NCBI GenBank assembly: GCA_021202635.1
Contig: JAJQCQ010000044.1
Span: 1-64,000 of the forward strand
Direction of reading: 5' to 3'
Length of the DNA: 64,000 bases
DNA from: Lachnospiraceae bacterium
GTDB taxonomy: Bacteria > Bacillota > Clostridia > Lachnospirales > Lachnospiraceae
Part shown: positions 1-64,000 of the stretch, piece by piece
Numbering within the stretch: the first letter of the stretch is position 1
Layout: the number at the start of each line of letters is the position of its first letter
The notes under the pieces: generated by a model
What the model was told of the DNA's origin: nothing
Database searches by the model: none
The model's input: the letters and a program-made list of their open reading frames with translations, nothing else
Made by a program: the position numbers and the translations under genes

Positions 1-680
1 CGTTCTGATGCATTATGCCAGCCCTCGTCCTCGACAAACGTATCATCACAGCGCAAGTTCACATTCATGGGAGCACCGCAGACCGGACAGTGCGGAATCA
101 ATTCCGACGGGATCTTCATGTCCTTCTGTTCAGCTACCATCTGACGGACTGCTTCCTCGTTGTCGTAGGTCTTGTCATGGCAGGGCTTTGAGCATTGCCA
201 CAGACCGTAATCGCCCTGGGTGTAGAACAGTCGTTTTTTATCAAATCCGGCCAGCTGAAACTGATGATCCACGTTGGTGGTCAGCACAAAATAATCCTTG
301 TCCTTCACCAACTCCAGCAGGTCGGTGTAAGGCTTTCCGATGCCAGCCTCATAGCGGTTGACCAGAATGTGGCGTGACCACCACGCCCAGTATTCCTCCA
401 ACGTGTCAAAGGGATAAAACCCGCCGGAGTACATATCGGTAATGCCGTATTTCTGGTGAAAATCCGCAAAGGTCTTTTCGAATCGTTCTCCGCTGTAGCT
501 CATGCCCGCTGACGCGGACAGCCCGGCTCCCGCACCGATTACGATGGCATCTGCCGTTTCAATTTCATTTTTCAGCAATGATATTTTATCCGACGCCCTT
601 GTCTGCGCGGAAAAGGCCTTGCTGACTGTTTCACCGAAGAAGGTTCCGGTAGATTTGTAAGTCGTTGTCCTTAAAGACAT
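1..680 (-). CDS. SIR2 family NAD-dependent protein deacetylase / SirTM-like (partial, runs off left edge)
   Basis: Not in ORF track. Reverse strand reads MSLRTTTYKSTGTFFGETVSKAFSAQTRASDKISLLKNEIETADAIVIGAGAGLSASAGMSYSGERF...VLTTNVDHQFQLAGFDKKRLFYTQGDYGLWQCSKPCHDKTY...HCPVCGAPMNVNLRCDDTFVEDEGWHN. GAGxS, TTNVDHQ and CxxC sirtuin motifs; SD-like GAGGTGAT upstream of ATG. Confidence 0.85.
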   Translation of the reverse strand, partial: MSLRTTTYKSTGTFFGETVSKAFSAQTRASDKISLLKNEIETADAIVIGAGAGLSASAGMSYSGERFEKTFADFHQKYGITDMYSGGFYPFDTLEEYWAWWSRHILVNRYEAGIGKPYTDLLELVKDKDYFVLTTNVDHQFQLAGFDKKRLFYTQGDYGLWQCSKPCHDKTYDNEEAVRQMVAEQKDMKIPSELIPHCPVCGAPMNVNLRCDDTFVEDEGWHNASE

Positions 681-1440
681 TGAAGATCACCTCGATTTCG
701 CTATGAGTCTGTTCTTTATATTCTTTTACCGTCCTGACCGCGATCTCTGCCGCCCTTTCATTCGGAAAATGAAATTCTCCGGTGGAGATGCAGCAGAAGG
801 CAATACTCCTGATGCCCTTCTGCTCCGCAAGCTCCAGGCAGGAGCGGTAACAGGAAGCAAGCAATTCTTTGTCTCTTACCGTCAGCCGGCCGCTGACAAT
901 CGGCCCGACTGTGTGGATCACATAATCGCAGGGCAGATTAAACGCGGACGTGACTTTTGCAGTCCCGGTTCTGGCTTCCCCCAAATGCAGCAGGCTGCTC
1001 CTTTCCGGTTTCTCCTGCCCCTGTAGAGCCATCATTTCTGCACATGCAGCACGAAGCTGGACGCCAGCATAGGTGTGAATCACATTGTCAATGCAGCCGT
1101 GGTTTGGGCAGAAGCAGCCGAGCATCTGGGAGTTGGCGGCATTCACGATCGCTCCGCAGCGCAGCGTGGTAATGTCACCCTGCCAGAGATACATGCCGTC
1201 CTGCACCGGATTGAGGTCAGCAATATCCGTAATGCCTTTTTGCCGGAGTGCCTCCTGCAAATATTGATCCTGTATTCCCAGAAAATCCGGGCTGACAGGC
1301 TTTGGCATCCGCACATTAAACAGCGCCCGCAGAAGCTGTTTCTGCTGCTGTTCATCGGGTGGGATTTCCATATCCCCGTACTGTTTTTCCTCGGAGAGAA
1401 GCTCTCTGATTAAATAGATTCTGCGCTGATTCTGTGTCAT
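631..1440 (-). CDS. Protein-ADP-ribose hydrolase, zinc-containing macrodomain (SirTM-associated type)
   Basis: Macrodomain motifs GDITTLRCGAIVNAAN and STGEFHFP; Cys/His cluster MLGCFCPNHGCIDNVIH; adjacent to sirtuin. Confidence 0.9.
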   Translation of the reverse strand: MTQNQRRIYLIRELLSEEKQYGDMEIPPDEQQQKQLLRALFNVRMPKPVSPDFLGIQDQYLQEALRQKGITDIADLNPVQDGMYLWQGDITTLRCGAIVNAANSQMLGCFCPNHGCIDNVIHTYAGVQLRAACAEMMALQGQEKPERSSLLHLGEARTGTAKVTSAFNLPCDYVIHTVGPIVSGRLTVRDKELLASCYRSCLELAEQKGIRSIAFCCISTGEFHFPNERAAEIAVRTVKEYKEQTHSEIEVIFNVFKDNDLQIYRNLLR

Positions 1441-1570
1441 GGCTTCCCGCTGATCCTCTCTTTCCTTCTATTCACTTTACTTTTCAGAAAACGTCCTTCT
1501 GGTCAGAACCATCTTGAGTTTTCCATTAGATACCTATATAATAAAGCCATACGCCGAACCTGTAAAGTAA

Positions 1571-1610
1571 GCACAAAAAAGTGCCATAGTTACCAGTCGG
1601 AAACTATGGC
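1571..1610 (-). terminator. Rho-independent terminator of the VWA/MoxR operon
   Basis: GCCATAGTT/AACTATGGC stem followed on the minus strand by ACTTTTTT. Confidence 0.65.
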
Positions 1611-1662
1611 TGATTCTGATTATAAGTAAGATTTCTCCGTGAAAGCAGGAAAATAGAAAGCC

Positions 1663-1806
1663 CTACAAAATATTCCTCTTTTTAAAGATTAAAAGACAGA
1701 TGACCAGCACAACCAGGCTGACCAGAATCACAACCGGAAAGAACTGTATATAGAAGGGAAAAAACAACTTTTTTTCCTGTAACGGTTCTGTACTGTTGCG
1801 TTTCAC
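1663..1806 (-). CDS. Small single-pass membrane peptide (47 aa)
   Basis: GTG-start ORF MKRNSTEPLQEKKLFFPFYIQFFPVVILVSLVVLVICLLIFKKRNIL; AGGAAAAC just upstream; starts 8 nt after the stop of the MoxR ATPase; absent from ORF track. Confidence 0.6.
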   Translation of the reverse strand: MKRNSTEPLQEKKLFFPFYIQFFPVVILVSLVVLVICLLIFKKRNIL

Positions 1807-1813
1807 GTTTTCC

Positions 1814-3337
1814 TTATTCTTCCATCAGTTCCTGAATTTCCGCACTAAGCCGTTCTCTCTGATCATAAGTCAGAAGCTCCTGATTGTATCGGAAATAGGA
1901 TTCGCTGCCCCACTGCTCGATGAATTCCAGGCTGTCCATCCCGGTCGTGAGCTCCGTCACAAACAACACCATTTCCTGCGTATTTCCCCATACCTTTTCG
2001 ATAAAAGAGAAGACATGCTCCAGCCTGGCCGCGAGATTTTTCGCATTTTTTTCATGCTGTTTGACTTCTTTATCGAATCGCTTTTTGATTTTTACAAAGC
2101 CATCCGTTTTCGTCTCTCCGGCGTATTGCTCATATTCTTCCAATATTTGAATTGCCAGAAGATATTCGCTCCTTATCTGCGCTGTAATACTGTTCGCCGC
2201 AGTTTGTTCTTCCAGGTGAATACGCAGTTTCTGCGCTTCGTCTTCCAGTAAACTTACCAGATATCCTGTATCGACAAAACCGGAAGTTTGTTTTTCTTTA
2301 TCCAGCTTTTTCACTGTACGCAAGGCCTTTACCACCAAAAGGAGACTGCGGTTCCGGCTCACAGACGCTCGAAAGCCATCATTCAGCCGACCAAGGAGCA
2401 GTCCAAGAATGGAAAAGCGCTCGTCCATCCTGGCTTCTTTCGCCCGTCTGGAAATCTCATCCGTGATCCTGCCATCCAGGATATCCTCAATCTGATAGTC
2501 AGACTGGTATTTTTTATAAAGCTGGTAATAGACATGAAACTTTCTCGCAATCTCGTCATCTGCAAGATACTGCCCGATCAGGCCTTTGTCTACCTGGAAG
2601 CCCTTTTTCTCGTAAATACGCATCGCGGTCGACAAATCTTCCCAGCCTCTGGCTGTCACATAGCGGGTGCCGTCCACGGATTCCTGAATGGAGTAAAACC
2701 ACTGCCGATTGAGTTCCAGAAACGCAATGACCGCATCATGTACCCCCTGGTGATACGCATACTGCTTCCACACGCCGAAATCCCCTGTGACATCAATACG
2801 CCTTAAGCGGTCCATCGTTGCCACATCAAACTCCTTTACGGATTTGTTATACTGCGGAGGATTCCCCGCTGTCACTACTACCCAGCCTCTGGGAATCTGC
2901 CGGTTCCCAAAGATTTTGTACTGCAGAAAAAGAAGCATTGCGGGTGCAAGCGTCTCAGAAACACAATTAATTTCATCCAGGAAAAGAATCCCCTCTCTTT
3001 TCCCGGATGCCTCCATCACCTGATAAATGGCAGCAATGATCTCACTCATGGTATATTCTGATACAGAAAAGCTTTTCCCATCATATTCCTTCGACTCGAT
3101 CACCGGAAGTCCCAGAGCACTCTGCCTGGTGTGATGAGTCATGGAATAAGAAACCAGCGCTATATCCAGTTCTGAGGCAATCTGTTCCATAATCGCCGTT
3201 TTGCCAATCCCTGGCGCTCCCACCATAAAAATCGGGCGCTGCTTTGAAACAGGGATCGTATACTCCCCAAACTCATTCTTATCCAGATACACCTCGACGG
3301 CCCGCCGGATTTCTTCTTTTGCTTCTTTAATGTTCAT
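1814..3337 (-). CDS. MoxR-like AAA+ ATPase
   Basis: Walker A GAPGIGKTA, Walker B ILFLDEIN, AAA_5/MoxR-like layout. Confidence 0.85.
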   Translation of the reverse strand: MNIKEAKEEIRRAVEVYLDKNEFGEYTIPVSKQRPIFMVGAPGIGKTAIMEQIASELDIALVSYSMTHHTRQSALGLPVIESKEYDGKSFSVSEYTMSEIIAAIYQVMEASGKREGILFLDEINCVSETLAPAMLLFLQYKIFGNRQIPRGWVVVTAGNPPQYNKSVKEFDVATMDRLRRIDVTGDFGVWKQYAYHQGVHDAVIAFLELNRQWFYSIQESVDGTRYVTARGWEDLSTAMRIYEKKGFQVDKGLIGQYLADDEIARKFHVYYQLYKKYQSDYQIEDILDGRITDEISRRAKEARMDERFSILGLLLGRLNDGFRASVSRNRSLLLVVKALRTVKKLDKEKQTSGFVDTGYLVSLLEDEAQKLRIHLEEQTAANSITAQIRSEYLLAIQILEEYEQYAGETKTDGFVKIKKRFDKEVKQHEKNAKNLAARLEHVFSFIEKVWGNTQEMVLFVTELTTGMDSLEFIEQWGSESYFRYNQELLTYDQRERLSAEIQELMEE

Positions 3338-3476
3338 TTTCGTCTCCGTTTTCTATTCTGTTAATCCGTTCCCTTTTTATATTCTCCAATCCACGCTTAA
3401 CCATTTAACAATTGTCTCTACGCTCTGCTTGGGCAACAAATGCCATATTTGAAGCGTAGGATTCTTCTCCAACCCT

Positions 3477-4919
3477 CTAGCAACAGTCAGAATCCAGATA
3501 CATCCGCATCGCCCATGGCGGAACCTGCACCTGATCCTCTCTGTCCAGAAACACAAAAGCCGTCCTGTATTTCGGTGGTCGTCCAGGGAATACTCCATAT
3601 CCATCCGTGAAGTAGATCAATCCGCGCAAATCCCGAAAAGTCTTTTTTGCGCAGAGCTCATCCACATACGCAAAGACCGGACGAAAATCTGTCCCTCCCA
3701 GTCCCTTTATTTCCAGATGTTCGGTATAAGATTCCAGGTCATCCAGGCTTTCAATCACCACATCATCCTGGATCACACAGTCACACTGAATCAAATGAAT
3801 CACGACTTTCCTGGTAAAACTCTCTGTGCTTTTCAGAATATTGTAGGTTTTATTCAAAAAGCACTGTACCAGCTCGCCGCTGCAGGAACCGGAAGTATCT
3901 ATGGCAATCACAAAGTCGCGAACCAGGTACTCTTCCTTGTATTCCAGCGGCTCAATCAGTACGATTCGTCCCAGCTGATTCAGGCCGTACAGATAATAGA
4001 GATAGTCAAATTCATCCGGATTCAGCTTCATACATTCTTCCAAAACAGCGAACTTTTTCAGGAAATCCGCATAATCATACGTCTCCCGCGTCAACCGCTG
4101 CAAGGTCTGTACCATGCAGCCCGGCAGATCGCCCCGTGATTTTTCAAAGCTCTGTGCACGCAGCATCACATTTTCCGCGATCTCGTTCCAGTCCTCGCTG
4201 AGCTGTGTCTCTGACTCGGATTCCATACCTGTACCGAAGCCATTTCCCGGCTCCTGATACAATTTCTCCGCGGTAGATTCAGCATCCGTGTCAGCAGACA
4301 TCTTAGCCTTCGTCCGTTCTCCGCTGGATGTCTGCTCTTTCTCTGAATTCTGTCGTGGCCTTTTATCTGATGCCTCCCGATAATTCCAGAAGGTATGATC
4401 ATCCCTGGCAAACAATTCCCTTAATTCTTCTAAATTCAGGCCAAAATTCTTCTCTAACCTGTCCTCTTTCAGCATCAGATATCTCGCGATATGCACAGCG
4501 GACATCAGCGGTACTTCCTTTTTTAGACGCGCCGCGATAGCAAAGCATTGCGCCGGTATTTCACGGATCATCTGCGGCAGCAATAATTCTTCAATCACAT
4601 CTGTCACTGCAATATCCGCCGCCAGATCCCAATACTGCCTGTCATAGCCTTTGGCCTGTAATGGATGCTGGTAGAGACAGTGAAATATCGTATGCAGGTA
4701 ATCACAGTCCACTGCATCCGGCGACTGCAAATACCGCTGCAGCAGAAAATCTGCACTATAAAAGATTTTCTGACTGTCACTGCCGATCGTTGTGTTTTCC
4801 CGTTCCTCTGGTCTCAGGTAAAAAATCGCGTGTTCCAGATACCGAAGCTGAAAATAGGTCTGATTCCGGCAGGATTCTAATACCTCAGCTGCGATCTTCC
4901 CGGCTTTTTTCTTTTCCAT
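3477..4919 (-). CDS. VWA-like domain protein (DUF2201-type putative metallopeptidase-like N-terminus)
   Basis: C-terminal VWA MIDAS-like motif FVIAIDTSGSCSGE, GGTDFRPVF and YFTDGYG; N-terminal metallopeptidase-like region. Confidence 0.75.
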   Translation of the reverse strand: MEKKKAGKIAAEVLESCRNQTYFQLRYLEHAIFYLRPEERENTTIGSDSQKIFYSADFLLQRYLQSPDAVDCDYLHTIFHCLYQHPLQAKGYDRQYWDLAADIAVTDVIEELLLPQMIREIPAQCFAIAARLKKEVPLMSAVHIARYLMLKEDRLEKNFGLNLEELRELFARDDHTFWNYREASDKRPRQNSEKEQTSSGERTKAKMSADTDAESTAEKLYQEPGNGFGTGMESESETQLSEDWNEIAENVMLRAQSFEKSRGDLPGCMVQTLQRLTRETYDYADFLKKFAVLEECMKLNPDEFDYLYYLYGLNQLGRIVLIEPLEYKEEYLVRDFVIAIDTSGSCSGELVQCFLNKTYNILKSTESFTRKVVIHLIQCDCVIQDDVVIESLDDLESYTEHLEIKGLGGTDFRPVFAYVDELCAKKTFRDLRGLIYFTDGYGVFPGRPPKYRTAFVFLDREDQVQVPPWAMRMYLDSDCC

Positions 4920-4997
4920 CCGTTTTTCTCACATCCCTGTCTTACTTTTCATCGTCTCAAGCCGCGTACAGATAAGCGCAAGATTCTTCTGTTTTCC

Positions 4998-6895
4998 TCA
5001 TAATCGAAATCCTGCCCGCTTTTTTTCCTTCTTGTTCTGCATCTCCATAATGTAAGCAGAGCAAACGGTCATGCCTTTCTGGTTGCTGAGTTTAAGCAGC
5101 TTCACAAGTGATTCCGCTGACAGGTAATCCATCTTCAGGAAATCCAAAAATTCTTTTTCCTTTCCATCCTCCAGAAGTCCCGCGCCAATCTTGCAGGACA
5201 TCCGGCGAATATACTCTGTATAGACATTTTCTTCTCCCGCCCGGTACCGCAGGATTCCCCGTCTGGCAAACTCCAGTTTTTCTTCGGAATTACTGATTTT
5301 ATCCAGGCATTCGTCGTATTCCTCGTAATCAATTTGCTCGCTGTTCCAGGCCATATCCAGGTGGTAAGCCGCACTCCTTGTCAGGCTTCCCGGAATCAGC
5401 AGTTCTTCACACCGCTCACTTTTCTTATGTAAAACAGTCACCTCACAGCGGGTCCATACTACATTCGCGCTCTTGTCTTTCATATCCGGCTCCACTGCAT
5501 TCACAGCACTAACCAGACCTTTTGCGCTTCCCTCATAGGCATGAATATGATTTACATAAAACAGGGCTCCCTTTCCGACTCGTTTTACGGATTCCGGAAG
5601 CTTTATTTCTTTCAAATATTTTGCCATCAGAGCATACTCCCCGATCTGCTGCAAGCGGGAATGCAAAGTGATCTCTTTTAATCCGCTTTTATAAAACGCA
5701 AAACTGCCAAGATACGTCAGGCTTTCCGGCATCTCGATCTGCTCCAGACTGCCGCAGGCTTCAAAAACGCCTCCCTTTTGATAGGCGTTCGAGTCCGGAA
5801 TTTCCCGTATATTCGGTGAGAACTGAACAGTCTCCAGTGATTCGCACGCATAGAAGGCTCTGGTACCAAGTGAGCAGACACTCCCCGGCATAACAATCTC
5901 TTTCAGATATTTCTGGGACGCAAAGGCAGACTCCTCAATCTTCTGCACGCCGTCCGGAATCACATAACGTCTATCCCTCTTCGAACTCGGATAATACACC
6001 AGCTTCTTTCCGTCAGCGGAGAAAATCACACCGTCTCTGGTCTGAAACCGCTTATGTCCCGGAGCAATAGATATTTCTTCCAGACTTTCCAGTTTTCTTA
6101 AAGTGCGCAGATTGATATTTGCCTGTGCAGACGTGATCTCCAGCGAGCGACAGCATTCTGCATGATTCATCTCCGTGATAACTGTCAGATTCGGCAAAAA
6201 AGGACTGATGATCTTTCTCACCTGACAGCCCCAGTTAAAAAGTCCGGCATGAATCCGGCGTACCATCCTGGGAATTTCCAGGCATTCTGCCTTCGGATCA
6301 ATCTTATACAGCATATCCCAATCACGATCGGATAAACCGCCCCATCCAGCCAAACTGAACCGTCGAATGCTTTCAGGTCTATATCGATCTCTTCTTCCGG
6401 GAAGCAAATCTGCCTGTACTGCGTCCCGGAAAACGCCTTTGCGGAAATTCCCTTCACATCGTTCGGGATCTCAATTACGTCACCTCTGCATACCGGGCAA
6501 TATTTCAGCCACTTTTCCTTTTTCCCATAATAATTCCCCGATTCCTTCGCGAAAATCAGGCGGCCATCCGTCGAAAATATCTCATTCTCCTCATCGATCT
6601 CCACCCGTTCCAGCTTTGGAAAAAGATCATTGCGAATGCGAAACTCTGTAATTCCTTTTGGAATGTGAAGAACACGCACCTCCGGGTAAGATCGCTCCTT
6701 CGCATGTCTGTCTATCGGAAGAACCCTGTCATCTCTCATATCCAGGCTATCCACCCGGCCGCTTCCATATGTATCCGGAAGCCACAGGTCAGACGATTCT
6801 GTCCTGATATCTGTGATCTGATAGTGCGTCCCTTTGCGGGACCAGGATTGCACTTCTTCCAGTTTGAAGTGACTGCCTCTATATTCATACATCAT
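4998..6895 (-). pseudogene. BspA-type leucine-rich-repeat (LRR_5) protein, split by a frameshift
   Basis: Two overlapping ORFs (6895..6218 and 6407..4998) join at about 6320; LRR_5-like repeats such as LEEISIAPGHKRFQTRDGVIFSADGKKLVYYPSSKRDRRYVIPDGVQKIEESAFASQKYLKEIVMP. Confidence 0.7.
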
Positions 6896-6946
6896 CTTTT
6901 TTCCTTTACAGTACTATGTACCTTCTTGTTTTTACTTGTAAAATAG

Positions 6947-6975
6947 ATTATATACTATTAGTATATATATTTCAA
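6947..6975 (-). promoter_or_regulatory. Promoter of LRR-VWA-MoxR operon with palindromic operator in the spacer
   Basis: Minus strand TTGAAA (6975-6970), 17 nt, TATAAT (6952-6947); 19-bp palindrome TATATACTA-T-TAGTATATA at 6949-6967. Confidence 0.6.
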
Positions 6976-7085
6976 GCTTTTTTTATAGTATATTTTAAAG
7001 AGCAGGAAATCATCCAAAAAGACCGTAAGAATAGTACGAGAATGATCACTATTCCAGTTTACTGGAAACAACCGGAGGAAAAACC

Positions 7086-7415
7086 ATGACGCAGAACGAT
7101 TATGAAAACCTTGGAGGAAAAATCAAAGGACTTCGCACACAGATGAATCTGACCCAGGCCGAAGTCGCATCCGCCCTGGAAGTCACACCAGGCTATATCA
7201 GCAACGTAGAAAACAACCGCTCAGCCATGTCCCTGCGCATTTTAATCTACTACGCAAAACTGATGGGCATTTCACTGGATACGCTGATTGGAGAAATAGA
7301 TTCGGAATACAAGCCTGTGGCGCTCGACCGTGAGATTATGAACGAACTCTCGCAGATGGATACCGATACAAAGGAAAAGGTTTTACAGACCATCCGGCTT
7401 TGGAAAAATGCATGA
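7086..7415 (+). CDS. XRE/Cro family helix-turn-helix regulator
   Basis: HTH_3 pattern GGKIKGLRTQMNLTQAEVASALEVTPGYISNVENNRSAMSL. Confidence 0.9.
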   Translation: MTQNDYENLGGKIKGLRTQMNLTQAEVASALEVTPGYISNVENNRSAMSLRILIYYAKLMGISLDTLIGEIDSEYKPVALDREIMNELSQMDTDTKEKVLQTIRLWKNA

Positions 7416-7462
7416 TGGATCTGGCACCAGGATAAATCACAAAAGAAAAGGGGAAGAACAGT

Positions 7463-8209
7463 ATGAAAATCATCAAACAACGTCTCAGCATTCTGCTGCT
7501 GGCTCTCGTTCTCGCGGTATCTCCATGCAGTACCATCCTGCCGGAAATCACCACCAGTGTTCAGGCTGCCACCGTGGAAATCAGCGAGACCTCCGCGACA
7601 CTGATCAAGGGTCAGACCTTAAAACTGAAAATCACCGGAACCAGCGATACCGTCACCTGGAAAAGCAGTAAAAAATCCGTTGCAAAGGTAAGCGCAAGCG
7701 GCAAGGTTACTGCTAAGAAAAAGGGAACCGCTACCATTACAGCTACAGTCAATGGCACAAAATACAAATGCAAGATCACAGTAGTGACTCCCGCGATCAG
7801 CGACACGACTCTTTCTCTGACCGTCGGAGACACACAGAAGCTGAAGATCAGCGGAACCACAGAAACCGTAACCTGGACATCCTCCAATAAAAAAATAGCT
7901 TCCGTAAACAAAAACGGGAAAGTCACGGCAAAGAAAGCCGGAACTGTGACGATCACCGCCACGGTTTTGGGAAAAGAATATCCGTGCGTCGTCACCGTAT
8001 CAAAGGCCGCATCGTCGTCCTCTGGTTCATCGTCTTCCGGCTCGGCATCCTCCGGAACCTCATCTTCCGGTTCGACGGTGTACATCACAGAAACCGGTTT
8101 AAAATATCACCGTCTTGGCTGCAGATATTTGTCAGACAGCCAGATCGAAATCGACCGCTCCCTTGCAATCAAAAGCGGTTACACCGCATGCAGTATATGC
8201 AATCCGTAA
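7463..8209 (+). CDS. Secreted bacterial Ig-like (Big_2) protein with C-terminal Cys/His domain
   Basis: Signal peptide; two Big_2 repeats (TLIKGQTLKLKITGTSDTVTWKSS...GKVTAKKKGTATITA); Ser/Gly linker; C-terminal KYHRLGCRYL...YTACSICNP. Confidence 0.85.
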   Translation: MKIIKQRLSILLLALVLAVSPCSTILPEITTSVQAATVEISETSATLIKGQTLKLKITGTSDTVTWKSSKKSVAKVSASGKVTAKKKGTATITATVNGTKYKCKITVVTPAISDTTLSLTVGDTQKLKISGTTETVTWTSSNKKIASVNKNGKVTAKKAGTVTITATVLGKEYPCVVTVSKAASSSSGSSSSGSASSGTSSSGSTVYITETGLKYHRLGCRYLSDSQIEIDRSLAIKSGYTACSICNP

Positions 8210-8300
8210 ACCTCCTTTGGGACGGACACTTATTACGGAAAAACAGCTCCTGAGCATACATAAATATGCATAAAAATAAATGTAAGACTTATAATTATGA

Positions 8301-8329
8301 TTGACAGAATTCCTGTCCGGTGCTAGAAT
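8301..8329 (+). promoter_or_regulatory. Promoter of amino-acid ABC transporter operon
   Basis: TTGACA, 17 nt, TAGAAT. Confidence 0.7.
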
Positions 8330-8341
8330 AATTCAAGTGAC

Positions 8342-8376
8342 AAGGGCGTCAGCTTTCGTGGCTGTGCCCTTTTTTC
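8342..8376 (+). terminator. Terminator-like hairpin at the very 5' end of the transporter leader
   Basis: AAGGGC..CAGC..GCTG.GCCCTT followed by a T run, beginning a few nt after the predicted TSS. Confidence 0.5.
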
Positions 8377-8465
8377 ATTATTATTTCATAACAGTTCAAA
8401 ACAACAGGCTGTAACACCTCCGCTTTGAGCCGTTACGATCATTTTTAGAAAAGGAGTGTTTCACA

Positions 8466-9317
8466 ATGAAAAAGAAATTAGCTTTCGTACTTGCCGCGGC
8501 GATGATCGCGGGCTGCATGACCGTTCCGGTGGCGGCTGAAGAAGAGACCGAAGAATCCAAGGTATGGGTGATCGCGACAGACACTGTGTTTAAACCATTC
8601 GAATACACCGATGAGAACGGCGACTTTGTAGGCATTGATGTAGACATTCTTGCGGCGATCGCTGAAGATCAGGGGTTTGAGTATGAACTGAATTCCCTTG
8701 GCTGGGATTCCGCAATCGCAGCCTGCCAGGCAGGCCAGGCGGATGGCATGATCGCCGGCGCTTCCATCACAGATGAGAGAAAAGAAGCTGGCTGGACATT
8801 CTCCGATGGATATTACAATGCGACACAGTCCATGACCGTAGCATCCGATTCTGAGATCACCGGATTTGAAGACCTTGCCGGTCTGACCGTTGGCGTAAAG
8901 ACCGGTACGCAGGGTGCTTCCTATGCGGAGAGTCTGCAGGAGGAATACGGCTTTGAGATCACTTACTTCGAGGATTCACCGACCATGTATCAGGCAGTGC
9001 TTGGCGGACAGGTTGTAGCCTGCTTCGAGGATACGCCGATCATGGCTGCTTCCATCCAGGACGGCGATCTGGCTCTGACCATTCTGTATGATACCGAAAA
9101 TGATGGCGCTCCTTACGGTTTTGCGATCTTCTCTGAGGAAAGCCAGGAGCTGCTTGATATGTTCAACGCCGGACTCGCTAATATCGTAGAGGACGGCACC
9201 TATGCTGAAATCATCGCTACCTACCTTGGCGAGGATGCAGCAGCTACGGCGGAGGCTTCTATGCTTGGCGACGCTGAGGCTGAGACAGAGGTCGAGACGG
9301 AAGCAGTTACAGAATAA
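8466..9317 (+). CDS. Polar amino-acid ABC transporter substrate-binding protein
   Basis: Signal peptide and SBP_bac_3 signature (FKPFEYTDENGDFVGIDVDILAAIAEDQGFEYEL). Confidence 0.92.
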   Translation: MKKKLAFVLAAAMIAGCMTVPVAAEEETEESKVWVIATDTVFKPFEYTDENGDFVGIDVDILAAIAEDQGFEYELNSLGWDSAIAACQAGQADGMIAGASITDERKEAGWTFSDGYYNATQSMTVASDSEITGFEDLAGLTVGVKTGTQGASYAESLQEEYGFEITYFEDSPTMYQAVLGGQVVACFEDTPIMAASIQDGDLALTILYDTENDGAPYGFAIFSEESQELLDMFNAGLANIVEDGTYAEIIATYLGEDAAATAEASMLGDAEAETEVETEAVTE

Positions 9318-9436
9318 TTTTCAGGTAACAGTTCAAGACAGCAAAGCGGAGCGTTCCTGCGGCGCTGAACAGTTCTGCGTGTTTCAGGACGAACCGAAGC
9401 GAAGCGCAGACCTGCGGCCTGCTGTTTTAAATCGTT

Positions 9437-9485
9437 AAAAGGTTGCTGTAAAAGCCGTCGTGGGTTTGGCAGCAGCCTTTTTACA
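9437..9485 (+). terminator. Intra-operon terminator-like hairpin between SBP and permease
   Basis: AAAGGTTGCTG ... CAGCAGCCTTTTTA. Confidence 0.5.
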
Positions 9486-9511
9486 TGATTTCATCCGAAG
9501 GGAGATCTTTT

Positions 9512-10183
9512 ATGGTTCTGATTCTTACAAAATACGGGCATCTTCTGCTGAATGCCATGGGACAGACGGTGCTGCTCGCGCTGTGCGGCCTGTTCTTTGC
9601 CTGTATTCTCGGTATTTTCTTTGGCATCCTCGGCGTCATGAACAATAAAATATGCCGTGCGATCGACAAAGTCTTCGTCGACGTCATCCGCGGTGTACCG
9701 CTGATTGTACTCGCCTACTTTGTCTATTTCGGTGTACCCTATTTTATGAAAAATATCGTCGGCAACCCGATCACGCTCTCCGCCCTCCAGGCCGGCACGA
9801 TCTGCCTGGCGCTGAACTGCGGTGCTTATATGGCCGAGATCATCCGCGCCGGCATCCAGTCTGTGGACAAGGGCCAGATGGAGGCTGCCCGCAGCCTCGG
9901 GCTTCCCTGGTGGCGCGCCATGTACCGCGTCGTCATGCCTCAGGCGATCCGCACAATGATCCCAAGCATCATCAATCAGTTCATCATCACGCTGAAGGAT
10001 ACATCCATTCTGTCTATCATTGGTTTCCCGGAACTGGTCAACACCGCAAAAAACGTGGTTGCGAATACGTTTATGTCTTTTCAGACCTGGGGAATTGTCG
10101 CCGTCATGTACCTGATTGTAATCGAGATCCTGACACTGGCATCCAGAGCGCTTGAGAGGAGGCTGAATCGTGGCAAAGAGTAA
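9512..10183 (+). CDS. Amino-acid ABC transporter permease
   Basis: BPD_transp_1 motif [35 protein letters not shown] 9485..10183 with likely start MVLILTKYG. Confidence 0.92.
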
Positions 10184-10913
10184 CAATGTGAAAATCCATG
10201 TATCCCATCTGAAAAAAAATTTTAAAAAGCTGGAAGTGCTCAAAGACATCTCCACGGATGTCTATGAGGGAGAGGTGGTTGTTGTCATCGGACCGTCCGG
10301 CAGCGGCAAATCCACATTTCTGCGCTGCATCAACAACCTGGAAGAAATTACTGGCGGTGAGATCACCGTCGATGGGATGAGCCTGACCGATAAAAAAACA
10401 GATATCAATAAGCTGCGTGAAAACATTGGCATGGTATTCCAGCACTTCAACCTGTTTCCGCACATGGATGTCATGCGGAACCTGACCCTCGCACCGGTAG
10501 ACCTGAAAAAAGCCAGCAAAGAAGAAGCTGCCGAGCGCGCCCATCAAATGCTCCAGAAGGTTGGCATGGAAGACAAGGCAAACGCTTATCCGAGCCAGCT
10601 CTCCGGCGGCCAGAAGCAGCGTGTCGCTATCGCGCGTGCCCTGTGCATGGAGCCGGATATCATGCTGTTCGATGAGCCGACCAGCGCCCTCGACCCGGAA
10701 ATGGTCGGTGAAGTGCTGCAGGTCATGAAACAGCTCGCCGCGGACGGCATGACAATGGTAATCGTCACCCACGAAATGGGGTTCGCCCGCGAGGTCGCGG
10801 ACCGCGTCCTTTTCATGGACGGCGGCTACATCGTCGAGGAAGGCACCCCGCAGGAGGTGCTGCTGAACCCGAAAGAACCGCGGACGATTGATTTTCTGAA
10901 TAAGGTGCTGTGA
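10170..10913 (+). CDS. Amino-acid ABC transporter ATP-binding protein
   Basis: [34 protein letters not shown]; overlaps permease 3' end. Confidence 0.95.
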
Positions 10914-10929
10914 AAACGGGCAGGGGTTT

Positions 10930-12408
10930 TTACCCCCTGCCTTTATCAGTTTTCTTTTTTCTCCCGCTGCCTGCACCCTTTCCGGATTTTTTGGCAGAAT
11001 CCGCCGTATCGAACGCCACCGTAAAGGAAGCCCGGGAAATCTTCTCACGAATATTACCGCAGGCCTTTTCCGTAAAAATCTGAAAAAGCTCCGCATCCTC
11101 TTTGGAAAAGTCTTTCAGACAGGCCCGCCTGCACTCTTCTGCCGCATGATGGATTTCATCCAGATATGCCTGGGATTTTTCCAGCAATTCGATGGAAATC
11201 CGCTCCTCTGCGTCCGGATCAAACTCGATTAGCTTTTCATGCTTCAGGCGCTGGAGAGCACGCGTTGTTTTCTGCACATTCAGCCCCGCGAGCTCAGCAA
11301 TTTCCTTCCGATCCTCGAACTGCCGGCAGTTTTCCAGCAAAAGCAGCAGCAAGGCTTCATCCAGTGTGATCTGTTTGAGCATTGCGCTTAATCCCAGATA
11401 ATATTCCAGCAGCTTGCGGAAGTAATAGAGATCCGCCAGAATTCCCTGTGTCAGGCTGACAGACTGCCCGGCCAGCTTCATGCGTTCTTCTCCGAGTTTT
11501 GCCGTCCCGGGCACAACAGAGGGCATGACAAAACCGTCCCAGGCAGTGCTGATCAGGAACATACGCACTTTCTGTTTTACTTCATCATAATCCTCCTCGT
11601 AGACATCCCGGTAAAAAGCATTGTAATAATCAAATACCGTACTCTTCATCCGGATTGTGTTACTGATGCTCATTCCCTGAGAAACCAGGCTGTCTTTGCG
11701 GTTCATATAATAGTATACCGGAGCCTGAATCGCACGAATCCCCTCCGCATAACGAATGTACTCAAGATTAAACAGAAAATCCTCGCACCAGTCAAGTTCC
11801 ACGTCCATCCGGATCTGATGTTCCTCAATGATTGAACGGCGAAAGAACTTGTTCCAGAGTACGCCATAATAAAAATCCGCCGGATTCTCGATCATATAAG
11901 AAGCAAACTCCCTGCGGTCCATGAGATGATCCGCGTCAATGTCCCCCTTTTGCGAAACGCGTTTTCCCGTCACACGGTAAAAATCCGCAATCACCATATC
12001 ACACCGTTTTCCATGCCCGGCTTCCGGACTGGTTCCTGATCCGTTTTTCCCTCCGCTTCCAGGGTCTTCCTCCTCTCTGCCCTTCAGCATAGACCGCACA
12101 AACAGCTTAGTCGAATCCGGTGTCAGCCAGTCATCGCTGTCCGCAAACTGAATGAATTCACCATGTGCCAGGTCCAGGGCATGATTGCGGGTCGCGGAGA
12201 CGCCCGAATTTTTCTGATGGATAACCCGAACCCTCGCGTCCTTTTTCGCGTACGCATCCAGCAGCACATCCGTACCGTCGCTGCTGCCATCGTCCATCAG
12301 CAGAATCTCCAGATTCTGATATTCCTGATTCAAAATGCTGTCCACACAACGCCCGATATAATCCTTTGCGTTATAGGCCGGGACGATAATACTCACAAGC
12401 GGTTCCAT
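10930..12408 (-). CDS. Family 2 glycosyltransferase with C-terminal MarR-like winged-helix region
   Basis: GT-A N-terminus VSIIVPAYNAKDYIGRCVDSILNQ...DSDDW; C-terminus ALLLLLLENCRQFEDRKEIAELAGLNVQKTTRALQRLKHEKLIEFDPDAEERISIELLEKSQAYLDEI. Confidence 0.85.
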   Translation of the reverse strand: MEPLVSIIVPAYNAKDYIGRCVDSILNQEYQNLEILLMDDGSSDGTDVLLDAYAKKDARVRVIHQKNSGVSATRNHALDLAHGEFIQFADSDDWLTPDSTKLFVRSMLKGREEEDPGSGGKNGSGTSPEAGHGKRCDMVIADFYRVTGKRVSQKGDIDADHLMDRREFASYMIENPADFYYGVLWNKFFRRSIIEEHQIRMDVELDWCEDFLFNLEYIRYAEGIRAIQAPVYYYMNRKDSLVSQGMSISNTIRMKSTVFDYYNAFYRDVYEEDYDEVKQKVRMFLISTAWDGFVMPSVVPGTAKLGEERMKLAGQSVSLTQGILADLYYFRKLLEYYLGLSAMLKQITLDEALLLLLLENCRQFEDRKEIAELAGLNVQKTTRALQRLKHEKLIEFDPDAEERISIELLEKSQAYLDEIHHAAEECRRACLKDFSKEDAELFQIFTEKACGNIREKISRASFTVAFDTADSAKKSGKGAGSGRKKKTDKGRG

Positions 12409-12521
12409 ATGTTCTCCTCCAATCTTTCCGCATGAATTCCATTCCTCACATTCCGGGCTGCCCTTTGGTTCCCTTTACACGATTTCATCCTCTTTGCGGT
12501 CTCAGGCAATGCTGCTTTTGC

Positions 12522-13820
12522 TTACTCCACCCGGATCGCGTTCGGATAAATCTTTGCAAGCGTGTCATCATCATAATACGTATCCAGCCACACCTGCCAG
12601 CTTTCCGTCGCTTCCACGCCCACAAGCCGCTCGTTGCTGCGCAGCAGTGCCATTCCCGACACAAGCATATTGCAAATCAGAAAAGCAACCAGACACCAGG
12701 TCACGATTTTGCCCGCGCGCATGGGAATTTTCTCGACCAGTCCAGACAGGCGCGGGTACAGCACCCGCAGCCAGAGTACCGCTGCCATCCCCCAGAACAG
12801 ACAGTAAAGCAGATTGATACGGCCGCCCAGATTAAAGGGAATCTCACTGTAATCCCAGAATACCGTGCCAAATATCATTTCAGACAATACGCTGCACAGA
12901 TATTCATAGACTGCACCCAATACTGTCCCCGTCAGAAAAATGAAGCTGTCTGAGCGTTCCCGGTAAGGATACAAAAGCCGGGTCGCCGCCGCGATCGCGA
13001 AGCCCCATATGATACTGAACTGCCCCCACACCAGGCTGGTTCGGCTCATCCAGACACCGGTCGTCATTCGCATAAATAATATTTCGAAAAGGTCGCCCAG
13101 GATCGCTCCCAGAATGAACATCCATATCAGCTTATAAGCGGAACAGCCCGACGCAAAAACACCTGCGTCACGCACTTCTTTTTTCTCGACCGCCCTTTTC
13201 TGTGGGTAGGCGCGTTCAATCCTGCGTGTCACCTGACGGTAAAGGCGTCCGCCAAGATTCCTGCTTAAGGACGTAAACCAGTTGTCGACCGACCTCCACC
13301 TCTCTGCATGCGCACTCTTGCCGTACATGAGCGTCAGGGTCGCCAGCGCATCAAGAGCAACCGCGATCACACAGATCCAGATAATCAGCACTTCCGCAAG
13401 CTCCGGCAGAAAGCGGAAGAGACGGATCAGCAGCGCATTGCCCCAGAGCTTACATATCGTTGCAAGAACGCCCCAGCCGAGAGTCACCGGCAGGCAAATA
13501 TAGCCGTCCAGATTCCATTTTACATTTGAATAATCCCACCACCGCTCATGGTAAAAATACTCCACCGCCCGGCCGCCAATCCACTCGGTCATCGCCGCCA
13601 CAACAGCAGCGCCGCAGAACAGCCAGAACCAGGACAGTTCCTCCCCGAATACTGTAAGCAGTACCATCGGAATACCGTAGCTGATACACAGAGGAGCATT
13701 AATCACACCACGGTTTACAAATCGCCGTTTCTTTAAGGCAGCCATAATTGTCTCCAGAACCCAGCCAAGGAACGAGTAGACAAGGAAAAGCCAGGCAAGC
13801 TCATATCCATTGTAAGTCAT
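12522..13820 (-). CDS. Putative ABC-transporter type IV (PF06541-like) membrane protein
   Basis: Multi-TM with FLVYSFLGWVLETIMAALKKRRFVNRG...GRAVEYFYHERWWDYS. Confidence 0.75.
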   Translation of the reverse strand: MTYNGYELAWLFLVYSFLGWVLETIMAALKKRRFVNRGVINAPLCISYGIPMVLLTVFGEELSWFWLFCGAAVVAAMTEWIGGRAVEYFYHERWWDYSNVKWNLDGYICLPVTLGWGVLATICKLWGNALLIRLFRFLPELAEVLIIWICVIAVALDALATLTLMYGKSAHAERWRSVDNWFTSLSRNLGGRLYRQVTRRIERAYPQKRAVEKKEVRDAGVFASGCSAYKLIWMFILGAILGDLFEILFMRMTTGVWMSRTSLVWGQFSIIWGFAIAAATRLLYPYRERSDSFIFLTGTVLGAVYEYLCSVLSEMIFGTVFWDYSEIPFNLGGRINLLYCLFWGMAAVLWLRVLYPRLSGLVEKIPMRAGKIVTWCLVAFLICNMLVSGMALLRSNERLVGVEATESWQVWLDTYYDDDTLAKIYPNAIRVE

Positions 13821-13854
13821 AATAAATCTTTCCTTTTTCTTTTGAATGATTGAC

Positions 13855-14150
13855 TGCGATTCAGAACAGCGCCTGTCTTTTCAGTTCGATGCTGTTCTGA
13901 ACTGTTTTATAATTGATAACTATTCAGAACAGCAGGCCACAGGTCTACGCTTCGCTTCGGTCGGCGCTAAGCGAACGTCCACTGGACGTTCAGCGCCGCC
14001 TTCTTCGAAGGCTATATGCCGCTTACGCGTCATATGTCTGAGGCTTGATGGGCGTTCCGCCCATCCCGAACTGAAAATACAGTCTTTAGCAGGTAAACCT
14101 GCACAGCCTGTCTTTTCAGTTCGATGCTGTTCTGAACTGTTTTATAATAT
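13855..14150. repeat. Intergenic repeat-rich element with 43-nt direct terminal repeats and internal hairpins
   Basis: GCCTGTCTTTTCAGTTCGATGCTGTTCTGAACTGTTTTATAAT at 13871-13913 and 14106-14148; internal perfect hairpins GATGGGCG/CGCCCATC and GCAGGT/ACCTGC. Confidence 0.8.
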
Positions 14151-14311
14151 TGCAGAAACTCTGCGGGGCAGTGTATTTGCGATTTCACAGGGACAGCCTT
14201 AGAATAAATCACTTCTCTTTTTCTGTCAACCGGAATATCCCCGTTTACATAGAAATTCCCCGGCAGGGGGTATCCTCTTCCTGCCAGGGAAATTCCATTG
14301 CTGTCACAAAA

Positions 14312-15673
14312 TCATGCGTTTTTCGATTTTGGATTTTCCGCCCAGAGCTCGTCTGCGGTCGGTTTCCAGTTTTCTGCGTAAGGCGTCGTCTTATCACAGA
14401 GATCATCCACGCTCTCCGGACTCTGATAATCCGTATTCACCGCCTTTGTCTGTTTTACCATCTCGCGCAGCCGCTCCGGATTTTCCAGCATCGGACACGG
14501 ACGCAGCATATTGTCATTAAATGGCTGGTTGTCATGGTAAGCCTGGAAAATCGGACTCTTCAGCGCATCCTTGAGTGAGGTCTCTTTGATATTGCAGTTC
14601 GAGTAGTGAATGAATACACACGGTTCTACATCGCCCTTCGCGTTGATGTGCATATAAAGCCGCCCGCCGGCAATACAGCCGTGTACATATTCGGCGTCGT
14701 TCTGGAAATCCAGGGTGAACAGAGATTTCGTTCCGCGGTATTCGCGAATCTTCTCATACATTATTTTGCGCTGTTCCGGTGTTGGCAGAAGGTCTGGGGA
14801 AGCATCATTTCCAACCGGCATATAGTGGAAGAACCAGGCGAAGAATGCACCGCTTTCAATCAGATGGTCAAAGTATTCCTCACTGCTCACGCTGTCCACA
14901 TTCGCGGCAGTATAGCAGGTCGATACGCCAAATGGAAGTCCGCGGTCTTTCAACAGCTTCATCGCGTGCATGACTTTCTGATAAATGCCTTCGCCGCGCC
15001 GCCCGTCATTGGCCTCCTCTGAGCCTTCCACACTGAATGCCGGGATAAAGTTCTTTACCCGCAGAATCTCATCACAGAATTCCTCATCAAAAAGAGTTCC
15101 GTTCGTGAATGCCAGGAATTCGCAGTCCGGATGCATTTCGCAGAGCTTAATCAGATCCTTTTTGCGCACAGTCGGCTCACCACCGGTGTATATGTACATA
15201 TAAACGCCCAGTTCTTTGCCCTGACGGATAATGGAGTCAATCTCCTCCAGGGTCAGATTCAGCTGATGTCCATATTCCGCCGCCCAGCAGCCGGTGCATT
15301 TCAGGTTGCAGGCACTTGTCGGGTCAAGCAGGATGGCCCACGGCACGTTGCAGTTATGCTCCTGTGCGTAATCCTTCTGCATCGCGGTTCCTTTCAGACT
15401 TGCGTTAATAATAAAGTTCTTAAAAAAGGTTTCCCGCACCCCCGGGTCCAGCTCATACATCCGCAAAATCAGCTGATACCAGTTGTTATTCTTATCTGTG
15501 ATTGCCGAACGAATCGCATTTCTCTGCGATACGTAATAGTCCTTCGGCATATATTTGTCGACCAGCTCCATCAGCTTTGGAATATTGGTTTCCGGATCCT
15601 TTTCCAGATAACCAATTGCTTTTGTCGCCACCAGCTCCGTGGCGGCCACCTTTGCTTTATCTGCCAGTTTCAT
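14312..15673 (-). CDS. Radical SAM protein
   Basis: DPTSACNLKCTGCWAAEYG (CxxxCxxC), YTGGEPTVRKKDL, C-terminal Cys-containing segment. Confidence 0.9.
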   Translation of the reverse strand: MKLADKAKVAATELVATKAIGYLEKDPETNIPKLMELVDKYMPKDYYVSQRNAIRSAITDKNNNWYQLILRMYELDPGVRETFFKNFIINASLKGTAMQKDYAQEHNCNVPWAILLDPTSACNLKCTGCWAAEYGHQLNLTLEEIDSIIRQGKELGVYMYIYTGGEPTVRKKDLIKLCEMHPDCEFLAFTNGTLFDEEFCDEILRVKNFIPAFSVEGSEEANDGRRGEGIYQKVMHAMKLLKDRGLPFGVSTCYTAANVDSVSSEEYFDHLIESGAFFAWFFHYMPVGNDASPDLLPTPEQRKIMYEKIREYRGTKSLFTLDFQNDAEYVHGCIAGGRLYMHINAKGDVEPCVFIHYSNCNIKETSLKDALKSPIFQAYHDNQPFNDNMLRPCPMLENPERLREMVKQTKAVNTDYQSPESVDDLCDKTTPYAENWKPTADELWAENPKSKNA

Positions 15674-15709
15674 CTTTTCCTTTTCTCCTTTTCCTGTATT
15701 GATGCTTCT

Positions 15710-16285
15710 TCATTCCTGTTGGCCGGGCGGTACAGAAAACCGGTCCAGAATCTTTACCGTATAGACGACTACACACAGGTTCAGCAGTCCCTCCAGCAAG
15801 ACCGCCGTGCCAGTCAGTGTCATGGTCGCTCCTTCCCCGCCATATGGGTCTATGACCAGTATCATTCCGAAAACACCGGTGAGGATGGCAATGATCAGGA
15901 TTCTCCACCAGAGACCCAGACCGAATTTTCTGGCGTCCATCGACATCTGAATCCGCAGCAGAGCGTCCATCAGAATTACCAGTCCAAGAACCGCATACAA
16001 CAGCTGTGAATAGCCTTCCCCGCGAATCAGAATTACCAGGCCAAGCGCCACCATCAGAATCTCAAACGCGAAATCATACTGAAATGCCAGGCAGTAAAAG
16101 TCCTTTGAAAAATAGCCGATCATCTTGATGATTCCGTCCACGATAAAAATCAAACCAAGCACACGGATGAGCGTGTCCGCCGGACAGTCCGGATTGACCA
16201 GCAGACAAATACCCAGAACACAGATAATCAGGGCAACAACAATATAGCCGTTGCGGGCGATTTTCAGAGTCTTCAGTGAATCCAT
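15710..16285 (-). CDS. DUF308/HdeD-like membrane protein
   Basis: Repeated TM pattern GLIFIVDGIIKMIGYFS / GLVILMDALLRIQ; likely start MDSLKTLKIARNG. Confidence 0.75.
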   Translation of the reverse strand: MDSLKTLKIARNGYIVVALIICVLGICLLVNPDCPADTLIRVLGLIFIVDGIIKMIGYFSKDFYCLAFQYDFAFEILMVALGLVILIRGEGYSQLLYAVLGLVILMDALLRIQMSMDARKFGLGLWWRILIIAILTGVFGMILVIDPYGGEGATMTLTGTAVLLEGLLNLCVVVYTVKILDRFSVPPGQQE

Positions 16286-16356
16286 GTCTTCTCTCCTGCC
16301 TCCTTTCGGAGAGAATTTTATTCTTTTTTTTGAGGAAAAAATACAGACAAAAAAAG

Positions 16357-16383
16357 CGCAGTGTCCAAAATTCAGACACTGCG
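16357..16383 (-). terminator. Terminator downstream of TetR regulator
   Basis: CGCAGTGTC/GACACTGCG stem, T7 tail on minus strand. Confidence 0.7.
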
Positions 16384-16422
16384 GCAAAAATGACCAATTG
16401 AGTGGTTTGATTGATTCTATCT

Positions 16423-16971
16423 TTATCCACGCCGATCCACTGCCAGATTCATCAGCTCCATCGCGCGTCTCATATCCGAGGTCAGATTCTCATTCATCCC
16501 ATGCTCCATCCAGTCCAGCAGGACGCCTTCCAGAATACATTTCTGAAAATTCCGGATTATGCGCTGATCCTCCGGCGAAAGATTCTGTATATCAATATAA
16601 TCCTTCGCGTGCAGCACATATTCGGATACCATATATTCACACAGAACATCTACTTCATGCATCATAACCGCGCGATCCAGCGAACGATAGATATGAAGCA
16701 GCGCTCTTTTATTCTCAGAAAACATATCCATGACCTGCAGCAGCCCGTCGAAAACATCCTCCGCTTCCAGATGCGTCTCCATGATCCGGTTCATCTCACG
16801 CTTCACGGAAAACTCCATAACATCTGTAATATCCCGGAAGTAATAATAAAACGTATTCCGGTTAATCCCACACCGTTCCACGATATCTTTGACCGTAATT
16901 TTCGAAAATGAACGTTCATTCAGCAATTCAAATACCGTCTGTATAATCAGTTCTTTTGTCAGACCAGCCAT
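16423..16971 (-). CDS. TetR/AcrR family regulator
   Basis: IIQTVFELLNERSFSKITVKDIVERCGINRNTFYYYFRDI. Confidence 0.9.
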   Translation of the reverse strand: MAGLTKELIIQTVFELLNERSFSKITVKDIVERCGINRNTFYYYFRDITDVMEFSVKREMNRIMETHLEAEDVFDGLLQVMDMFSENKRALLHIYRSLDRAVMMHEVDVLCEYMVSEYVLHAKDYIDIQNLSPEDQRIIRNFQKCILEGVLLDWMEHGMNENLTSDMRRAMELMNLAVDRRG

Positions 16972-17168
16972 GAAAAATCCCGTTTCCCTCCCAAACAGCC
17001 TCTACGGAAAGCATTTGTTCCCCTCTGTGTGTCGTTCACTATAGCACAATTCCCGGAAAAAGCCCACCGGTTTTCCCTGTGCGGCCGAAAATGGATTGAC
17101 GGAAAAAAGAAAATGCTATAATCATATGCAGATGGAGATTGCTGCAATTACAGATGACGGAGGAAATT

Positions 17169-17930
17169 ATGGTTGAAAAATGGAATATTACTATCCCCGA
17201 ACTGACAGGAGAGGAAGCCAGGGGCGTTTACGTGTATCTGCCGGAATCTTACGCTTTTGAGCCGGACAGGCGGTACGGGGTTCTCTATATGTTCGACGGG
17301 CACAATATTTTTTTCGATTCGGACGCGACATACGGAAAGTGCTGGGGCATGAAGGAATATATGGACTACACCGGGACGCCGCTCATCATTGCCGCCGTGG
17401 AATGCAACCACAGCCCGGATAATGGACGTCTGAAGGAATATACCCCTTTCTCCTTTGAGGATCCCGCTTTTGGAAAAATCGACGCCAGAGGCCAGATCAC
17501 CATGGACTGGATGGTACATACCTTTAAAAAGGAAATCGACCATCGTTACCGCACCCTGCCAAACCGTGAACACACCTTTATTGCCGGAAGCTCAATGGGG
17601 GGACTGATGAGTCTGTATGCGCTTCTCGAATATTCTCAGTATTTTTCCCGTGCAGCGGCTCTCTCTCCATCCCTGTGGGTAGATATAGACGGGCTTTCCA
17701 AAATGATCAAACGGGCGAATCTTCCGTCTGATACCATACTCTATATGGATTATGGCGAAAAAGAGCTGGCAAACCATAAGGATATGCTGCGGGCATTTGG
17801 CCGGATTACGGCAAAGCTGATGAAAAAAGGGATTTTGCTGGAAAGCCGGATCATTCCCGGCGGAACACACTGTGAGGCAAGCTGGGAAAAACAGATTCCA
17901 TTTTTTATGGATGCCCTGCTGTACTCATAG
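17169..17930 (+). CDS. Alpha/beta hydrolase, esterase-D-like
   Basis: GVLYMFDGHNIFF, GSSMGG nucleophile elbow, GGTHCEASWEKQIPFF. Confidence 0.85.
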   Translation: MVEKWNITIPELTGEEARGVYVYLPESYAFEPDRRYGVLYMFDGHNIFFDSDATYGKCWGMKEYMDYTGTPLIIAAVECNHSPDNGRLKEYTPFSFEDPAFGKIDARGQITMDWMVHTFKKEIDHRYRTLPNREHTFIAGSSMGGLMSLYALLEYSQYFSRAAALSPSLWVDIDGLSKMIKRANLPSDTILYMDYGEKELANHKDMLRAFGRITAKLMKKGILLESRIIPGGTHCEASWEKQIPFFMDALLYS

Positions 17931-18044
17931 CACAGACTGACATGCAGCAAGTGCGTAGTCAAATTGTGACCAGTAACGATATTTCACCGTATTTCCGTGA
18001 TTTTCATACGGATGTACCAAAAGCATACAGAAGAGGTATATACC

Positions 18045-18803
18045 ATGCAGACTCAATATTTCAGTGAATACAGTCCTGCCCTCGGACGGCAAATGGAGTG
18101 CAAGGTCTACGGCCATGGCGGCCGCCCGATCATTTTCATTCCCTGCCAGGACGGACGCTTCTACGACTTTGAAAATTTCCACATGACCGATGTCTGGGCA
18201 CCATGGATTGAAAACGGGGAAGTCCTCGTCTGCGCAATCGACACCGTCGACGGCGAAACCTGGTCAAACCCGTTGGGCGACGCACGCTGGCGGATCGAAC
18301 GCTATGAGCAGTGGATTACCTACATCACCGATGAGCTGGTGCCATCTTTACGCAACCTTGCCAATGACTACAACGGCTGGAGCGGATATCCGGGAATCAT
18401 GCTATTTGGATGCAGCCTTGGTGCCACCCACGCAGCAAACCTGTATTTCCGCCGCCCGGATCTGTTCGATGGGCTGCTGGCGCTCTCCGGACTTTACTCC
18501 ACCGACTATGGCTTCGGCGACTACATGGACGATCTCGTCTACCAGAATTCCCCCATTCATTATCTCGGAGGAATGCCAAAGGACCATCCATACATCCCAC
18601 TCTACAACCTCAAGCGCGCAGTCATCTGCTGCGGACAGGGCGCCTGGGAAATGCCCGATTCCACGCGGAACCTGCAGCGGATTCTGGAAGACAAGGGAAT
18701 CCATGCCTGGGTCGATCTGTGGGGGACGGACTGCTGCCACGACTGGAACTGGTGGTATAAGCAGGTAGAATACTTTGTGCCATACCTGCTGGGATATGAA
18801 TAA
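18045..18803 (+). CDS. Esterase family protein
   Basis: IIFIPCQDGRFYDFENF, MLFGCSLGATHAANLYFRRPDLFDGLLALSG. Confidence 0.85.
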   Translation: MQTQYFSEYSPALGRQMECKVYGHGGRPIIFIPCQDGRFYDFENFHMTDVWAPWIENGEVLVCAIDTVDGETWSNPLGDARWRIERYEQWITYITDELVPSLRNLANDYNGWSGYPGIMLFGCSLGATHAANLYFRRPDLFDGLLALSGLYSTDYGFGDYMDDLVYQNSPIHYLGGMPKDHPYIPLYNLKRAVICCGQGAWEMPDSTRNLQRILEDKGIHAWVDLWGTDCCHDWNWWYKQVEYFVPYLLGYE

Positions 18804-18883
18804 ATCGTTACCGGGCACAGCAAAATTCGGACTTATAAAACACATAAATTATCAGAAGAGAGAAAAAGAGGGAGTTACTACCA

Positions 18884-20092
18884 ATGAAAAACTTTATTTT
18901 TATTTCACCAAACTTTCCAACCAACTACTGGATGTTCTGCCGGGAGCTGAAGAAAAATGGCCTCAACGTACTCGGCATCGGCGACGCCCCTTATGACGAG
19001 CTGACCGCCGATTTAAAGGCCAGTCTGAATGAATATTATAAGGTGAGCAGCCTCGAAAACGACGACGAGGTCTATCGCGCGGTCGCTTTTCTGATCTATA
19101 AGCACGGGAGAATTGACTGGCTGGAATCGAACAACGAATACTGGCTGGAGCGCGACGCGAAGCTGCGCACAGATTTCAATATCGCCACCGGCTTTCATGT
19201 GGAGGATATCCCAAATGTGAAATTCAAATCCCGTATGAAAGACTTCTACCGCAAGGCCGGTATCCCCGTCGCGCGCTACCACATGGTCGACACGCTGGAA
19301 AACTGCCTGGCATTCGCGAAAGAGGTCGGCTATCCGGTTGTAGCCAAACCAGACAATGGTGTAGGAGCATCTCACACCTTCAAGCTGGAAAACGATGCGC
19401 AGATGGAGCAGTTTTTTGAGCTGAAATGGCCGAACACCACCTACATCATGGAGGAATTCGTACAGGGTGAGGTGAATTCCTACGACGCGATCATTGATTC
19501 GAAGGGTGAGCCAATGTTTGAGACCGGCAATGTCACGCCGGAATCCATCATGGACATCGTAAACAAATCTGAGAATTCTATTTTTTACATTCTCAAGAAC
19601 CTGCCAGATGATACCCGTGCCGCGGGCCGTGCGACGGTAAAAAGCTTCGGTGTCAAAAGTCGTTTCGTGCATTTTGAATTTTTCCGCCTTCTGCAGGATC
19701 AGGAGGGGCTTGGCAAAAAGGGAGACCTTGTTGCACTTGAAGTCAACATGCGCCCGAGCGGCGGCGTGACGCCGGATATGATCGACTTCGCGCACAGCAC
19801 CGACGTCTACAAGATCTGGGCAGACATGATTGCCTTTGACCGCTCCACGATGCCGGTCGGCGACCATGCCTACTGCGCGTTTGCCGGACGCCGCGACGGC
19901 AAAGACTTTATCCTCTCGAAGGACGATATCCTGCAAAAATACAGTACCCATGTAAAAATGGCGGAGCGTATCCCCGACGCCCTCTCCGGCGCGATGGGGA
20001 ACCAGATGTTCGTCGCGGTCTTTGATTCACAGAAAGAGATGCGGGATTTTTATGACGATATCTTAAAGTGCAAAGAGGCAGAGCAGGAATAA
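18884..20092 (+). CDS. ATP-grasp domain protein (carboxylate-amine ligase type)
   Basis: VGYPVVAKPDNGVGASHTFKL; DLVALEVNMRPSGGVTPDMID. Confidence 0.88.
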   Translation: MKNFIFISPNFPTNYWMFCRELKKNGLNVLGIGDAPYDELTADLKASLNEYYKVSSLENDDEVYRAVAFLIYKHGRIDWLESNNEYWLERDAKLRTDFNIATGFHVEDIPNVKFKSRMKDFYRKAGIPVARYHMVDTLENCLAFAKEVGYPVVAKPDNGVGASHTFKLENDAQMEQFFELKWPNTTYIMEEFVQGEVNSYDAIIDSKGEPMFETGNVTPESIMDIVNKSENSIFYILKNLPDDTRAAGRATVKSFGVKSRFVHFEFFRLLQDQEGLGKKGDLVALEVNMRPSGGVTPDMIDFAHSTDVYKIWADMIAFDRSTMPVGDHAYCAFAGRRDGKDFILSKDDILQKYSTHVKMAERIPDALSGAMGNQMFVAVFDSQKEMRDFYDDILKCKEAEQE

Positions 20093-20156
20093 GAAAGAAA
20101 CAGAAAGGAGCGGTATCTTCCACGGATACCGCTCCTCCTGTTTCTTTCTTTCCATC

Positions 20157-22325
20157 TTATACCACGCCTCCGGTCCGTTTCGTTGTTGAATGCCCGCGTG
20201 ACATTCTTCGCAGCAAATAAAATCCTGCCGTACCACAGAGTATCCCCACCCACAACATCAGCAGAACCTCCGATACCGAATACGATTCTTTTACCAGAAA
20301 TGGCACCCACTTTTCCGCCTGCTCCGGGTATACGGATACCACGACAGACACGGCATTGTTCAGGAAATGCAGCGCCATGGACAGATAAATACTGCCTCCT
20401 GCATCAATCACATATGCAAACGCCGCGCCAAGCAGGAAGGTCGAGGGCAATTTGACCAGGCTCATATGGAATGCAGCAAAAATCAGGGCGGAGACTGCCA
20501 CAGCCGGCCAGATCGCTGCCATATGCAGTCTCGCTTTCTGACTTCCCAGGATATCGTGTGTCCCGGATGCCGACTGCCGCAAATCAGAGTCAGATGAACG
20601 TTCCCTGTTCTCTCTTTCCCGGCTGCTTCCCTTCGCCCGATCTCCGATCCACTCCCGCACCGTTCCGAAAATCAGGCCGCGGAACAACAGCTCCTCGCCA
20701 ACCGCGGGCATAAGCGCCATGATAATCATCAGAATCCATAACGGCTGTGCAAACAGCTCTGTATAACTCGCTTCCAGGTTCTGCGCACTTCCCGGAAACA
20801 GTACATACATGACCATGGATAGCGCAATCCCGGTCAGGTACGCCCCCACATACAGCAGCAGAGCGCCTGGAATTACGGAAAAGCGGGGTTTGTTCAGCAG
20901 AAAAAGTGTTTTCCGATTGGTTTTCATATACCAGGTCAGAAGCAGCGGTACCGCAAGAATCAGAAGCTGTGTGACGGCTGTACCCGCTGTGACGGAGCGC
21001 ACCGTCACGGCACTGCCCACATACAGGATCAGCAGAAGCAGCACAAGGACAGCGATGGCGACGTCGCCGGGGGCAGGCATAGTGCCTGGTTTGATGTCGC
21101 TGCGCTTCTGGAAAATCCGAAAGCCGGTAAACCCGTCTGAAAACAGGACCGCCTCGCTGTCATACATTCTTGAGAGAACCCACACGATCAGCACGCTGTA
21201 CCCGAAATTCACCACAATCGTCAGCGCCACAAGCATCCAGTCAAACTGCCCGGAGATCAAATCTTTTATCATCAGGGAAACATTCGCGATCGGAATCAGC
21301 GCCGTGTGGGCGTCAAGCGTCACGGAGGGGAAAATCCCCACCATGGAAACAATCATAATTACCAGCATCGCAGGAGTAATATAGTTATTTGCTTCTTTGA
21401 AGCTGCGCGCGAACACACAGAAGCACATACACAGCGCAGTGATCAGCAAAGCCGTCACCAGCAGCGTCAGTATCAGCATCGGAACAACCGACAGCACCAT
21501 GCCTGGGGAGATTGCTTCCAGCTCACTTAAGGTTCCCGGAATCAGTCCGAAATACAGAAACAACACGGAGCCTCCCAGAGAAAGCATGGAAATCACCGCT
21601 GTCACGCATGCAAAGACAGAAACCGAAATATATTTGCTCATAATGATCTGAAAATTTGTCACCGGAAGGGTCAGCAAGGTTTCCAGCGTTCCCCTTTCCC
21701 GCTCTCCTGCCATCGCGTCAATCGACGGATACAGCGCACCCAGCAGAATCGTCGTAATCAGCAGCATCCCAATGCAGCCGCCGACACTCATGCCAAAGCT
21801 CTCCGACATAGAGGCCTGATCCGCTGTCTCATACTCCACCGGATACAAAGCATTCATAGTCAGACCGGCATCCGTAAGCGTCGTTTCCACCAGCTCCAGC
21901 CGGTATTCCTCCAGCAATTCTTCTAACCGCTCGCAGGCCTCGTAAGAATACGTATCCGCTGAGAAATATTCGATCTTTGCCTGAAGCACACCCTCTTCAT
22001 CCGTCTCCAGACGAAGAACCACGTCTGCAGCATTCAGATCCAGCTCATCTTCCGTGTCTGCCGCCTCAAAAAACAGACGGACATCCGCATCCTCCTCCTG
22101 CAAACGATCCAGTGCCTGAGCAACTTCCTCATATTCAGCAGAATAGCTCACCACCAATGCCGTATTCGTCTCCTCCTGCGTCATCATGGAAGTCATCAAA
22201 AGCGACAGTCCGATCAGCAGCAGCGGATACAGAAGCACCGGCACCACAATCATCATCACCAGCGTCTTTTTATCCCGCAGAATATCCAGAATTTCCTTTC
22301 GTACAAGAATTCGTATCTTTTTCAT
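20157..22325 (-). CDS. ABC-2 type permease fused to CPBP (CAAX-like) intramembrane metalloprotease
   Basis: N-terminal NatB-like permease (SIDAMAGERERGTLETLLTLPV); C-terminal VGEELLFRGLIFG and AFHMSL...SMALHFLNNA. Confidence 0.85.
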   Translation of the reverse strand: MKKIRILVRKEILDILRDKKTLVMMIVVPVLLYPLLLIGLSLLMTSMMTQEETNTALVVSYSAEYEEVAQALDRLQEEDADVRLFFEAADTEDELDLNAADVVLRLETDEEGVLQAKIEYFSADTYSYEACERLEELLEEYRLELVETTLTDAGLTMNALYPVEYETADQASMSESFGMSVGGCIGMLLITTILLGALYPSIDAMAGERERGTLETLLTLPVTNFQIIMSKYISVSVFACVTAVISMLSLGGSVLFLYFGLIPGTLSELEAISPGMVLSVVPMLILTLLVTALLITALCMCFCVFARSFKEANNYITPAMLVIMIVSMVGIFPSVTLDAHTALIPIANVSLMIKDLISGQFDWMLVALTIVVNFGYSVLIVWVLSRMYDSEAVLFSDGFTGFRIFQKRSDIKPGTMPAPGDVAIAVLVLLLLILYVGSAVTVRSVTAGTAVTQLLILAVPLLLTWYMKTNRKTLFLLNKPRFSVIPGALLLYVGAYLTGIALSMVMYVLFPGSAQNLEASYTELFAQPLWILMIIMALMPAVGEELLFRGLIFGTVREWIGDRAKGSSRERENRERSSDSDLRQSASGTHDILGSQKARLHMAAIWPAVAVSALIFAAFHMSLVKLPSTFLLGAAFAYVIDAGGSIYLSMALHFLNNAVSVVVSVYPEQAEKWVPFLVKESYSVSEVLLMLWVGILCGTAGFYLLRRMSRGHSTTKRTGGVV

Positions 22326-22403
22326 TTTCAGCCCTTCCCGGTAAGCATTCCATGCCCTGCCGTTACCTTTTCTGTCAAATATCGTTTGCTGTCTTCCACA
22401 TAA

Positions 22404-23273
22404 TCACAAGTGAAAGTGAGGAGTTTCTTCCATTATAATATGGAACGCCTCCCGCAGACTCTCCGTCCCGGTCCGCTCTATCAGCTCCCGCGGCGTCCCC
22501 TCCGCTACAATTCGTCCATGGTCAATCATATAAATGCGGTCGCACAGCGTCTGCGCTTCCTCCAGGTAATGCGTCGAGTACAACACCGTCCTGCCCCGTT
22601 TTTTCTGTGACTGCATGAAACGGATGATCGCGTCCGCGCTCAGGATATCCAGGCCGAGCGTCGGCTCATCCAGAATATAAACCCGCGGATCCGCCATCAG
22701 GCAGCGCGCAATCGAAGCCCGCTGCGTCTGCCCCGTCGACAGGCGCTCAATCCGGTTATCCGCGAAGGAACCCATATCAAGCAGTTCAAAAATCTCCTTG
22801 CTCCGCTTTGCGATCTCCGCCTTGGAAAGTCCGTAAAGCTCTCCCATCATGACCAGGTATTCCCGGATGGAAAACCGCGGATACAGCTTTGTGTTGCCGG
22901 AGAGATAGCCGATCGCTTCCTTGCGGCGAATCGGGTCGGTGATCTGGCGCCTGTCTCGCCGCGCATGGGCATCCTTTTTCGCGGCACAGTCTTCCGCATT
23001 TTCTGCGCCATCTTCCGAGGCTTCTTCCCACAACGCTACTTGTCCTGCGGTCGGCGTCATCAACATCCCCAGCATTCGCAGAAGGGTCGTCTTTCCCGCG
23101 CCGTTCGGCCCCAGAATGCCCACAATCTCGCCTGCTTCTGCGTGAAGGGAAACATGATCGACCGCGAGGAATTCCTCTTTTACCGTCTTACCTGCGAATC
23201 GTTTTCCCGCTGCCGCATCTTCCTTCCGCACATTCCGCTCAAACTGCTTACAAAGATCCATTGCCTCTATCAT
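22404..23273 (-). CDS. ABC transporter ATP-binding protein (NatA-like)
   Basis: GPNGAGKTT, LSTGQTQRASIARCL, ILDEPTLGLD. Confidence 0.9.
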   Translation of the reverse strand: MIEAMDLCKQFERNVRKEDAAAGKRFAGKTVKEEFLAVDHVSLHAEAGEIVGILGPNGAGKTTLLRMLGMLMTPTAGQVALWEEASEDGAENAEDCAAKKDAHARRDRRQITDPIRRKEAIGYLSGNTKLYPRFSIREYLVMMGELYGLSKAEIAKRSKEIFELLDMGSFADNRIERLSTGQTQRASIARCLMADPRVYILDEPTLGLDILSADAIIRFMQSQKKRGRTVLYSTHYLEEAQTLCDRIYMIDHGRIVAEGTPRELIERTGTESLREAFHIIMEETPHFHL

Positions 23274-23367
23274 TTTCCGGTTCCTCCTCCAGCTTGTTCT
23301 GCCGCTTCTTCGTGTATATTCCCAGTATAATCAATAATACAAAGCTGCTGCATTCTAAAAAATATAT

Positions 23368-23396
23368 TGATTGTAATGTTTATATGTGATATAGTA
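23368..23396 (+). promoter_or_regulatory. Promoter of candidate toxin mRNA
   Basis: TTGATT, 17 nt, TATAGT. Confidence 0.55.
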
Positions 23397-23442
23397 TAGT
23401 CGCTGTCGACTCATTCCTGCAGCAGGAAAGAGGTGACGACTT

Positions 23443-23556
23443 GTGACAGATTTCATTGTTACGTTTTTTATCTCTATAGGAGCAAGTGTAGTAGGAAATT
23501 ACATATTCTATGCGATTGAGAATTACACGAGCAAATGGCTGGGTAGAGATAAGTAG
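23443..23556 (+). CDS. Candidate Fst/Ldr-like type I toxin, 37-aa membrane peptide
   Basis: SD AGAGGTGA then GTG ORF MTDFIVTFFISIGASVVGNYIFYAIENYTSKWLGRDK; absent from ORF track; followed by strong terminator. Confidence 0.65.
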   Translation: MTDFIVTFFISIGASVVGNYIFYAIENYTSKWLGRDK

Positions 23557-23601
23557 TTGGACAGCAACAGCATAAAAGGAGCAGCTCACCGCAACGAGCG
23601 A

Positions 23602-23677
23602 GAAAACCCCAGAGGAGAGCACCCTCTGGGGTTTTCGATTTTTGCGCCTTGTGACAACATTGTTACGTTTTTTAGAC
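23602..23677 (-). ncRNA. Candidate antisense (antitoxin) RNA convergent with the toxin mRNA
   Basis: Minus-strand promoter TTGACA (23712-23707), 17 nt, TAAGAT (23689-23684); predicted RNA carries a copy of the toxin start-region repeat and ends at the shared terminator. Confidence 0.55.
23603..23635. terminator. Symmetrical, potentially bidirectional terminator
   Basis: AAAACCCCAGAGG...CCTCTGGGGTTTT. Confidence 0.85.
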
Positions 23678-23744
23678 GTTCATATCTTACACCCACTTGC
23701 TTTTTGTGTCAACCTCTATTTTTTAAGAACCAGTCTGCTATTTT

Positions 23745-24464
23745 TTATTTCACCGTCTCCCGGCTTACCAGCGCCCAGGTCGATATCAGCGCAGCCAGCA
23801 AAAGCAAAACGCCCATACATGGCCAGACCGGCTGCGGTACCGCGCGAATTGCCGATGCGATTCCCAGAATGATCCCACTTGCCTCCGCATCCGTGTGAAA
23901 CAAAACCTCCGTCACACTCGGCATCGTCCAGCAACCCAAGAGCCATACAATCAGCAGAAGCATCTGTGCTTTTTGCCCGAAATGGTTCACAAATGCCCCA
24001 CAGAAGCTGGCAAGCACCGTCAGTGCCACCGCAAAGACGATTCCATAACGCAGGAAATACGGAAAAACTACAAGTTCCGGTGTATATTGCGGATAGAAAT
24101 ACTGCGCATTCAACGTATCCTCCACTGCCGCACACGCCATCGCGATAGCTGCGCAAAGAAATCCCATCAACAGATTCTGCAGCAGAGCCGACACCAGAAA
24201 CTGCCGCCTGGTACAGCCAAACGCAACCTCTGTATTAAAATACAGGCTAAAGCTTGCACCTGCATTCATAAAAGTTAAGGCACCGCCCACAATCACCGCC
24301 AAAATCGTGCCCAGAGGGAACGAACCGTCTCCTTCTTCGACCGCTGTTCTCATGAGGATGGCCAGCAATGCCATACCGGCTCCAAAACCAGCCACTTCCA
24401 GACCCGCCATTTCCAGATATGTACTCCGGTGAATCCGTAATTGATTTTTTATTACTCGAAACAT
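23745..24464 (-). CDS. ABC-2-like membrane permease component
   Basis: Multi-TM MFRVIKNQLRIHRSTYLEMAGLEVAG...; upstream GntR/ATPase in the same operon. Confidence 0.65.
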   Translation of the reverse strand: MFRVIKNQLRIHRSTYLEMAGLEVAGFGAGMALLAILMRTAVEEGDGSFPLGTILAVIVGGALTFMNAGASFSLYFNTEVAFGCTRRQFLVSALLQNLLMGFLCAAIAMACAAVEDTLNAQYFYPQYTPELVVFPYFLRYGIVFAVALTVLASFCGAFVNHFGQKAQMLLLIVWLLGCWTMPSVTEVLFHTDAEASGIILGIASAIRAVPQPVWPCMGVLLLLAALISTWALVSRETVK

Positions 24465-24532
24465 CACAACATTTCCCCCTGTCTCCATTCCACCTGCCTG
24501 TTTTCACCTATCGTCTGCATCATTACATTTTT

Positions 24533-25267
24533 TTACCGCACTTCGATTTTCCTCATAACCGCCATAGCCAGCACCCCCGCCAGAAGATAGAGACCTGCTC
24601 CCGCCGCGGAGAGCATCACGGCTCTCCATCCCTGCCAGAAGGCAACATTCAAAATCGACACTTCAATCTCCATGCCGCAGCAGAGTCCCACAATAAATCC
24701 GGTACCGATGGAAAGTACTCCGATCGCAATCGCCCAGGCGACCCGGCTCCACAGAACCAGCATCCCAATCAGAATCCCCATCGCAGCCATTGCCATACAG
24801 CCCGCAAAGGCAAGCAACAGCCATTCGCGATCAAGCGCTCCCATCCCCAGATGTGCGCACAGCGCCTGAACTCCAAGCAGAATCCATACCAGCGCCCCGT
24901 TACAAAGCCAGATGCCAAACACCACCTGCCGTCTGGTGACGTTCATGGAGACCAGAACCGGATAATAATTCTGAAACAGCGCAGACGGATAAATCCAGGC
25001 GCAGACACCGCCTGCCAGCATCATATAACCTGGTGCGCGCTGCAATAAATCAGGCAAATAGCTGCTCAGAGAAATCTCTTCATTCAGAATCGGTATCAGC
25101 AGGCACCAGACTATTCCGATCCCCACAGACAGCCCCAGCATCTGCAGCAGCATCTGTCCCCAGAATTGCAGGGAGCTAAAAAGCTTCCGGCTCCGTGGAA
25201 CCGTAACCGCGGCGGCTGTTCCCAGATCATTCCTGCCGCCTCTCGTCCCTTCACCTCTTCCCGTCAT
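24533..25267 (-). CDS. Membrane permease component of ABC exporter
   Basis: Multi-TM ORF overlapping the ATPase gene end. Confidence 0.65.
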   Translation of the reverse strand: MTGRGEGTRGGRNDLGTAAAVTVPRSRKLFSSLQFWGQMLLQMLGLSVGIGIVWCLLIPILNEEISLSSYLPDLLQRAPGYMMLAGGVCAWIYPSALFQNYYPVLVSMNVTRRQVVFGIWLCNGALVWILLGVQALCAHLGMGALDREWLLLAFAGCMAMAAMGILIGMLVLWSRVAWAIAIGVLSIGTGFIVGLCCGMEIEVSILNVAFWQGWRAVMLSAAGAGLYLLAGVLAMAVMRKIEVR

Positions 25268-26144
25268 TTTTCTCTCCCTCTTCCCCGCAAAGCGCTACAA
25301 ACAGCTTCTGCAAACTCACCTTCTGAACTGTCACGTCGCAATTCGTCACAAACGCCTCTCCCGGCTCTGTCAGAATCGTCACGCCTTTGCTGCGCCCCAG
25401 CCGCTCCGCATGGTGCTGCGTATAGCCTGCCGTCGCACGGTCGACCTCATCCTCGCGGCCGCTCACATACCAGGCGCATTCGAGCAGCTCCTCCGTATTC
25501 TCCTTCAGAAGGATGTTTCCCTCATCCAGCAGAATCACTTCCTCAAAAACATTCGCCGCCTCTTCGATTATGTGCGTGGATATCACAAACGTCCGTCCAC
25601 TCTCGGTGAATTCTTCCATCAACAGCCGGTAAAAGGTCTCACGGGCCACCACATCCAGCCCTGCCACCGGCTCATCCAGAATCGTAAACTCCGCCTTACT
25701 TGCAAGCGCCACCACGATCGTCACCATCGAAAGCATGCCTTTTGAAAGGCGGCTGATCCGTTTCTTCGTATCCAGCTGAAACTCCCGGACAAGTCTCTGC
25801 TCCATTTCCCCGTCCCAGTGCGGGAGAAAAAGAGAAGCGATCTTCAGATATTCCTTCACCTTCATACTGTTCGCGGTATTTCCTACCATCTGGTTCAGCT
25901 CTCTCGAAAAACAGATGTGTTCCAGCGCTGCCGGATTCTCCCAGACCGGTTCATTTCCAACTGTCACCGTTCCGGACGTCGCCGGATTCTGCGCGCTTAA
26001 GATTGATAACAGCGTCGTTTTTCCAGCCCCGTTCCTGCCAATAAGGCCGTAAATCTTCCCGGACTCCAGCTCCAGGTCAATGCCATGGAGCACCTCTTTC
26101 TTTCCATAGGATTTCACAATCTGTGATGCCTTAATGCTGCTCAT
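25251..26144 (-). CDS. ABC transporter ATP-binding protein (YtrB/BcrA-like)
   Basis: GRNGAGKTT, ISRLSKGMLSMVTIVVALASKAEFTILDEPVAGLDVVAR. Confidence 0.9.
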   Translation of the reverse strand: MSSIKASQIVKSYGKKEVLHGIDLELESGKIYGLIGRNGAGKTTLLSILSAQNPATSGTVTVGNEPVWENPAALEHICFSRELNQMVGNTANSMKVKEYLKIASLFLPHWDGEMEQRLVREFQLDTKKRISRLSKGMLSMVTIVVALASKAEFTILDEPVAGLDVVARETFYRLLMEEFTESGRTFVISTHIIEEAANVFEEVILLDEGNILLKENTEELLECAWYVSGREDEVDRATAGYTQHHAERLGRSKGVTILTEPGEAFVTNCDVTVQKVSLQKLFVALCGEEGEKNDGKR

Positions 26145-26167
26145 ACCTTTCCTCCGTGTTCTCTCCT

Positions 26168-26563
26168 TTAAATTCCGGTCGCAATCATCGCGATCAGCTC
26201 TTCCTTCGTGATCCCCAGGCTCTTTGCCTCCGCCACCAGGCGCTTCACGTAGTCGTCGTAAAAATTCTGCTTCCGCTTCTCCATAATCTTTGCCTTCGCC
26301 CCCGTCGCGACGAACATCCCGATCCCCCTCTTTTTATAAAGAATCCCTTCGTCAACGAGCAGATTCACACCCTTAGCGGCAGTCGCCGGATTGATCGAAT
26401 AAGCCCGCGCCAGTTCATTCGTGCTCGGCACCCGCTCTTCTTCCAGAAGAATATCCCGCAGGATATCATTCTCGATCATCTCCCGTATCTGAATGTAAAT
26501 CGATTTTTCCTGTGAAAGGATTTCGTTCACACACTCACTTCCTTTTCTGTGTCCTTCCTTCAT
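26168..26563 (-). CDS. GntR family regulator (YtrA subfamily)
   Basis: IYIQIREMIENDILRDILLEEERVPSTNELARAYSINPATAAKGVNLLVDEGILYKKRGIGMFV. Confidence 0.92.
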   Translation of the reverse strand: MKEGHRKGSECVNEILSQEKSIYIQIREMIENDILRDILLEEERVPSTNELARAYSINPATAAKGVNLLVDEGILYKKRGIGMFVATGAKAKIMEKRKQNFYDDYVKRLVAEAKSLGITKEELIAMIATGI

Positions 26564-26590
26564 TGCCTGGCACAGGTTGATTGGTTATTT

Positions 26591-26640
26591 GGTTAATTAC
26601 TTGTGTAACTAACCTTAGCATGATTCCGCCTGTTTGTCAA
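26591..26640 (-). promoter_or_regulatory. GntR/ABC operon promoter with operator-like palindrome
   Basis: Minus strand TTGACA (26640-26635), 17 nt, TAAGGT; GGTTAATTAC-TTGT-GTAACTAACC at 26591-26614. Confidence 0.6.
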
Positions 26641-26707
26641 GCAGCAAAAAAGCATTCATCAAGAAACACGGTCCAAATTCGTATCTGGCAAATAGCAGAG
26701 AAACGAC

Positions 26708-27931
26708 CTATATCATCCAGATGGGAACAATATAGTTCTGAGAATTGACAGCAGAAAGCTCTGGACGCATACAAAGCACAGCGCCGGTTCCGCGTGGCAC
26801 AGTGCCTTTATCCAATATGGAAAACGCCCCCACTAGTTCACTGCCTGGATTCACAGACCGTTTAATCTCCAGCGGATGCAGCTGACCGTCGCTCTCCATC
26901 ACCATATCAATTTCATTGCTGCTCTTGTCCCGATAATACCAGAGCAGACAATCCTGTGCATTATTCTGATAACTCTTCAAAATTTCCAGAACCACATAAT
27001 TCTCCAGAATAGCACCATTCATTGCCCCGTTCTGCAAAATTTCAGGAGAGCTGTAACGGGTCAGGTACGCCACCAGTCCAGTATCAAAAAAATACATCTT
27101 CGGTGTTTTCACGGTCCTTTTCAGGAGATTGTTTGAATAAGGCCGGAGATAAAAAATAATATCAGACTTTTCCAGCACCTGCAGCCAGCGTTTCGTAGTA
27201 TCATCTGATACGCCCACATCCTGCGCAATGTCATGAATATTCAGCATTTGCCCAGCTCGGCAGGCCGCTGCGCGTATAAAATCCTGAAACAAAAGCTTAT
27301 CAGTCAGAGCCACCATCTCACTGACGTCCCTATCAATATAGGTTTGTAAATAGCTGGAATAGAACACATTACGGTCCGTATATTTTCCGCTCACATATCC
27401 AGGAAGCGATCCTTTCCAGATTCGTTGATAAATCCCTTCCAGGTTAACCGGCGCACCTGTATTCTTGCGTGCTTTCAAAGTCTTTATATCCACCGAGAAA
27501 GGTGTGGCGTCTCCCGAACCATAAACCTCATGCGCAGACAGGCTGGGCATGTGAAGCAAAGCCACCCGTCCTGCCAATGACTCCTGTGCCAGCTCCATCA
27601 TTTGGAACGCCTGCGATCCGGTCAGCCAGAAAGAACCCGGGGCAGCGCCATTATCAATAGCGATTTTAATATAAGAAAAAAGTTCGGGTGCATACTGAAC
27701 TTCATCAACCAAAACAGGCAGTTCGTGCATCTGAAGAAAAAGAGCAGGATCCTGTTTTGCCAGCTTCCGCTCTTCCATATCATCCAGTGTTACATAATTC
27801 CGCCCAACGGACATCAATTGCCGCAGGACCGTAGTCTTTCCAACCTGCCGCGGACCAGTAATCAGCAAACAGGCATATTCTTGAGAAAGGGAAAGGATTT
27901 TACTTTCTATATCTCTTTTTATATAATTCAT
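26708..27931 (-). CDS. P-loop ATPase with DUF4143 C-terminus
   Basis: LLITGPRQVGKTTVLRQL, PVLVDEVQYAPELF, LTGSQAFQMM, C-terminal YRDKSSNEIDMV nuclease-fold-like segment. Confidence 0.88.
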   Translation of the reverse strand: MNYIKRDIESKILSLSQEYACLLITGPRQVGKTTVLRQLMSVGRNYVTLDDMEERKLAKQDPALFLQMHELPVLVDEVQYAPELFSYIKIAIDNGAAPGSFWLTGSQAFQMMELAQESLAGRVALLHMPSLSAHEVYGSGDATPFSVDIKTLKARKNTGAPVNLEGIYQRIWKGSLPGYVSGKYTDRNVFYSSYLQTYIDRDVSEMVALTDKLLFQDFIRAAACRAGQMLNIHDIAQDVGVSDDTTKRWLQVLEKSDIIFYLRPYSNNLLKRTVKTPKMYFFDTGLVAYLTRYSSPEILQNGAMNGAILENYVVLEILKSYQNNAQDCLLWYYRDKSSNEIDMVMESDGQLHPLEIKRSVNPGSELVGAFSILDKGTVPRGTGAVLCMRPELSAVNSQNYIVPIWMI

Positions 27932-28027
27932 CAGGAGCCCTCCTATGGCCAAAATACGATCCAATCTTATTTTAGCCATATTTTCGGATTTGTCAAGGTG
28001 ATTACAACACTCCCTCTTCATCCATTC

Positions 28028-29275
28028 TCACTGTTCACAATCCGGCCACGCACCCGTATTGTGGAATACCCATTGATCCAGACGCTCAAAAGCTTCTTTC
28101 ACCTTTGTAAGGGGAAGCGCCAGATTCATACGGATCGACCAGTCCCCATGAAACATTCTTCCATCCTGAACGGCAACGCCCACATTCCAGCATGCACGTT
28201 CCAGTTCGTCCATGGTTTTCCCATGTTTTTTGCACCACTTTTCGCAGTCGACGAACATCATATAGGTACCTTCCGGTTTAGATACTTCGACGTCTTCAAA
28301 GTGCTCCTGAATATAATCATATGCATAATTGATGTTACCGGATAAGGTTTCACACAGTTCATCCACCCACTGATATCCTTCCGGCCGGTACGCGCCGATC
28401 AGAGCGTGCATGGAAAGCACGTTCATTTCGTTATAATGCGGTTTACTGCTTTTCGCGACAATGCGGTCCCGCAAATATTTATTGTATATAATATGGTAAG
28501 ATCCCACGAGTCCCGCCAGATTAAAGGTTTTGCTTGGCGCATAAAAGGCTGCCGTCCGGTTGCGTGCGTCCTCGCTGACGCTCTGCGTCGGAATGTGCCG
28601 GTTCCCGTTCAGAATAATATCGGACCAGATTTCATCGGAAATGACGAGGCAATCATTGGCTTTATAAATCTCCATGGCCTGCTCAAGCTCCCATCTTTCC
28701 CAGACGCGTCCGCAGGGATTGTGAGGGCTGCAGAAAACAGCAACATGGATGTTGTTTGCCTTTATCTTTTGGTCCATATCTTCAAAATCCATCCTCCAGA
28801 TGCCATTCTCATCCTTCACCAATGGACTGTGCACAATCTTATAGCCATTGTTCTCAATGCTGTTCGTAAATCCGATATAAGTCGGGCTGTGCAGCAGAAC
28901 CGCGTCTCCCGGCGCTGCAAACGCGGTCAGCGCAGATATCACACCGCCCAGCACGCCGTTTTCATAACCAATACAGTCAGTTGTCAGCACGTTCGGGTCA
29001 CACCCGTTTCTCACCGTTTGCCATCGTATGATATCACGGTAATAGCTGGTCATCTCCGCTGAAAAATACCCAAACGCCGGATGCTTCGCCCTCTCTATAA
29101 TTGCCTCGCAGACCGTCGGCACCGTCGGAAAATTCATATCCGCCACCCACATCGGGATAGGATCGAACCCCTCCAGCGGTTTGTCCGGTGCAAACCCGGG
29201 CATCGTCCCAATCGCATCCACCGCAATCGAGTCCTTTCCATGCCGGTCCATGTATGTCGTAAAATCGTATTTCAT
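28028..29275 (-). CDS. MalY/PatB family PLP-dependent aminotransferase / C-S lyase
   Basis: PMWVADMNFPTVPTVCEAIIERAKHPAFGYF, FCSPHNPCGRVW, FYAPSKTFNLAGL. Confidence 0.9.
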   Translation of the reverse strand: MKYDFTTYMDRHGKDSIAVDAIGTMPGFAPDKPLEGFDPIPMWVADMNFPTVPTVCEAIIERAKHPAFGYFSAEMTSYYRDIIRWQTVRNGCDPNVLTTDCIGYENGVLGGVISALTAFAAPGDAVLLHSPTYIGFTNSIENNGYKIVHSPLVKDENGIWRMDFEDMDQKIKANNIHVAVFCSPHNPCGRVWERWELEQAMEIYKANDCLVISDEIWSDIILNGNRHIPTQSVSEDARNRTAAFYAPSKTFNLAGLVGSYHIIYNKYLRDRIVAKSSKPHYNEMNVLSMHALIGAYRPEGYQWVDELCETLSGNINYAYDYIQEHFEDVEVSKPEGTYMMFVDCEKWCKKHGKTMDELERACWNVGVAVQDGRMFHGDWSIRMNLALPLTKVKEAFERLDQWVFHNTGAWPDCEQ

Positions 29276-29476
29276 TTTGGCCCTCCTCTGATGACATCAT
29301 ATCATCACTGTTCTGTACCATTTGTTGTACACGCTATTTGACCGAAACAGCAGTTTCCTGTATTGTACCAAATAATCTCGTAATATGCAATTTTATCAAG
29401 TCCTTCCGCAAAACATTCGGTATAACACCGAAGCTATATCGGACACAGCAGTTAGCAAATAATTACTGTGCATAAG

Positions 29477-30895
29477 CTATCGATACAGATCCTCCAGCGA
29501 CAGCAGCAATACACTGCTGTCATTTTGCTCTGTAACCCAATCCGTATATCCACCCAGCGAGAAAAATAAATATTTTGTAACCCGATACTTTTCATAAATC
29601 AACGACGACCGCCGGAGCAATGTCTCATAAATGCCTTTGTCTATTTTCTCATTCTTAAATTTGCACTCCCCAATGACCGCCGTATGCTCCAGTTCTGAAA
29701 CAGCCACAACATCAATGTCAGCGGATTGCCGGATTTTCTTATTGTCTGAGTCAGAAATCGTTTCTGTTCCCCACCAGGTTCCCACGTTTGTGAGAAAACC
29801 GCCGTATGCTCCCAGAATCCCCTGCTCCAGCGTATAATATCGGCACATATCTTCAAAAACACTCCCCATGAACGCATGCAGCTTCGGCTTTACTGCCTTT
29901 TCATAATAAAGATCTCCATGTCCCATCTCAATCACGCTGGCCGCTTTTGGGATAAACTGATACCAGAATTGAAACATATGATCCTTTAAAACATACTGTG
30001 TTTTCTTCTTGTTTTTTTCTTCTGTAATGCACTTTCTTTTCTCAATCAAATCAATTTCCATCAGTCGTTCAAGGCAATAAAAAATGGTTGAATTGCTTTC
30101 CCCGACTTTCTGAGAAATACCATTTATGGTATTCACTCCAGATGCGACCTGTTCAATCACATTATTGATTAATGTCACATCAGAAAATTCCTGTGTGAGC
30201 AGATTTCTCGACTCATCATACAGATAACCATCCGTTCGGAAAAAGAGACGTTTCATATTATCATCAAGACTTTGCGTATCGTCAAGCATGGAAAGATACT
30301 TCGCTACCCCACCGGTAATGCCGTAACAAATTGCTTTTTCTTCTAATGAGTAATCTGGTACAAAAAGCGCAGCATCTCTATAATGAAAAGCCTCCAGCTT
30401 CATTTGAGAAGTTCTCCTGCCAAACAGGGGGCTTTTTTCACTTAATACTTTCTTCTCCATAAAGCTGAGTGTCGAACCACACAGAATAATCATGAGATTC
30501 CTATCTGCCCATTGTATATCAATATATTTCTGAAGAACGGAGAGAATCGCCTCATCTTTTTCCGCCCAATAAGGCAGTTCATCAATCACGAGAATCAACG
30601 GAGCTGTTCCCATTTTCCGCGTAATAAAATCAAAGACTGCTTCCTTCGTGGGAAAGGAAGCCTGTTCAAAAGCAGGGTCAAGAACCGAAACAACCTGTCC
30701 GGAGAACAATTCCAGATTTCTCTCTTTTCCTACTTTCGTTGCCGTGTAATAAATTGCTCTCTTGTCTTTGATAAATTCTGCTATCAAAGTAGATTTTCCG
30801 ATGCGTCTCCTTCCATAGATCACCGTCATCCGAAATCCAGATCGACTGTATAACTCGTTTAAACTGGCTAATTCCCTTTCCCTGGCTATAAACAT
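29477..30895 (-). CDS. P-loop ATPase with DUF234 C-terminus
   Basis: VIYGRRRIGKSTLIAEF, LVIDELPYWAEKDE, C-terminal ADIDVVAVSELEHTAVIGECKFKNEKI. Confidence 0.88.
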   Translation of the reverse strand: MFIARERELASLNELYSRSGFRMTVIYGRRRIGKSTLIAEFIKDKRAIYYTATKVGKERNLELFSGQVVSVLDPAFEQASFPTKEAVFDFITRKMGTAPLILVIDELPYWAEKDEAILSVLQKYIDIQWADRNLMIILCGSTLSFMEKKVLSEKSPLFGRRTSQMKLEAFHYRDAALFVPDYSLEEKAICYGITGGVAKYLSMLDDTQSLDDNMKRLFFRTDGYLYDESRNLLTQEFSDVTLINNVIEQVASGVNTINGISQKVGESNSTIFYCLERLMEIDLIEKRKCITEEKNKKKTQYVLKDHMFQFWYQFIPKAASVIEMGHGDLYYEKAVKPKLHAFMGSVFEDMCRYYTLEQGILGAYGGFLTNVGTWWGTETISDSDNKKIRQSADIDVVAVSELEHTAVIGECKFKNEKIDKGIYETLLRRSSLIYEKYRVTKYLFFSLGGYTDWVTEQNDSSVLLLSLEDLYR

Positions 30896-31135
30896 TTTCT
30901 TCCTCCTCACGCTGTTTTTCCGAACCATATCGCAATAATCTTATGTATTAAATATAATTTTATTAAAAATTATTTTATTAAAATCATTCTGAATTAAATA
31001 TAGCATATCTGCAGAAGCACTACAAGCATTTTTTCACTATGTTTTCCGTTCATTTTTCGATTGTATCTTCTTCCATTTTCTGCTATCATCAGCAGGGAGT
31101 TTTGTACGTATCATCACATGGAAAGGATTTTTCTC

Positions 31136-31738
31136 ATGATAAAAAACATCATTTTTGACATCGGCCGGGTTCTGATCGACTTTGACCCGGATACTTATAT
31201 GAAAGGCTTCGGCTTCGAGCCGGAAAAGGAGAAGCTGCTTCGCGAGACGGTGTTCGGCGGCTCCCTCTGGCGTGACCTGGACCGCGGTCTTAAGCCCATT
31301 CCCCAGATTCGGAAAGAACTGGTCTCCCTTGTCTCTCCGGAAGACCGGGAGGACGTTCTTTCCGTATTCGACCATGCAAATGGCACCATCCGCAAAAGAG
31401 AGTACACCATTCCGTGGATCCGCGAGCTGCAAGCTGACGGTTTTGAGACCTATTATCTCTCCAATTATTCCCTGTGGCTGATTGAGCGGACGCGGGATGC
31501 ACTCGATTTTCTGCCGCTGATGCGTAATGGACTGTTTTCCTACGAGGTCGGCCTGCTGAAACCCGAACCGGAAATCTTCCGTGCCTTTCTGGAACGCTGC
31601 CCCGAGGTCATACCGGACGAGTCCATATTCTTTGATGATTCTACGAAAAATGTAGAAGCAGCCTGCGCACTCGGATTTCACGGAATCGTCTTCGAAAGCC
31701 AGGCACAGGCCATGCGGGAGATGGAACTGCTTATATAA
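31136..31738 (+). CDS. HAD family hydrolase
   Basis: MIKNIIFDIGRVLIDFDPD; YLSNYS; KPEPEIF; FFDDSTKNVEAA. Confidence 0.9.
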   Translation: MIKNIIFDIGRVLIDFDPDTYMKGFGFEPEKEKLLRETVFGGSLWRDLDRGLKPIPQIRKELVSLVSPEDREDVLSVFDHANGTIRKREYTIPWIRELQADGFETYYLSNYSLWLIERTRDALDFLPLMRNGLFSYEVGLLKPEPEIFRAFLERCPEVIPDESIFFDDSTKNVEAACALGFHGIVFESQAQAMREMELLI

Positions 31739-31856
31739 AGACGCTCACCGTAAAGTACACGTTTTCCTATGTACTTCACGGCAAATTCGAGAGGTCATCC
31801 CAAACAGACAATCATTCTATAATAACGAACATCATTCCGTTTTTTATGAGAGGAGA

Positions 31857-33230
31857 ATGTTGACAATGAATACGAAAGACACGCAGCCGGCCAGCCGGCT
31901 GTTTTCGAACCACGATCTGCTGATTCTGATCCTGCCGCTCTTTCTGGAGCAGGCGCTGGCAATCACAGTCGGTATGGCGGACACCATGATGGTATCCAAC
32001 GCGGGCGAAGCCGCCGTCTCCGGCGTCTCGCTGGTCGATATGTTTAATAACCTGATTTTTGCTGTCCTGTCAGCGCTTGCGACCGGCGGCGCCGTGGTGA
32101 CTTCCCAGTTTCTTGGAGCCAAAAAAAGAGAGCAGGCCTGCCACTCGGTCATGCAGCTGATCGTATCTGCGCTGCTGATTACGGTGGTTCTCTCCGCTCT
32201 CATCCTCGCCGCCAGGGTCGGCATCATCCGCCTGTTTTTCGGCAGCATCGAGGAGGATGTATTTGAAGCGGCGCTGCTGTACATGACGATCTCCGTATTT
32301 TCCTATCCGTTCCTCGCCGTGTACAATTCCACCGCCGCGATCTTCCGGGTCATGAACCGCACCAGTGTCACCCTGAAGGTATCCATCGTCATGAACCTGA
32401 TCAATGTGGTCGGCAACGCCGTCGGCATCTTCGTCCTGCACGCGGGCGTCGTCGGTGTCGCGGTGCCATCCCTGCTCTCCCGCGCGTTTGCAGCGATTGT
32501 CCTCTATGTCCTCCTGCACAACCCGGACCTGGAAATCCACATCGATCCAGGCAAGTTCCGTTTCGACGGCGGCCTGATCCGCAAAATTTACTACATCGGC
32601 ATCCCCAGCGGCATTGAAAACGGAATCTTTCAGCTTGGGCGCGTGATCGTCGTCAGCATCATCTCCGGGTTCGGCACCGTCCAGATCGCCGCCAACGGAG
32701 TCGCGAACAGCCTGGACTCCATGGGCTGCATCGGCGGACAGGCCATGAACCTGGCCATAATCGCCGTCATCGGCCGCTGCGTCGGCGCCGGGGATGAAAA
32801 ACAAATCCGGTATTACACCAAAAAACTGATCCTGATCGCCTACGGTCTGACATTGCTGTGCAGCGGGTCGATCCTGGTATTTTTAAAACCGATCCTTACC
32901 CTCTATGGGCTGAGCGCGGAAACAACCTCCCTGGCATTTACCCTCGTCTGGATCCACGACGGCTTTGCCATCCTGCTGTGGCCGCTGGCCTTTACGTTTC
33001 CAAATATGCTCCGCGCCTGCAACGACGTGAAGTTTACTATGGGAATCTCCATCTTCTCCATGTTCGCCTTCCGCATCGTCCTAAGCGTCGTCCTCGGACA
33101 GCGAATGGGCTACGGCGCCATCGGCGTCTGGATCGGCATGGTCGTGGACTGGATTTTCCGGATCACCTGCTTTCTGCTGCGCTACCGTCAGGGGGCATGG
33201 CGGCGGCTGGCGCATCTGGAAACGGCGTAA
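31857..33230 (+). CDS. MATE family efflux transporter
   Basis: About 12 TM; QALAITVGMADTMMVSNAGEAAVSGVSLVDMFNNLI. Confidence 0.9.
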   Translation: MLTMNTKDTQPASRLFSNHDLLILILPLFLEQALAITVGMADTMMVSNAGEAAVSGVSLVDMFNNLIFAVLSALATGGAVVTSQFLGAKKREQACHSVMQLIVSALLITVVLSALILAARVGIIRLFFGSIEEDVFEAALLYMTISVFSYPFLAVYNSTAAIFRVMNRTSVTLKVSIVMNLINVVGNAVGIFVLHAGVVGVAVPSLLSRAFAAIVLYVLLHNPDLEIHIDPGKFRFDGGLIRKIYYIGIPSGIENGIFQLGRVIVVSIISGFGTVQIAANGVANSLDSMGCIGGQAMNLAIIAVIGRCVGAGDEKQIRYYTKKLILIAYGLTLLCSGSILVFLKPILTLYGLSAETTSLAFTLVWIHDGFAILLWPLAFTFPNMLRACNDVKFTMGISIFSMFAFRIVLSVVLGQRMGYGAIGVWIGMVVDWIFRITCFLLRYRQGAWRRLAHLETA

Positions 33231-34114
33231 GGATTTTCCGCCTGCCCAGACACCATCCTATACAGACACCGTTCCAGTGTCACATCCATGCGGTCATGGC
33301 CATATCCGGGCACGAATTCATACCCGATGTCCGTCACGCCCAGTTTCTCCGCGTGTTTCCGGAATTCCTTCACCTTTTCACAGCAGGAATCCTGATCGCC
33401 GCAGCAAAAGTACAAAGAGGGCAGTGTTCCGGACTTTGCCGCATCGTCAAAGCGCTCGATCGTACACTCCATGGAATCTACATAGTCGCGCACGGTCGGA
33501 TAGCGTGAAATCATATTGATCTCTTTTAACGTAATTCCATAAGCCGGATCGCCGAATTCTGTCGGAAATTTTCGGCGGTCTGCCATGGCTTCCTTCCGGA
33601 ATTCCTCGCCGCTGTAATCCAGGTAGGGTCTTAAAAACTCCGACTCGCGAATTGTACTCCCCAGCACACCGACCTGACCGAATTTCTCCGGCCGGTACAG
33701 GCCAAGCATCAGAGCCGCCGCGCCTCCCATGGAATAGCCCGCCAGATAATTGTCCTCCGGCTTCTGCGAGGCCGGGAACATCTGATAAATATAAGGCATC
33801 AGTTCCTCAAAAAGATAATCGGTAAACGGGAAGCCCGTGCCGAATTCCATATGATTCGCGAAGTCACTGTTCAATCCGTTCGGGATAACCACCATAACTT
33901 CCTTCCCCCGGAGCATCTGCTCCAGATGGGTACGATACATAAAATCCTCAATATCGCCGGTTGCACCGTGAAGCAGCCACAATACTGGGTATTTCTTCCC
34001 TTTGACGTAATAGTCCTCCGGCCGCTTTCCCATGCCCGGCTCCGGCAGAAGGATACCGACATGTGTATTCAGCATCAGTTTTCTGCTGCGCTGCCTTAAA
34101 ATAGTCTGATTCAT
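33188..34114 (-). CDS. Alpha/beta hydrolase, putative esterase
   Basis: YPVLWLLHGATGD, AGYSMGG; 3' end overlaps MATE gene tail. Confidence 0.85.
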   Translation of the reverse strand: MNQTILRQRSRKLMLNTHVGILLPEPGMGKRPEDYYVKGKKYPVLWLLHGATGDIEDFMYRTHLEQMLRGKEVMVVIPNGLNSDFANHMEFGTGFPFTDYLFEELMPYIYQMFPASQKPEDNYLAGYSMGGAAALMLGLYRPEKFGQVGVLGSTIRESEFLRPYLDYSGEEFRKEAMADRRKFPTEFGDPAYGITLKEINMISRYPTVRDYVDSMECTIERFDDAAKSGTLPSLYFCCGDQDSCCEKVKEFRKHAEKLGVTDIGYEFVPGYGHDRMDVTLERCLYRMVSGQAENPYAVSRCASRRHAP

Positions 34115-34219
34115 ATTCCATCTCCATTCTGACAATATCGCAATCTGACAACAAACGCCCAGGTCTATTTTTTGTCCAATAAATCCGTCTAAACGATTGA
34201 TCGGACAAAGCAGCACCTG

Positions 34220-35086
34220 TCAGATCTGATAATAATCCAGGAAGCAGCCGATTTCCGTGTCAAAGAAATCTTCATAATGCCCGACCCCTTCCGCAATCTT
34301 AAAGAACATCCGGTCAGCCACGCCCAGTTCTTCCGCCCGCTTCTGCAGACGAACGGTCGCCGGGTAAAAAAGATCCGCCGTACCGCAGGCCACATAGATT
34401 TCCGGCAGCTCCCCTCTCGCCGCAACCTCCGGGAAGCGCTCCCACATGGCATCCGGGGAAGCAAGAAAATCACGGATGGTCGGATATTTTGTAATCACAT
34501 TCAGTTCCTTCAGCTTCATCCCTTCCTCCGGTCTGCCGTATTCCGTCGGAAATGCCTTACGGTCTGCGAGAACGAGCTTCCGGAATTCCGTCGAATCCAT
34601 GTCCAGGTAATCCTTTAAATAATCCGATTCCCGCAGCGAAGCGCCCATCACGCCAAGGGCGGCGAATTTTTCCGGTCTCTGTAATCCAAGAGAAAAGGTG
34701 CCGAATCCACCCATGGAAACACCTGCCAGATAATTGTCCTCCTTTGCGGAGGATACCGGGAATGTCGCATAAATAAACGGCATCAGTTCTTCAAAAAAGA
34801 ACGCCGGAAAATTATATCCGGTACCGAACTGCTCATAATTACCAAAATCACTGTTCAGAGCAGACGGCAGAATAACCGCCATCCGATGTTTTTGCATCAT
34901 CTCATCCAGATCGGCAGTAGCCAGAAATGAACGGTGGTCGCCGCAGGCTCCGTGCAGCAGCCAGACCGCCTTCAGCTTCTCCCCTTCCCCCACAGGCTCA
35001 TCGGGAAGCAAGACAGTCACATCAGCTGGCATAAACAGAATCCTGCTCATCAGTCTTACTGTCGCAATGTTCATATCATTTATCAT
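34220..35086 (-). CDS. Alpha/beta hydrolase, putative esterase (paralogue of previous)
   Basis: AVWLLHGACGDHRSFL, AGVSMGGFGTFSLGLQRPEKF. Confidence 0.85.
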   Translation of the reverse strand: MINDMNIATVRLMSRILFMPADVTVLLPDEPVGEGEKLKAVWLLHGACGDHRSFLATADLDEMMQKHRMAVILPSALNSDFGNYEQFGTGYNFPAFFFEELMPFIYATFPVSSAKEDNYLAGVSMGGFGTFSLGLQRPEKFAALGVMGASLRESDYLKDYLDMDSTEFRKLVLADRKAFPTEYGRPEEGMKLKELNVITKYPTIRDFLASPDAMWERFPEVAARGELPEIYVACGTADLFYPATVRLQKRAEELGVADRMFFKIAEGVGHYEDFFDTEIGCFLDYYQI

Positions 35087-35256
35087 TTCCTTTCTGAATT
35101 ATGTCATAAATCCCGCTTAGGATTTGTGACCGTTACCATGCTATTTTCATTTTATTCCTTTTATCTATTATTGTAAAATGTTCCTTTTATAAAATATTTT
35201 TAGTTTATTTATAAGTGTTAACGAGGTGTTTTAATTGTTTTTCAATAGATGAAATA

Positions 35257-35284
35257 TTGATTTTTTTCTTTCTTTCTATATAAT
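35257..35284 (+). promoter_or_regulatory. Promoter
   Basis: TTGATT, 16 nt, TATAAT. Confidence 0.5.
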
Positions 35285-35368
35285 AAAAAGCAGAATCTGT
35301 ATAGTAGGGAAAGAGATCCTTCGGTTGATATGAAAAATTCTGCAATGTTTCCGACCGAAGGAGCGTTC

Positions 35369-35467
35369 ATGGAACAATTTGGAGATTATTTCCGGCTGAC
35401 ATTGGATATATACAGAGAAAAGATTGATAGAACCGAACAATACGCTTTCAGAAAGGTTAAAAAATAG
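35369..35467 (+). CDS. Small upstream ORF (32 aa)
   Basis: SD AAGGAG, ATG...TAG: MEQFGDYFRLTLDIYREKIDRTEQYAFRKVKK; stop is 2 nt before next ATG. Confidence 0.5.
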   Translation: MEQFGDYFRLTLDIYREKIDRTEQYAFRKVKK

Positions 35468-35469
35468 TT

Positions 35470-35982
35470 ATGAAAGAAAAAGAAACAGAAACAACCACCA
35501 GACAGACACAGAAAAGCAATCAAAATAATAACTCCCGTTCCCCGCAAAACCTCGCAAAATACCGCAGCCTTCTCCTGCCGCTGCTGATCATTATCATCTA
35601 TACCATCTATCAGTTTGTGGGAGGCGGCGCCGCGGCAGATTTTGCCTGGTCAGAGACGTCCGTGACCGTGATCTGCCCGGATGAAACAGAGTTCACCCTT
35701 GATTATGCGGACGTTACCTCACTGGAGCTCTGCACCGACGCAGACTACGGTACCTGTATCTCCGGAAATGATTCCGGCAGCGCTTACTATGGTACCTGGG
35801 AGAACGACCTGTGGGGCACTTACAGTCTGTGCGTAACTCAGTCCATCGGGAACTGTATCGTCATGCAGACCGATGACGCCACACTCGTCATCAACTACGA
35901 ATCGGAAGAAATCACTTCTGCCCTCTTCGAAGAGATCCAGAAGTATTGCGACGCCGCGACCGTTCAGGCCGCGGCTTTATAA
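35470..35982 (+). CDS. Membrane-anchored protein of unknown function
   Basis: One TM (LLLPLLIIIIYTIYQFVGG) followed by extracellular-type domain. Confidence 0.65.
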   Translation: MKEKETETTTRQTQKSNQNNNSRSPQNLAKYRSLLLPLLIIIIYTIYQFVGGGAAADFAWSETSVTVICPDETEFTLDYADVTSLELCTDADYGTCISGNDSGSAYYGTWENDLWGTYSLCVTQSIGNCIVMQTDDATLVINYESEEITSALFEEIQKYCDAATVQAAAL

Positions 35983-35987
35983 TCTCC

Positions 35988-36752
35988 TCAATCCCGCAAC
36001 TCCAGCCCGCCGCTCACCGCGATCGTCTGTCCGGTGATATAAGAGCTCTCTTCGCTGGCAAGGAAGCAGATCAGCTCTCCTAAGTCATCCGGAGTTCCCA
36101 GCCTGCCCATCGGGATGCGTTCCAGCATTTTGGACGGATCCACATCGCCCGGATTGACGCCCTCGATACGTGGGATGGCTCCCTTGGAAATGCCGTTGAC
36201 TGTAATCCCGTCCCTGGCCAGGCGGGCAGCCGCGTTTAGCGTCAGAGAATGCACCGCGCCCTTGGCCACCGCATTCTCGAAGCTCTCGTGAACGCCTCCC
36301 TGTGTTCCTTCTACGGTCGTCATAAAAATGACTCTGGGGGCACGGCTCTGCCTCAGGAAGGGGAGTGCTGCGTGCAGCATTCCATAGGCGCCGCCCACCA
36401 GATGTCCGATGCCATGCAGCAGATCAGCCGGTGCGACTTCTTCCATCGGTACATCGCGCCCGGTCGCTCCGGTATTCGCGATCAGTACATCCACAGAGCC
36501 AAATTCCCGGGCAATCCGCTCATAGGTAGACGGATCTTCCTCGGCAGGCCCGCTTTCTAAGGCGCCCACCGCGATACAGCACCCCGGCAGCTGCATATCA
36601 TTGATCTCATCGACCAGCTTCTGCGCGCGCTCTGCCATATGCGTCATCATAATTACATTCATCCCACCGGCACAGAGCAGCTTTACCGCCGCCACTCCAT
36701 CGCCCGCCGTAGCACCCGCGAACACGCAGGTGCGGCCTTTTAATGTCTGCAT
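35988..36752 (-). CDS. SDR family oxidoreductase
   Basis: CVFAGATAGDGVAAVKLL; FLASEESSYITGQTIAVSGGLELRD. Confidence 0.88.
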   Translation of the reverse strand: MQTLKGRTCVFAGATAGDGVAAVKLLCAGGMNVIMMTHMAERAQKLVDEINDMQLPGCCIAVGALESGPAEEDPSTYERIAREFGSVDVLIANTGATGRDVPMEEVAPADLLHGIGHLVGGAYGMLHAALPFLRQSRAPRVIFMTTVEGTQGGVHESFENAVAKGAVHSLTLNAAARLARDGITVNGISKGAIPRIEGVNPGDVDPSKMLERIPMGRLGTPDDLGELICFLASEESSYITGQTIAVSGGLELRD

Positions 36753-36767
36753 AATTTGTCATCCTTC

Positions 36768-38081
36768 CTACAGGAACCGCCCCGGTTTTCCGAGCCATTC
36801 ATCCAGATAATCAAAGACGACCTTTTCCGTATCACCGAATTCCGGTCTTCCCTCATTGTCAAAATTATGGCCTGCGCCTTCCATAAAAGCGATGGATTTA
36901 TCCTCGCTGGCCGCGTTGTGATAGACAGTTTCAGAAGCAAGAAATTCATACCCGCCCGTCATGCCCATGACCAGCAGCGGCGCCTTGATATAACGGATGT
37001 TGCCTGGAGTGCAGCTGTAGGTATTCTCATATAAAATGCCCTCTGCCCCGTCCTCACTCACACAGTAATCCTCTCCGGCCATCACCGCACGGTTAGTCAG
37101 GTAAGAACGCACCGTGTCCATGATGCAGGCCTGGCTGGACGGCGTCATGGAACGGCCGCCCAGCGGACGCCGCAGGCTGCGGATTATTTCAAAGGTAGTA
37201 CTCCCATCCTGATGAAGCAGCGTGTATTCCTGCTTCGTATGAGAGAGCAAACGCAGGTCTTCCGGAAACAGCTTGTTGCAGGGCTTGATCTGGACAGCGG
37301 CAGTGACATTGAACGGCTCATCGTCCACATAATTTCCTTTTCCGCTCTCAATGGCTTCCAGGCGATCGAGTGCCCGCCGGATAATCGCATTATTCCGCTC
37401 CGCCTGCGCTGCAAAAAACTTTTTCAGAAAGCTCTCGCTGTAGGTGGAACCCTCCGGGTCATAGCCATTCGCCGGGTTAAAAACGTCCAGCTCCGGATCC
37501 AGCTTCATGCCGTTGCCTTCCTCGATGACTGCCGGGTCAATGCTAAACAGAGTCATCGCGCCATTGCCCCAATTGGAATCCAGTGTCATAATGCCGTCCG
37601 CGGCAGGCAATTTTTCAGTAATGGAGCATTTAATCAGATAATTGTCTCTCTGAAACAGTTCGGGGCCGTTTTCTGCGGCGGCCTGGTAAGCGCTCATCAG
37701 AGTCGCGCCGCCGCTGTGACCCATCAGAATCACCTTTTCAATACCCGGATACGCACGCATGAATTCCACCGCTTCCCGGATATCCAGCATTTTCGCATCC
37801 AGTGTCGCGTGAGCATCGCTTACCTGCCCGCATAACACGCGATAGCCTCTCTTTGCCAGCTCACCGCCCAGATGGATCAGACTGTAATCATCATCGGAAT
37901 GGATCGCGATGATGCCGATCCGGCTTTTTTCGGTCGGAACCACCGGTTCATAAAGCATACAGTGCATCCCTTTCATGATAAAGCCCAGATGCACATAAAT
38001 ATCCCGGATCATCAGCCCCTCCGGACGATACCCGCCGGTGGTGCCGATTATTTGTTTTGTATTTGAGTCATATTGCAGCAT
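36768..38081 (-). CDS. Alpha/beta hydrolase family protein
   Basis: VILMGHSGGATLMSAYQ; AGHNFD. Confidence 0.8.
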   Translation of the reverse strand: MLQYDSNTKQIIGTTGGYRPEGLMIRDIYVHLGFIMKGMHCMLYEPVVPTEKSRIGIIAIHSDDDYSLIHLGGELAKRGYRVLCGQVSDAHATLDAKMLDIREAVEFMRAYPGIEKVILMGHSGGATLMSAYQAAAENGPELFQRDNYLIKCSITEKLPAADGIMTLDSNWGNGAMTLFSIDPAVIEEGNGMKLDPELDVFNPANGYDPEGSTYSESFLKKFFAAQAERNNAIIRRALDRLEAIESGKGNYVDDEPFNVTAAVQIKPCNKLFPEDLRLLSHTKQEYTLLHQDGSTTFEIIRSLRRPLGGRSMTPSSQACIMDTVRSYLTNRAVMAGEDYCVSEDGAEGILYENTYSCTPGNIRYIKAPLLVMGMTGGYEFLASETVYHNAASEDKSIAFMEGAGHNFDNEGRPEFGDTEKVVFDYLDEWLGKPGRFL

Positions 38082-38180
38082 AGGATCCTCCCCTATCAAG
38101 TCATATCGTAACCGTTCCGTGCTTTCACAGTTACGGGGAAAAGTTATAAATTCATTTGTCGTCTCAGTTGCACACAGCTT

Positions 38181-38843
38181 TCAGCAGATTTTAAATCCGC
38201 CCGCCGGCTCTGCCTCTTTGCTTTCTTCTTCCCTGTAGGGAATCTTCCTCTCCAGGGCACAGATTCCCAGGCTCGCTCCCGCGGAAAACAGCAGGCATAA
38301 AGCGCAGCGAAATTCTGCCATCGCAGCAGCGTCCAGATGCAGCAGCAGATAAACAACTGTCAGGACAGATGCCGCGAACAGTCCTGCCGCCGCCGTTACT
38401 GTAGAGCGCCGGATGGAAACGCTGGTTGTACGATACTCATAAATGGTCAGCTTACGCGGCGCTGTCAGATAATTGACAAGCGTGCACAGAATCCAGAACA
38501 GCCCCACCAGAGAAACCACCTCCGCAGCGGTCACATAAACGGCTCTGTTGCTGCCCACACTTTCCAGCGCTCCCGCCACAAACAGAGCTACGGCAGCCGC
38601 AAACAGAAGGATATAAGCCACGCGAAGCCCGATTCTCTGATGGCCGGACAGATCCTGTATGCGATAAATATCTGTATACACATGTTCAATTTTCGTCTTT
38701 CCGTTTGGCAGTACCTTCTGCACCTCTGTGTAGCCTTCAAAATAACTGTGATATTTGCGGCTGTGGAAATCCAGAGTTTTGCCGTCCGGTTTTTTTATAG
38801 TGGATTCCTTTTTTCCGCCATAATACACCATATTTTCGCTCAT
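38181..38843 (-). CDS. Membrane protein of unknown function
   Basis: N-terminal cytosolic region then multiple TM; start MSENMVYYGGKKE. Confidence 0.55.
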   Translation of the reverse strand: MSENMVYYGGKKESTIKKPDGKTLDFHSRKYHSYFEGYTEVQKVLPNGKTKIEHVYTDIYRIQDLSGHQRIGLRVAYILLFAAAVALFVAGALESVGSNRAVYVTAAEVVSLVGLFWILCTLVNYLTAPRKLTIYEYRTTSVSIRRSTVTAAAGLFAASVLTVVYLLLHLDAAAMAEFRCALCLLFSAGASLGICALERKIPYREEESKEAEPAGGFKIC

Positions 38844-38941
38844 ACAGGATTCTTCCCTTCTATAATTATGATGCCAGAGTCCGAGGTTCTGATACCACGG
38901 TATTGCCATAAGGCAATTCTACATACCGAGGCGTTCCTTAT

Positions 38942-39892
38942 TTAATTGATCTCCCGTACCCTGCAGCACGACACAAAATGTCCGGGTTCGACTTCCTCCA
39001 GCTTCTGCGGCTGATGGCAGGCCTCCGTCGCATATGGACAGCGGGCCGCAAAACGACAGCCAGGCTTTGGATTAATCGGGGAGGTGATCTCGCCAGTCAG
39101 CTGGATCCGCTGCATCGGATGATCCAGATCCGCTGACGGAATCGCCGACAGCAGTGCTTTTGTATACGGATGCAGCGTTTCACGGAACAGATCGTCCGCG
39201 GAAGCTTTTTCTACCAGCTGCCCCAGGTACATCACGCAGATGTTCGTAGAAATATGCCGCACAACAGACAGGTCATGTGTGATAAACATATAGGCCATCC
39301 CCATCTGCTCCTGCAGATCCATCAGCAGGTTCAGCACCTGTGCCTGGATCGAAACGTCCAGCGCGGACACCGGCTCATCACAGACGATGAATTCCGGGTT
39401 CAACGCCAGGGCACGCGCGATGCCGACACGCTGCCTGCGGCCTCCGTCCAGCTCATGCGGATAGCTCACCCGCAGCCGTTGGTCAATGCCTACCAGATCC
39501 ATCAGTCGGTTCGTCTCCTCCTCCAGCTGTGACTTCTGGAATCGTCCGGAATATTGCAGCGGCTCCCGCACCGTTTCCTCAATCGTCATACGAGGATTCA
39601 GAGAGGAATAGGGGCCCTGAAAGATAATTTGCATCTTTTCCCGGATCTTTTTCAGCTTCTTTCCCTGCACATGGGTGATATCCTCACCGTTTAGCAGCAC
39701 CTGGCCGTCCGTCGCCTCATGCAGACGGATGACTGCCCTGCCCAGAGTGGATTTTCCGCAGCCAGACTCTCCTACCACTCCCAGAGTCTCCCCTTTTGAG
39801 ATGGTAAAGGACACATCATCCACAGCGTGATTCATCCCGGCGGGAACCTTAAAATATTTCTTCAGATTTTTGACTTCAATCAGATTTCCCAT
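38942..39892 (-). CDS. Oligo/dipeptide ABC transporter ATP-binding protein (DppF/OppF-like)
   Basis: GESGCGKSTLGRAVI; C-terminal CRFAARCPYATEACHQ oligo_HPY motif. Confidence 0.93.
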   Translation of the reverse strand: MGNLIEVKNLKKYFKVPAGMNHAVDDVSFTISKGETLGVVGESGCGKSTLGRAVIRLHEATDGQVLLNGEDITHVQGKKLKKIREKMQIIFQGPYSSLNPRMTIEETVREPLQYSGRFQKSQLEEETNRLMDLVGIDQRLRVSYPHELDGGRRQRVGIARALALNPEFIVCDEPVSALDVSIQAQVLNLLMDLQEQMGMAYMFITHDLSVVRHISTNICVMYLGQLVEKASADDLFRETLHPYTKALLSAIPSADLDHPMQRIQLTGEITSPINPKPGCRFAARCPYATEACHQPQKLEEVEPGHFVSCCRVREIN

Positions 39893-39895
39893 GCC

Positions 39896-40879
39896 TTACA
39901 CCTCCGTTTCTCTCTGGCAGCAGCGCACGAAATGGCCCGGTGCGATTTCTTTCAGAACAGGATGTGCCTTACAGCCCTCCTGCGCATATTTACAGCGGGG
40001 CGCGAACGCACAGCCTTCCGGAAGATCCGTAGGATCTGGCGGCATACCGGCGATCGGCTCCAGGCGCGAGGTTCTCACATGGATATCCGGGAGAGAATGA
40101 AACAGTCCGATCGTATACGGATGCGTCGGATGCCGGAAAATCGCTTCCTTCGTACCATACTCCACCAGCTCGCCGGCATAAATCACAGCCACTTTGTCGC
40201 AGGTCTCCGCCACGATGCCCAAATCATGCGTGATCAGGATCATGGAGGTCTGATATTTTTCACGAAGCTCCCGTATCAGGTCAAGCACCTGTGCCTGGAT
40301 TGTTACATCCAGCGCGGTCGTCGGCTCGTCTGCAAGAAGCAGTGCCGGATTGCAGGCCAGCGCCATAGCGATTACCACACGCTGTTTCATACCGCCGGAA
40401 AACTGATGCGGGTACTCGGAATAACGCTCTCTGGGGATATTTACCATCTCCAGCATATCCTGTGCCCGCTTCACCAGCTCCTGTTTGCTGACTCCTTTAT
40501 TGTGGAGCTCCAGCACCTCCAGAATCTGGTCGCCGACCGTCATCAGAGGATTCAGCGCCGTCATGGGGTCCTGAAAAATCATGGCGATTTTCTCACCGCG
40601 AACCTTCAGCATTTCTTCCTCCGACAGCTCCATCAGGTTCACGCCGTCCAGTTCAATCGTCCCGCCCTTAAAGATTGCGGGCGGATCGGGTAAAATCCGC
40701 AGAATAGACCGCGCGATCGTCGTTTTGCCCGCACCGGTCTCGCCCACCAGTCCCAGCGCCTCCCCTTTTTCCATATCAAAGGAAACGCCGTTTACCGCGT
40801 GGACAATCTTTTTCCCGGAGGTATACACGACTTCTATATCTTTTACCGAGAGGAATGCCCGCTCTTTTTGTTCTGTCAT
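39896..40879 (-). CDS. Oligo/dipeptide ABC transporter ATP-binding protein (DppD/OppD-like)
   Basis: [52 protein letters not shown]. Confidence 0.93.
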
Positions 40880-40896
40880 GACAAATTCCTCCTTTA

Positions 40897-41781
40897 TCAG
40901 CTTCTGAGCTTCGGATCCAGCGCATCGCGAAGACCATCGCCCAGCAGGTTAATAGCCAGCACCGTCAGAGCGATGATCAGGCCGGGGAACAGAATAATAT
41001 GAGGATAATAGAGGATATCCGCTTTGCCGTCTGCGAGCATGGCGCCCCACTCCGGTGTCGGCGGCTGGATGCCCAGACCGATGTAAGAGAGCGTCGCCGC
41101 CATCGTAATCGTCTGACCAATCGTCATCGTCGCCGTGACAATCGTCGGAGCGATGACATTCGGCAGCAGATGCTTAAACATGATCTTGCTCTTCGGGCAA
41201 TTGATTGATTCCGCCGCCTCCAGATATTCCTTATTCCTCTCACGTAGGATCTGCGCACGCTGCATCCGGACATTTCCCGGAACGCCGCCGATCGCAAGCG
41301 CGATAATCGTATTCGTAAAACCGCTGCCCAGGGTCGCGGAAATCAGCAGACACAGCAGCATGCCGGGAATCGCGGACCAGATATCCATGATACGCATGAT
41401 AACCGTCTCCACAATACCTCCGAAATACCCCGCCAGGGATCCTAAAAGGACGCCAACCACACTTCCCAGAAGCGCCGTCAGAATACCCAGTGCCAGAGAA
41501 TAACGGCCGCCAACCATCAGACGGGTCAGAATATCTCGTCCGAGCGCGTCCGTGCCAAACGGATGCGCCAGGCTCGGCAGCGCCTTGATGTTCATCAGGT
41601 CAAACTGATCATACGTGTATGGCGAGAGGAACGGTCCGATCAGGCAAAACAGGACAATGACGATAAACAGGATAGCGCCCAGCTTCGCACTTGGTGCTTT
41701 TACCGTGCGTTCGAGAGTCTCTGCCAGCATGGATTTTTTCTTTATTTTTTGTAGTTTTGCCACAGCTTCCTTTGCAGCCAT
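40897..41781 (-). CDS. ABC transporter permease (DppC/OppC-like)
   Basis: FGTDALGRDILTRLMVGGRYSLALG; EYLEAAESINCPKSKIMFKHLLPN. Confidence 0.92.
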   Translation of the reverse strand: MAAKEAVAKLQKIKKKSMLAETLERTVKAPSAKLGAILFIVIVLFCLIGPFLSPYTYDQFDLMNIKALPSLAHPFGTDALGRDILTRLMVGGRYSLALGILTALLGSVVGVLLGSLAGYFGGIVETVIMRIMDIWSAIPGMLLCLLISATLGSGFTNTIIALAIGGVPGNVRMQRAQILRERNKEYLEAAESINCPKSKIMFKHLLPNVIAPTIVTATMTIGQTITMAATLSYIGLGIQPPTPEWGAMLADGKADILYYPHIILFPGLIIALTVLAINLLGDGLRDALDPKLRS

Positions 41782-41785
41782 CTGC

Positions 41786-42756
41786 TCATTCCTCCTTCCC
41801 TTTCTTCTTCCCGGCCAGCTTGCCGGAAGCAGAATACTGTGCCTTGATCCGAGGATCTACAAACGCATACGCCAGATCCACCACCAGCATGGCAATGGAA
41901 GTAAACAGCGCGAAGAATACTACGCAGCCCCGCACAATCGGATAGTCCCGGGAATTGATGCCAGTCAGCATGTAAAGTCCGACACCCGGAATAGAAAACA
42001 CAGATTCAATAACCGCGCCACCGGCAACGATGCTCGAAAAACCGGTTCCCAGTGAGGTGATAATCGGCATCAGGCGTTCGGCAGCATGTGCCGGCGCACA
42101 ACCACGCCTTCTGCCTGTCCCTTCGCACGAGCGGTCGTAATGTAATCCGCCCGGAACACCTCCAGCATGGAGGAACGGGTCTGGCGGGCATTCACCGCGA
42201 TGCCAGGAAGAGACATCACGATAATCGGCATGATAAAGCTCTTCCAGCTGTCCACACCATACGCAGGCAGCCAGCCCAGCCTCTGCGCAAATAACACAAT
42301 CATCATCAGTGCCAGCCAGAAGTCCGGGATCGAAATAAAGACCATTGCAATCACCATGGACACAGAATCTTGCCACCGCCCCTCATGCGTAGCAGCGAAA
42401 ATACCAAGAGAAAGACCCACCGCTACATTCAGAATCATCGCCGTCAGGCCGATAAATACCGTGTAAGGAAGGTGGTTCAGCAATTCCTGCATCACCGGCA
42501 CATTGTAGGTCCAGGAGGTTCCCAGATCCAGATGCAAAAAGGTATCGGACATGAAGCTGGCGAGCTGCGCCAGATACGATTTATCCAGGCCAAGCACGGC
42601 TCTTAAGTTTTCCACATCGGCAGCCGTAGCAGTCGGGCCCAGCTGATTTCGCGCCGGATCACCGGGTGTGAAATACAGGATCGTAAAAATGACAAAAGCC
42701 GCAGCAATCATGATGACGATAACCATCAGAATTCGCTTGATAATATACCTTGCCAT
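41786..42756 (-). pseudogene. ABC transporter permease (DppB/OppB-like), interrupted by a 1-nt frameshift
   Basis: ORF 42783..42070 ends ...VVRRHMLPNA* and ORF 42376..41786 continues ...LMPIITSLGTGFSSIVAGGAVIESVFSIPGVG; joins at about 42070 as HMLPNALMPIITSLG if one base is restored. Confidence 0.88.
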
Positions 42757-42778
42757 AAAGTTTTCTCCTTTTTGATAA

Positions 42779-42841
42779 GGCAACGGCGATTTCGCCGCTG
42801 CCCCAGGAACTCACGGGCTGCAGGGAGGCGCAGCCCGTGAG
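42779..42841 (-). other. Tandem strong hairpins in the SBP-DppB intercistronic gap
   Basis: GGCAACGGCGA/TCGCCGCTGCC and perfect CTCACGGGCTGC/GCAGCCCGTGAG. Confidence 0.75.
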
Positions 42842-42893
42842 GAAGTTTATCTTATTTTTCTCCAGATCCGTATGAACTACGTATCGGCGTCGT

Positions 42894-44483
42894 TTACTGC
42901 TCTTCGTAGGTCGAGCCGCCCGGAACATAATTCAGGTTGTTATCGTAGCAGACCTCCACCAGCGTGTTGCTGTAGATCGTTGTATTGACAGGAACACCGA
43001 TCGGGCATACATATCCATTGTCCATCCACTGCGCACGCAGTGCATCGAGATTCTCTGTCGTATTGCCCTCCATGGTATTACACAGCTCATAAAGCTCCTG
43101 CAGGGTCGCATCGTCAACGTTGTTGATCGTCAGACCGTCATCATTGATCGTATTGTCCAGGATTACCTGAGACAGGCTGATGCAGAATCCGCCGGATGCG
43201 CAGTAGGTCAGCATCAGATCCCACGCATCGTTGTCGTACTGTGTCGTCTGTATCGTACTGTTATCTACTGCCTGCATACTTACGGTCACACCCAGCTGGC
43301 CCAGCAGAGCCGTGATGATGGTACCCATATTCTTAAAGTCCTCGTCGCTGCTGGTATAGAAACGCAGGGTCTCGCCATTGTAATTAGAAGCTGCAAGATA
43401 TTCCTTCGCCAGATCCAGGTCATAAACGGTCATGTAATTTTCTTCCGATTCCCACTTCTCATCATAATCAGCGAAAATGCTGGTACCCAGGTCATAGGCC
43501 GGGTTGAATCCGGAAACTGCCGCGCAGATCTGTGTATTATCCAGCGCGTAGTAAATTGCCAGACGCAGGTTCACATCATCCATAACCCCGCCCGCGATGC
43601 AGTTTGACTCCAGATAATAAACCATGTTGCTGTCCGAATAGGAAACGGTAAAGTCATCCGCATACTGTCCGCCTTCCTCGAATTCAGAGAGGCTGGAGGT
43701 ATCAAAATAATCGGAATACTGAATCGCGCCGGTTGTCAGAGCCACCGTCTGGGAAGCTGCCTCCGCGATAATATCATATTCGATCGTCTGTACATTTCTT
43801 TTATGGCTCTGTCTGGTCAGGTCGTCGGTCTGCCAGTAATTGTCATTTGCCTCAAGAATAACCTTGGAGCCGGACTGATACTGGCTGATCACATACGGGC
43901 CGGTAGCGACCGGTTCTGTCGCAAAGTTGTGCGACTCATAAGAAGTCTGGGAGAAAATTGCCGTGCCGGCCCAGATAAATTCGAGCGCTCCGATGGCTAC
44001 CATCGGGTCTGTGCTGAACGTAAAGCGAACCGTGTAATCGTCTACTTTCTCAATTCCCTCAAAGATATCATATTTCAGACCATATCCGGAATCAATCAGC
44101 ACCTGATAGGAATAAATGATATCATCCGCTGTAATCGCATTTCCGTCCGCATCAACGATATAGTCATAGATTTCTACATCATAGGTCGTCTCATCCACCG
44201 CCGTATAACCCTTTGCCAGAACCGGCACATACTCTGCGCCGTCCATATCGAACAGACACTCATAAACCTGATGCCATACCAGGTTCTTTCCGGACTGGTT
44301 CGGGTTCCATGGAGAAAATTCCTGCGGATCCGAGCTCATGCCAATCACAATACTGTCCAGACGTCCGTTGTCCAGGATCTCCGCATTCGCTGTCATAGGT
44401 ATTCCCATAGTCAGTCCCAATGCTCCGGCAAGGATTCCCGCTGAGGAGCCCTTCAGAAAATCTCTTCTTGTTATTTCTCTCAT
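42894..44483 (-). CDS. ABC transporter substrate-binding protein, family 5, Tat-type signal
   Basis: MREITRRDFLKGSSAGILAGALGL; SBP_bac_5-like body. Confidence 0.9.
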   Translation of the reverse strand: MREITRRDFLKGSSAGILAGALGLTMGIPMTANAEILDNGRLDSIVIGMSSDPQEFSPWNPNQSGKNLVWHQVYECLFDMDGAEYVPVLAKGYTAVDETTYDVEIYDYIVDADGNAITADDIIYSYQVLIDSGYGLKYDIFEGIEKVDDYTVRFTFSTDPMVAIGALEFIWAGTAIFSQTSYESHNFATEPVATGPYVISQYQSGSKVILEANDNYWQTDDLTRQSHKRNVQTIEYDIIAEAASQTVALTTGAIQYSDYFDTSSLSEFEEGGQYADDFTVSYSDSNMVYYLESNCIAGGVMDDVNLRLAIYYALDNTQICAAVSGFNPAYDLGTSIFADYDEKWESEENYMTVYDLDLAKEYLAASNYNGETLRFYTSSDEDFKNMGTIITALLGQLGVTVSMQAVDNSTIQTTQYDNDAWDLMLTYCASGGFCISLSQVILDNTINDDGLTINNVDDATLQELYELCNTMEGNTTENLDALRAQWMDNGYVCPIGVPVNTTIYSNTLVEVCYDNNLNYVPGGSTYEEQ

Positions 44484-44744
44484 TATCGTATCCTCCTGTT
44501 TGTTTTCCACCGATGGTACTGTTCTTATCTTCACAGCTACCAATTAACAATATTCCGCAAACGTTACCTACAGGCCAGTAGTAAAATCGTTAATAAAATA
44601 CTAATTTAGTTTTCAATTTTTGTCAATATGCCGGGCATTTCGTCTTATTAAATGCAAATTTCCATTTCAGAAACGACAAATTGCACAAAAAGAAGTCTGA
44701 GTTTTTCACCTCAGACTTTCTCTCTTTCTAATCTTCTGTTTTCT

Positions 44745-45641
44745 TTATCTTCCGGTATTTTCGTTTCCGTTTTCTTCTATCTTCTGCCGTACAAAGCGGA
44801 TAAAATCCTGCACCGCCATAGAGCGCCTCCGGTTCTTCCGAACCCAGAGGTCTACGTGTACTTCAATTTCCGGTTCCAGAGGAACAATCGCGATCTTCCC
44901 CTCATTCTGCCGCATCGTCAGGTTCTTCATCATAATCGAACAGCCGCCGCTGTCCACGATATTCTGTACCACCGCATCGCCGCGCGCGCAGATCATAGAA
45001 ATCCGCGGTGTGAAATGCGCATCGGCAAAGGCACGTCGGCAATAATCAAAATGACGGCTCTCTGCTGGCAGCATGATAAAGCTTTCCTCCTTCAGCTGCT
45101 CCAGGCAAATCGAAGTCTGACCAGCCAGCGGATGACGCACCGGCAGCACAACCGCCATGCTGTCCACAGCAAACGGAATCCGGTCAAACAGTTCCGTATC
45201 CAGCTCCTCATCGCAGAGCAGAGCCGCGTCAATCTCTCCTTTGGCAAGCATCTGAATCGACTGGTTCCGGTTCTCTTTATCCAGATTGTGAATAATATAA
45301 TGCGGATATTTCCGATGAAACAAGGTGATCAGATCCACGATGCGGTAATCTGTCGTAAAGGTAATGCTGTCATTCGATGTAGCTTTCCACTTGGCCAGAT
45401 CACCCAGACACCAGTCTTCATCCTCTATCAGCCTTCTGGCGTGGGGCAGGAACTCCTGGTCGAATTCACTCAAAGAGATCGAATGCCCCTCTCGCTCAAA
45501 CAAAGTACCCCCGATATCGTCTTCCAATGTCTTGATATGCTTAAACAGGCTGGAATGAGAGGTGTAAAGCCTTTTCGCCGCCTCCGCATAATTGAGCGTG
45601 TCCGCTACCACAAGGAATTCCCGTACATAGGTTGTCTGCAT
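44745..45641 (-). CDS. LysR family transcriptional regulator
   Basis: REFLVVADTLNYAEAAKRLYTSHSSLFKHIKTLEDDIGGTLFER. Confidence 0.92.
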   Translation of the reverse strand: MQTTYVREFLVVADTLNYAEAAKRLYTSHSSLFKHIKTLEDDIGGTLFEREGHSISLSEFDQEFLPHARRLIEDEDWCLGDLAKWKATSNDSITFTTDYRIVDLITLFHRKYPHYIIHNLDKENRNQSIQMLAKGEIDAALLCDEELDTELFDRIPFAVDSMAVVLPVRHPLAGQTSICLEQLKEESFIMLPAESRHFDYCRRAFADAHFTPRISMICARGDAVVQNIVDSGGCSIMMKNLTMRQNEGKIAIVPLEPEIEVHVDLWVRKNRRRSMAVQDFIRFVRQKIEENGNENTGR

Positions 45642-45736
45642 TTTACTATCACCTCCGGCTTTTCTGCCTTTTTGTTATTTTAACATGATATTTCGCAAAA
45701 TGCATTCATTTTTATTTCTCCTTATCACCTTATCGC

Positions 45737-45796
45737 TTGACATTTTTTATAAGCTCATTATAATAAACTCATAATATACCAACTCATGAGTTGGTA
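45737..45796 (+). promoter_or_regulatory. Consensus promoter followed by a 20-bp perfect palindrome
   Basis: TTGACA (45737-45742), 16 nt, TATAAT (45759-45764); TACCAACTCATGAGTTGGTA at 45777-45796. Confidence 0.75.
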
Positions 45797-45914
45797 ATTA
45801 TTCCATTCCCCCGTTTTTTTCGACACAGCATTCGCCGTCAGAAGATTTCTCTGCCGCCTGCGTATCGTCGCGAACGCTATCCACACGGATAGTTTATACA
45901 AAAAGGAGTCCCAG

Positions 45915-47318
45915 ATGTTTTATTGCCGTGAGAAAGAACTGTTCTCAATGGAAAAGCGATACAAAAAAGGGCATTTCGAATGTATTATCATTTACGGAAG
46001 ACGGCGTGTTGGCAAGACTTCGCTGATCAACGAGTTTTGCAAAAACAAGCCTGTGGTCTATTTTTCTGCACTGAACGCATCATCCCGCGAAAATCTGGAA
46101 GCCTTATCAAAGGCTATTTACACCTGCCAGAATCCGGACGCCGTGAATGCACCCACTTACCACAGCTATGCTGACGCGCTGGACGCTATCGGTGAACTGG
46201 CCGTCAATCAAAGGCTGGTATTTGTCATCGATGAATATCCGTACCTCGCCAAAGCGGAAGAATCCATCTCCTCACGCCTTCAGCACGAAATCGACCATAA
46301 GTGGCAAAACAGCCAGCTGTTTCTGATTTTATGCGGCTCTTCTATGAGTTTTATGGAATATCAGGTGCTGGGGTATGAAAGTCCATTGTATGGAAGGCGC
46401 ACTGCTCAATATAAGATTTCTGCATTAAATTACAGAGAAATGACCGTATTTCATCCGGAACTGTCTGCGGAAGATCAGGCACTTTTGTATGGAATCACGG
46501 GCGGTATCCCGCATTATATAAACAAACTGGAAGTAGAAGATGACCTGGAGGAGGCGCTTCTGGAAAACCTGTTCGATCCATCCGCCTACCTGTTTGAAGA
46601 GCCGGAAAATCTCCTGAAACAGGAGCTCCGGGAACCGGCTATTTACAATTCCGTGATATCCTCGATTGCCGGCGGTGCAAGCCGTGCAAATGAAATTGCC
46701 ACAAAATCCGGACTGGAATCCGGAGTCTGCGCAAAATATTTAAAAGTTCTTCTGGATCTGGGAATTCTCAGGAAAGAATTTCCGATCGGGGAAAAGCCGG
46801 GAAAGAAGACCATTTACCAAATCGATGATAATTTTTTTCGGTTCTGGTATCGGTTCGTCCCTCACAATATGTCGATTATCAATGCCGGAAGGATCCGCTC
46901 CGTTTACAAGCAGGCGGTACAGTGCAATCTTTCTGATTATATGGGCATCATTTTTGAAAAAATGTGCCGGGACTATCTGCTGCTTTATGAACAGGATCTG
47001 CCCATTGTCCTGAATGATGTCGGACAATGGTGGGGAACCGACTCGGAAAACCGGAAAGAAATCCAGATCGATATTGTGGGAATTCCACTCGAGGGAAACG
47101 AGTATTTGATCGGTTCCTGCAAATACCGCAATGAAAAGATCGGCGTGGACGAGCTGGAACTGCTTCGCAGATATGCATCTGTTTTTCGAAAAAACGGAGT
47201 ATTTCATTATTATATTTTTTCTAAAGGCGGGTTTACGCAGTCTCTGCTTGATCTGGCGGAAAACGGCGAAGTAACGCTGCTGACGCTGGAGGATATTTAT
47301 ACCCGCGGCGTTAACTGA
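45915..47318 (+). CDS. P-loop ATPase with DUF234 C-terminus
   Basis: IIYGRRRVGKTSLINEF, LVFVIDEYPYLAKAEE, C-terminal IQIDIVGIPLEGNEYLIGSCKYRNEKIG. Confidence 0.9.
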   Translation: MFYCREKELFSMEKRYKKGHFECIIIYGRRRVGKTSLINEFCKNKPVVYFSALNASSRENLEALSKAIYTCQNPDAVNAPTYHSYADALDAIGELAVNQRLVFVIDEYPYLAKAEESISSRLQHEIDHKWQNSQLFLILCGSSMSFMEYQVLGYESPLYGRRTAQYKISALNYREMTVFHPELSAEDQALLYGITGGIPHYINKLEVEDDLEEALLENLFDPSAYLFEEPENLLKQELREPAIYNSVISSIAGGASRANEIATKSGLESGVCAKYLKVLLDLGILRKEFPIGEKPGKKTIYQIDDNFFRFWYRFVPHNMSIINAGRIRSVYKQAVQCNLSDYMGIIFEKMCRDYLLLYEQDLPIVLNDVGQWWGTDSENRKEIQIDIVGIPLEGNEYLIGSCKYRNEKIGVDELELLRRYASVFRKNGVFHYYIFSKGGFTQSLLDLAENGEVTLLTLEDIYTRGVN

Positions 47319-47361
47319 CTTTTGGCTTTATTGGCATTTCACTTCCGATTTTATTGATACT

Positions 47362-48033
47362 TTAATTCCTCACGCAGCCCGTGTGCAATCGAGCAGGGAG
47401 ATTTTCTCCTTTCATGTACTGCTCTCTGGTCAGAATCGCGGCGGCATTGGACGCGCCAAACCAGGAAGCGATCAGATCCACCGACGCCCGCCCCAGCACC
47501 CGGAACAGCGGATGAACCACCGGCCGGAGGATCACGCCGAAGAATTCCATAATCCCGCAGTCCGTCAGAAACGGCAGCAGGAAGCTAAAGCTGATCACGA
47601 TGCAGACCAGGGTACAGGAGAGATCAACCATCGACGCGCCCGTGTCTGCGGAGAGAATCCACTCCGGTCCGAAGCCGAGCACTACCATAATGGAGACAAT
47701 CATGCCAATCTCCTTGGAGATCAGATAAAAGGGCGAGGCGGAAAAGCCTTTCCTCAGATAATTGTTTTTCTGAATCCACTCCGGCTTGCAGATAAAATTG
47801 TACAGCGTCAGCACACCGGAAACAATCATTAAAATCATCAGTATGTAAGGCAGCGACGCGCCGAACAGATTTTTCAGAAACGTTTTGATATAGTCCAGAA
47901 GCGTCGTAAACGAATCGCCCTGGGGAACCGGCACCAGAAACATCAGAATGCCGAACGCTGAGCCGAAAATGAATTTTAGCAGATTCTTCGTGTTTAGATT
48001 GCTCGCATTTATATTTGTATTTTCATTTTTCAT
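47362..48033 (-). pseudogene. YjiH family (nucleoside-recognition/Gate-like) membrane protein, C-terminally truncated
   Basis: LLKFIFGSAFGILMFLVPVPQGDSFTTLLDY...; similarity to family ends at REQYMKGE and is followed by an unrelated 13-residue tail. Confidence 0.65.
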
Positions 48034-48147
48034 TTTCCTGATAAACTCCCTCTGTAGTATTATCCTTTCTATTTTCCCGTATCCATCTTCGTTTACACAC
48101 TTGTCAGTCACGCTTCTCATCGGCGCTTCTGCTGTCTGAAAACCCAT

Positions 48148-49326
48148 TCACTGCAGCAGTTCTCCCATCCTGCACAGTCTGCGGATCACCTCCGCGAGCG
48201 TAGACTCCTCCCGCGCAAAATGCATCCGGATATAGTTTTGAATCGGTTCCCGGAAAAAGCTGGAGCCCGGCACCGCGGCAACGCCAATCTCCCGGATCAT
48301 CCATTCGCAGAACTGCAGATCGGAATAACCGGAAAACTGAGGCAGATCCAGAAATTCCTGAATGTCGATCATGACAAAATAGGTGCCCTGCGGGACATTG
48401 TGCTTCAGCCCGGCCTGATCCAGTCCGGCCAGGAAGAAATCGCGTTTTTTTGTATATTTTTCTCTCAGCTCCTCGTAATAGCTCTCCTCAAATCGCAGTC
48501 CCACCGCGGCCGCTTCCTGCAGCGGGGCAGCCGCCCCCACAGTCAGAAAATCGTGTACCTTTTTGGCGTTCTCAATCACTTCAGCCGGCCCGATCAGGTA
48601 ACCGAGCCTCCACCCGGTGATCGAATAGGTCTTTGACAGCGAGTTGCAGGTAATCGTGTTCTCACACATTCCCGGCAGGGAAGCCATGCAAATGTGCTGA
48701 TTGGGTGCGTATACCATGTGTTCATACACCTCATCCGTGACGACAAACGCATCGTATTTCACCGCCAGCTTCCCGATCACGGTCAGTTCCTCGCGGGTAA
48801 ACACCTTTCCGCAGGGATTCGATGGATTGCAGACGATAATCGCCTTTGCCCCCTGGCGGAACCCGTCCTCGATCAGCGCGGGATCAAACTGATACTCCGG
48901 CGGAACGAGCGGAATATAGATCGGCTCCGCCCCCGACAGGATCGCGTCTGCTCCGTAATTCTCGTAAAACGGGGAAAAGACCATTACCTTATCGCCGGGA
49001 TTACAGATTGTCATCATCGCGCACATCATTGCCTCCGTCCCGCCGCAGGTAACGACGATTTCCGTCTCCGGGTCAATGGTGCGTCCGATCACTCTGCCCT
49101 GTTTTTCGGCCAGAGCCTCACGGAAATTCTGTGCTCCAAAGGTGATCGAATACTGGTGCGGTCCCTCGTAAGCCGCTTTTGCCAGGGCATCCATAATCGG
49201 CTTTGGCGGATCAAAATCCGGGAAGCCCTGCGACAGATTGATCGCCCCATAATGGTCACTGATCCGCGTCATCCGCCGGATCACGGAATCGGTAAAAGTT
49301 CCTACTCGCTTGCTTAATTGTGGCAT
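48148..49326 (-). CDS. Class I/II PLP-dependent aminotransferase
   Basis: NLSQGFPDFDPP, CNPSNPCGKVF, NSLSKTYSITGWRLGY. Confidence 0.93.
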   Translation of the reverse strand: MPQLSKRVGTFTDSVIRRMTRISDHYGAINLSQGFPDFDPPKPIMDALAKAAYEGPHQYSITFGAQNFREALAEKQGRVIGRTIDPETEIVVTCGGTEAMMCAMMTICNPGDKVMVFSPFYENYGADAILSGAEPIYIPLVPPEYQFDPALIEDGFRQGAKAIIVCNPSNPCGKVFTREELTVIGKLAVKYDAFVVTDEVYEHMVYAPNQHICMASLPGMCENTITCNSLSKTYSITGWRLGYLIGPAEVIENAKKVHDFLTVGAAAPLQEAAAVGLRFEESYYEELREKYTKKRDFFLAGLDQAGLKHNVPQGTYFVMIDIQEFLDLPQFSGYSDLQFCEWMIREIGVAAVPGSSFFREPIQNYIRMHFAREESTLAEVIRRLCRMGELLQ

Positions 49327-49444
49327 TTCTCTTTCCTTTCTCTGAGCTCTGCTCTCATGCGGTACTTTCTCCAGCCATAATCCTTCTCTGCAGCCTGAGT
49401 TCGCTGCATGGCATGGGGAGAAAACCACATTCAGTTTTTTGAAC

Positions 49445-49491
49445 CGTTACACTTGACTTCACTCTTGCTTCCGATATAATAAAGTGTAACG
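49445..49491 (+). promoter_or_regulatory. MerR-regulator promoter bracketed by inverted repeat
   Basis: CGTTACACTT / AAGTGTAACG perfect 10-bp arms around TTGACT-16-TATAAT. Confidence 0.6.
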
Positions 49492-49523
49492 TAACGTTCA
49501 TGTCAAGGAGAAAATGAATAATT

Positions 49524-50360
49524 ATGCAAAAGTTTTCAAAACCATGCATCAGCACAAGCGACTTCGCGAAGATCTGCGGCACAAGCAGGCGAACTCTGAT
49601 CCACTATGACGAGATCGGCCTCTTCCACCCGGCTTTCACAGATGAAAACGGATATCGTTATTACTCCGAAAGCCAATGCGATGTCTTTTTTACCATCCGC
49701 TGCCTCAAGGATCTTGGAATGCCGCTGTGTGAAATCCGCTCATTCATCGAAAACCGGACGCCCGATGAACTGGACTCCCTGCTCGAAAATCAGATGCGGG
49801 AAGTGGAAAAGACGCTCACACACTTTATGCGCATCCGCCAGGTCATAGAGGCTAAGCGCGGCCTGATTCGGGCCGGGAAAGACATTGCTTTTCAAGGCCG
49901 CGTCAGCAACATCACCATGGAAGAACAGCCTGCTGAATTTTATCTGGCTACCGAACGCCTCGACACGTCGAACCACGACATTCTCTTCCCGGCTCTGACA
50001 GACCATATCGCCTCCTCCTATTCCCGCCAACTGAATTTCGGCCATCCGTTCGGCGCAGTTCTGACCATGCAAGACATCCGGGAAAAACACTATGACCGCT
50101 ACGCATACTTTATCACAAAGACGGATCGGCTTTACCCTGAATATCAATGTCTGGAAAAACCTGCCGGAGCGTATCTCACTGTCTATCTGAAAGGCGATTA
50201 TTACGATGCAGATGACACCCTGCGCTCCTTTGCGGCTTATGCGGATGGGCATCACCTGCAAACCGGTGCATTTGTCTACAAGGAAGCCATCTGGGATGAA
50301 CTGACTGTGATGGACAAAAGGGATTATATTACAAAGATTTCGGTGAAATGTGAAGCCTGA
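49524..50360 (+). CDS. MerR family transcriptional regulator with effector-binding C-terminus
   Basis: ISTSDFAKICGTSRRTLIHYDEIGLFHPAFTDENGYRYYSESQCDVFFTIRCLKDLGMPL. Confidence 0.9.
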   Translation: MQKFSKPCISTSDFAKICGTSRRTLIHYDEIGLFHPAFTDENGYRYYSESQCDVFFTIRCLKDLGMPLCEIRSFIENRTPDELDSLLENQMREVEKTLTHFMRIRQVIEAKRGLIRAGKDIAFQGRVSNITMEEQPAEFYLATERLDTSNHDILFPALTDHIASSYSRQLNFGHPFGAVLTMQDIREKHYDRYAYFITKTDRLYPEYQCLEKPAGAYLTVYLKGDYYDADDTLRSFAAYADGHHLQTGAFVYKEAIWDELTVMDKRDYITKISVKCEA

Positions 50361-50573
50361 TACCGGCAGAAATCTGGCCTCTTTCCGCACTTCTACGTTA
50401 CCAAGCCCGCTCTCTTTAGCAGGGGGCATAGATGCGATTTACTGCCTGGAAAGAAGCGAAAAGATCAATATTGCCTTAAAACAGGTCAATAAAATACCTG
50501 GTTTTTCCCTTTCAATACTCCTATAATCACAGACGAGTGGAGAAAAATCACTCAGAAAGTGAGGAGTATGATT

Positions 50574-50789
50574 ATGAGTATTATGTCAAAATTGAACACA
50601 CTTGTTCAGAAGCATCGGGATGCAGCGACTCTGTCTGTATATGAAACGCGTGCCCTCACCAACCTTTATGAGGCATGCCACGGTGATTTTGCTAACCTTC
50701 CGGAACACTACACGAACTCTGTAGAAGAATACGCAGAAGCTTCTTATCCAATGAATAACAGAATGTGGAGAGTAGCAGTAGCGCGATAG
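50574..50789 (+). CDS. Small soluble protein of unknown function (71 aa from likely start)
   Basis: SD-like GAGGAG, ORF MSIMSKLNTLVQKHRDAATLSVYETRALTNLYEACHGDFANLPEHYTNSVEEYAEASYPMNNRMWRVAVAR, terminator downstream. Confidence 0.6.
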   Translation: MSIMSKLNTLVQKHRDAATLSVYETRALTNLYEACHGDFANLPEHYTNSVEEYAEASYPMNNRMWRVAVAR

Positions 50790-50860
50790 TTTTTTAGTAC
50801 CAGACCGATATGCCCGGCTTCACGACAGTAGAGCCGCACCAACCATGAACATAACTGACA

Positions 50861-50901
50861 AAAACGCCTGCGGAAAGTCAAAAGCCAACCGCAGGCGTTT
50901 T
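50861..50901 (+). terminator. Rho-independent terminator
   Basis: AAAACGCCTGCGG / CCGCAGGCGTTTT perfect 13-bp stem. Confidence 0.8.
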
Positions 50902-51289
50902 CAGGCCAGTTTCGGTCATCCTTTTGGCTCGTTTTTTCCTCATCCTCAGCCCTAGTACCTCGTCTCCAAATTATCTCGATTTTATACTTGCCTGAATTTC
51001 CATCTGCTTCGTTGTCATCAGTCGACGTAGCTGCATCCCACGTTTCTTTAAATTCAATTCTCGCCCATTCAACAACACTCCCGGACAACAATGTTTTTTA
51101 TATTCGTTGGTATCGCCATATTGTATCACCTCAATTTCTTCTCTTCGACCGTCTTCATGATAATGAGATTTTACCATGCATATCCAGAAATAGCAAAACA
51201 CACTTCTGCATCCCCCATAAATGAAATTCAAGATGGCAAAACTTAAGCAATTCTTAAAGATTTGTCACGCTTCTTCCTGTAGAATAAAG

Positions 51290-51347
51290 AAAAAGTGTGC
51301 TTCGTACATCACTGCCTTTTCACGAGCTTTCAGAAAGCACACTTTTT
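51290..51347. terminator. Inverted repeat/terminator
   Basis: AAAAAGTGTGCTT / AAGCACACTTTTT. Confidence 0.6.
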
Positions 51348-51439
51348 ACTGCTCTGATAAACAAAAATGGCTGTCTGATGTTACTGGTCCGGGTGTGACC
51401 TGTAACTGTCTGACAGCCTTTCTGCCAGGAGGACGGGAT

Positions 51440-52312
51440 ATGTGGTACAGAGAGGAATTAAAGACGCGGGCAAAGAACGCGATCGGACGAAACTACTGGA
51501 GATGTGTGCTGGTCGCACTGGTCCTGATGCTTTTTGTCTCAACGGATTACAAAAGCAATAACAGCAGCAGTGATAACACCAGCTCCTCTGACACGTTATC
51601 GGAAGACCTGTACGACCCTGCGCTCTATGACCCGGATCACATTTCCATCGAGATCGGCGATGAAGAGGAAGCGGATGTCTCCGGTATGTTTTCTGAATAC
51701 GGATGGATGAAATATCCCCTGAGAATCGGATCGACGATTCTTTCTTCCACGCTGCCGCTTGTCCGCGGGATCTGGCTGCTGTTACAGACAGCGGCCGGGG
51801 CTCTTATTACCGCCGGACTCATCCTCGTGGCCCTGGTATGCAGTATTCTTGTGACCCCCTTGCTGGAAATTGGCGGCTGCCGTTTTTTTATGGACAATGC
51901 ATGGGCGGATTCTCAGCGTGCCCCTGTCCGGTGTGGCCTTCTTCTGTCCGCGTTTCATAACGGTTCCTACTGGAACGCGGTGGCGACGCAGTTCAGGCGA
52001 AAGCTTTTCCTGTTTCTGTGGTCGCTGCTTTTTGTGATTCCCGGGATTATAAAATCCTATGAATACTGCATGATCCCCTATCTGCTGGCGGATTTTCCGG
52101 ATCTGTCTCCGGATGAGGCATTCCGGATCAGTCAGGAAATGATGGACGGAAACAAATGGGATACCTTTGTCCTGGATCTGTCCTTCCTCGGCTGGGAGCT
52201 TCTCAGCTCCGTGACGCTCGGGATTGCGGGCATTCTGTTTGTCAATCCGTATCAGTACGCGACAAAGGCGGAGCTTTATCTGGTGTTGAAAGAGCAGCAC
52301 AGATTAGAGTGA
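51440..52312 (+). CDS. DUF975 family membrane protein
   Basis: MWYREELKTRAKNAIGRNYWRCVLVALVLMLF ... GIIKSYEYCMIPYLLADFPDLSPDEAFRISQEMMDGNKW. Confidence 0.85.
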   Translation: MWYREELKTRAKNAIGRNYWRCVLVALVLMLFVSTDYKSNNSSSDNTSSSDTLSEDLYDPALYDPDHISIEIGDEEEADVSGMFSEYGWMKYPLRIGSTILSSTLPLVRGIWLLLQTAAGALITAGLILVALVCSILVTPLLEIGGCRFFMDNAWADSQRAPVRCGLLLSAFHNGSYWNAVATQFRRKLFLFLWSLLFVIPGIIKSYEYCMIPYLLADFPDLSPDEAFRISQEMMDGNKWDTFVLDLSFLGWELLSSVTLGIAGILFVNPYQYATKAELYLVLKEQHRLE

Positions 52313-52428
52313 CCTGTAATGGCATCCGCCTAATTAAAATCGCCGCTTGGCCGGAGTGTGACCAGTCACCACACGGCATCGCCTGGACAGAACACGAAAA
52401 CAGCCACATGCCAGTGCAAAGAAGACAG

Positions 52429-53397
52429 TCAGGCATTCCCGATTAACATTCTCTCCAGCTCTCTCGCAGCGACACTGAGCGGGTCATCCGCGCGCTTTAT
52501 GAGACAGATGGCTCTGCGCGGAAGCGGTTTTTCCAAAGTAAGCCGGCAGATGCCGGAGGAATTCCAGGCATCTGTCACATTCTCATTTCTTCCGGCAGAA
52601 TGCAGCACATCCTGAGGCGGCTCGCTTTGCATTCCCATCTCCTGCTCTACAAATTTCTCCGGCACAATGCCGATTCCCAGGTTGCTTTTCACAAGCGGCA
52701 GAATCTGGTCGGCTGTGGTGACTTCAATATCCGGCCGCAGCGTCACTCCCTGGTTTTCAAAAAACCGGGTCAGAAACTGATAGGTGTAGGTCTGCGCGTT
52801 CAGACAGATCAGCGGAAGCTCCATCAGCTCCGCATAGGTAATCGTCTTTTGCTGCAGAAAGCGAAAGGTTTCTCCACACACAAAAATTTCCTGGATATGA
52901 GAAATCTCCCTCATTTTCAGCGATTTCGGAACAGCATCCGGCGCCGGCGCAGTCACGACGGCAAAGTCCGCGAGGCTGTTTTTTACGGCTTCGATTGCCT
53001 GATAAATCGTAAAATTAGCCAGCCGGATCCGTACCTTCGGATAGAGAAGGCGGTACTGCTCCAGCACAGGAAGCATATGGCAGCGCAGCGCAATCTCACT
53101 GGCCGCAATCGCGACCGTGCCGCTGTGCAGACTCCGGTCGGAAGCAATCTCCCTCTCGCCTGTCTGCAGATGTTCCACAGCTACTTCCACATGCGCATAC
53201 AGCTTTTCTCCCTCCGGCGTCAGCCGGATTCCCCTTGGGGAACGCACAAACAGCTTACAGCCGAGCTGATCCTCCAGCTTATTGATGACCTTTGTCACAT
53301 TCGGCTGCCCTTTCTCCATGGCTTCGGCCGCCTTCGAGATCGTTCCGCATTTCGCCACATAGTAAAAGGCTTTATAGTAATCATAAGAAATGTCCAT
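52429..53397 (-). CDS. LysR family transcriptional regulator
   Basis: YKAFYYVAKCGTISKAAEAMEKGQPNVTKVINKLEDQLGCKLFVRSPRGIRLTPEGE. Confidence 0.93.
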   Translation of the reverse strand: MDISYDYYKAFYYVAKCGTISKAAEAMEKGQPNVTKVINKLEDQLGCKLFVRSPRGIRLTPEGEKLYAHVEVAVEHLQTGEREIASDRSLHSGTVAIAASEIALRCHMLPVLEQYRLLYPKVRIRLANFTIYQAIEAVKNSLADFAVVTAPAPDAVPKSLKMREISHIQEIFVCGETFRFLQQKTITYAELMELPLICLNAQTYTYQFLTRFFENQGVTLRPDIEVTTADQILPLVKSNLGIGIVPEKFVEQEMGMQSEPPQDVLHSAGRNENVTDAWNSSGICRLTLEKPLPRRAICLIKRADDPLSVAARELERMLIGNA

Positions 53398-53585
53398 CTC
53401 TGTACGCTCCGGTTATGTTTTTTTTGAATAATCATTATTTTCTTTATATATTTGAAATATAATCATGACCCGATTATAATGGGAAACTGTGTGAATTTCA
53501 AGAGCAGGTTTTCTTCACTCCATGGACACGCACGCATACGGGTTCGGAGCGAAAAAACATAATTGCAGAAAGGGAGTATCGTTCT

Positions 53586-54950
53586 ATGAATAAAAATCCT
53601 GGTAAAACTCGAAACAGGGATCTCACTGTGGGAGACCCCGGAAAGGTTCTCTGGCAATTTTGTCTGCCCCTGTTTGGCAGCATTATTTTTCAGCAGCTTT
53701 ATAACATCGCCGACAGTCTCGTAGCCGGCAAGTTCATTGGCGAAAACGCGCTGGCCGCCGTCGGCAACAGCTATGAGGTGACGCTGATCTTTATCGCCTT
53801 CGCCTTCGGCTGCAACATGGGCTGTTCGGTGATCGTCTCTCAGCTGTTCGGGGCACATGACTATAAAAATATGAAGACTGCTGTGTCCACCGCCTGGATC
53901 GCCAGCGCAGTGCTCTGTGTCCTTTTGATGATCCTCGGACTCATCGGCTGCGGTGCTCTGCTCCGTCTGATTCAGACGCCGGATGAGGTGTTCGCGGACT
54001 CCAGGCTCTATCTGAATATTTACATCTGGGGGCTGCCGTTCGTCTTCTTCTATAATATTTCGACCGGTATTTTTTCCGCACTCGGTGATTCGAAGACTCC
54101 GTTTGTATTTCTGGCAGCATCCTCGACCTCTAATATTGCCGTAGATATCTTTTTTGTCACGGTGCTTCAGATGGGCGTCGCCGGAGTCGCCTGGGCGACC
54201 TTCCTATGCCAGGGCGTCAGCTGTGTGCTGGCGGTTCTTGTCGTAGCCAGACGCATGAAAGCCATCCCCGGCGCCGAAAAAGCTCCGCTCTTTTCCGTGC
54301 GCCTTCTGAAACGGATCACCGTCATCGCAGTGCCCAGCATCCTGCAACAGAGCTTTATCTCGGTCGGAAATATCATGATTCAGAGTGTCATCAACAGCTT
54401 TGGCACCGGCGTGATGGCCGGCTACTCGGCTGCCGTCAAGCTGAACAACCTGGTCATTACCTCCTTTACCACGCTGGGGAATGGCATCTCCAACTATACC
54501 GCGCAGAACATCGGCTCCGGAAAGCGTCCCCGCGTAAAGGATGGCTTCCGGGCCGGTGTAAAAATGGTCTGGCTGATCAGTCTTCCTCTGGCTCTCCTGT
54601 ACTTTGTATTCGGCAAATATCTGCTGTATCTGTTTCTGGATGAACCGACCGAAACCGCGCTGCAGACCGGAATGACCTACCTGCGGATTCTCTCGCCGTT
54701 CTACTTTATCGTCTCAGTAAAACTCGTCGCAGACGGAATCCTGAAAGGCGCCAGCATGATGACGCGCTTCATGATCTCCACCTTTACGGACCTGATTCTC
54801 CGGGTCTCCCTCGCCATCCTGCTCGCAAAGACCAGCCTCGGGGCAACCGGGATCTGGTGTGCGTGGCCCGTCGGATGGACGATCGGAACCCTGCTGTCTG
54901 TGTGGTTCTACCGTGCGGGGTTTGCGAAAAAAATAGAGACATTCAAGTAG
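53586..54950 (+). CDS. MATE family efflux transporter
   Basis: LPLFGSIIFQQLYNIADSLVAGKFIGENALAAVGNSYEVTLIFIAFAFGCNMG. Confidence 0.93.
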   Translation: MNKNPGKTRNRDLTVGDPGKVLWQFCLPLFGSIIFQQLYNIADSLVAGKFIGENALAAVGNSYEVTLIFIAFAFGCNMGCSVIVSQLFGAHDYKNMKTAVSTAWIASAVLCVLLMILGLIGCGALLRLIQTPDEVFADSRLYLNIYIWGLPFVFFYNISTGIFSALGDSKTPFVFLAASSTSNIAVDIFFVTVLQMGVAGVAWATFLCQGVSCVLAVLVVARRMKAIPGAEKAPLFSVRLLKRITVIAVPSILQQSFISVGNIMIQSVINSFGTGVMAGYSAAVKLNNLVITSFTTLGNGISNYTAQNIGSGKRPRVKDGFRAGVKMVWLISLPLALLYFVFGKYLLYLFLDEPTETALQTGMTYLRILSPFYFIVSVKLVADGILKGASMMTRFMISTFTDLILRVSLAILLAKTSLGATGIWCAWPVGWTIGTLLSVWFYRAGFAKKIETFK

Positions 54951-55085
54951 TGTCTCTGTCTGCAAAAGCTGAATCCGTGTTCGACATTTTTCAATTCATC
55001 CTTGCCTTTTTACAGATTCCCGTTTATACTACTGTAAAAGTACATACGTTCGCATCGAATCAGAAAACGCGGGAAAGGAGGCTGT

Positions 55086-56612
55086 ATGGACGATTTCGAC
55101 TATACACAGGATGGATTTTCTTACGAGGACGAGCCCATCCGCCTTTCCCCGGAGCAAACGAAGAATCTGCCGCCGAAGGAATACCGCCAGATGCGTTCCC
55201 TGGCTTTCGGTTCTCCGTTTTCCCGGAATTACGATGCGAAGATTTTTTATCTTCAGGCCAGATATATGGAAGCGTTTGAGGATGACTGTCCCTACGACCG
55301 GGAAGTACGCCATTATTTTCCAACCTACCAGAGTCTGTCTACCGCGGAGCTGCGGGGATATTTTACCTGGCGTACCCGGCTGCGCCACGGAGAGCTCACG
55401 AAGACGTCTCTGACCTATGCTTACCTCTATGTCTATGAGCTTTTGCATCAGATTGGTGCATCTACCGCGGAAGAAGGTCTGGAAAATCTGATCTGGTTTT
55501 ATGAGAAGTACCGCAGTCTGGATCCGGATATCCGGGGCTATACAGAACAGTGGATCATAGATTATGCCGTCTATTATAATCAGCCTGTGGAGAAGATTCG
55601 GGCGTACACACTTCTTGACTCTGATGAAGATTTGTACACGCTGCTGCATTATGACGCGGTCCGCGATGAAGAATTGTTTCCGGCCATTCTGAGGCTTTCC
55701 AAATACCATCTGGAAAGTTCCAAAGCGTTTAAACAGTATCCGGAAGAACTGAAGCAGGTCATCACAGCCGCATATCGAAGGCTGAATGAGTATTATCAAA
55801 AACGCTACCAGAAAACCTGGGCGGAAAAATTATATGGTGCCGGTTCAGTGGAAATCCGCTATGCCCCTTTTCAGCATGCCGTATTCTACGATCGGGGGCA
55901 ACGGGAGCATTACGAATACCATCTTGGTCCGCTGCAATGTTATCGCTGCGAACAAAATCGCTGGAGCAGCTGGCGGTACTGCATGCCGCCTCTGCGGAAT
56001 CCGGAATTGGGGGTGTTTGTCCGCGCAGCTGACCGCCTGTTCCGGGAAGAGCGGGGGATTCATCCTTCGCTGAAGGCCGGCGATGAGACCAAAACCATGG
56101 AAAAATTCATTCGCGAGGCGATTGCAGATCAGAAGAAAACTGCCCGGCCCAGAATTGAGTTTGACCTGAGCCTGTTAGGCGATATCCGCAGAAGCTCCAA
56201 GGCCATCGGGCAAAAGCTAATGACGGAGGAGGAGCGGTATACTGAGAAAGAAGACCAGGCAAAAAACATACACGACGCAGAGGCACAGCAAACGCGGCCG
56301 CATACACTCTTCGAACATGACGCCGAACAATATCATTATACAGAAAATAAAGCTTCTGTTCAGCCTGCGAGCTGCACCATCGACACCTGCCCGCTCTCCG
56401 GCGACGAGCTGCGCTTCATGCAGCTTCTGCTCTATGGCGGAGACCTGCCCGGTTTTCTGTCAGAAACGCACCGCATGGCTTCGCTTCTGGCGGAATCTGT
56501 GAATGAGAAGCTGTACGATACTTTTGCGGATACCGTGATTGAGTTCGACGGTGATACACCGATGATTGTGGAAGATTATCTGGACGATCTGAAAGGAATG
56601 ATACCAAGTTGA
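55086..56612 (+). CDS. TerB_N domain protein (with TerB_C-like C-terminus)
   Basis: PTYQSLSTAELRGYFTWRTRLRHGELTKTSLTYAYLYVYELLHQIGA; operon with DUF2791 ATPase and helicase. Confidence 0.75.
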   Translation: MDDFDYTQDGFSYEDEPIRLSPEQTKNLPPKEYRQMRSLAFGSPFSRNYDAKIFYLQARYMEAFEDDCPYDREVRHYFPTYQSLSTAELRGYFTWRTRLRHGELTKTSLTYAYLYVYELLHQIGASTAEEGLENLIWFYEKYRSLDPDIRGYTEQWIIDYAVYYNQPVEKIRAYTLLDSDEDLYTLLHYDAVRDEELFPAILRLSKYHLESSKAFKQYPEELKQVITAAYRRLNEYYQKRYQKTWAEKLYGAGSVEIRYAPFQHAVFYDRGQREHYEYHLGPLQCYRCEQNRWSSWRYCMPPLRNPELGVFVRAADRLFREERGIHPSLKAGDETKTMEKFIREAIADQKKTARPRIEFDLSLLGDIRRSSKAIGQKLMTEEERYTEKEDQAKNIHDAEAQQTRPHTLFEHDAEQYHYTENKASVQPASCTIDTCPLSGDELRFMQLLLYGGDLPGFLSETHRMASLLAESVNEKLYDTFADTVIEFDGDTPMIVEDYLDDLKGMIPS

Positions 56613-57931
56613 AGATACCAAAACGAATTGCGAGCACCCTCATCAACGCCCTGAAGGGCGGGGTGGTGCCGCGTATTGGCTTACCTTATATTACGGTTGG
56701 TCGGGAAGCGGAGATCAATGCCCTGCTCCACGACGTGGAAATCATTGCCGATGGCGGGGCGGCATTTCGCTTTATCTCCGGCAAGTATGGGAGCGGCAAA
56801 AGCTTTCTTCTGCAGACCATCCGCAATTATGTCATGGATCGGAATTTTGTGGTGGTGGACGCTGACCTCTCCCCGGAGCGCCGTCTGCAGGGCACCAGAG
56901 GGCAGGGGCTTGCCACCTATAAGGAGCTGGTGCAAAATATGTCGGTCAAGACCCGCCCGGAAGGAGGCGCGCTGCCGCTGGTTCTGGACCGGTGGATCAA
57001 CAGCGTAGAAAGCGCCGTGGCCGCAGACACTGGTCTGTCTTACGATAACCCGGAGTTTTCTGCCCGGGTGCGTCAGAAAATATTCACCGTCATTAACGAC
57101 CTGAACGGCATGGTACACGGTTATGATTTTGCGCGGTTGCTGACCCTCTACTATCAGGCCTGTGTCAACGGCGAGGATAATACCAAAGCCAAGGTCATCC
57201 GCTGGTTCCGCGGAGAATACGCCACCAAAACAGAAGCCCGGCAGGATCTGGGCGTCAACGTCATCATCACGGATGACGACTGGTACGAATATATCAAGAT
57301 TTTCGCGGCCTTCCTAAAGGGCGCGGGCTATGCAGGAATGCTGGTGCTCATTGACGAGCTGGTGAATATCTATAAAATTCCCAACAGCATTACCCGGCAG
57401 TACAATTATGAAAAAATTCTCACCATGTACAACGACACCCTGCAGGGAAAGGCCCGCTACCTCGGCATTATCCTCTGTGGGACACCGCAGTGTATCGAAG
57501 ATACCAGAAGGGGTGTCTACAGCTACGAGGCCCTGCGCTCCCGGCTGACCGAGGGACGATTTGCCAGTGAGGATACGCGCGACCTGCTGGCACCGGTGAT
57601 TAAGCTCTCCCCTCTGACCAATGAGGAAATGCTGGTCCTCGTGGAAAAGCTCGCCGATATCCACGCACAGCTTTTTGGCTACGAGCAGCGGCTGACGCAG
57701 CAGGATCTCATCACCTTTATACAGATCGAATACAGCCGCGTGGGCGCCGACAGCCATATTACACCCAGAGAAATCATCCGGGACTTTATTGAGCTGATGG
57801 ATCTTCTCTATCAGAATTCAGACCTGGAGGTCGCCGCCCTCATGGGGTCGGAAGATTTCACCTACGCAAAGACGCCGCTGGAAGAACAGGCGGCGGACGA
57901 TCTGGGCGAATTTGCGGAATTTGAGCTATAA
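56609..57931 (+). CDS. DUF2791 / BREX BrxD-like P-loop ATPase
   Basis: FISGKYGSGKSFLLQTIRNYVMDRNFVVVDADLSPERRLQG; VLIDELVNIYKI; TTG start overlapping TerB_N stop (TTGA). Confidence 0.85.
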   Translation: MKIPKRIASTLINALKGGVVPRIGLPYITVGREAEINALLHDVEIIADGGAAFRFISGKYGSGKSFLLQTIRNYVMDRNFVVVDADLSPERRLQGTRGQGLATYKELVQNMSVKTRPEGGALPLVLDRWINSVESAVAADTGLSYDNPEFSARVRQKIFTVINDLNGMVHGYDFARLLTLYYQACVNGEDNTKAKVIRWFRGEYATKTEARQDLGVNVIITDDDWYEYIKIFAAFLKGAGYAGMLVLIDELVNIYKIPNSITRQYNYEKILTMYNDTLQGKARYLGIILCGTPQCIEDTRRGVYSYEALRSRLTEGRFASEDTRDLLAPVIKLSPLTNEEMLVLVEKLADIHAQLFGYEQRLTQQDLITFIQIEYSRVGADSHITPREIIRDFIELMDLLYQNSDLEVAALMGSEDFTYAKTPLEEQAADDLGEFAEFEL

Positions 57932-58072
57932 TGTCCCAGACATATCCTGATCGCAGCCGAGCCAGACAGGGCATATCGACTGAATCGAATGAGTATAGGA
58001 AACGGAACCCACAGGACAGGGCCTGCCCTGCCCAAGACTAAGGATATCCAACGAAGCAGAAAGTACAAAAAT

Positions 58073-60481
58073 ATGAACACCTTTGACCGTTACGCTCCCT
58101 TTATCCAGGATTATATCTACCAGAATGGCTGGGAATCCCTCCGTGCAGTCCAGGCAGCCGCAGCCGATGTGATTTTCAATACAGATGAGAACCTGCTGCT
58201 GTCCGCCTCCACGGCCTCCGGCAAAACAGAAGCGGCTTTTTTCCCGATTCTGACCCTGTTTACCGAAGACATGCCCTCTTCCGTGGGCGCGATCTACATC
58301 GGACCACTGAAAGCGCTGATCAACGATCAGTTTTCCCGCCTCAACGACCTGTGCCGGGAAGCCAATATTCCGGTCTGGCACTGGCACGGAGATGTGTCGC
58401 AGTCTCACAAAAACAAAATGATGAAGCACCCGTCCGGTATTTTGCAGATCACACCGGAAAGCCTGGAAGCGATGCTCCTGCATAAGCATTCTGCCATCAC
58501 GAAGCTCTTTGGCGACCTGCGTTTCATCGTCATCGATGAAATCCATTCCCTGATGCGCGGCGACCGCGGCGGCCAGACGCTGTGCCTGATCGAGCGTCTC
58601 TGCCGACAGGCAGGTGTGAATCCCCGGCGAATTGGTCTCTCCGCCACGATCGGCGACCCAAAAGAAGCAGGCGCCTTTCTGTCTGCGGGTACCGGACGAA
58701 AAACCATCATTCCAAAGCTTCCCCAGGGCGGCATCAAATGGCGGCTGTCCATGGAGCATTTTTATACCTTTCCACCGACCAATCCCGGTGCACCCACAAA
58801 AATTCATGGCCAGGTTCCGCAGGTAACCTCATCAGACATGGGCTCTTCCCTGTCCACGTCTGCAATGGCCGATAAAGAAAACATGGAACCCGAAGACGCC
58901 CTTTCCCCCAGAACGGACCTCGCGCCAAAGGAAGCCGATCCCGGCATTGGTTATATTTTCGAGCATACCAGAGGGAAAAAATGTCTGGTATTCGTCAATT
59001 CCAGAGAAGAGTGCGAAGCCGTCACTACGACACTTCGTCAGTACTGTGAGGCCAAAAATGAGCCGGACCGTTTTCTCATTCATCATGGCAACCTGTCCGA
59101 ATCCTACCGGCAGACAGCCGAGGCTGTCATGAAAGACGAAGAACAGTTCCAAACCACGGTGACGACTGCCACGCTGGAGCTGGGCATCGACATCGGCAGA
59201 CTGGAGCGGGCGTTTCAGATTGATGCGCCCTATACGGTATCTTCATTTTTACAGCGCATGGGTCGGACCGGACGGCGGGATCTGCCCCCGGAGATGTGGT
59301 TTGTCATGCGGGAAGAACCGCCGGAAGCGCGGGCGCTCCTGCCAGCCACCATTCCCTGGAAGCTGATCCAGGGAATCGCCCTCGTGCAGCTCTACCTGGA
59401 AGAGCGCTGGGTAGAGCCGCCGAAAATGGACGCCCTGCCCTACAGTCTGCTCTACCACCAGACCATGAGTACCCTCGCCTCCTGCGGCGAAATGACGCCG
59501 GCCGAGCTGGCCTCCCGCCTCCTGACGCTTCGCTACTTCCGCAAAATCACGCAGGAAGACTTTCGCATTCTTCTGCGGCACCTGCTGGAAACCGGACACA
59601 TTGAGCGGACTGAGGCTGGCGGCCTGATCGTCGGCCTGGCCGGAGAACGCGTCGTCAACAATTATAAGTTTTACGCGGTTTTTCAGGAAAACGAGGAATA
59701 CACCGTCCGCGCCGGTTCGGAAGAGCTTGGCACCATCGTAAAGCCGCCTCCTGCGGGAGAAAAAATCGCCATCGCCGGTCACGTCTGGCTGGTGGATGAG
59801 GTCGACCACAAGCGGCACATGGTCTACTGTGAAATGATCAAGGGAAAGGTTCCAGCCTATTTCGGCGAGGTTCCCGGAGACATCCACACCCGGATTCTGG
59901 AACGGATGCTGGGCGTCCTCTGTGAAGAAAAATCCTACCCTTACCTAATGAAAAATGCCCGGATCAGACTCGCCGCCGCCCGAACCTCCGCCAAAAATGC
60001 CGGGCTTGGCGAACGGTCGCTGATCTGCCTTGGCGGCAGTATGTATGCCCTGTTTCCCTGGCTTGGCACCTATGCCTTCCTGGCTCTGGAGCGTTTCCTG
60101 AAGCTTACCTGCGGCAAGCGCCTGGGCATCAAAGGAGTGGAAACGCCCCCTCGCCAAGGCTCGGCGGCAAGTCGCGCCGACCATGTGAAAAACGCTGCGC
60201 GTTTAGTCGGCGCTGTGGATTCCTCCCGCCCTTATTTCCTCCAGTTTGTCATGACCGTCTCTGAACGGGAATTCTGGACGATCCTCCGGGAGGAACTGAA
60301 TCAGCCCATTGACCCGATGAGCCTGGTCTATCCCAAGGAAGTACCCATCTTTGACAAGTATGATGAATACCTGCCGGAGGTGCTGGTGAAAAAAGGATTT
60401 GCTTACGGTGTGCTGGACATCGAAGAGATGAAAGAAAAAATGCTGCGGTTGTGTGAAAGGGAATTGCACAGTGGCACATGA
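58073..60481 (+). CDS. DEAD/DEAH superfamily II helicase (Lhr/BrxH-like)
   Basis: LLLSASTASGKTEAAFFPIL, FIVIDEIHSLMRGDRGGQTL, QRMGRTGRRDLPP; ORF 57989..60481 with likely start MNTFDRYAPF. Confidence 0.9.
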   Translation: MNTFDRYAPFIQDYIYQNGWESLRAVQAAAADVIFNTDENLLLSASTASGKTEAAFFPILTLFTEDMPSSVGAIYIGPLKALINDQFSRLNDLCREANIPVWHWHGDVSQSHKNKMMKHPSGILQITPESLEAMLLHKHSAITKLFGDLRFIVIDEIHSLMRGDRGGQTLCLIERLCRQAGVNPRRIGLSATIGDPKEAGAFLSAGTGRKTIIPKLPQGGIKWRLSMEHFYTFPPTNPGAPTKIHGQVPQVTSSDMGSSLSTSAMADKENMEPEDALSPRTDLAPKEADPGIGYIFEHTRGKKCLVFVNSREECEAVTTTLRQYCEAKNEPDRFLIHHGNLSESYRQTAEAVMKDEEQFQTTVTTATLELGIDIGRLERAFQIDAPYTVSSFLQRMGRTGRRDLPPEMWFVMREEPPEARALLPATIPWKLIQGIALVQLYLEERWVEPPKMDALPYSLLYHQTMSTLASCGEMTPAELASRLLTLRYFRKITQEDFRILLRHLLETGHIERTEAGGLIVGLAGERVVNNYKFYAVFQENEEYTVRAGSEELGTIVKPPPAGEKIAIAGHVWLVDEVDHKRHMVYCEMIKGKVPAYFGEVPGDIHTRILERMLGVLCEEKSYPYLMKNARIRLAAARTSAKNAGLGERSLICLGGSMYALFPWLGTYAFLALERFLKLTCGKRLGIKGVETPPRQGSAASRADHVKNAARLVGAVDSSRPYFLQFVMTVSEREFWTILREELNQPIDPMSLVYPKEVPIFDKYDEYLPEVLVKKGFAYGVLDIEEMKEKMLRLCERELHSGT

Positions 60482-60508
60482 CCATTCCTGTCAGAGAGGT
60501 GACATTTT

Positions 60509-60570
60509 GTTACCGGTCACACCTGTAGTGTTGAAATCGCATGAATGGATCCTGGTGTGACCAGTAACGA
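60509..60570. repeat. Inverted-repeat pair of the dispersed TGTGACCAGTAAC motif
   Basis: GTTACCGGTCACACC (60509-60523) and GGTGTGACCAGTAAC (60554-60568). Confidence 0.7.
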
Positions 60571-60715
60571 CATTTTCTGTTCTGCGACAAAACTGCAAAA
60601 AGGGGCTGTTTTTCACAGTCCCTCTTCTCTCATGCGCAGAGCCGGGCAAGGTGTTTTTCAGCTTATGCCGCACCCGGCCCGCGCTTATAGATGTTTTACA
60701 GACAGCGCTGAATTG

Positions 60716-61357
60716 TCATTCCCCCTGAATCTGCTTCAGATCCGCAAAGGTCTTCAGCGGCCAGGTCACCTTCTCATGGGTAGCAGCCTCGCCCAGTCCG
60801 GCGCCGTCAAAGCCTCCGGCCACCGCCGCATCAATGCCCGCCAGCGCGTCTTCCACGACAAGGCAGTCCTTCGGCTCCAGGCCAAGAAATTCGGCGCCCT
60901 TTAAGAACACCTCCGGATGCGGCTTGGAGTGTGTGATATTGGTACCGTCGCTGATCGCGTCAAAATAATCGCCCAGCCCGATCCGGTTCAGGATCAGCTT
61001 CGCATTTTTGCTGGAGGAGCCGATTGCCAGCTTCGCGCCGGTTGCCCGCAGCGCGTCCAGCGTCTCCTTTACTTCCGTGCTTAAGTCCGCAGGAGACATC
61101 TGCTCCAGCAGACCGCGATACATCTCATTCTTCTTCGCCGCCATCTGCTCCTTCTCTTCCTGCGTATATTCCTTCTCGCTTCTTTCCAGAATGATGTCCA
61201 GGCTTGCCATGCGGCTCACACCGCGGAGACGATTGTTGATCGTCTCGTCAAAATACACGCCGATCTCATCCGCCAGCGCCTTCCATGTCTGATAATGATA
61301 CTTGTCTGTGAAGCAAATCACACCGTCAAGATCAAAGATAATACCCTGATACTTCAT
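60716..61357 (-). CDS. pgmB: Beta-phosphoglucomutase-like HAD hydrolase
   Basis: MKYQGIIFDLDGVICFTDKYHYQTWKALADEIG; LAIGSSSKNA; VVEDALAGIDAA. Confidence 0.85.
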   Translation of the reverse strand: MKYQGIIFDLDGVICFTDKYHYQTWKALADEIGVYFDETINNRLRGVSRMASLDIILERSEKEYTQEEKEQMAAKKNEMYRGLLEQMSPADLSTEVKETLDALRATGAKLAIGSSSKNAKLILNRIGLGDYFDAISDGTNITHSKPHPEVFLKGAEFLGLEPKDCLVVEDALAGIDAAVAGGFDGAGLGEAATHEKVTWPLKTFADLKQIQGE

Positions 61358-61485
61358 CTTTTCAGTCCTCCTGTATTTTCCAGAAACGGCCTCTGCCATT
61401 GTCCTTTTCTTGAGTATACCATCAAATGTGTCCGTCCGCAATTGCAACTTTCACTGCTGTTTGCGATTTAGCAGGAACCATGCCG

Positions 61486-62511
61486 TCAGTACTGATTCTT
61501 TTTATAAGCTTCTAAATATCTTTCAAAGGTTTCCTCGCTGTAGGCTTCCTTTTGTTCCAATCTTTCGAAAGCTTCCTGATCAAAATCTCCGCTCAGACAT
61601 TTTTCATAAGCAGGCTTTAGCAGATATTCTGCTCTGGCTTCGAGGATTTTCTTATAAAAGCACTTACGGATATCCGCCAGAAAATCCTGTGCGTCGATAA
61701 AAGCCATAACTTCAGGCATTTTTTCAAGTATCACGGGGACAACGGTAATCACAGCTTCTGTGATTCTCTCACTGTATCCGGAATGCAGCAGATCATAATA
61801 GCTTAATTTTACCTGGTTCATTGCAAGTGCTGCCTTTGGAAAAAGAAATACCCGCTTCATAATTTCCTTTTCGTCCGAAAGAACCTGCTCCATTCCATGT
61901 GCCGCCAGAGCCGGGAACAGAGTACTGCCATTATCATAAATTGGAGATGCTTTTATTCCTCCACCCCTGCTAACCAGATATCCCCAGTTACCCATATGCC
62001 TGTCAAAGTTTCCGATTAGAGCGTCGCCAATAAATCTACGCCAATAGGTATCCAGAAATTTCTCTTTTTTCTGCCTCAGCATGGTATCCTTTGAAATGAC
62101 ATACTCCAGCTGAGAATACTCTGGCACTCGCCCAACATCATCACTGTCGTAATATTTTCTCAAATATCGTCCGAACTCAATCAAATGCTCCGAATCACTT
62201 GTGAAATTTTTGCAGGCTACCAAAAGCTCCTGGTTCCTGGTAGCCAGAAACGTTTCATGTGTATCAAATCCTACAATTGCAAGGATATGACTGGATAAAT
62301 ACTCAGACAAAACATTATTTACATAGCTTGTATCTAAATCATTCATCCGAGTATGCTGCTCAGAATACTTCACAAGGTACCTCTCTCCGTTTGGGCTGAT
62401 CAATCCTTCCTTCCTGTCAGAGCCACTATAATCCGCAAAAATATCTTCCTCCCAATCATCCAGGGACGGAAGCACGAACTTATCAAAAGATTCCAAAGAA
62501 ACTCCGTGCAT
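61486..62511 (-). CDS. HipA-fold / CtkA-like serine-threonine kinase
   Basis: ALIGNFDRHMGNWGYL catalytic-type motif and SPIYDNGSTLFP metal-binding-type motif; single long domain. Confidence 0.75.
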   Translation of the reverse strand: MHGVSLESFDKFVLPSLDDWEEDIFADYSGSDRKEGLISPNGERYLVKYSEQHTRMNDLDTSYVNNVLSEYLSSHILAIVGFDTHETFLATRNQELLVACKNFTSDSEHLIEFGRYLRKYYDSDDVGRVPEYSQLEYVISKDTMLRQKKEKFLDTYWRRFIGDALIGNFDRHMGNWGYLVSRGGGIKASPIYDNGSTLFPALAAHGMEQVLSDEKEIMKRVFLFPKAALAMNQVKLSYYDLLHSGYSERITEAVITVVPVILEKMPEVMAFIDAQDFLADIRKCFYKKILEARAEYLLKPAYEKCLSGDFDQEAFERLEQKEAYSEETFERYLEAYKKNQY

Positions 62512-62646
62512 TCAGCATCCTCCTTTCAGGTCATATTGTACCATAAGAAAAACCATTTGTCAGCAAGCAGACCGGGAGTCCTGGCAAATGGTTTTCTTAT
62601 ATTCTTATATTCTGATGTACCTATGTTCCAGTGGTCGCGGATTCCT

Positions 62647-63246
62647 TTACGCCGGCTGTCTCTTTTCGGACTTCTTATTCTTCTCCGGCTTAAACACCAG
62701 AAAATCATTAAACACACCGGTCCGCTGCAGCGCTTTCGCGAGTACGTAATAGATAACGGATTCAATCGGCCACATGATCACGTTCTTCAGAGCCCTGGCC
62801 GGAAGCAGTGCCATAAATCCCTGTCCATACAACACGGAAAGCCAATAGGTAGCCAGACCGACATTGACGATCAATGCGACAAGGCCATCCGCGGCAAGCA
62901 CTCTCCAGAGCTCCAGCGGCCGCTTGTAATAAAAACAGCCGTAGATAAAGGCCGCCAGCATCGCGTCAAAGGTAAAGCCAAAGAAAAATGCGCCATCTGG
63001 CTTGATCAGATATTTGAGAACATCAAGAATCGCCCCGAACAGCGCGCCGGTCGTTGGGCCGAAGAAAAGATCCACCAGCTGATTGGGGATATTGGAAAAC
63101 CCAATCCTGATGTAAGGGCCAATATTGATGGATGACACGTAGCTCAGGACTACCGCAAGAGCCGCCAGCATCGCGCAGAAAGTCATGACCTTGACTTTCT
63201 TCAGTTCCCTGCCGGACTCTGCCAGCATACTCAGAAACTTATGCAT
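62647..63246 (-). CDS. ECF transporter S component, folate (FolT)-like
   Basis: VVLSYVSSINIGPYIRIGFSNIPNQLVDLFFGPTTGALFGAILDVLKYLIKPDGAFFFGFTFDAMLAAFIYG. Confidence 0.88.
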   Translation of the reverse strand: MHKFLSMLAESGRELKKVKVMTFCAMLAALAVVLSYVSSINIGPYIRIGFSNIPNQLVDLFFGPTTGALFGAILDVLKYLIKPDGAFFFGFTFDAMLAAFIYGCFYYKRPLELWRVLAADGLVALIVNVGLATYWLSVLYGQGFMALLPARALKNVIMWPIESVIYYVLAKALQRTGVFNDFLVFKPEKNKKSEKRQPA

Positions 63247-63740
63247 AAGAAAACACCTCCATAATGTGTCATGGCTGTTCAGAACATACACTTTAAGACG
63301 GAGAGGAAGCGTCTGCCTTTCCTCCACGCAAGCTGTGTCGATGCTCCAAACAACACAGAAGGAGCCGCCCCATCCATACCATGCCCTTTGCGGCTCTGTT
63401 TCACCGCCAGGCAGGTGTAATGAGACTTCCACCACAGGCTGCAGCCCTGCCAAAAGGGACATTCCCTTCTCATCTGGCAAAGCCATCTATAAATAATACG
63501 CCATCCACATTATGAGATGTCTCATAACTGTAGCAACGGGTGCGGAAAATATATCGTAAATCTCTGTCCTTTCAGATGCGCGAAACAGGCGGCTCAGGCC
63601 GCGCTCGTCCCTGGCGCGTCAAAGGCTGGATTTTTCGTTTCACGGCGACTCCCCATCCAATGAACACTTCACGCATAGATTCCTACTTCGCTATTATTTA
63701 TATTGATTTGGATTATAGCACGTATTTCCGGATATGCAAG
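63247..63740 (-). promoter_or_regulatory. Promoter and roughly 460-nt structured leader upstream of the S component
   Basis: Minus strand TTGCAT, 16 nt, TATAAT (ATTATA at 63713-63718); multiple nested inverted repeats between TSS and ATG. Confidence 0.5.
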
Positions 63741-63839
63741 TGTTTCCTGCGATTGTACAAAATTTTACACATTATCGGGCCAGACGTCACAGCTCACACC
63801 CTGACCAGGTTTATGCGGATTCCAAATATGGAGGATCCG

Positions 63840-64000
63840 CTATCTTTCAAATACGTCAATGATCTGGATCCCGTCAATCTCCTGCGCATCCATCGCCAGC
63901 TTCAGAGTTTCTTCCTTATTATAAGGGCTTGTTATTCCGATTCCGATCTGATATCCCTCCTGAATCAGATCGGAGTATGGAATATGCGCTTCCACAACCG
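63840..64000 (-). CDS. C-terminus of an unidentified protein (partial, runs off right edge)
   Basis: Open frame ...VVEAHIPYSDLIQEGYQIGIGITSPYNKEETLKLAMDAQEIDGIQIIDVFER*. Confidence 0.6.
   Translation of the reverse strand, partial: VVEAHIPYSDLIQEGYQIGIGITSPYNKEETLKLAMDAQEIDGIQIIDVFER

What the first reader, a model, noticed from the sequence alone, without database searches (positions are those of the whole stretch)
1663..7415. XRE-linked operon: LRR protein, VWA/DUF2201, MoxR AAA+ ATPase and a 47-aa TM peptide
All four are on the minus strand, ending in a terminator at 1571-1610 and starting from one promoter at 6947-6975. The MoxR-VWA pairing is a recurrent chaperone/conflict-system theme, here coupled to a BspA-type LRR protein (possible recognition module) and a tiny membrane peptide (possible effector). 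I do not know this exact combination as a named system; the role assignment is speculative.
Basis: partly seen in the sequence, partly recalled or inferred. Interest (0 to 1): 0.62.

Follow-up and report, generated by a model that had tools for sequence, protein, structure and literature searches.

The report
LRR–VWA–MoxR three-protein chaperone operon
The operon encodes a ring-shaped ATP motor, its metal-binding partner and a leucine-rich-repeat protein that recur side by side across many gut Clostridia, so they very probably form a three-part protein-remodelling machine that we found no description of; the tiny membrane 'toxin' next to it is only a leftover piece of a magnesium-transporter gene.

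Summary
The genes are there, with two corrections. (1) The LRR gene carries one frameshift: GGG where relatives have four bases, at 6317-6319. (2) The 47-aa 'TM peptide' is not part of the system. Residues 24-47 are the last helix of a CorA-type transporter, left by a deletion of about 6-7 kb between 11-bp repeats. The terminator is corA's own.

The core claim, LRR + VWA (DUF2201) + MoxR-clade AAA+, holds. An LRR_5 protein lies in the same operon in 58 of 75 Clostridia loci, against 8 of 233 background ORFs. In an independent class-wide draw it lies within four genes in 14 of 18. All 25 near-complete genomes of the genus encode both the VWA and the LRR C-terminal domain.

The partner protein ends in a shared helical domain and a tail, typically basic-[F/L/Y]-x-[L/I]-COOH. 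The same kind of tail occurs on ankyrin and DUF4132 versions. The VWA keeps an invariant MIDAS, but its 'metallopeptidase' domain has lost the catalytic Glu.

Best reading: a MoxR-vWA ternary chaperone in which the LRR protein is the target-recognising adaptor. A defence role is possible but weakly supported. The window copy looks like a decaying accessory paralogue.

The parts
6218..6895 (-). LRR protein, 5' part: ORF in the original frame, correct to about 6320, then out of frame
   Evidence: residues 1-193 align 67-84% to the start of LRR genes in L034, L035, L036, L158 that read on in one frame; no signal peptide-like N terminus.
4998..6407 (-). LRR protein, 3' part: real coding sequence is about 6317-4998; LRR_5 repeats, linker, helical C-terminal domain (about 5001-5405), tail ...KKRAGFRL
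   Evidence: LRR_5 E=1.6e-30; model with LRR solenoid, low-confidence linker, eight helices and an uncertain tail; dN/dS 0.07-0.15.
6317..6319 (-). Frameshift site: GGG where relatives have four bases
   Evidence: L034, L036 and L158 read ATTGGGGA, L035 ATTGGAGA, window ATTGGGA.
3477..4919 (-). VWA protein: DUF2201_N (pseudo-metallopeptidase, HxxxH without Glu) + linker + VWA with MIDAS D341-T-S-G-S345, T410, D439
   Evidence: PF09967 E=9.8e-12, PF13203 E=2.7e-11; MIDAS invariant in 26/26, HExxH in none; fold matches vWA domains including MDN1-MIDAS.
1814..3337 (-). MoxR-clade AAA+ ATPase, Walker A GAPGIGKT, Walker B ILFLDE
   Evidence: AAA E=1.5e-7, AAA_5 E=6.2e-7; motifs conserved in 66 aligned sequences; dN/dS about 0.05.
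6947..6975 (-). Predicted promoter of the operon (TTGAAA-17-TATAAT); the same hexamer layout lies upstream in L034-L036
   Evidence: consensus match only.
6951..6965 (.). Perfect palindrome TATACTA-N-TAGTATA overlapping the -10 region; candidate XRE operator
   Evidence: only site in the window, 0.01 expected; identical in L158, one mismatch in L157, imperfect in L034-L036.
7086..7415 (+). Divergent XRE-family regulator gene
   Evidence: HTH_3 E=2.7e-11; 87-89% in L035/L036, 98% in L157/L158, not found beside the operon in L034.
1663..1806 (-). 47-aa TM ORF: NOT a component; corA 3'-end remnant fused to intergenic DNA
   Evidence: C-terminal segment 70-80% identical to the best CorA C termini; junction at 1728-1738 in an 11-bp repeat (TCACAACCGGA).
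1571..1610 (-). Intrinsic terminator, inherited from corA
   Evidence: 9-bp stem, z -2.8; 88% identical over 164 bp to corA 3' end plus terminator in G030.

Best explanation
The operon encodes a three-component MoxR-vWA chaperone. The AAA+ protein forms the ATP-driven ring. The VWA protein is its co-chaperone and uses its MIDAS metal site to grip an acidic or carboxylate group. The cytoplasmic LRR protein is the adaptor: its LRR solenoid recognises a target, and its helical C-terminal domain plus tail dock it on the VWA-ring pair, so that ATP hydrolysis remodels the target or the complex. Shown here: gene association, intact MIDAS and Walker motifs, loss of the peptidase Glu, a shared C-terminal domain and tail, and interchange of N-terminal repeat modules. 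Inferred: hexamer formation, tail-MIDAS contact, adaptor role. Unknown: the target. The window copy is an accessory paralogue, possibly XRE-controlled, with a frameshifted LRR gene, in a region where this operon is repeatedly lost.
For: Adjacency: LRR_5 in the operon within 3 genes in 58/75 loci vs 8/233 background ORFs (Fisher p about 3e-38, ignoring relatedness); 14/18 within four genes in an independent class-wide draw. Genus: both domains in 25/25 near-complete genomes. Shared C-terminal domain and tail; tail motif in 17/30 proteins with this domain vs 17/464 other ORFs. Same kind of tail on ankyrin (L055, L065) and DUF4132 (L061) partners. MIDAS invariant, HExxH absent. All three genes under purifying selection. 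NorQ/NorD precedent: MIDAS binds acidic residues of the target, VWA sits on the MoxR ring (PMC9976466).
Against: No interaction, ATPase or phenotype data. Many LRR_5 proteins in these operons, including tandem copies, lack the C-terminal domain and tail, so the tail is not universal. The core pair in the window's own genome (C7) has its likely LRR partner on another contig. C45 shows a third VWA-MoxR pair without an adjacent LRR. The LRR could be the substrate instead of the adaptor.
Confidence: 0.6

Rival explanations
1. A defence or conflict system: the LRR protein senses an invader and the MoxR-VWA pair sets the threshold, as proposed for VMAP/iSTAND ternary systems.
For: Architecture like the ternary systems of PMC7159879; accessory copies gained and lost; one copy (L040) with AbiH-like, HEPN_Swt1, LmuB-like and BrxL genes.
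Against: No effector domain on the VWA and no recurrent effector gene; core in the genus; no plasmid match over most of the VWA; no PADLOC model matched a VWA or LRR protein.
Confidence: 0.2
2. The LRR protein is the client: a dedicated chaperone pair folds, assembles or releases an LRR protein, whose tail is its recognition tag.
For: Tail and C-terminal domain follow the pair, while repeats vary in type and number; tandem LRR genes.
Against: Repeat proteins rarely need a dedicated unfoldase (general knowledge); the client reading explains less simply why the same pair is kept with ankyrin and DUF4132 partners.
Confidence: 0.18
3. One reading: membrane peptide effector held in check by the LRR-VWA-MoxR proteins.
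For: A GTG ORF with a plausible ribosome-binding site and one TM helix starts 7 bases after MoxR.
Against: The ORF is a corA 3'-end remnant at a deletion junction and is absent beside the relatives' operons.
Confidence: 0.02

Closest known systems
MoxR-vWA ternary conflict systems (VMAP, iSTAND, FtsH, beta-propeller; Kaur et al. 2020, PMC7159879; iSTAND2/TERNS3, PMC8195603)
   Same: MoxR-clade AAA+ plus vWA plus a third, system-defining protein in one operon; MIDAS intact.
   Different: Third protein is LRR_5/ankyrin/DUF4132 with a shared C-terminal tail; no effector domains on the vWA; DUF2201 vWA; found here in Clostridia, not mainly multicellular bacteria. Term searches of these papers showed no LRR-defined MoxR-vWA class.
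RavA-ViaA, NorQ-NorD, CbbQ-CbbO
   Same: Two-part MoxR/VWA chaperone core; N-terminal domain ahead of the VWA; target gripped by MIDAS (NorD, PMC9976466).
   Different: No LRR partner known to me; sequence far below the ViaA equivalog cut-off (19.9 vs 500 bits).
E. coli yehI-yehL-yehM-yehP locus (DUF4132, MoxR, VWA)
   Same: MoxR + VWA beside a DUF4132 protein; some partners here are LRR_5-DUF4132 (L040, L060) or DUF4132 alone (L061).
   Different: YehP is VWA_CoxE, not DUF2201; profile comparison of the VWAs gave probability 0.2, and MoxR vs YehL only a 30-residue match. The window LRR has no DUF4132.
BspA-type LRR_5 proteins
   Same: Same repeat and fold (PDB 4gt6, 4h09).
   Different: Several solved ones are described as cell-surface proteins; these lack a signal peptide-like N terminus (1 of 58 exceeds the hydrophobicity threshold) and carry the C-terminal domain.

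Membership tests
MoxR-clade AAA+ | AAA+ core with Walker A and B | tested here: met
MoxR-clade AAA+ | Pfam AAA_3 (MoxR) or bpMoxR above cut-off | tested here: not met
   bpMoxR 21.2 vs 27 bits, AAA_3 not listed; AAA_3 hits in this genome are other loci. AAA_5 passes.
MoxR-clade AAA+ | Helix-2 insert | not tested
   MoxR structure not predicted.
VWA co-chaperone | Complete MIDAS (DxSxS, T, D) | tested here: met
   invariant in 26 sequences.
DUF2201_N metallopeptidase | HExxH catalytic motif | tested here: not met
   position after the first His is never Glu in 26 aligned rows nor in the 63 of 75 proteins where the motif was found.
MoxR-vWA ternary system (general scheme) | MoxR + vWA + one conserved third protein in an operon | tested here: met
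VMAP / iSTAND ternary systems | VMAP-C or inactive STAND third component | tested here: not met
   third components matched LRR, ankyrin or DUF4132 families or nothing; a distant STAND-like fold is not excluded.
VMAP / iSTAND ternary systems | Variable effector domain at the vWA C-terminus | tested here: not met
   aligned VWA proteins end at or soon after the VWA domain.
RavA-ViaA | ViaA equivalog model above cut-off | tested here: not met
   19.9 vs 500 bits.
Known anti-phage system | PADLOC model match | tested here: not met
   only weak IetA/mad8 matches around the P-loop; none for VWA or LRR.
Toxin/effector peptide | Conserved small TM ORF beside the operon | tested here: not met

The most novel reading that the evidence does not exclude
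A new class of MoxR-vWA machine, widespread in Clostridia and core to at least this genus, defined by interchangeable repeat-protein adaptors (LRR_5, ankyrin, LRR-DUF4132, DUF4132) that plug into one VWA-MoxR ring through a shared C-terminal domain ending in a short tail, i.e. a bacterial chaperone with swappable recognition subunits.
Probability: 0.45. Interest if true: 0.75.

Novelty: new variant of a known kind. Interest (0 to 1): 0.58.

Why it matters
MoxR-vWA pairs are common, but few have known targets. A third protein with an obvious recognition surface and a conserved docking tail gives a direct handle on target selection: fish with the LRR domain, test the tail against the MIDAS. It would also give a cytoplasmic job to LRR_5 proteins, often filed as surface proteins in gut bacteria. 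No paper in the open-access library searched held both 'DUF2201' and 'MoxR', and none of the other searches turned up this gene trio.

Tried and rejected
TM peptide as effector: rejected as a corA remnant. A programmed frameshift in the LRR gene: rejected, since relatives read through in one frame and no slippery heptamer was seen by eye; one-base mutation or assembly error remains. Active metallopeptidase in DUF2201_N: rejected, no HExxH. Close kinship with E. coli yehL/yehP: not supported. Mobile, plasmid- or phage-borne module: one partial plasmid match; distant DUF2201-VWA relatives in Bacillus phage G and in viral contigs; matches of 30-44% identity on small unannotated faecal 'phage' records, whose neighbours were not examined. 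A loose regular expression for the tail helix was uninformative (background 46/352) and is not used. PDB sequence search found no VWA relative.

Full report
WHAT IS THERE. On the minus strand, 6895 to 1814 holds an LRR_5 gene, a DUF2201-VWA gene and a MoxR-clade AAA+ gene, diverging from an XRE gene at 7086. The promoter match at 6975-6947 is 11/12. The region as a whole has no more promoter-like sites than its shuffles (9 found, 9.0 expected), so this one stands on its position and on the same hexamer layout upstream of L034-L036. Its -10 region overlaps the perfect palindrome TATACTA-N-TAGTATA, the only such site in 64 kb with up to two mismatches (0.01 expected). The palindrome is perfect in L158, one base off in L157 and imperfect in L034-L036. 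An XRE operator is the obvious guess, not a demonstration.

THE LRR GENE IS FRAMESHIFTED. The window has ATTGGGATATG where L034 and L036 have ATTGGGGATATG, L158 ATTGGGGAGATG and L035 ATTGGAGATATG; those four read on in one frame at this point. Both halves still show dN/dS of 0.07-0.17, so the lesion is recent or an assembly error.

THE TM PEPTIDE IS A SCAR. A protein search in the genus found its C-terminal part, 70-80% identical in the best cases, at the end of open frames of about 150-390 aa, among them two places in the same genome. Translated, these proteins end in the CorA-type sequence ...YGMNF...PVVILVSLVVLVICLLIFKKRNIL (the CorA assignment rests on the YGMNF signature, from general knowledge). 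At DNA level window 1574-1737 is 88% identical to the 3' end and terminator of corA in G030. In G030 and G036 the 29-bp segment 1728-1756 lies about 7 and 6 kb from that corA end; the two parental segments share TCACAACCGGA (1728-1738). The simplest history is a deletion between these short repeats, which removed most of corA and left its last helix codons and terminator behind the operon. No counterpart lies behind MoxR in L034-L037.

THE OPERON IS AN ACCESSORY COPY THAT DECAYS. Close orthologues occur in G001, G038, G042 and G026 (in G026 on two contigs) among 46 other same-genus genomes. G014 keeps the LRR gene, the 5' part of VWA and the 3' part of MoxR around an internal deletion; G030 keeps only LRR pieces at a contig end; G036 keeps XRE and the intergenic region but not the three genes. 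The window copy, with its frameshift and adjacent deletion, fits this picture.

THE TRIAD ITSELF IS WIDESPREAD. In 75 with a clear VWA, an LRR_5 protein lies in the same operon within three genes in 58, and most of the 17 others touch a contig or locus end; LRR_5 appears in only 8 of 233 ORFs more than 3 kb away. Gene order varies (VML 17, LVM 15, VLM 7, and tandem LRR genes), which argues against simple inheritance of one block. These 80 were the best matches to the query, so I also drew 293 genomes of the class evenly: 20 (7%) have the VWA, and of 18 fetched, 11 have the LRR gene inside the VWA-MoxR cluster and 14 within four genes. In the window's genus 44/47 genomes have the LRR C-terminal domain and 45/47 the VWA; 25/25 of the near-complete ones have both. 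So the pair keeps an LRR partner in the genome even where the genes are unlinked, as seems to be the case for the C7 pair and the C2 LRR gene of this genome.

ANATOMY. The VWA protein keeps D341-T-S-x-S345, T410 and D439 in 26/26 aligned sequences. Its N-terminal DUF2201_N domain keeps three His and one Asp but never the Glu of HExxH, so it should not be called a peptidase. The VWA model (pLDDT 78) matches vWA folds, including the human MDN1-MIDAS bound to NLE1; the fold scores are modest. The LRR model shows a BspA-type solenoid, a low-confidence linker, eight helices and an uncertain tail (pLDDT 76). The C-terminal domain aligns across 18 proteins, most ending in [KR]-x-[FLY]-x-[LI]-COOH. 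Of 30 complete proteins with this domain, 17 end in [FWYL]-x-[LIF]-type tails against 17 of 464 unrelated ORFs. Loci whose partner is not an LRR protein can still have such a tail: ankyrin proteins in L055 and L065, a DUF4132 protein in L061. LRR_5 and DUF4132 are fused in L040 and L060. The recognition part is swapped and the C-terminal part is kept; that is the main reason for calling it a docking module.

HOW IT PROBABLY WORKS. For NorQ/NorD the MIDAS is thought to bind acidic residues on the target while the VWA domain plugs the MoxR ring (PMC9976466); Kaur et al. propose a similar action for ternary systems (PMC7159879). By analogy, the LRR protein brings a target to the ring and the VWA transmits the pull. 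That the tail itself is the MIDAS ligand is a guess.

DEFENCE OR HOUSEKEEPING? Neighbours are mostly metabolic and transport genes without a recurrent family, and no near-complete genome of the genus lacks the system. One accessory copy (L040) sits with BrxL, AbiH-like, HEPN_Swt1 and LmuB-like genes. I put 0.2 on a conflict role.

LIMITS. ORF calling was mechanical; LRR_5 calls in Python used a home-made profile, checked against Pfam on some two dozen partner proteins. Fisher tests ignore relatedness. Literature searching covered open-access papers only.

Noticed in passing
window 3-1440 (-): Sir2-like protein followed by a macrodomain ADP-ribose hydrolase, a SirTM-macro type pair; the same pair lies on the corA contig in G026 (L160).
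   Followed up: partly
L157 3492-4009: In G036 the XRE gene and intergenic region survive (91% DNA identity) although LRR, VWA and MoxR are gone: an orphan regulator.
   Followed up: partly
L040 1-19001: LRR_5-DUF4132, VWA and MoxR inside a defence island with AbiH-like, HEPN_Swt1, LmuB-like and BrxL genes.
   Followed up: partly
L113, L121, L060, L069, L080: Tandem arrays of several LRR_5 genes in or near the VWA operon; often only one copy, or none, carries the C-terminal tail.
   Followed up: no
own genome G000:C7 and C45 (L042, L043): Two further VWA-MoxR pairs: at C7 the two genes are split by an intervening gene, at C45 the VWA lacks most of its N-terminal domain.
   Followed up: partly
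window 7463-8209 (+): Secreted-looking protein with two Big_2 Ig-like domains directly after the XRE gene; also next to it in G014 (L158).
   Followed up: no
phage records H9/H10 (Bacillus phage G): Distant DUF2201-type VWA relative in a jumbo phage.
   Followed up: no
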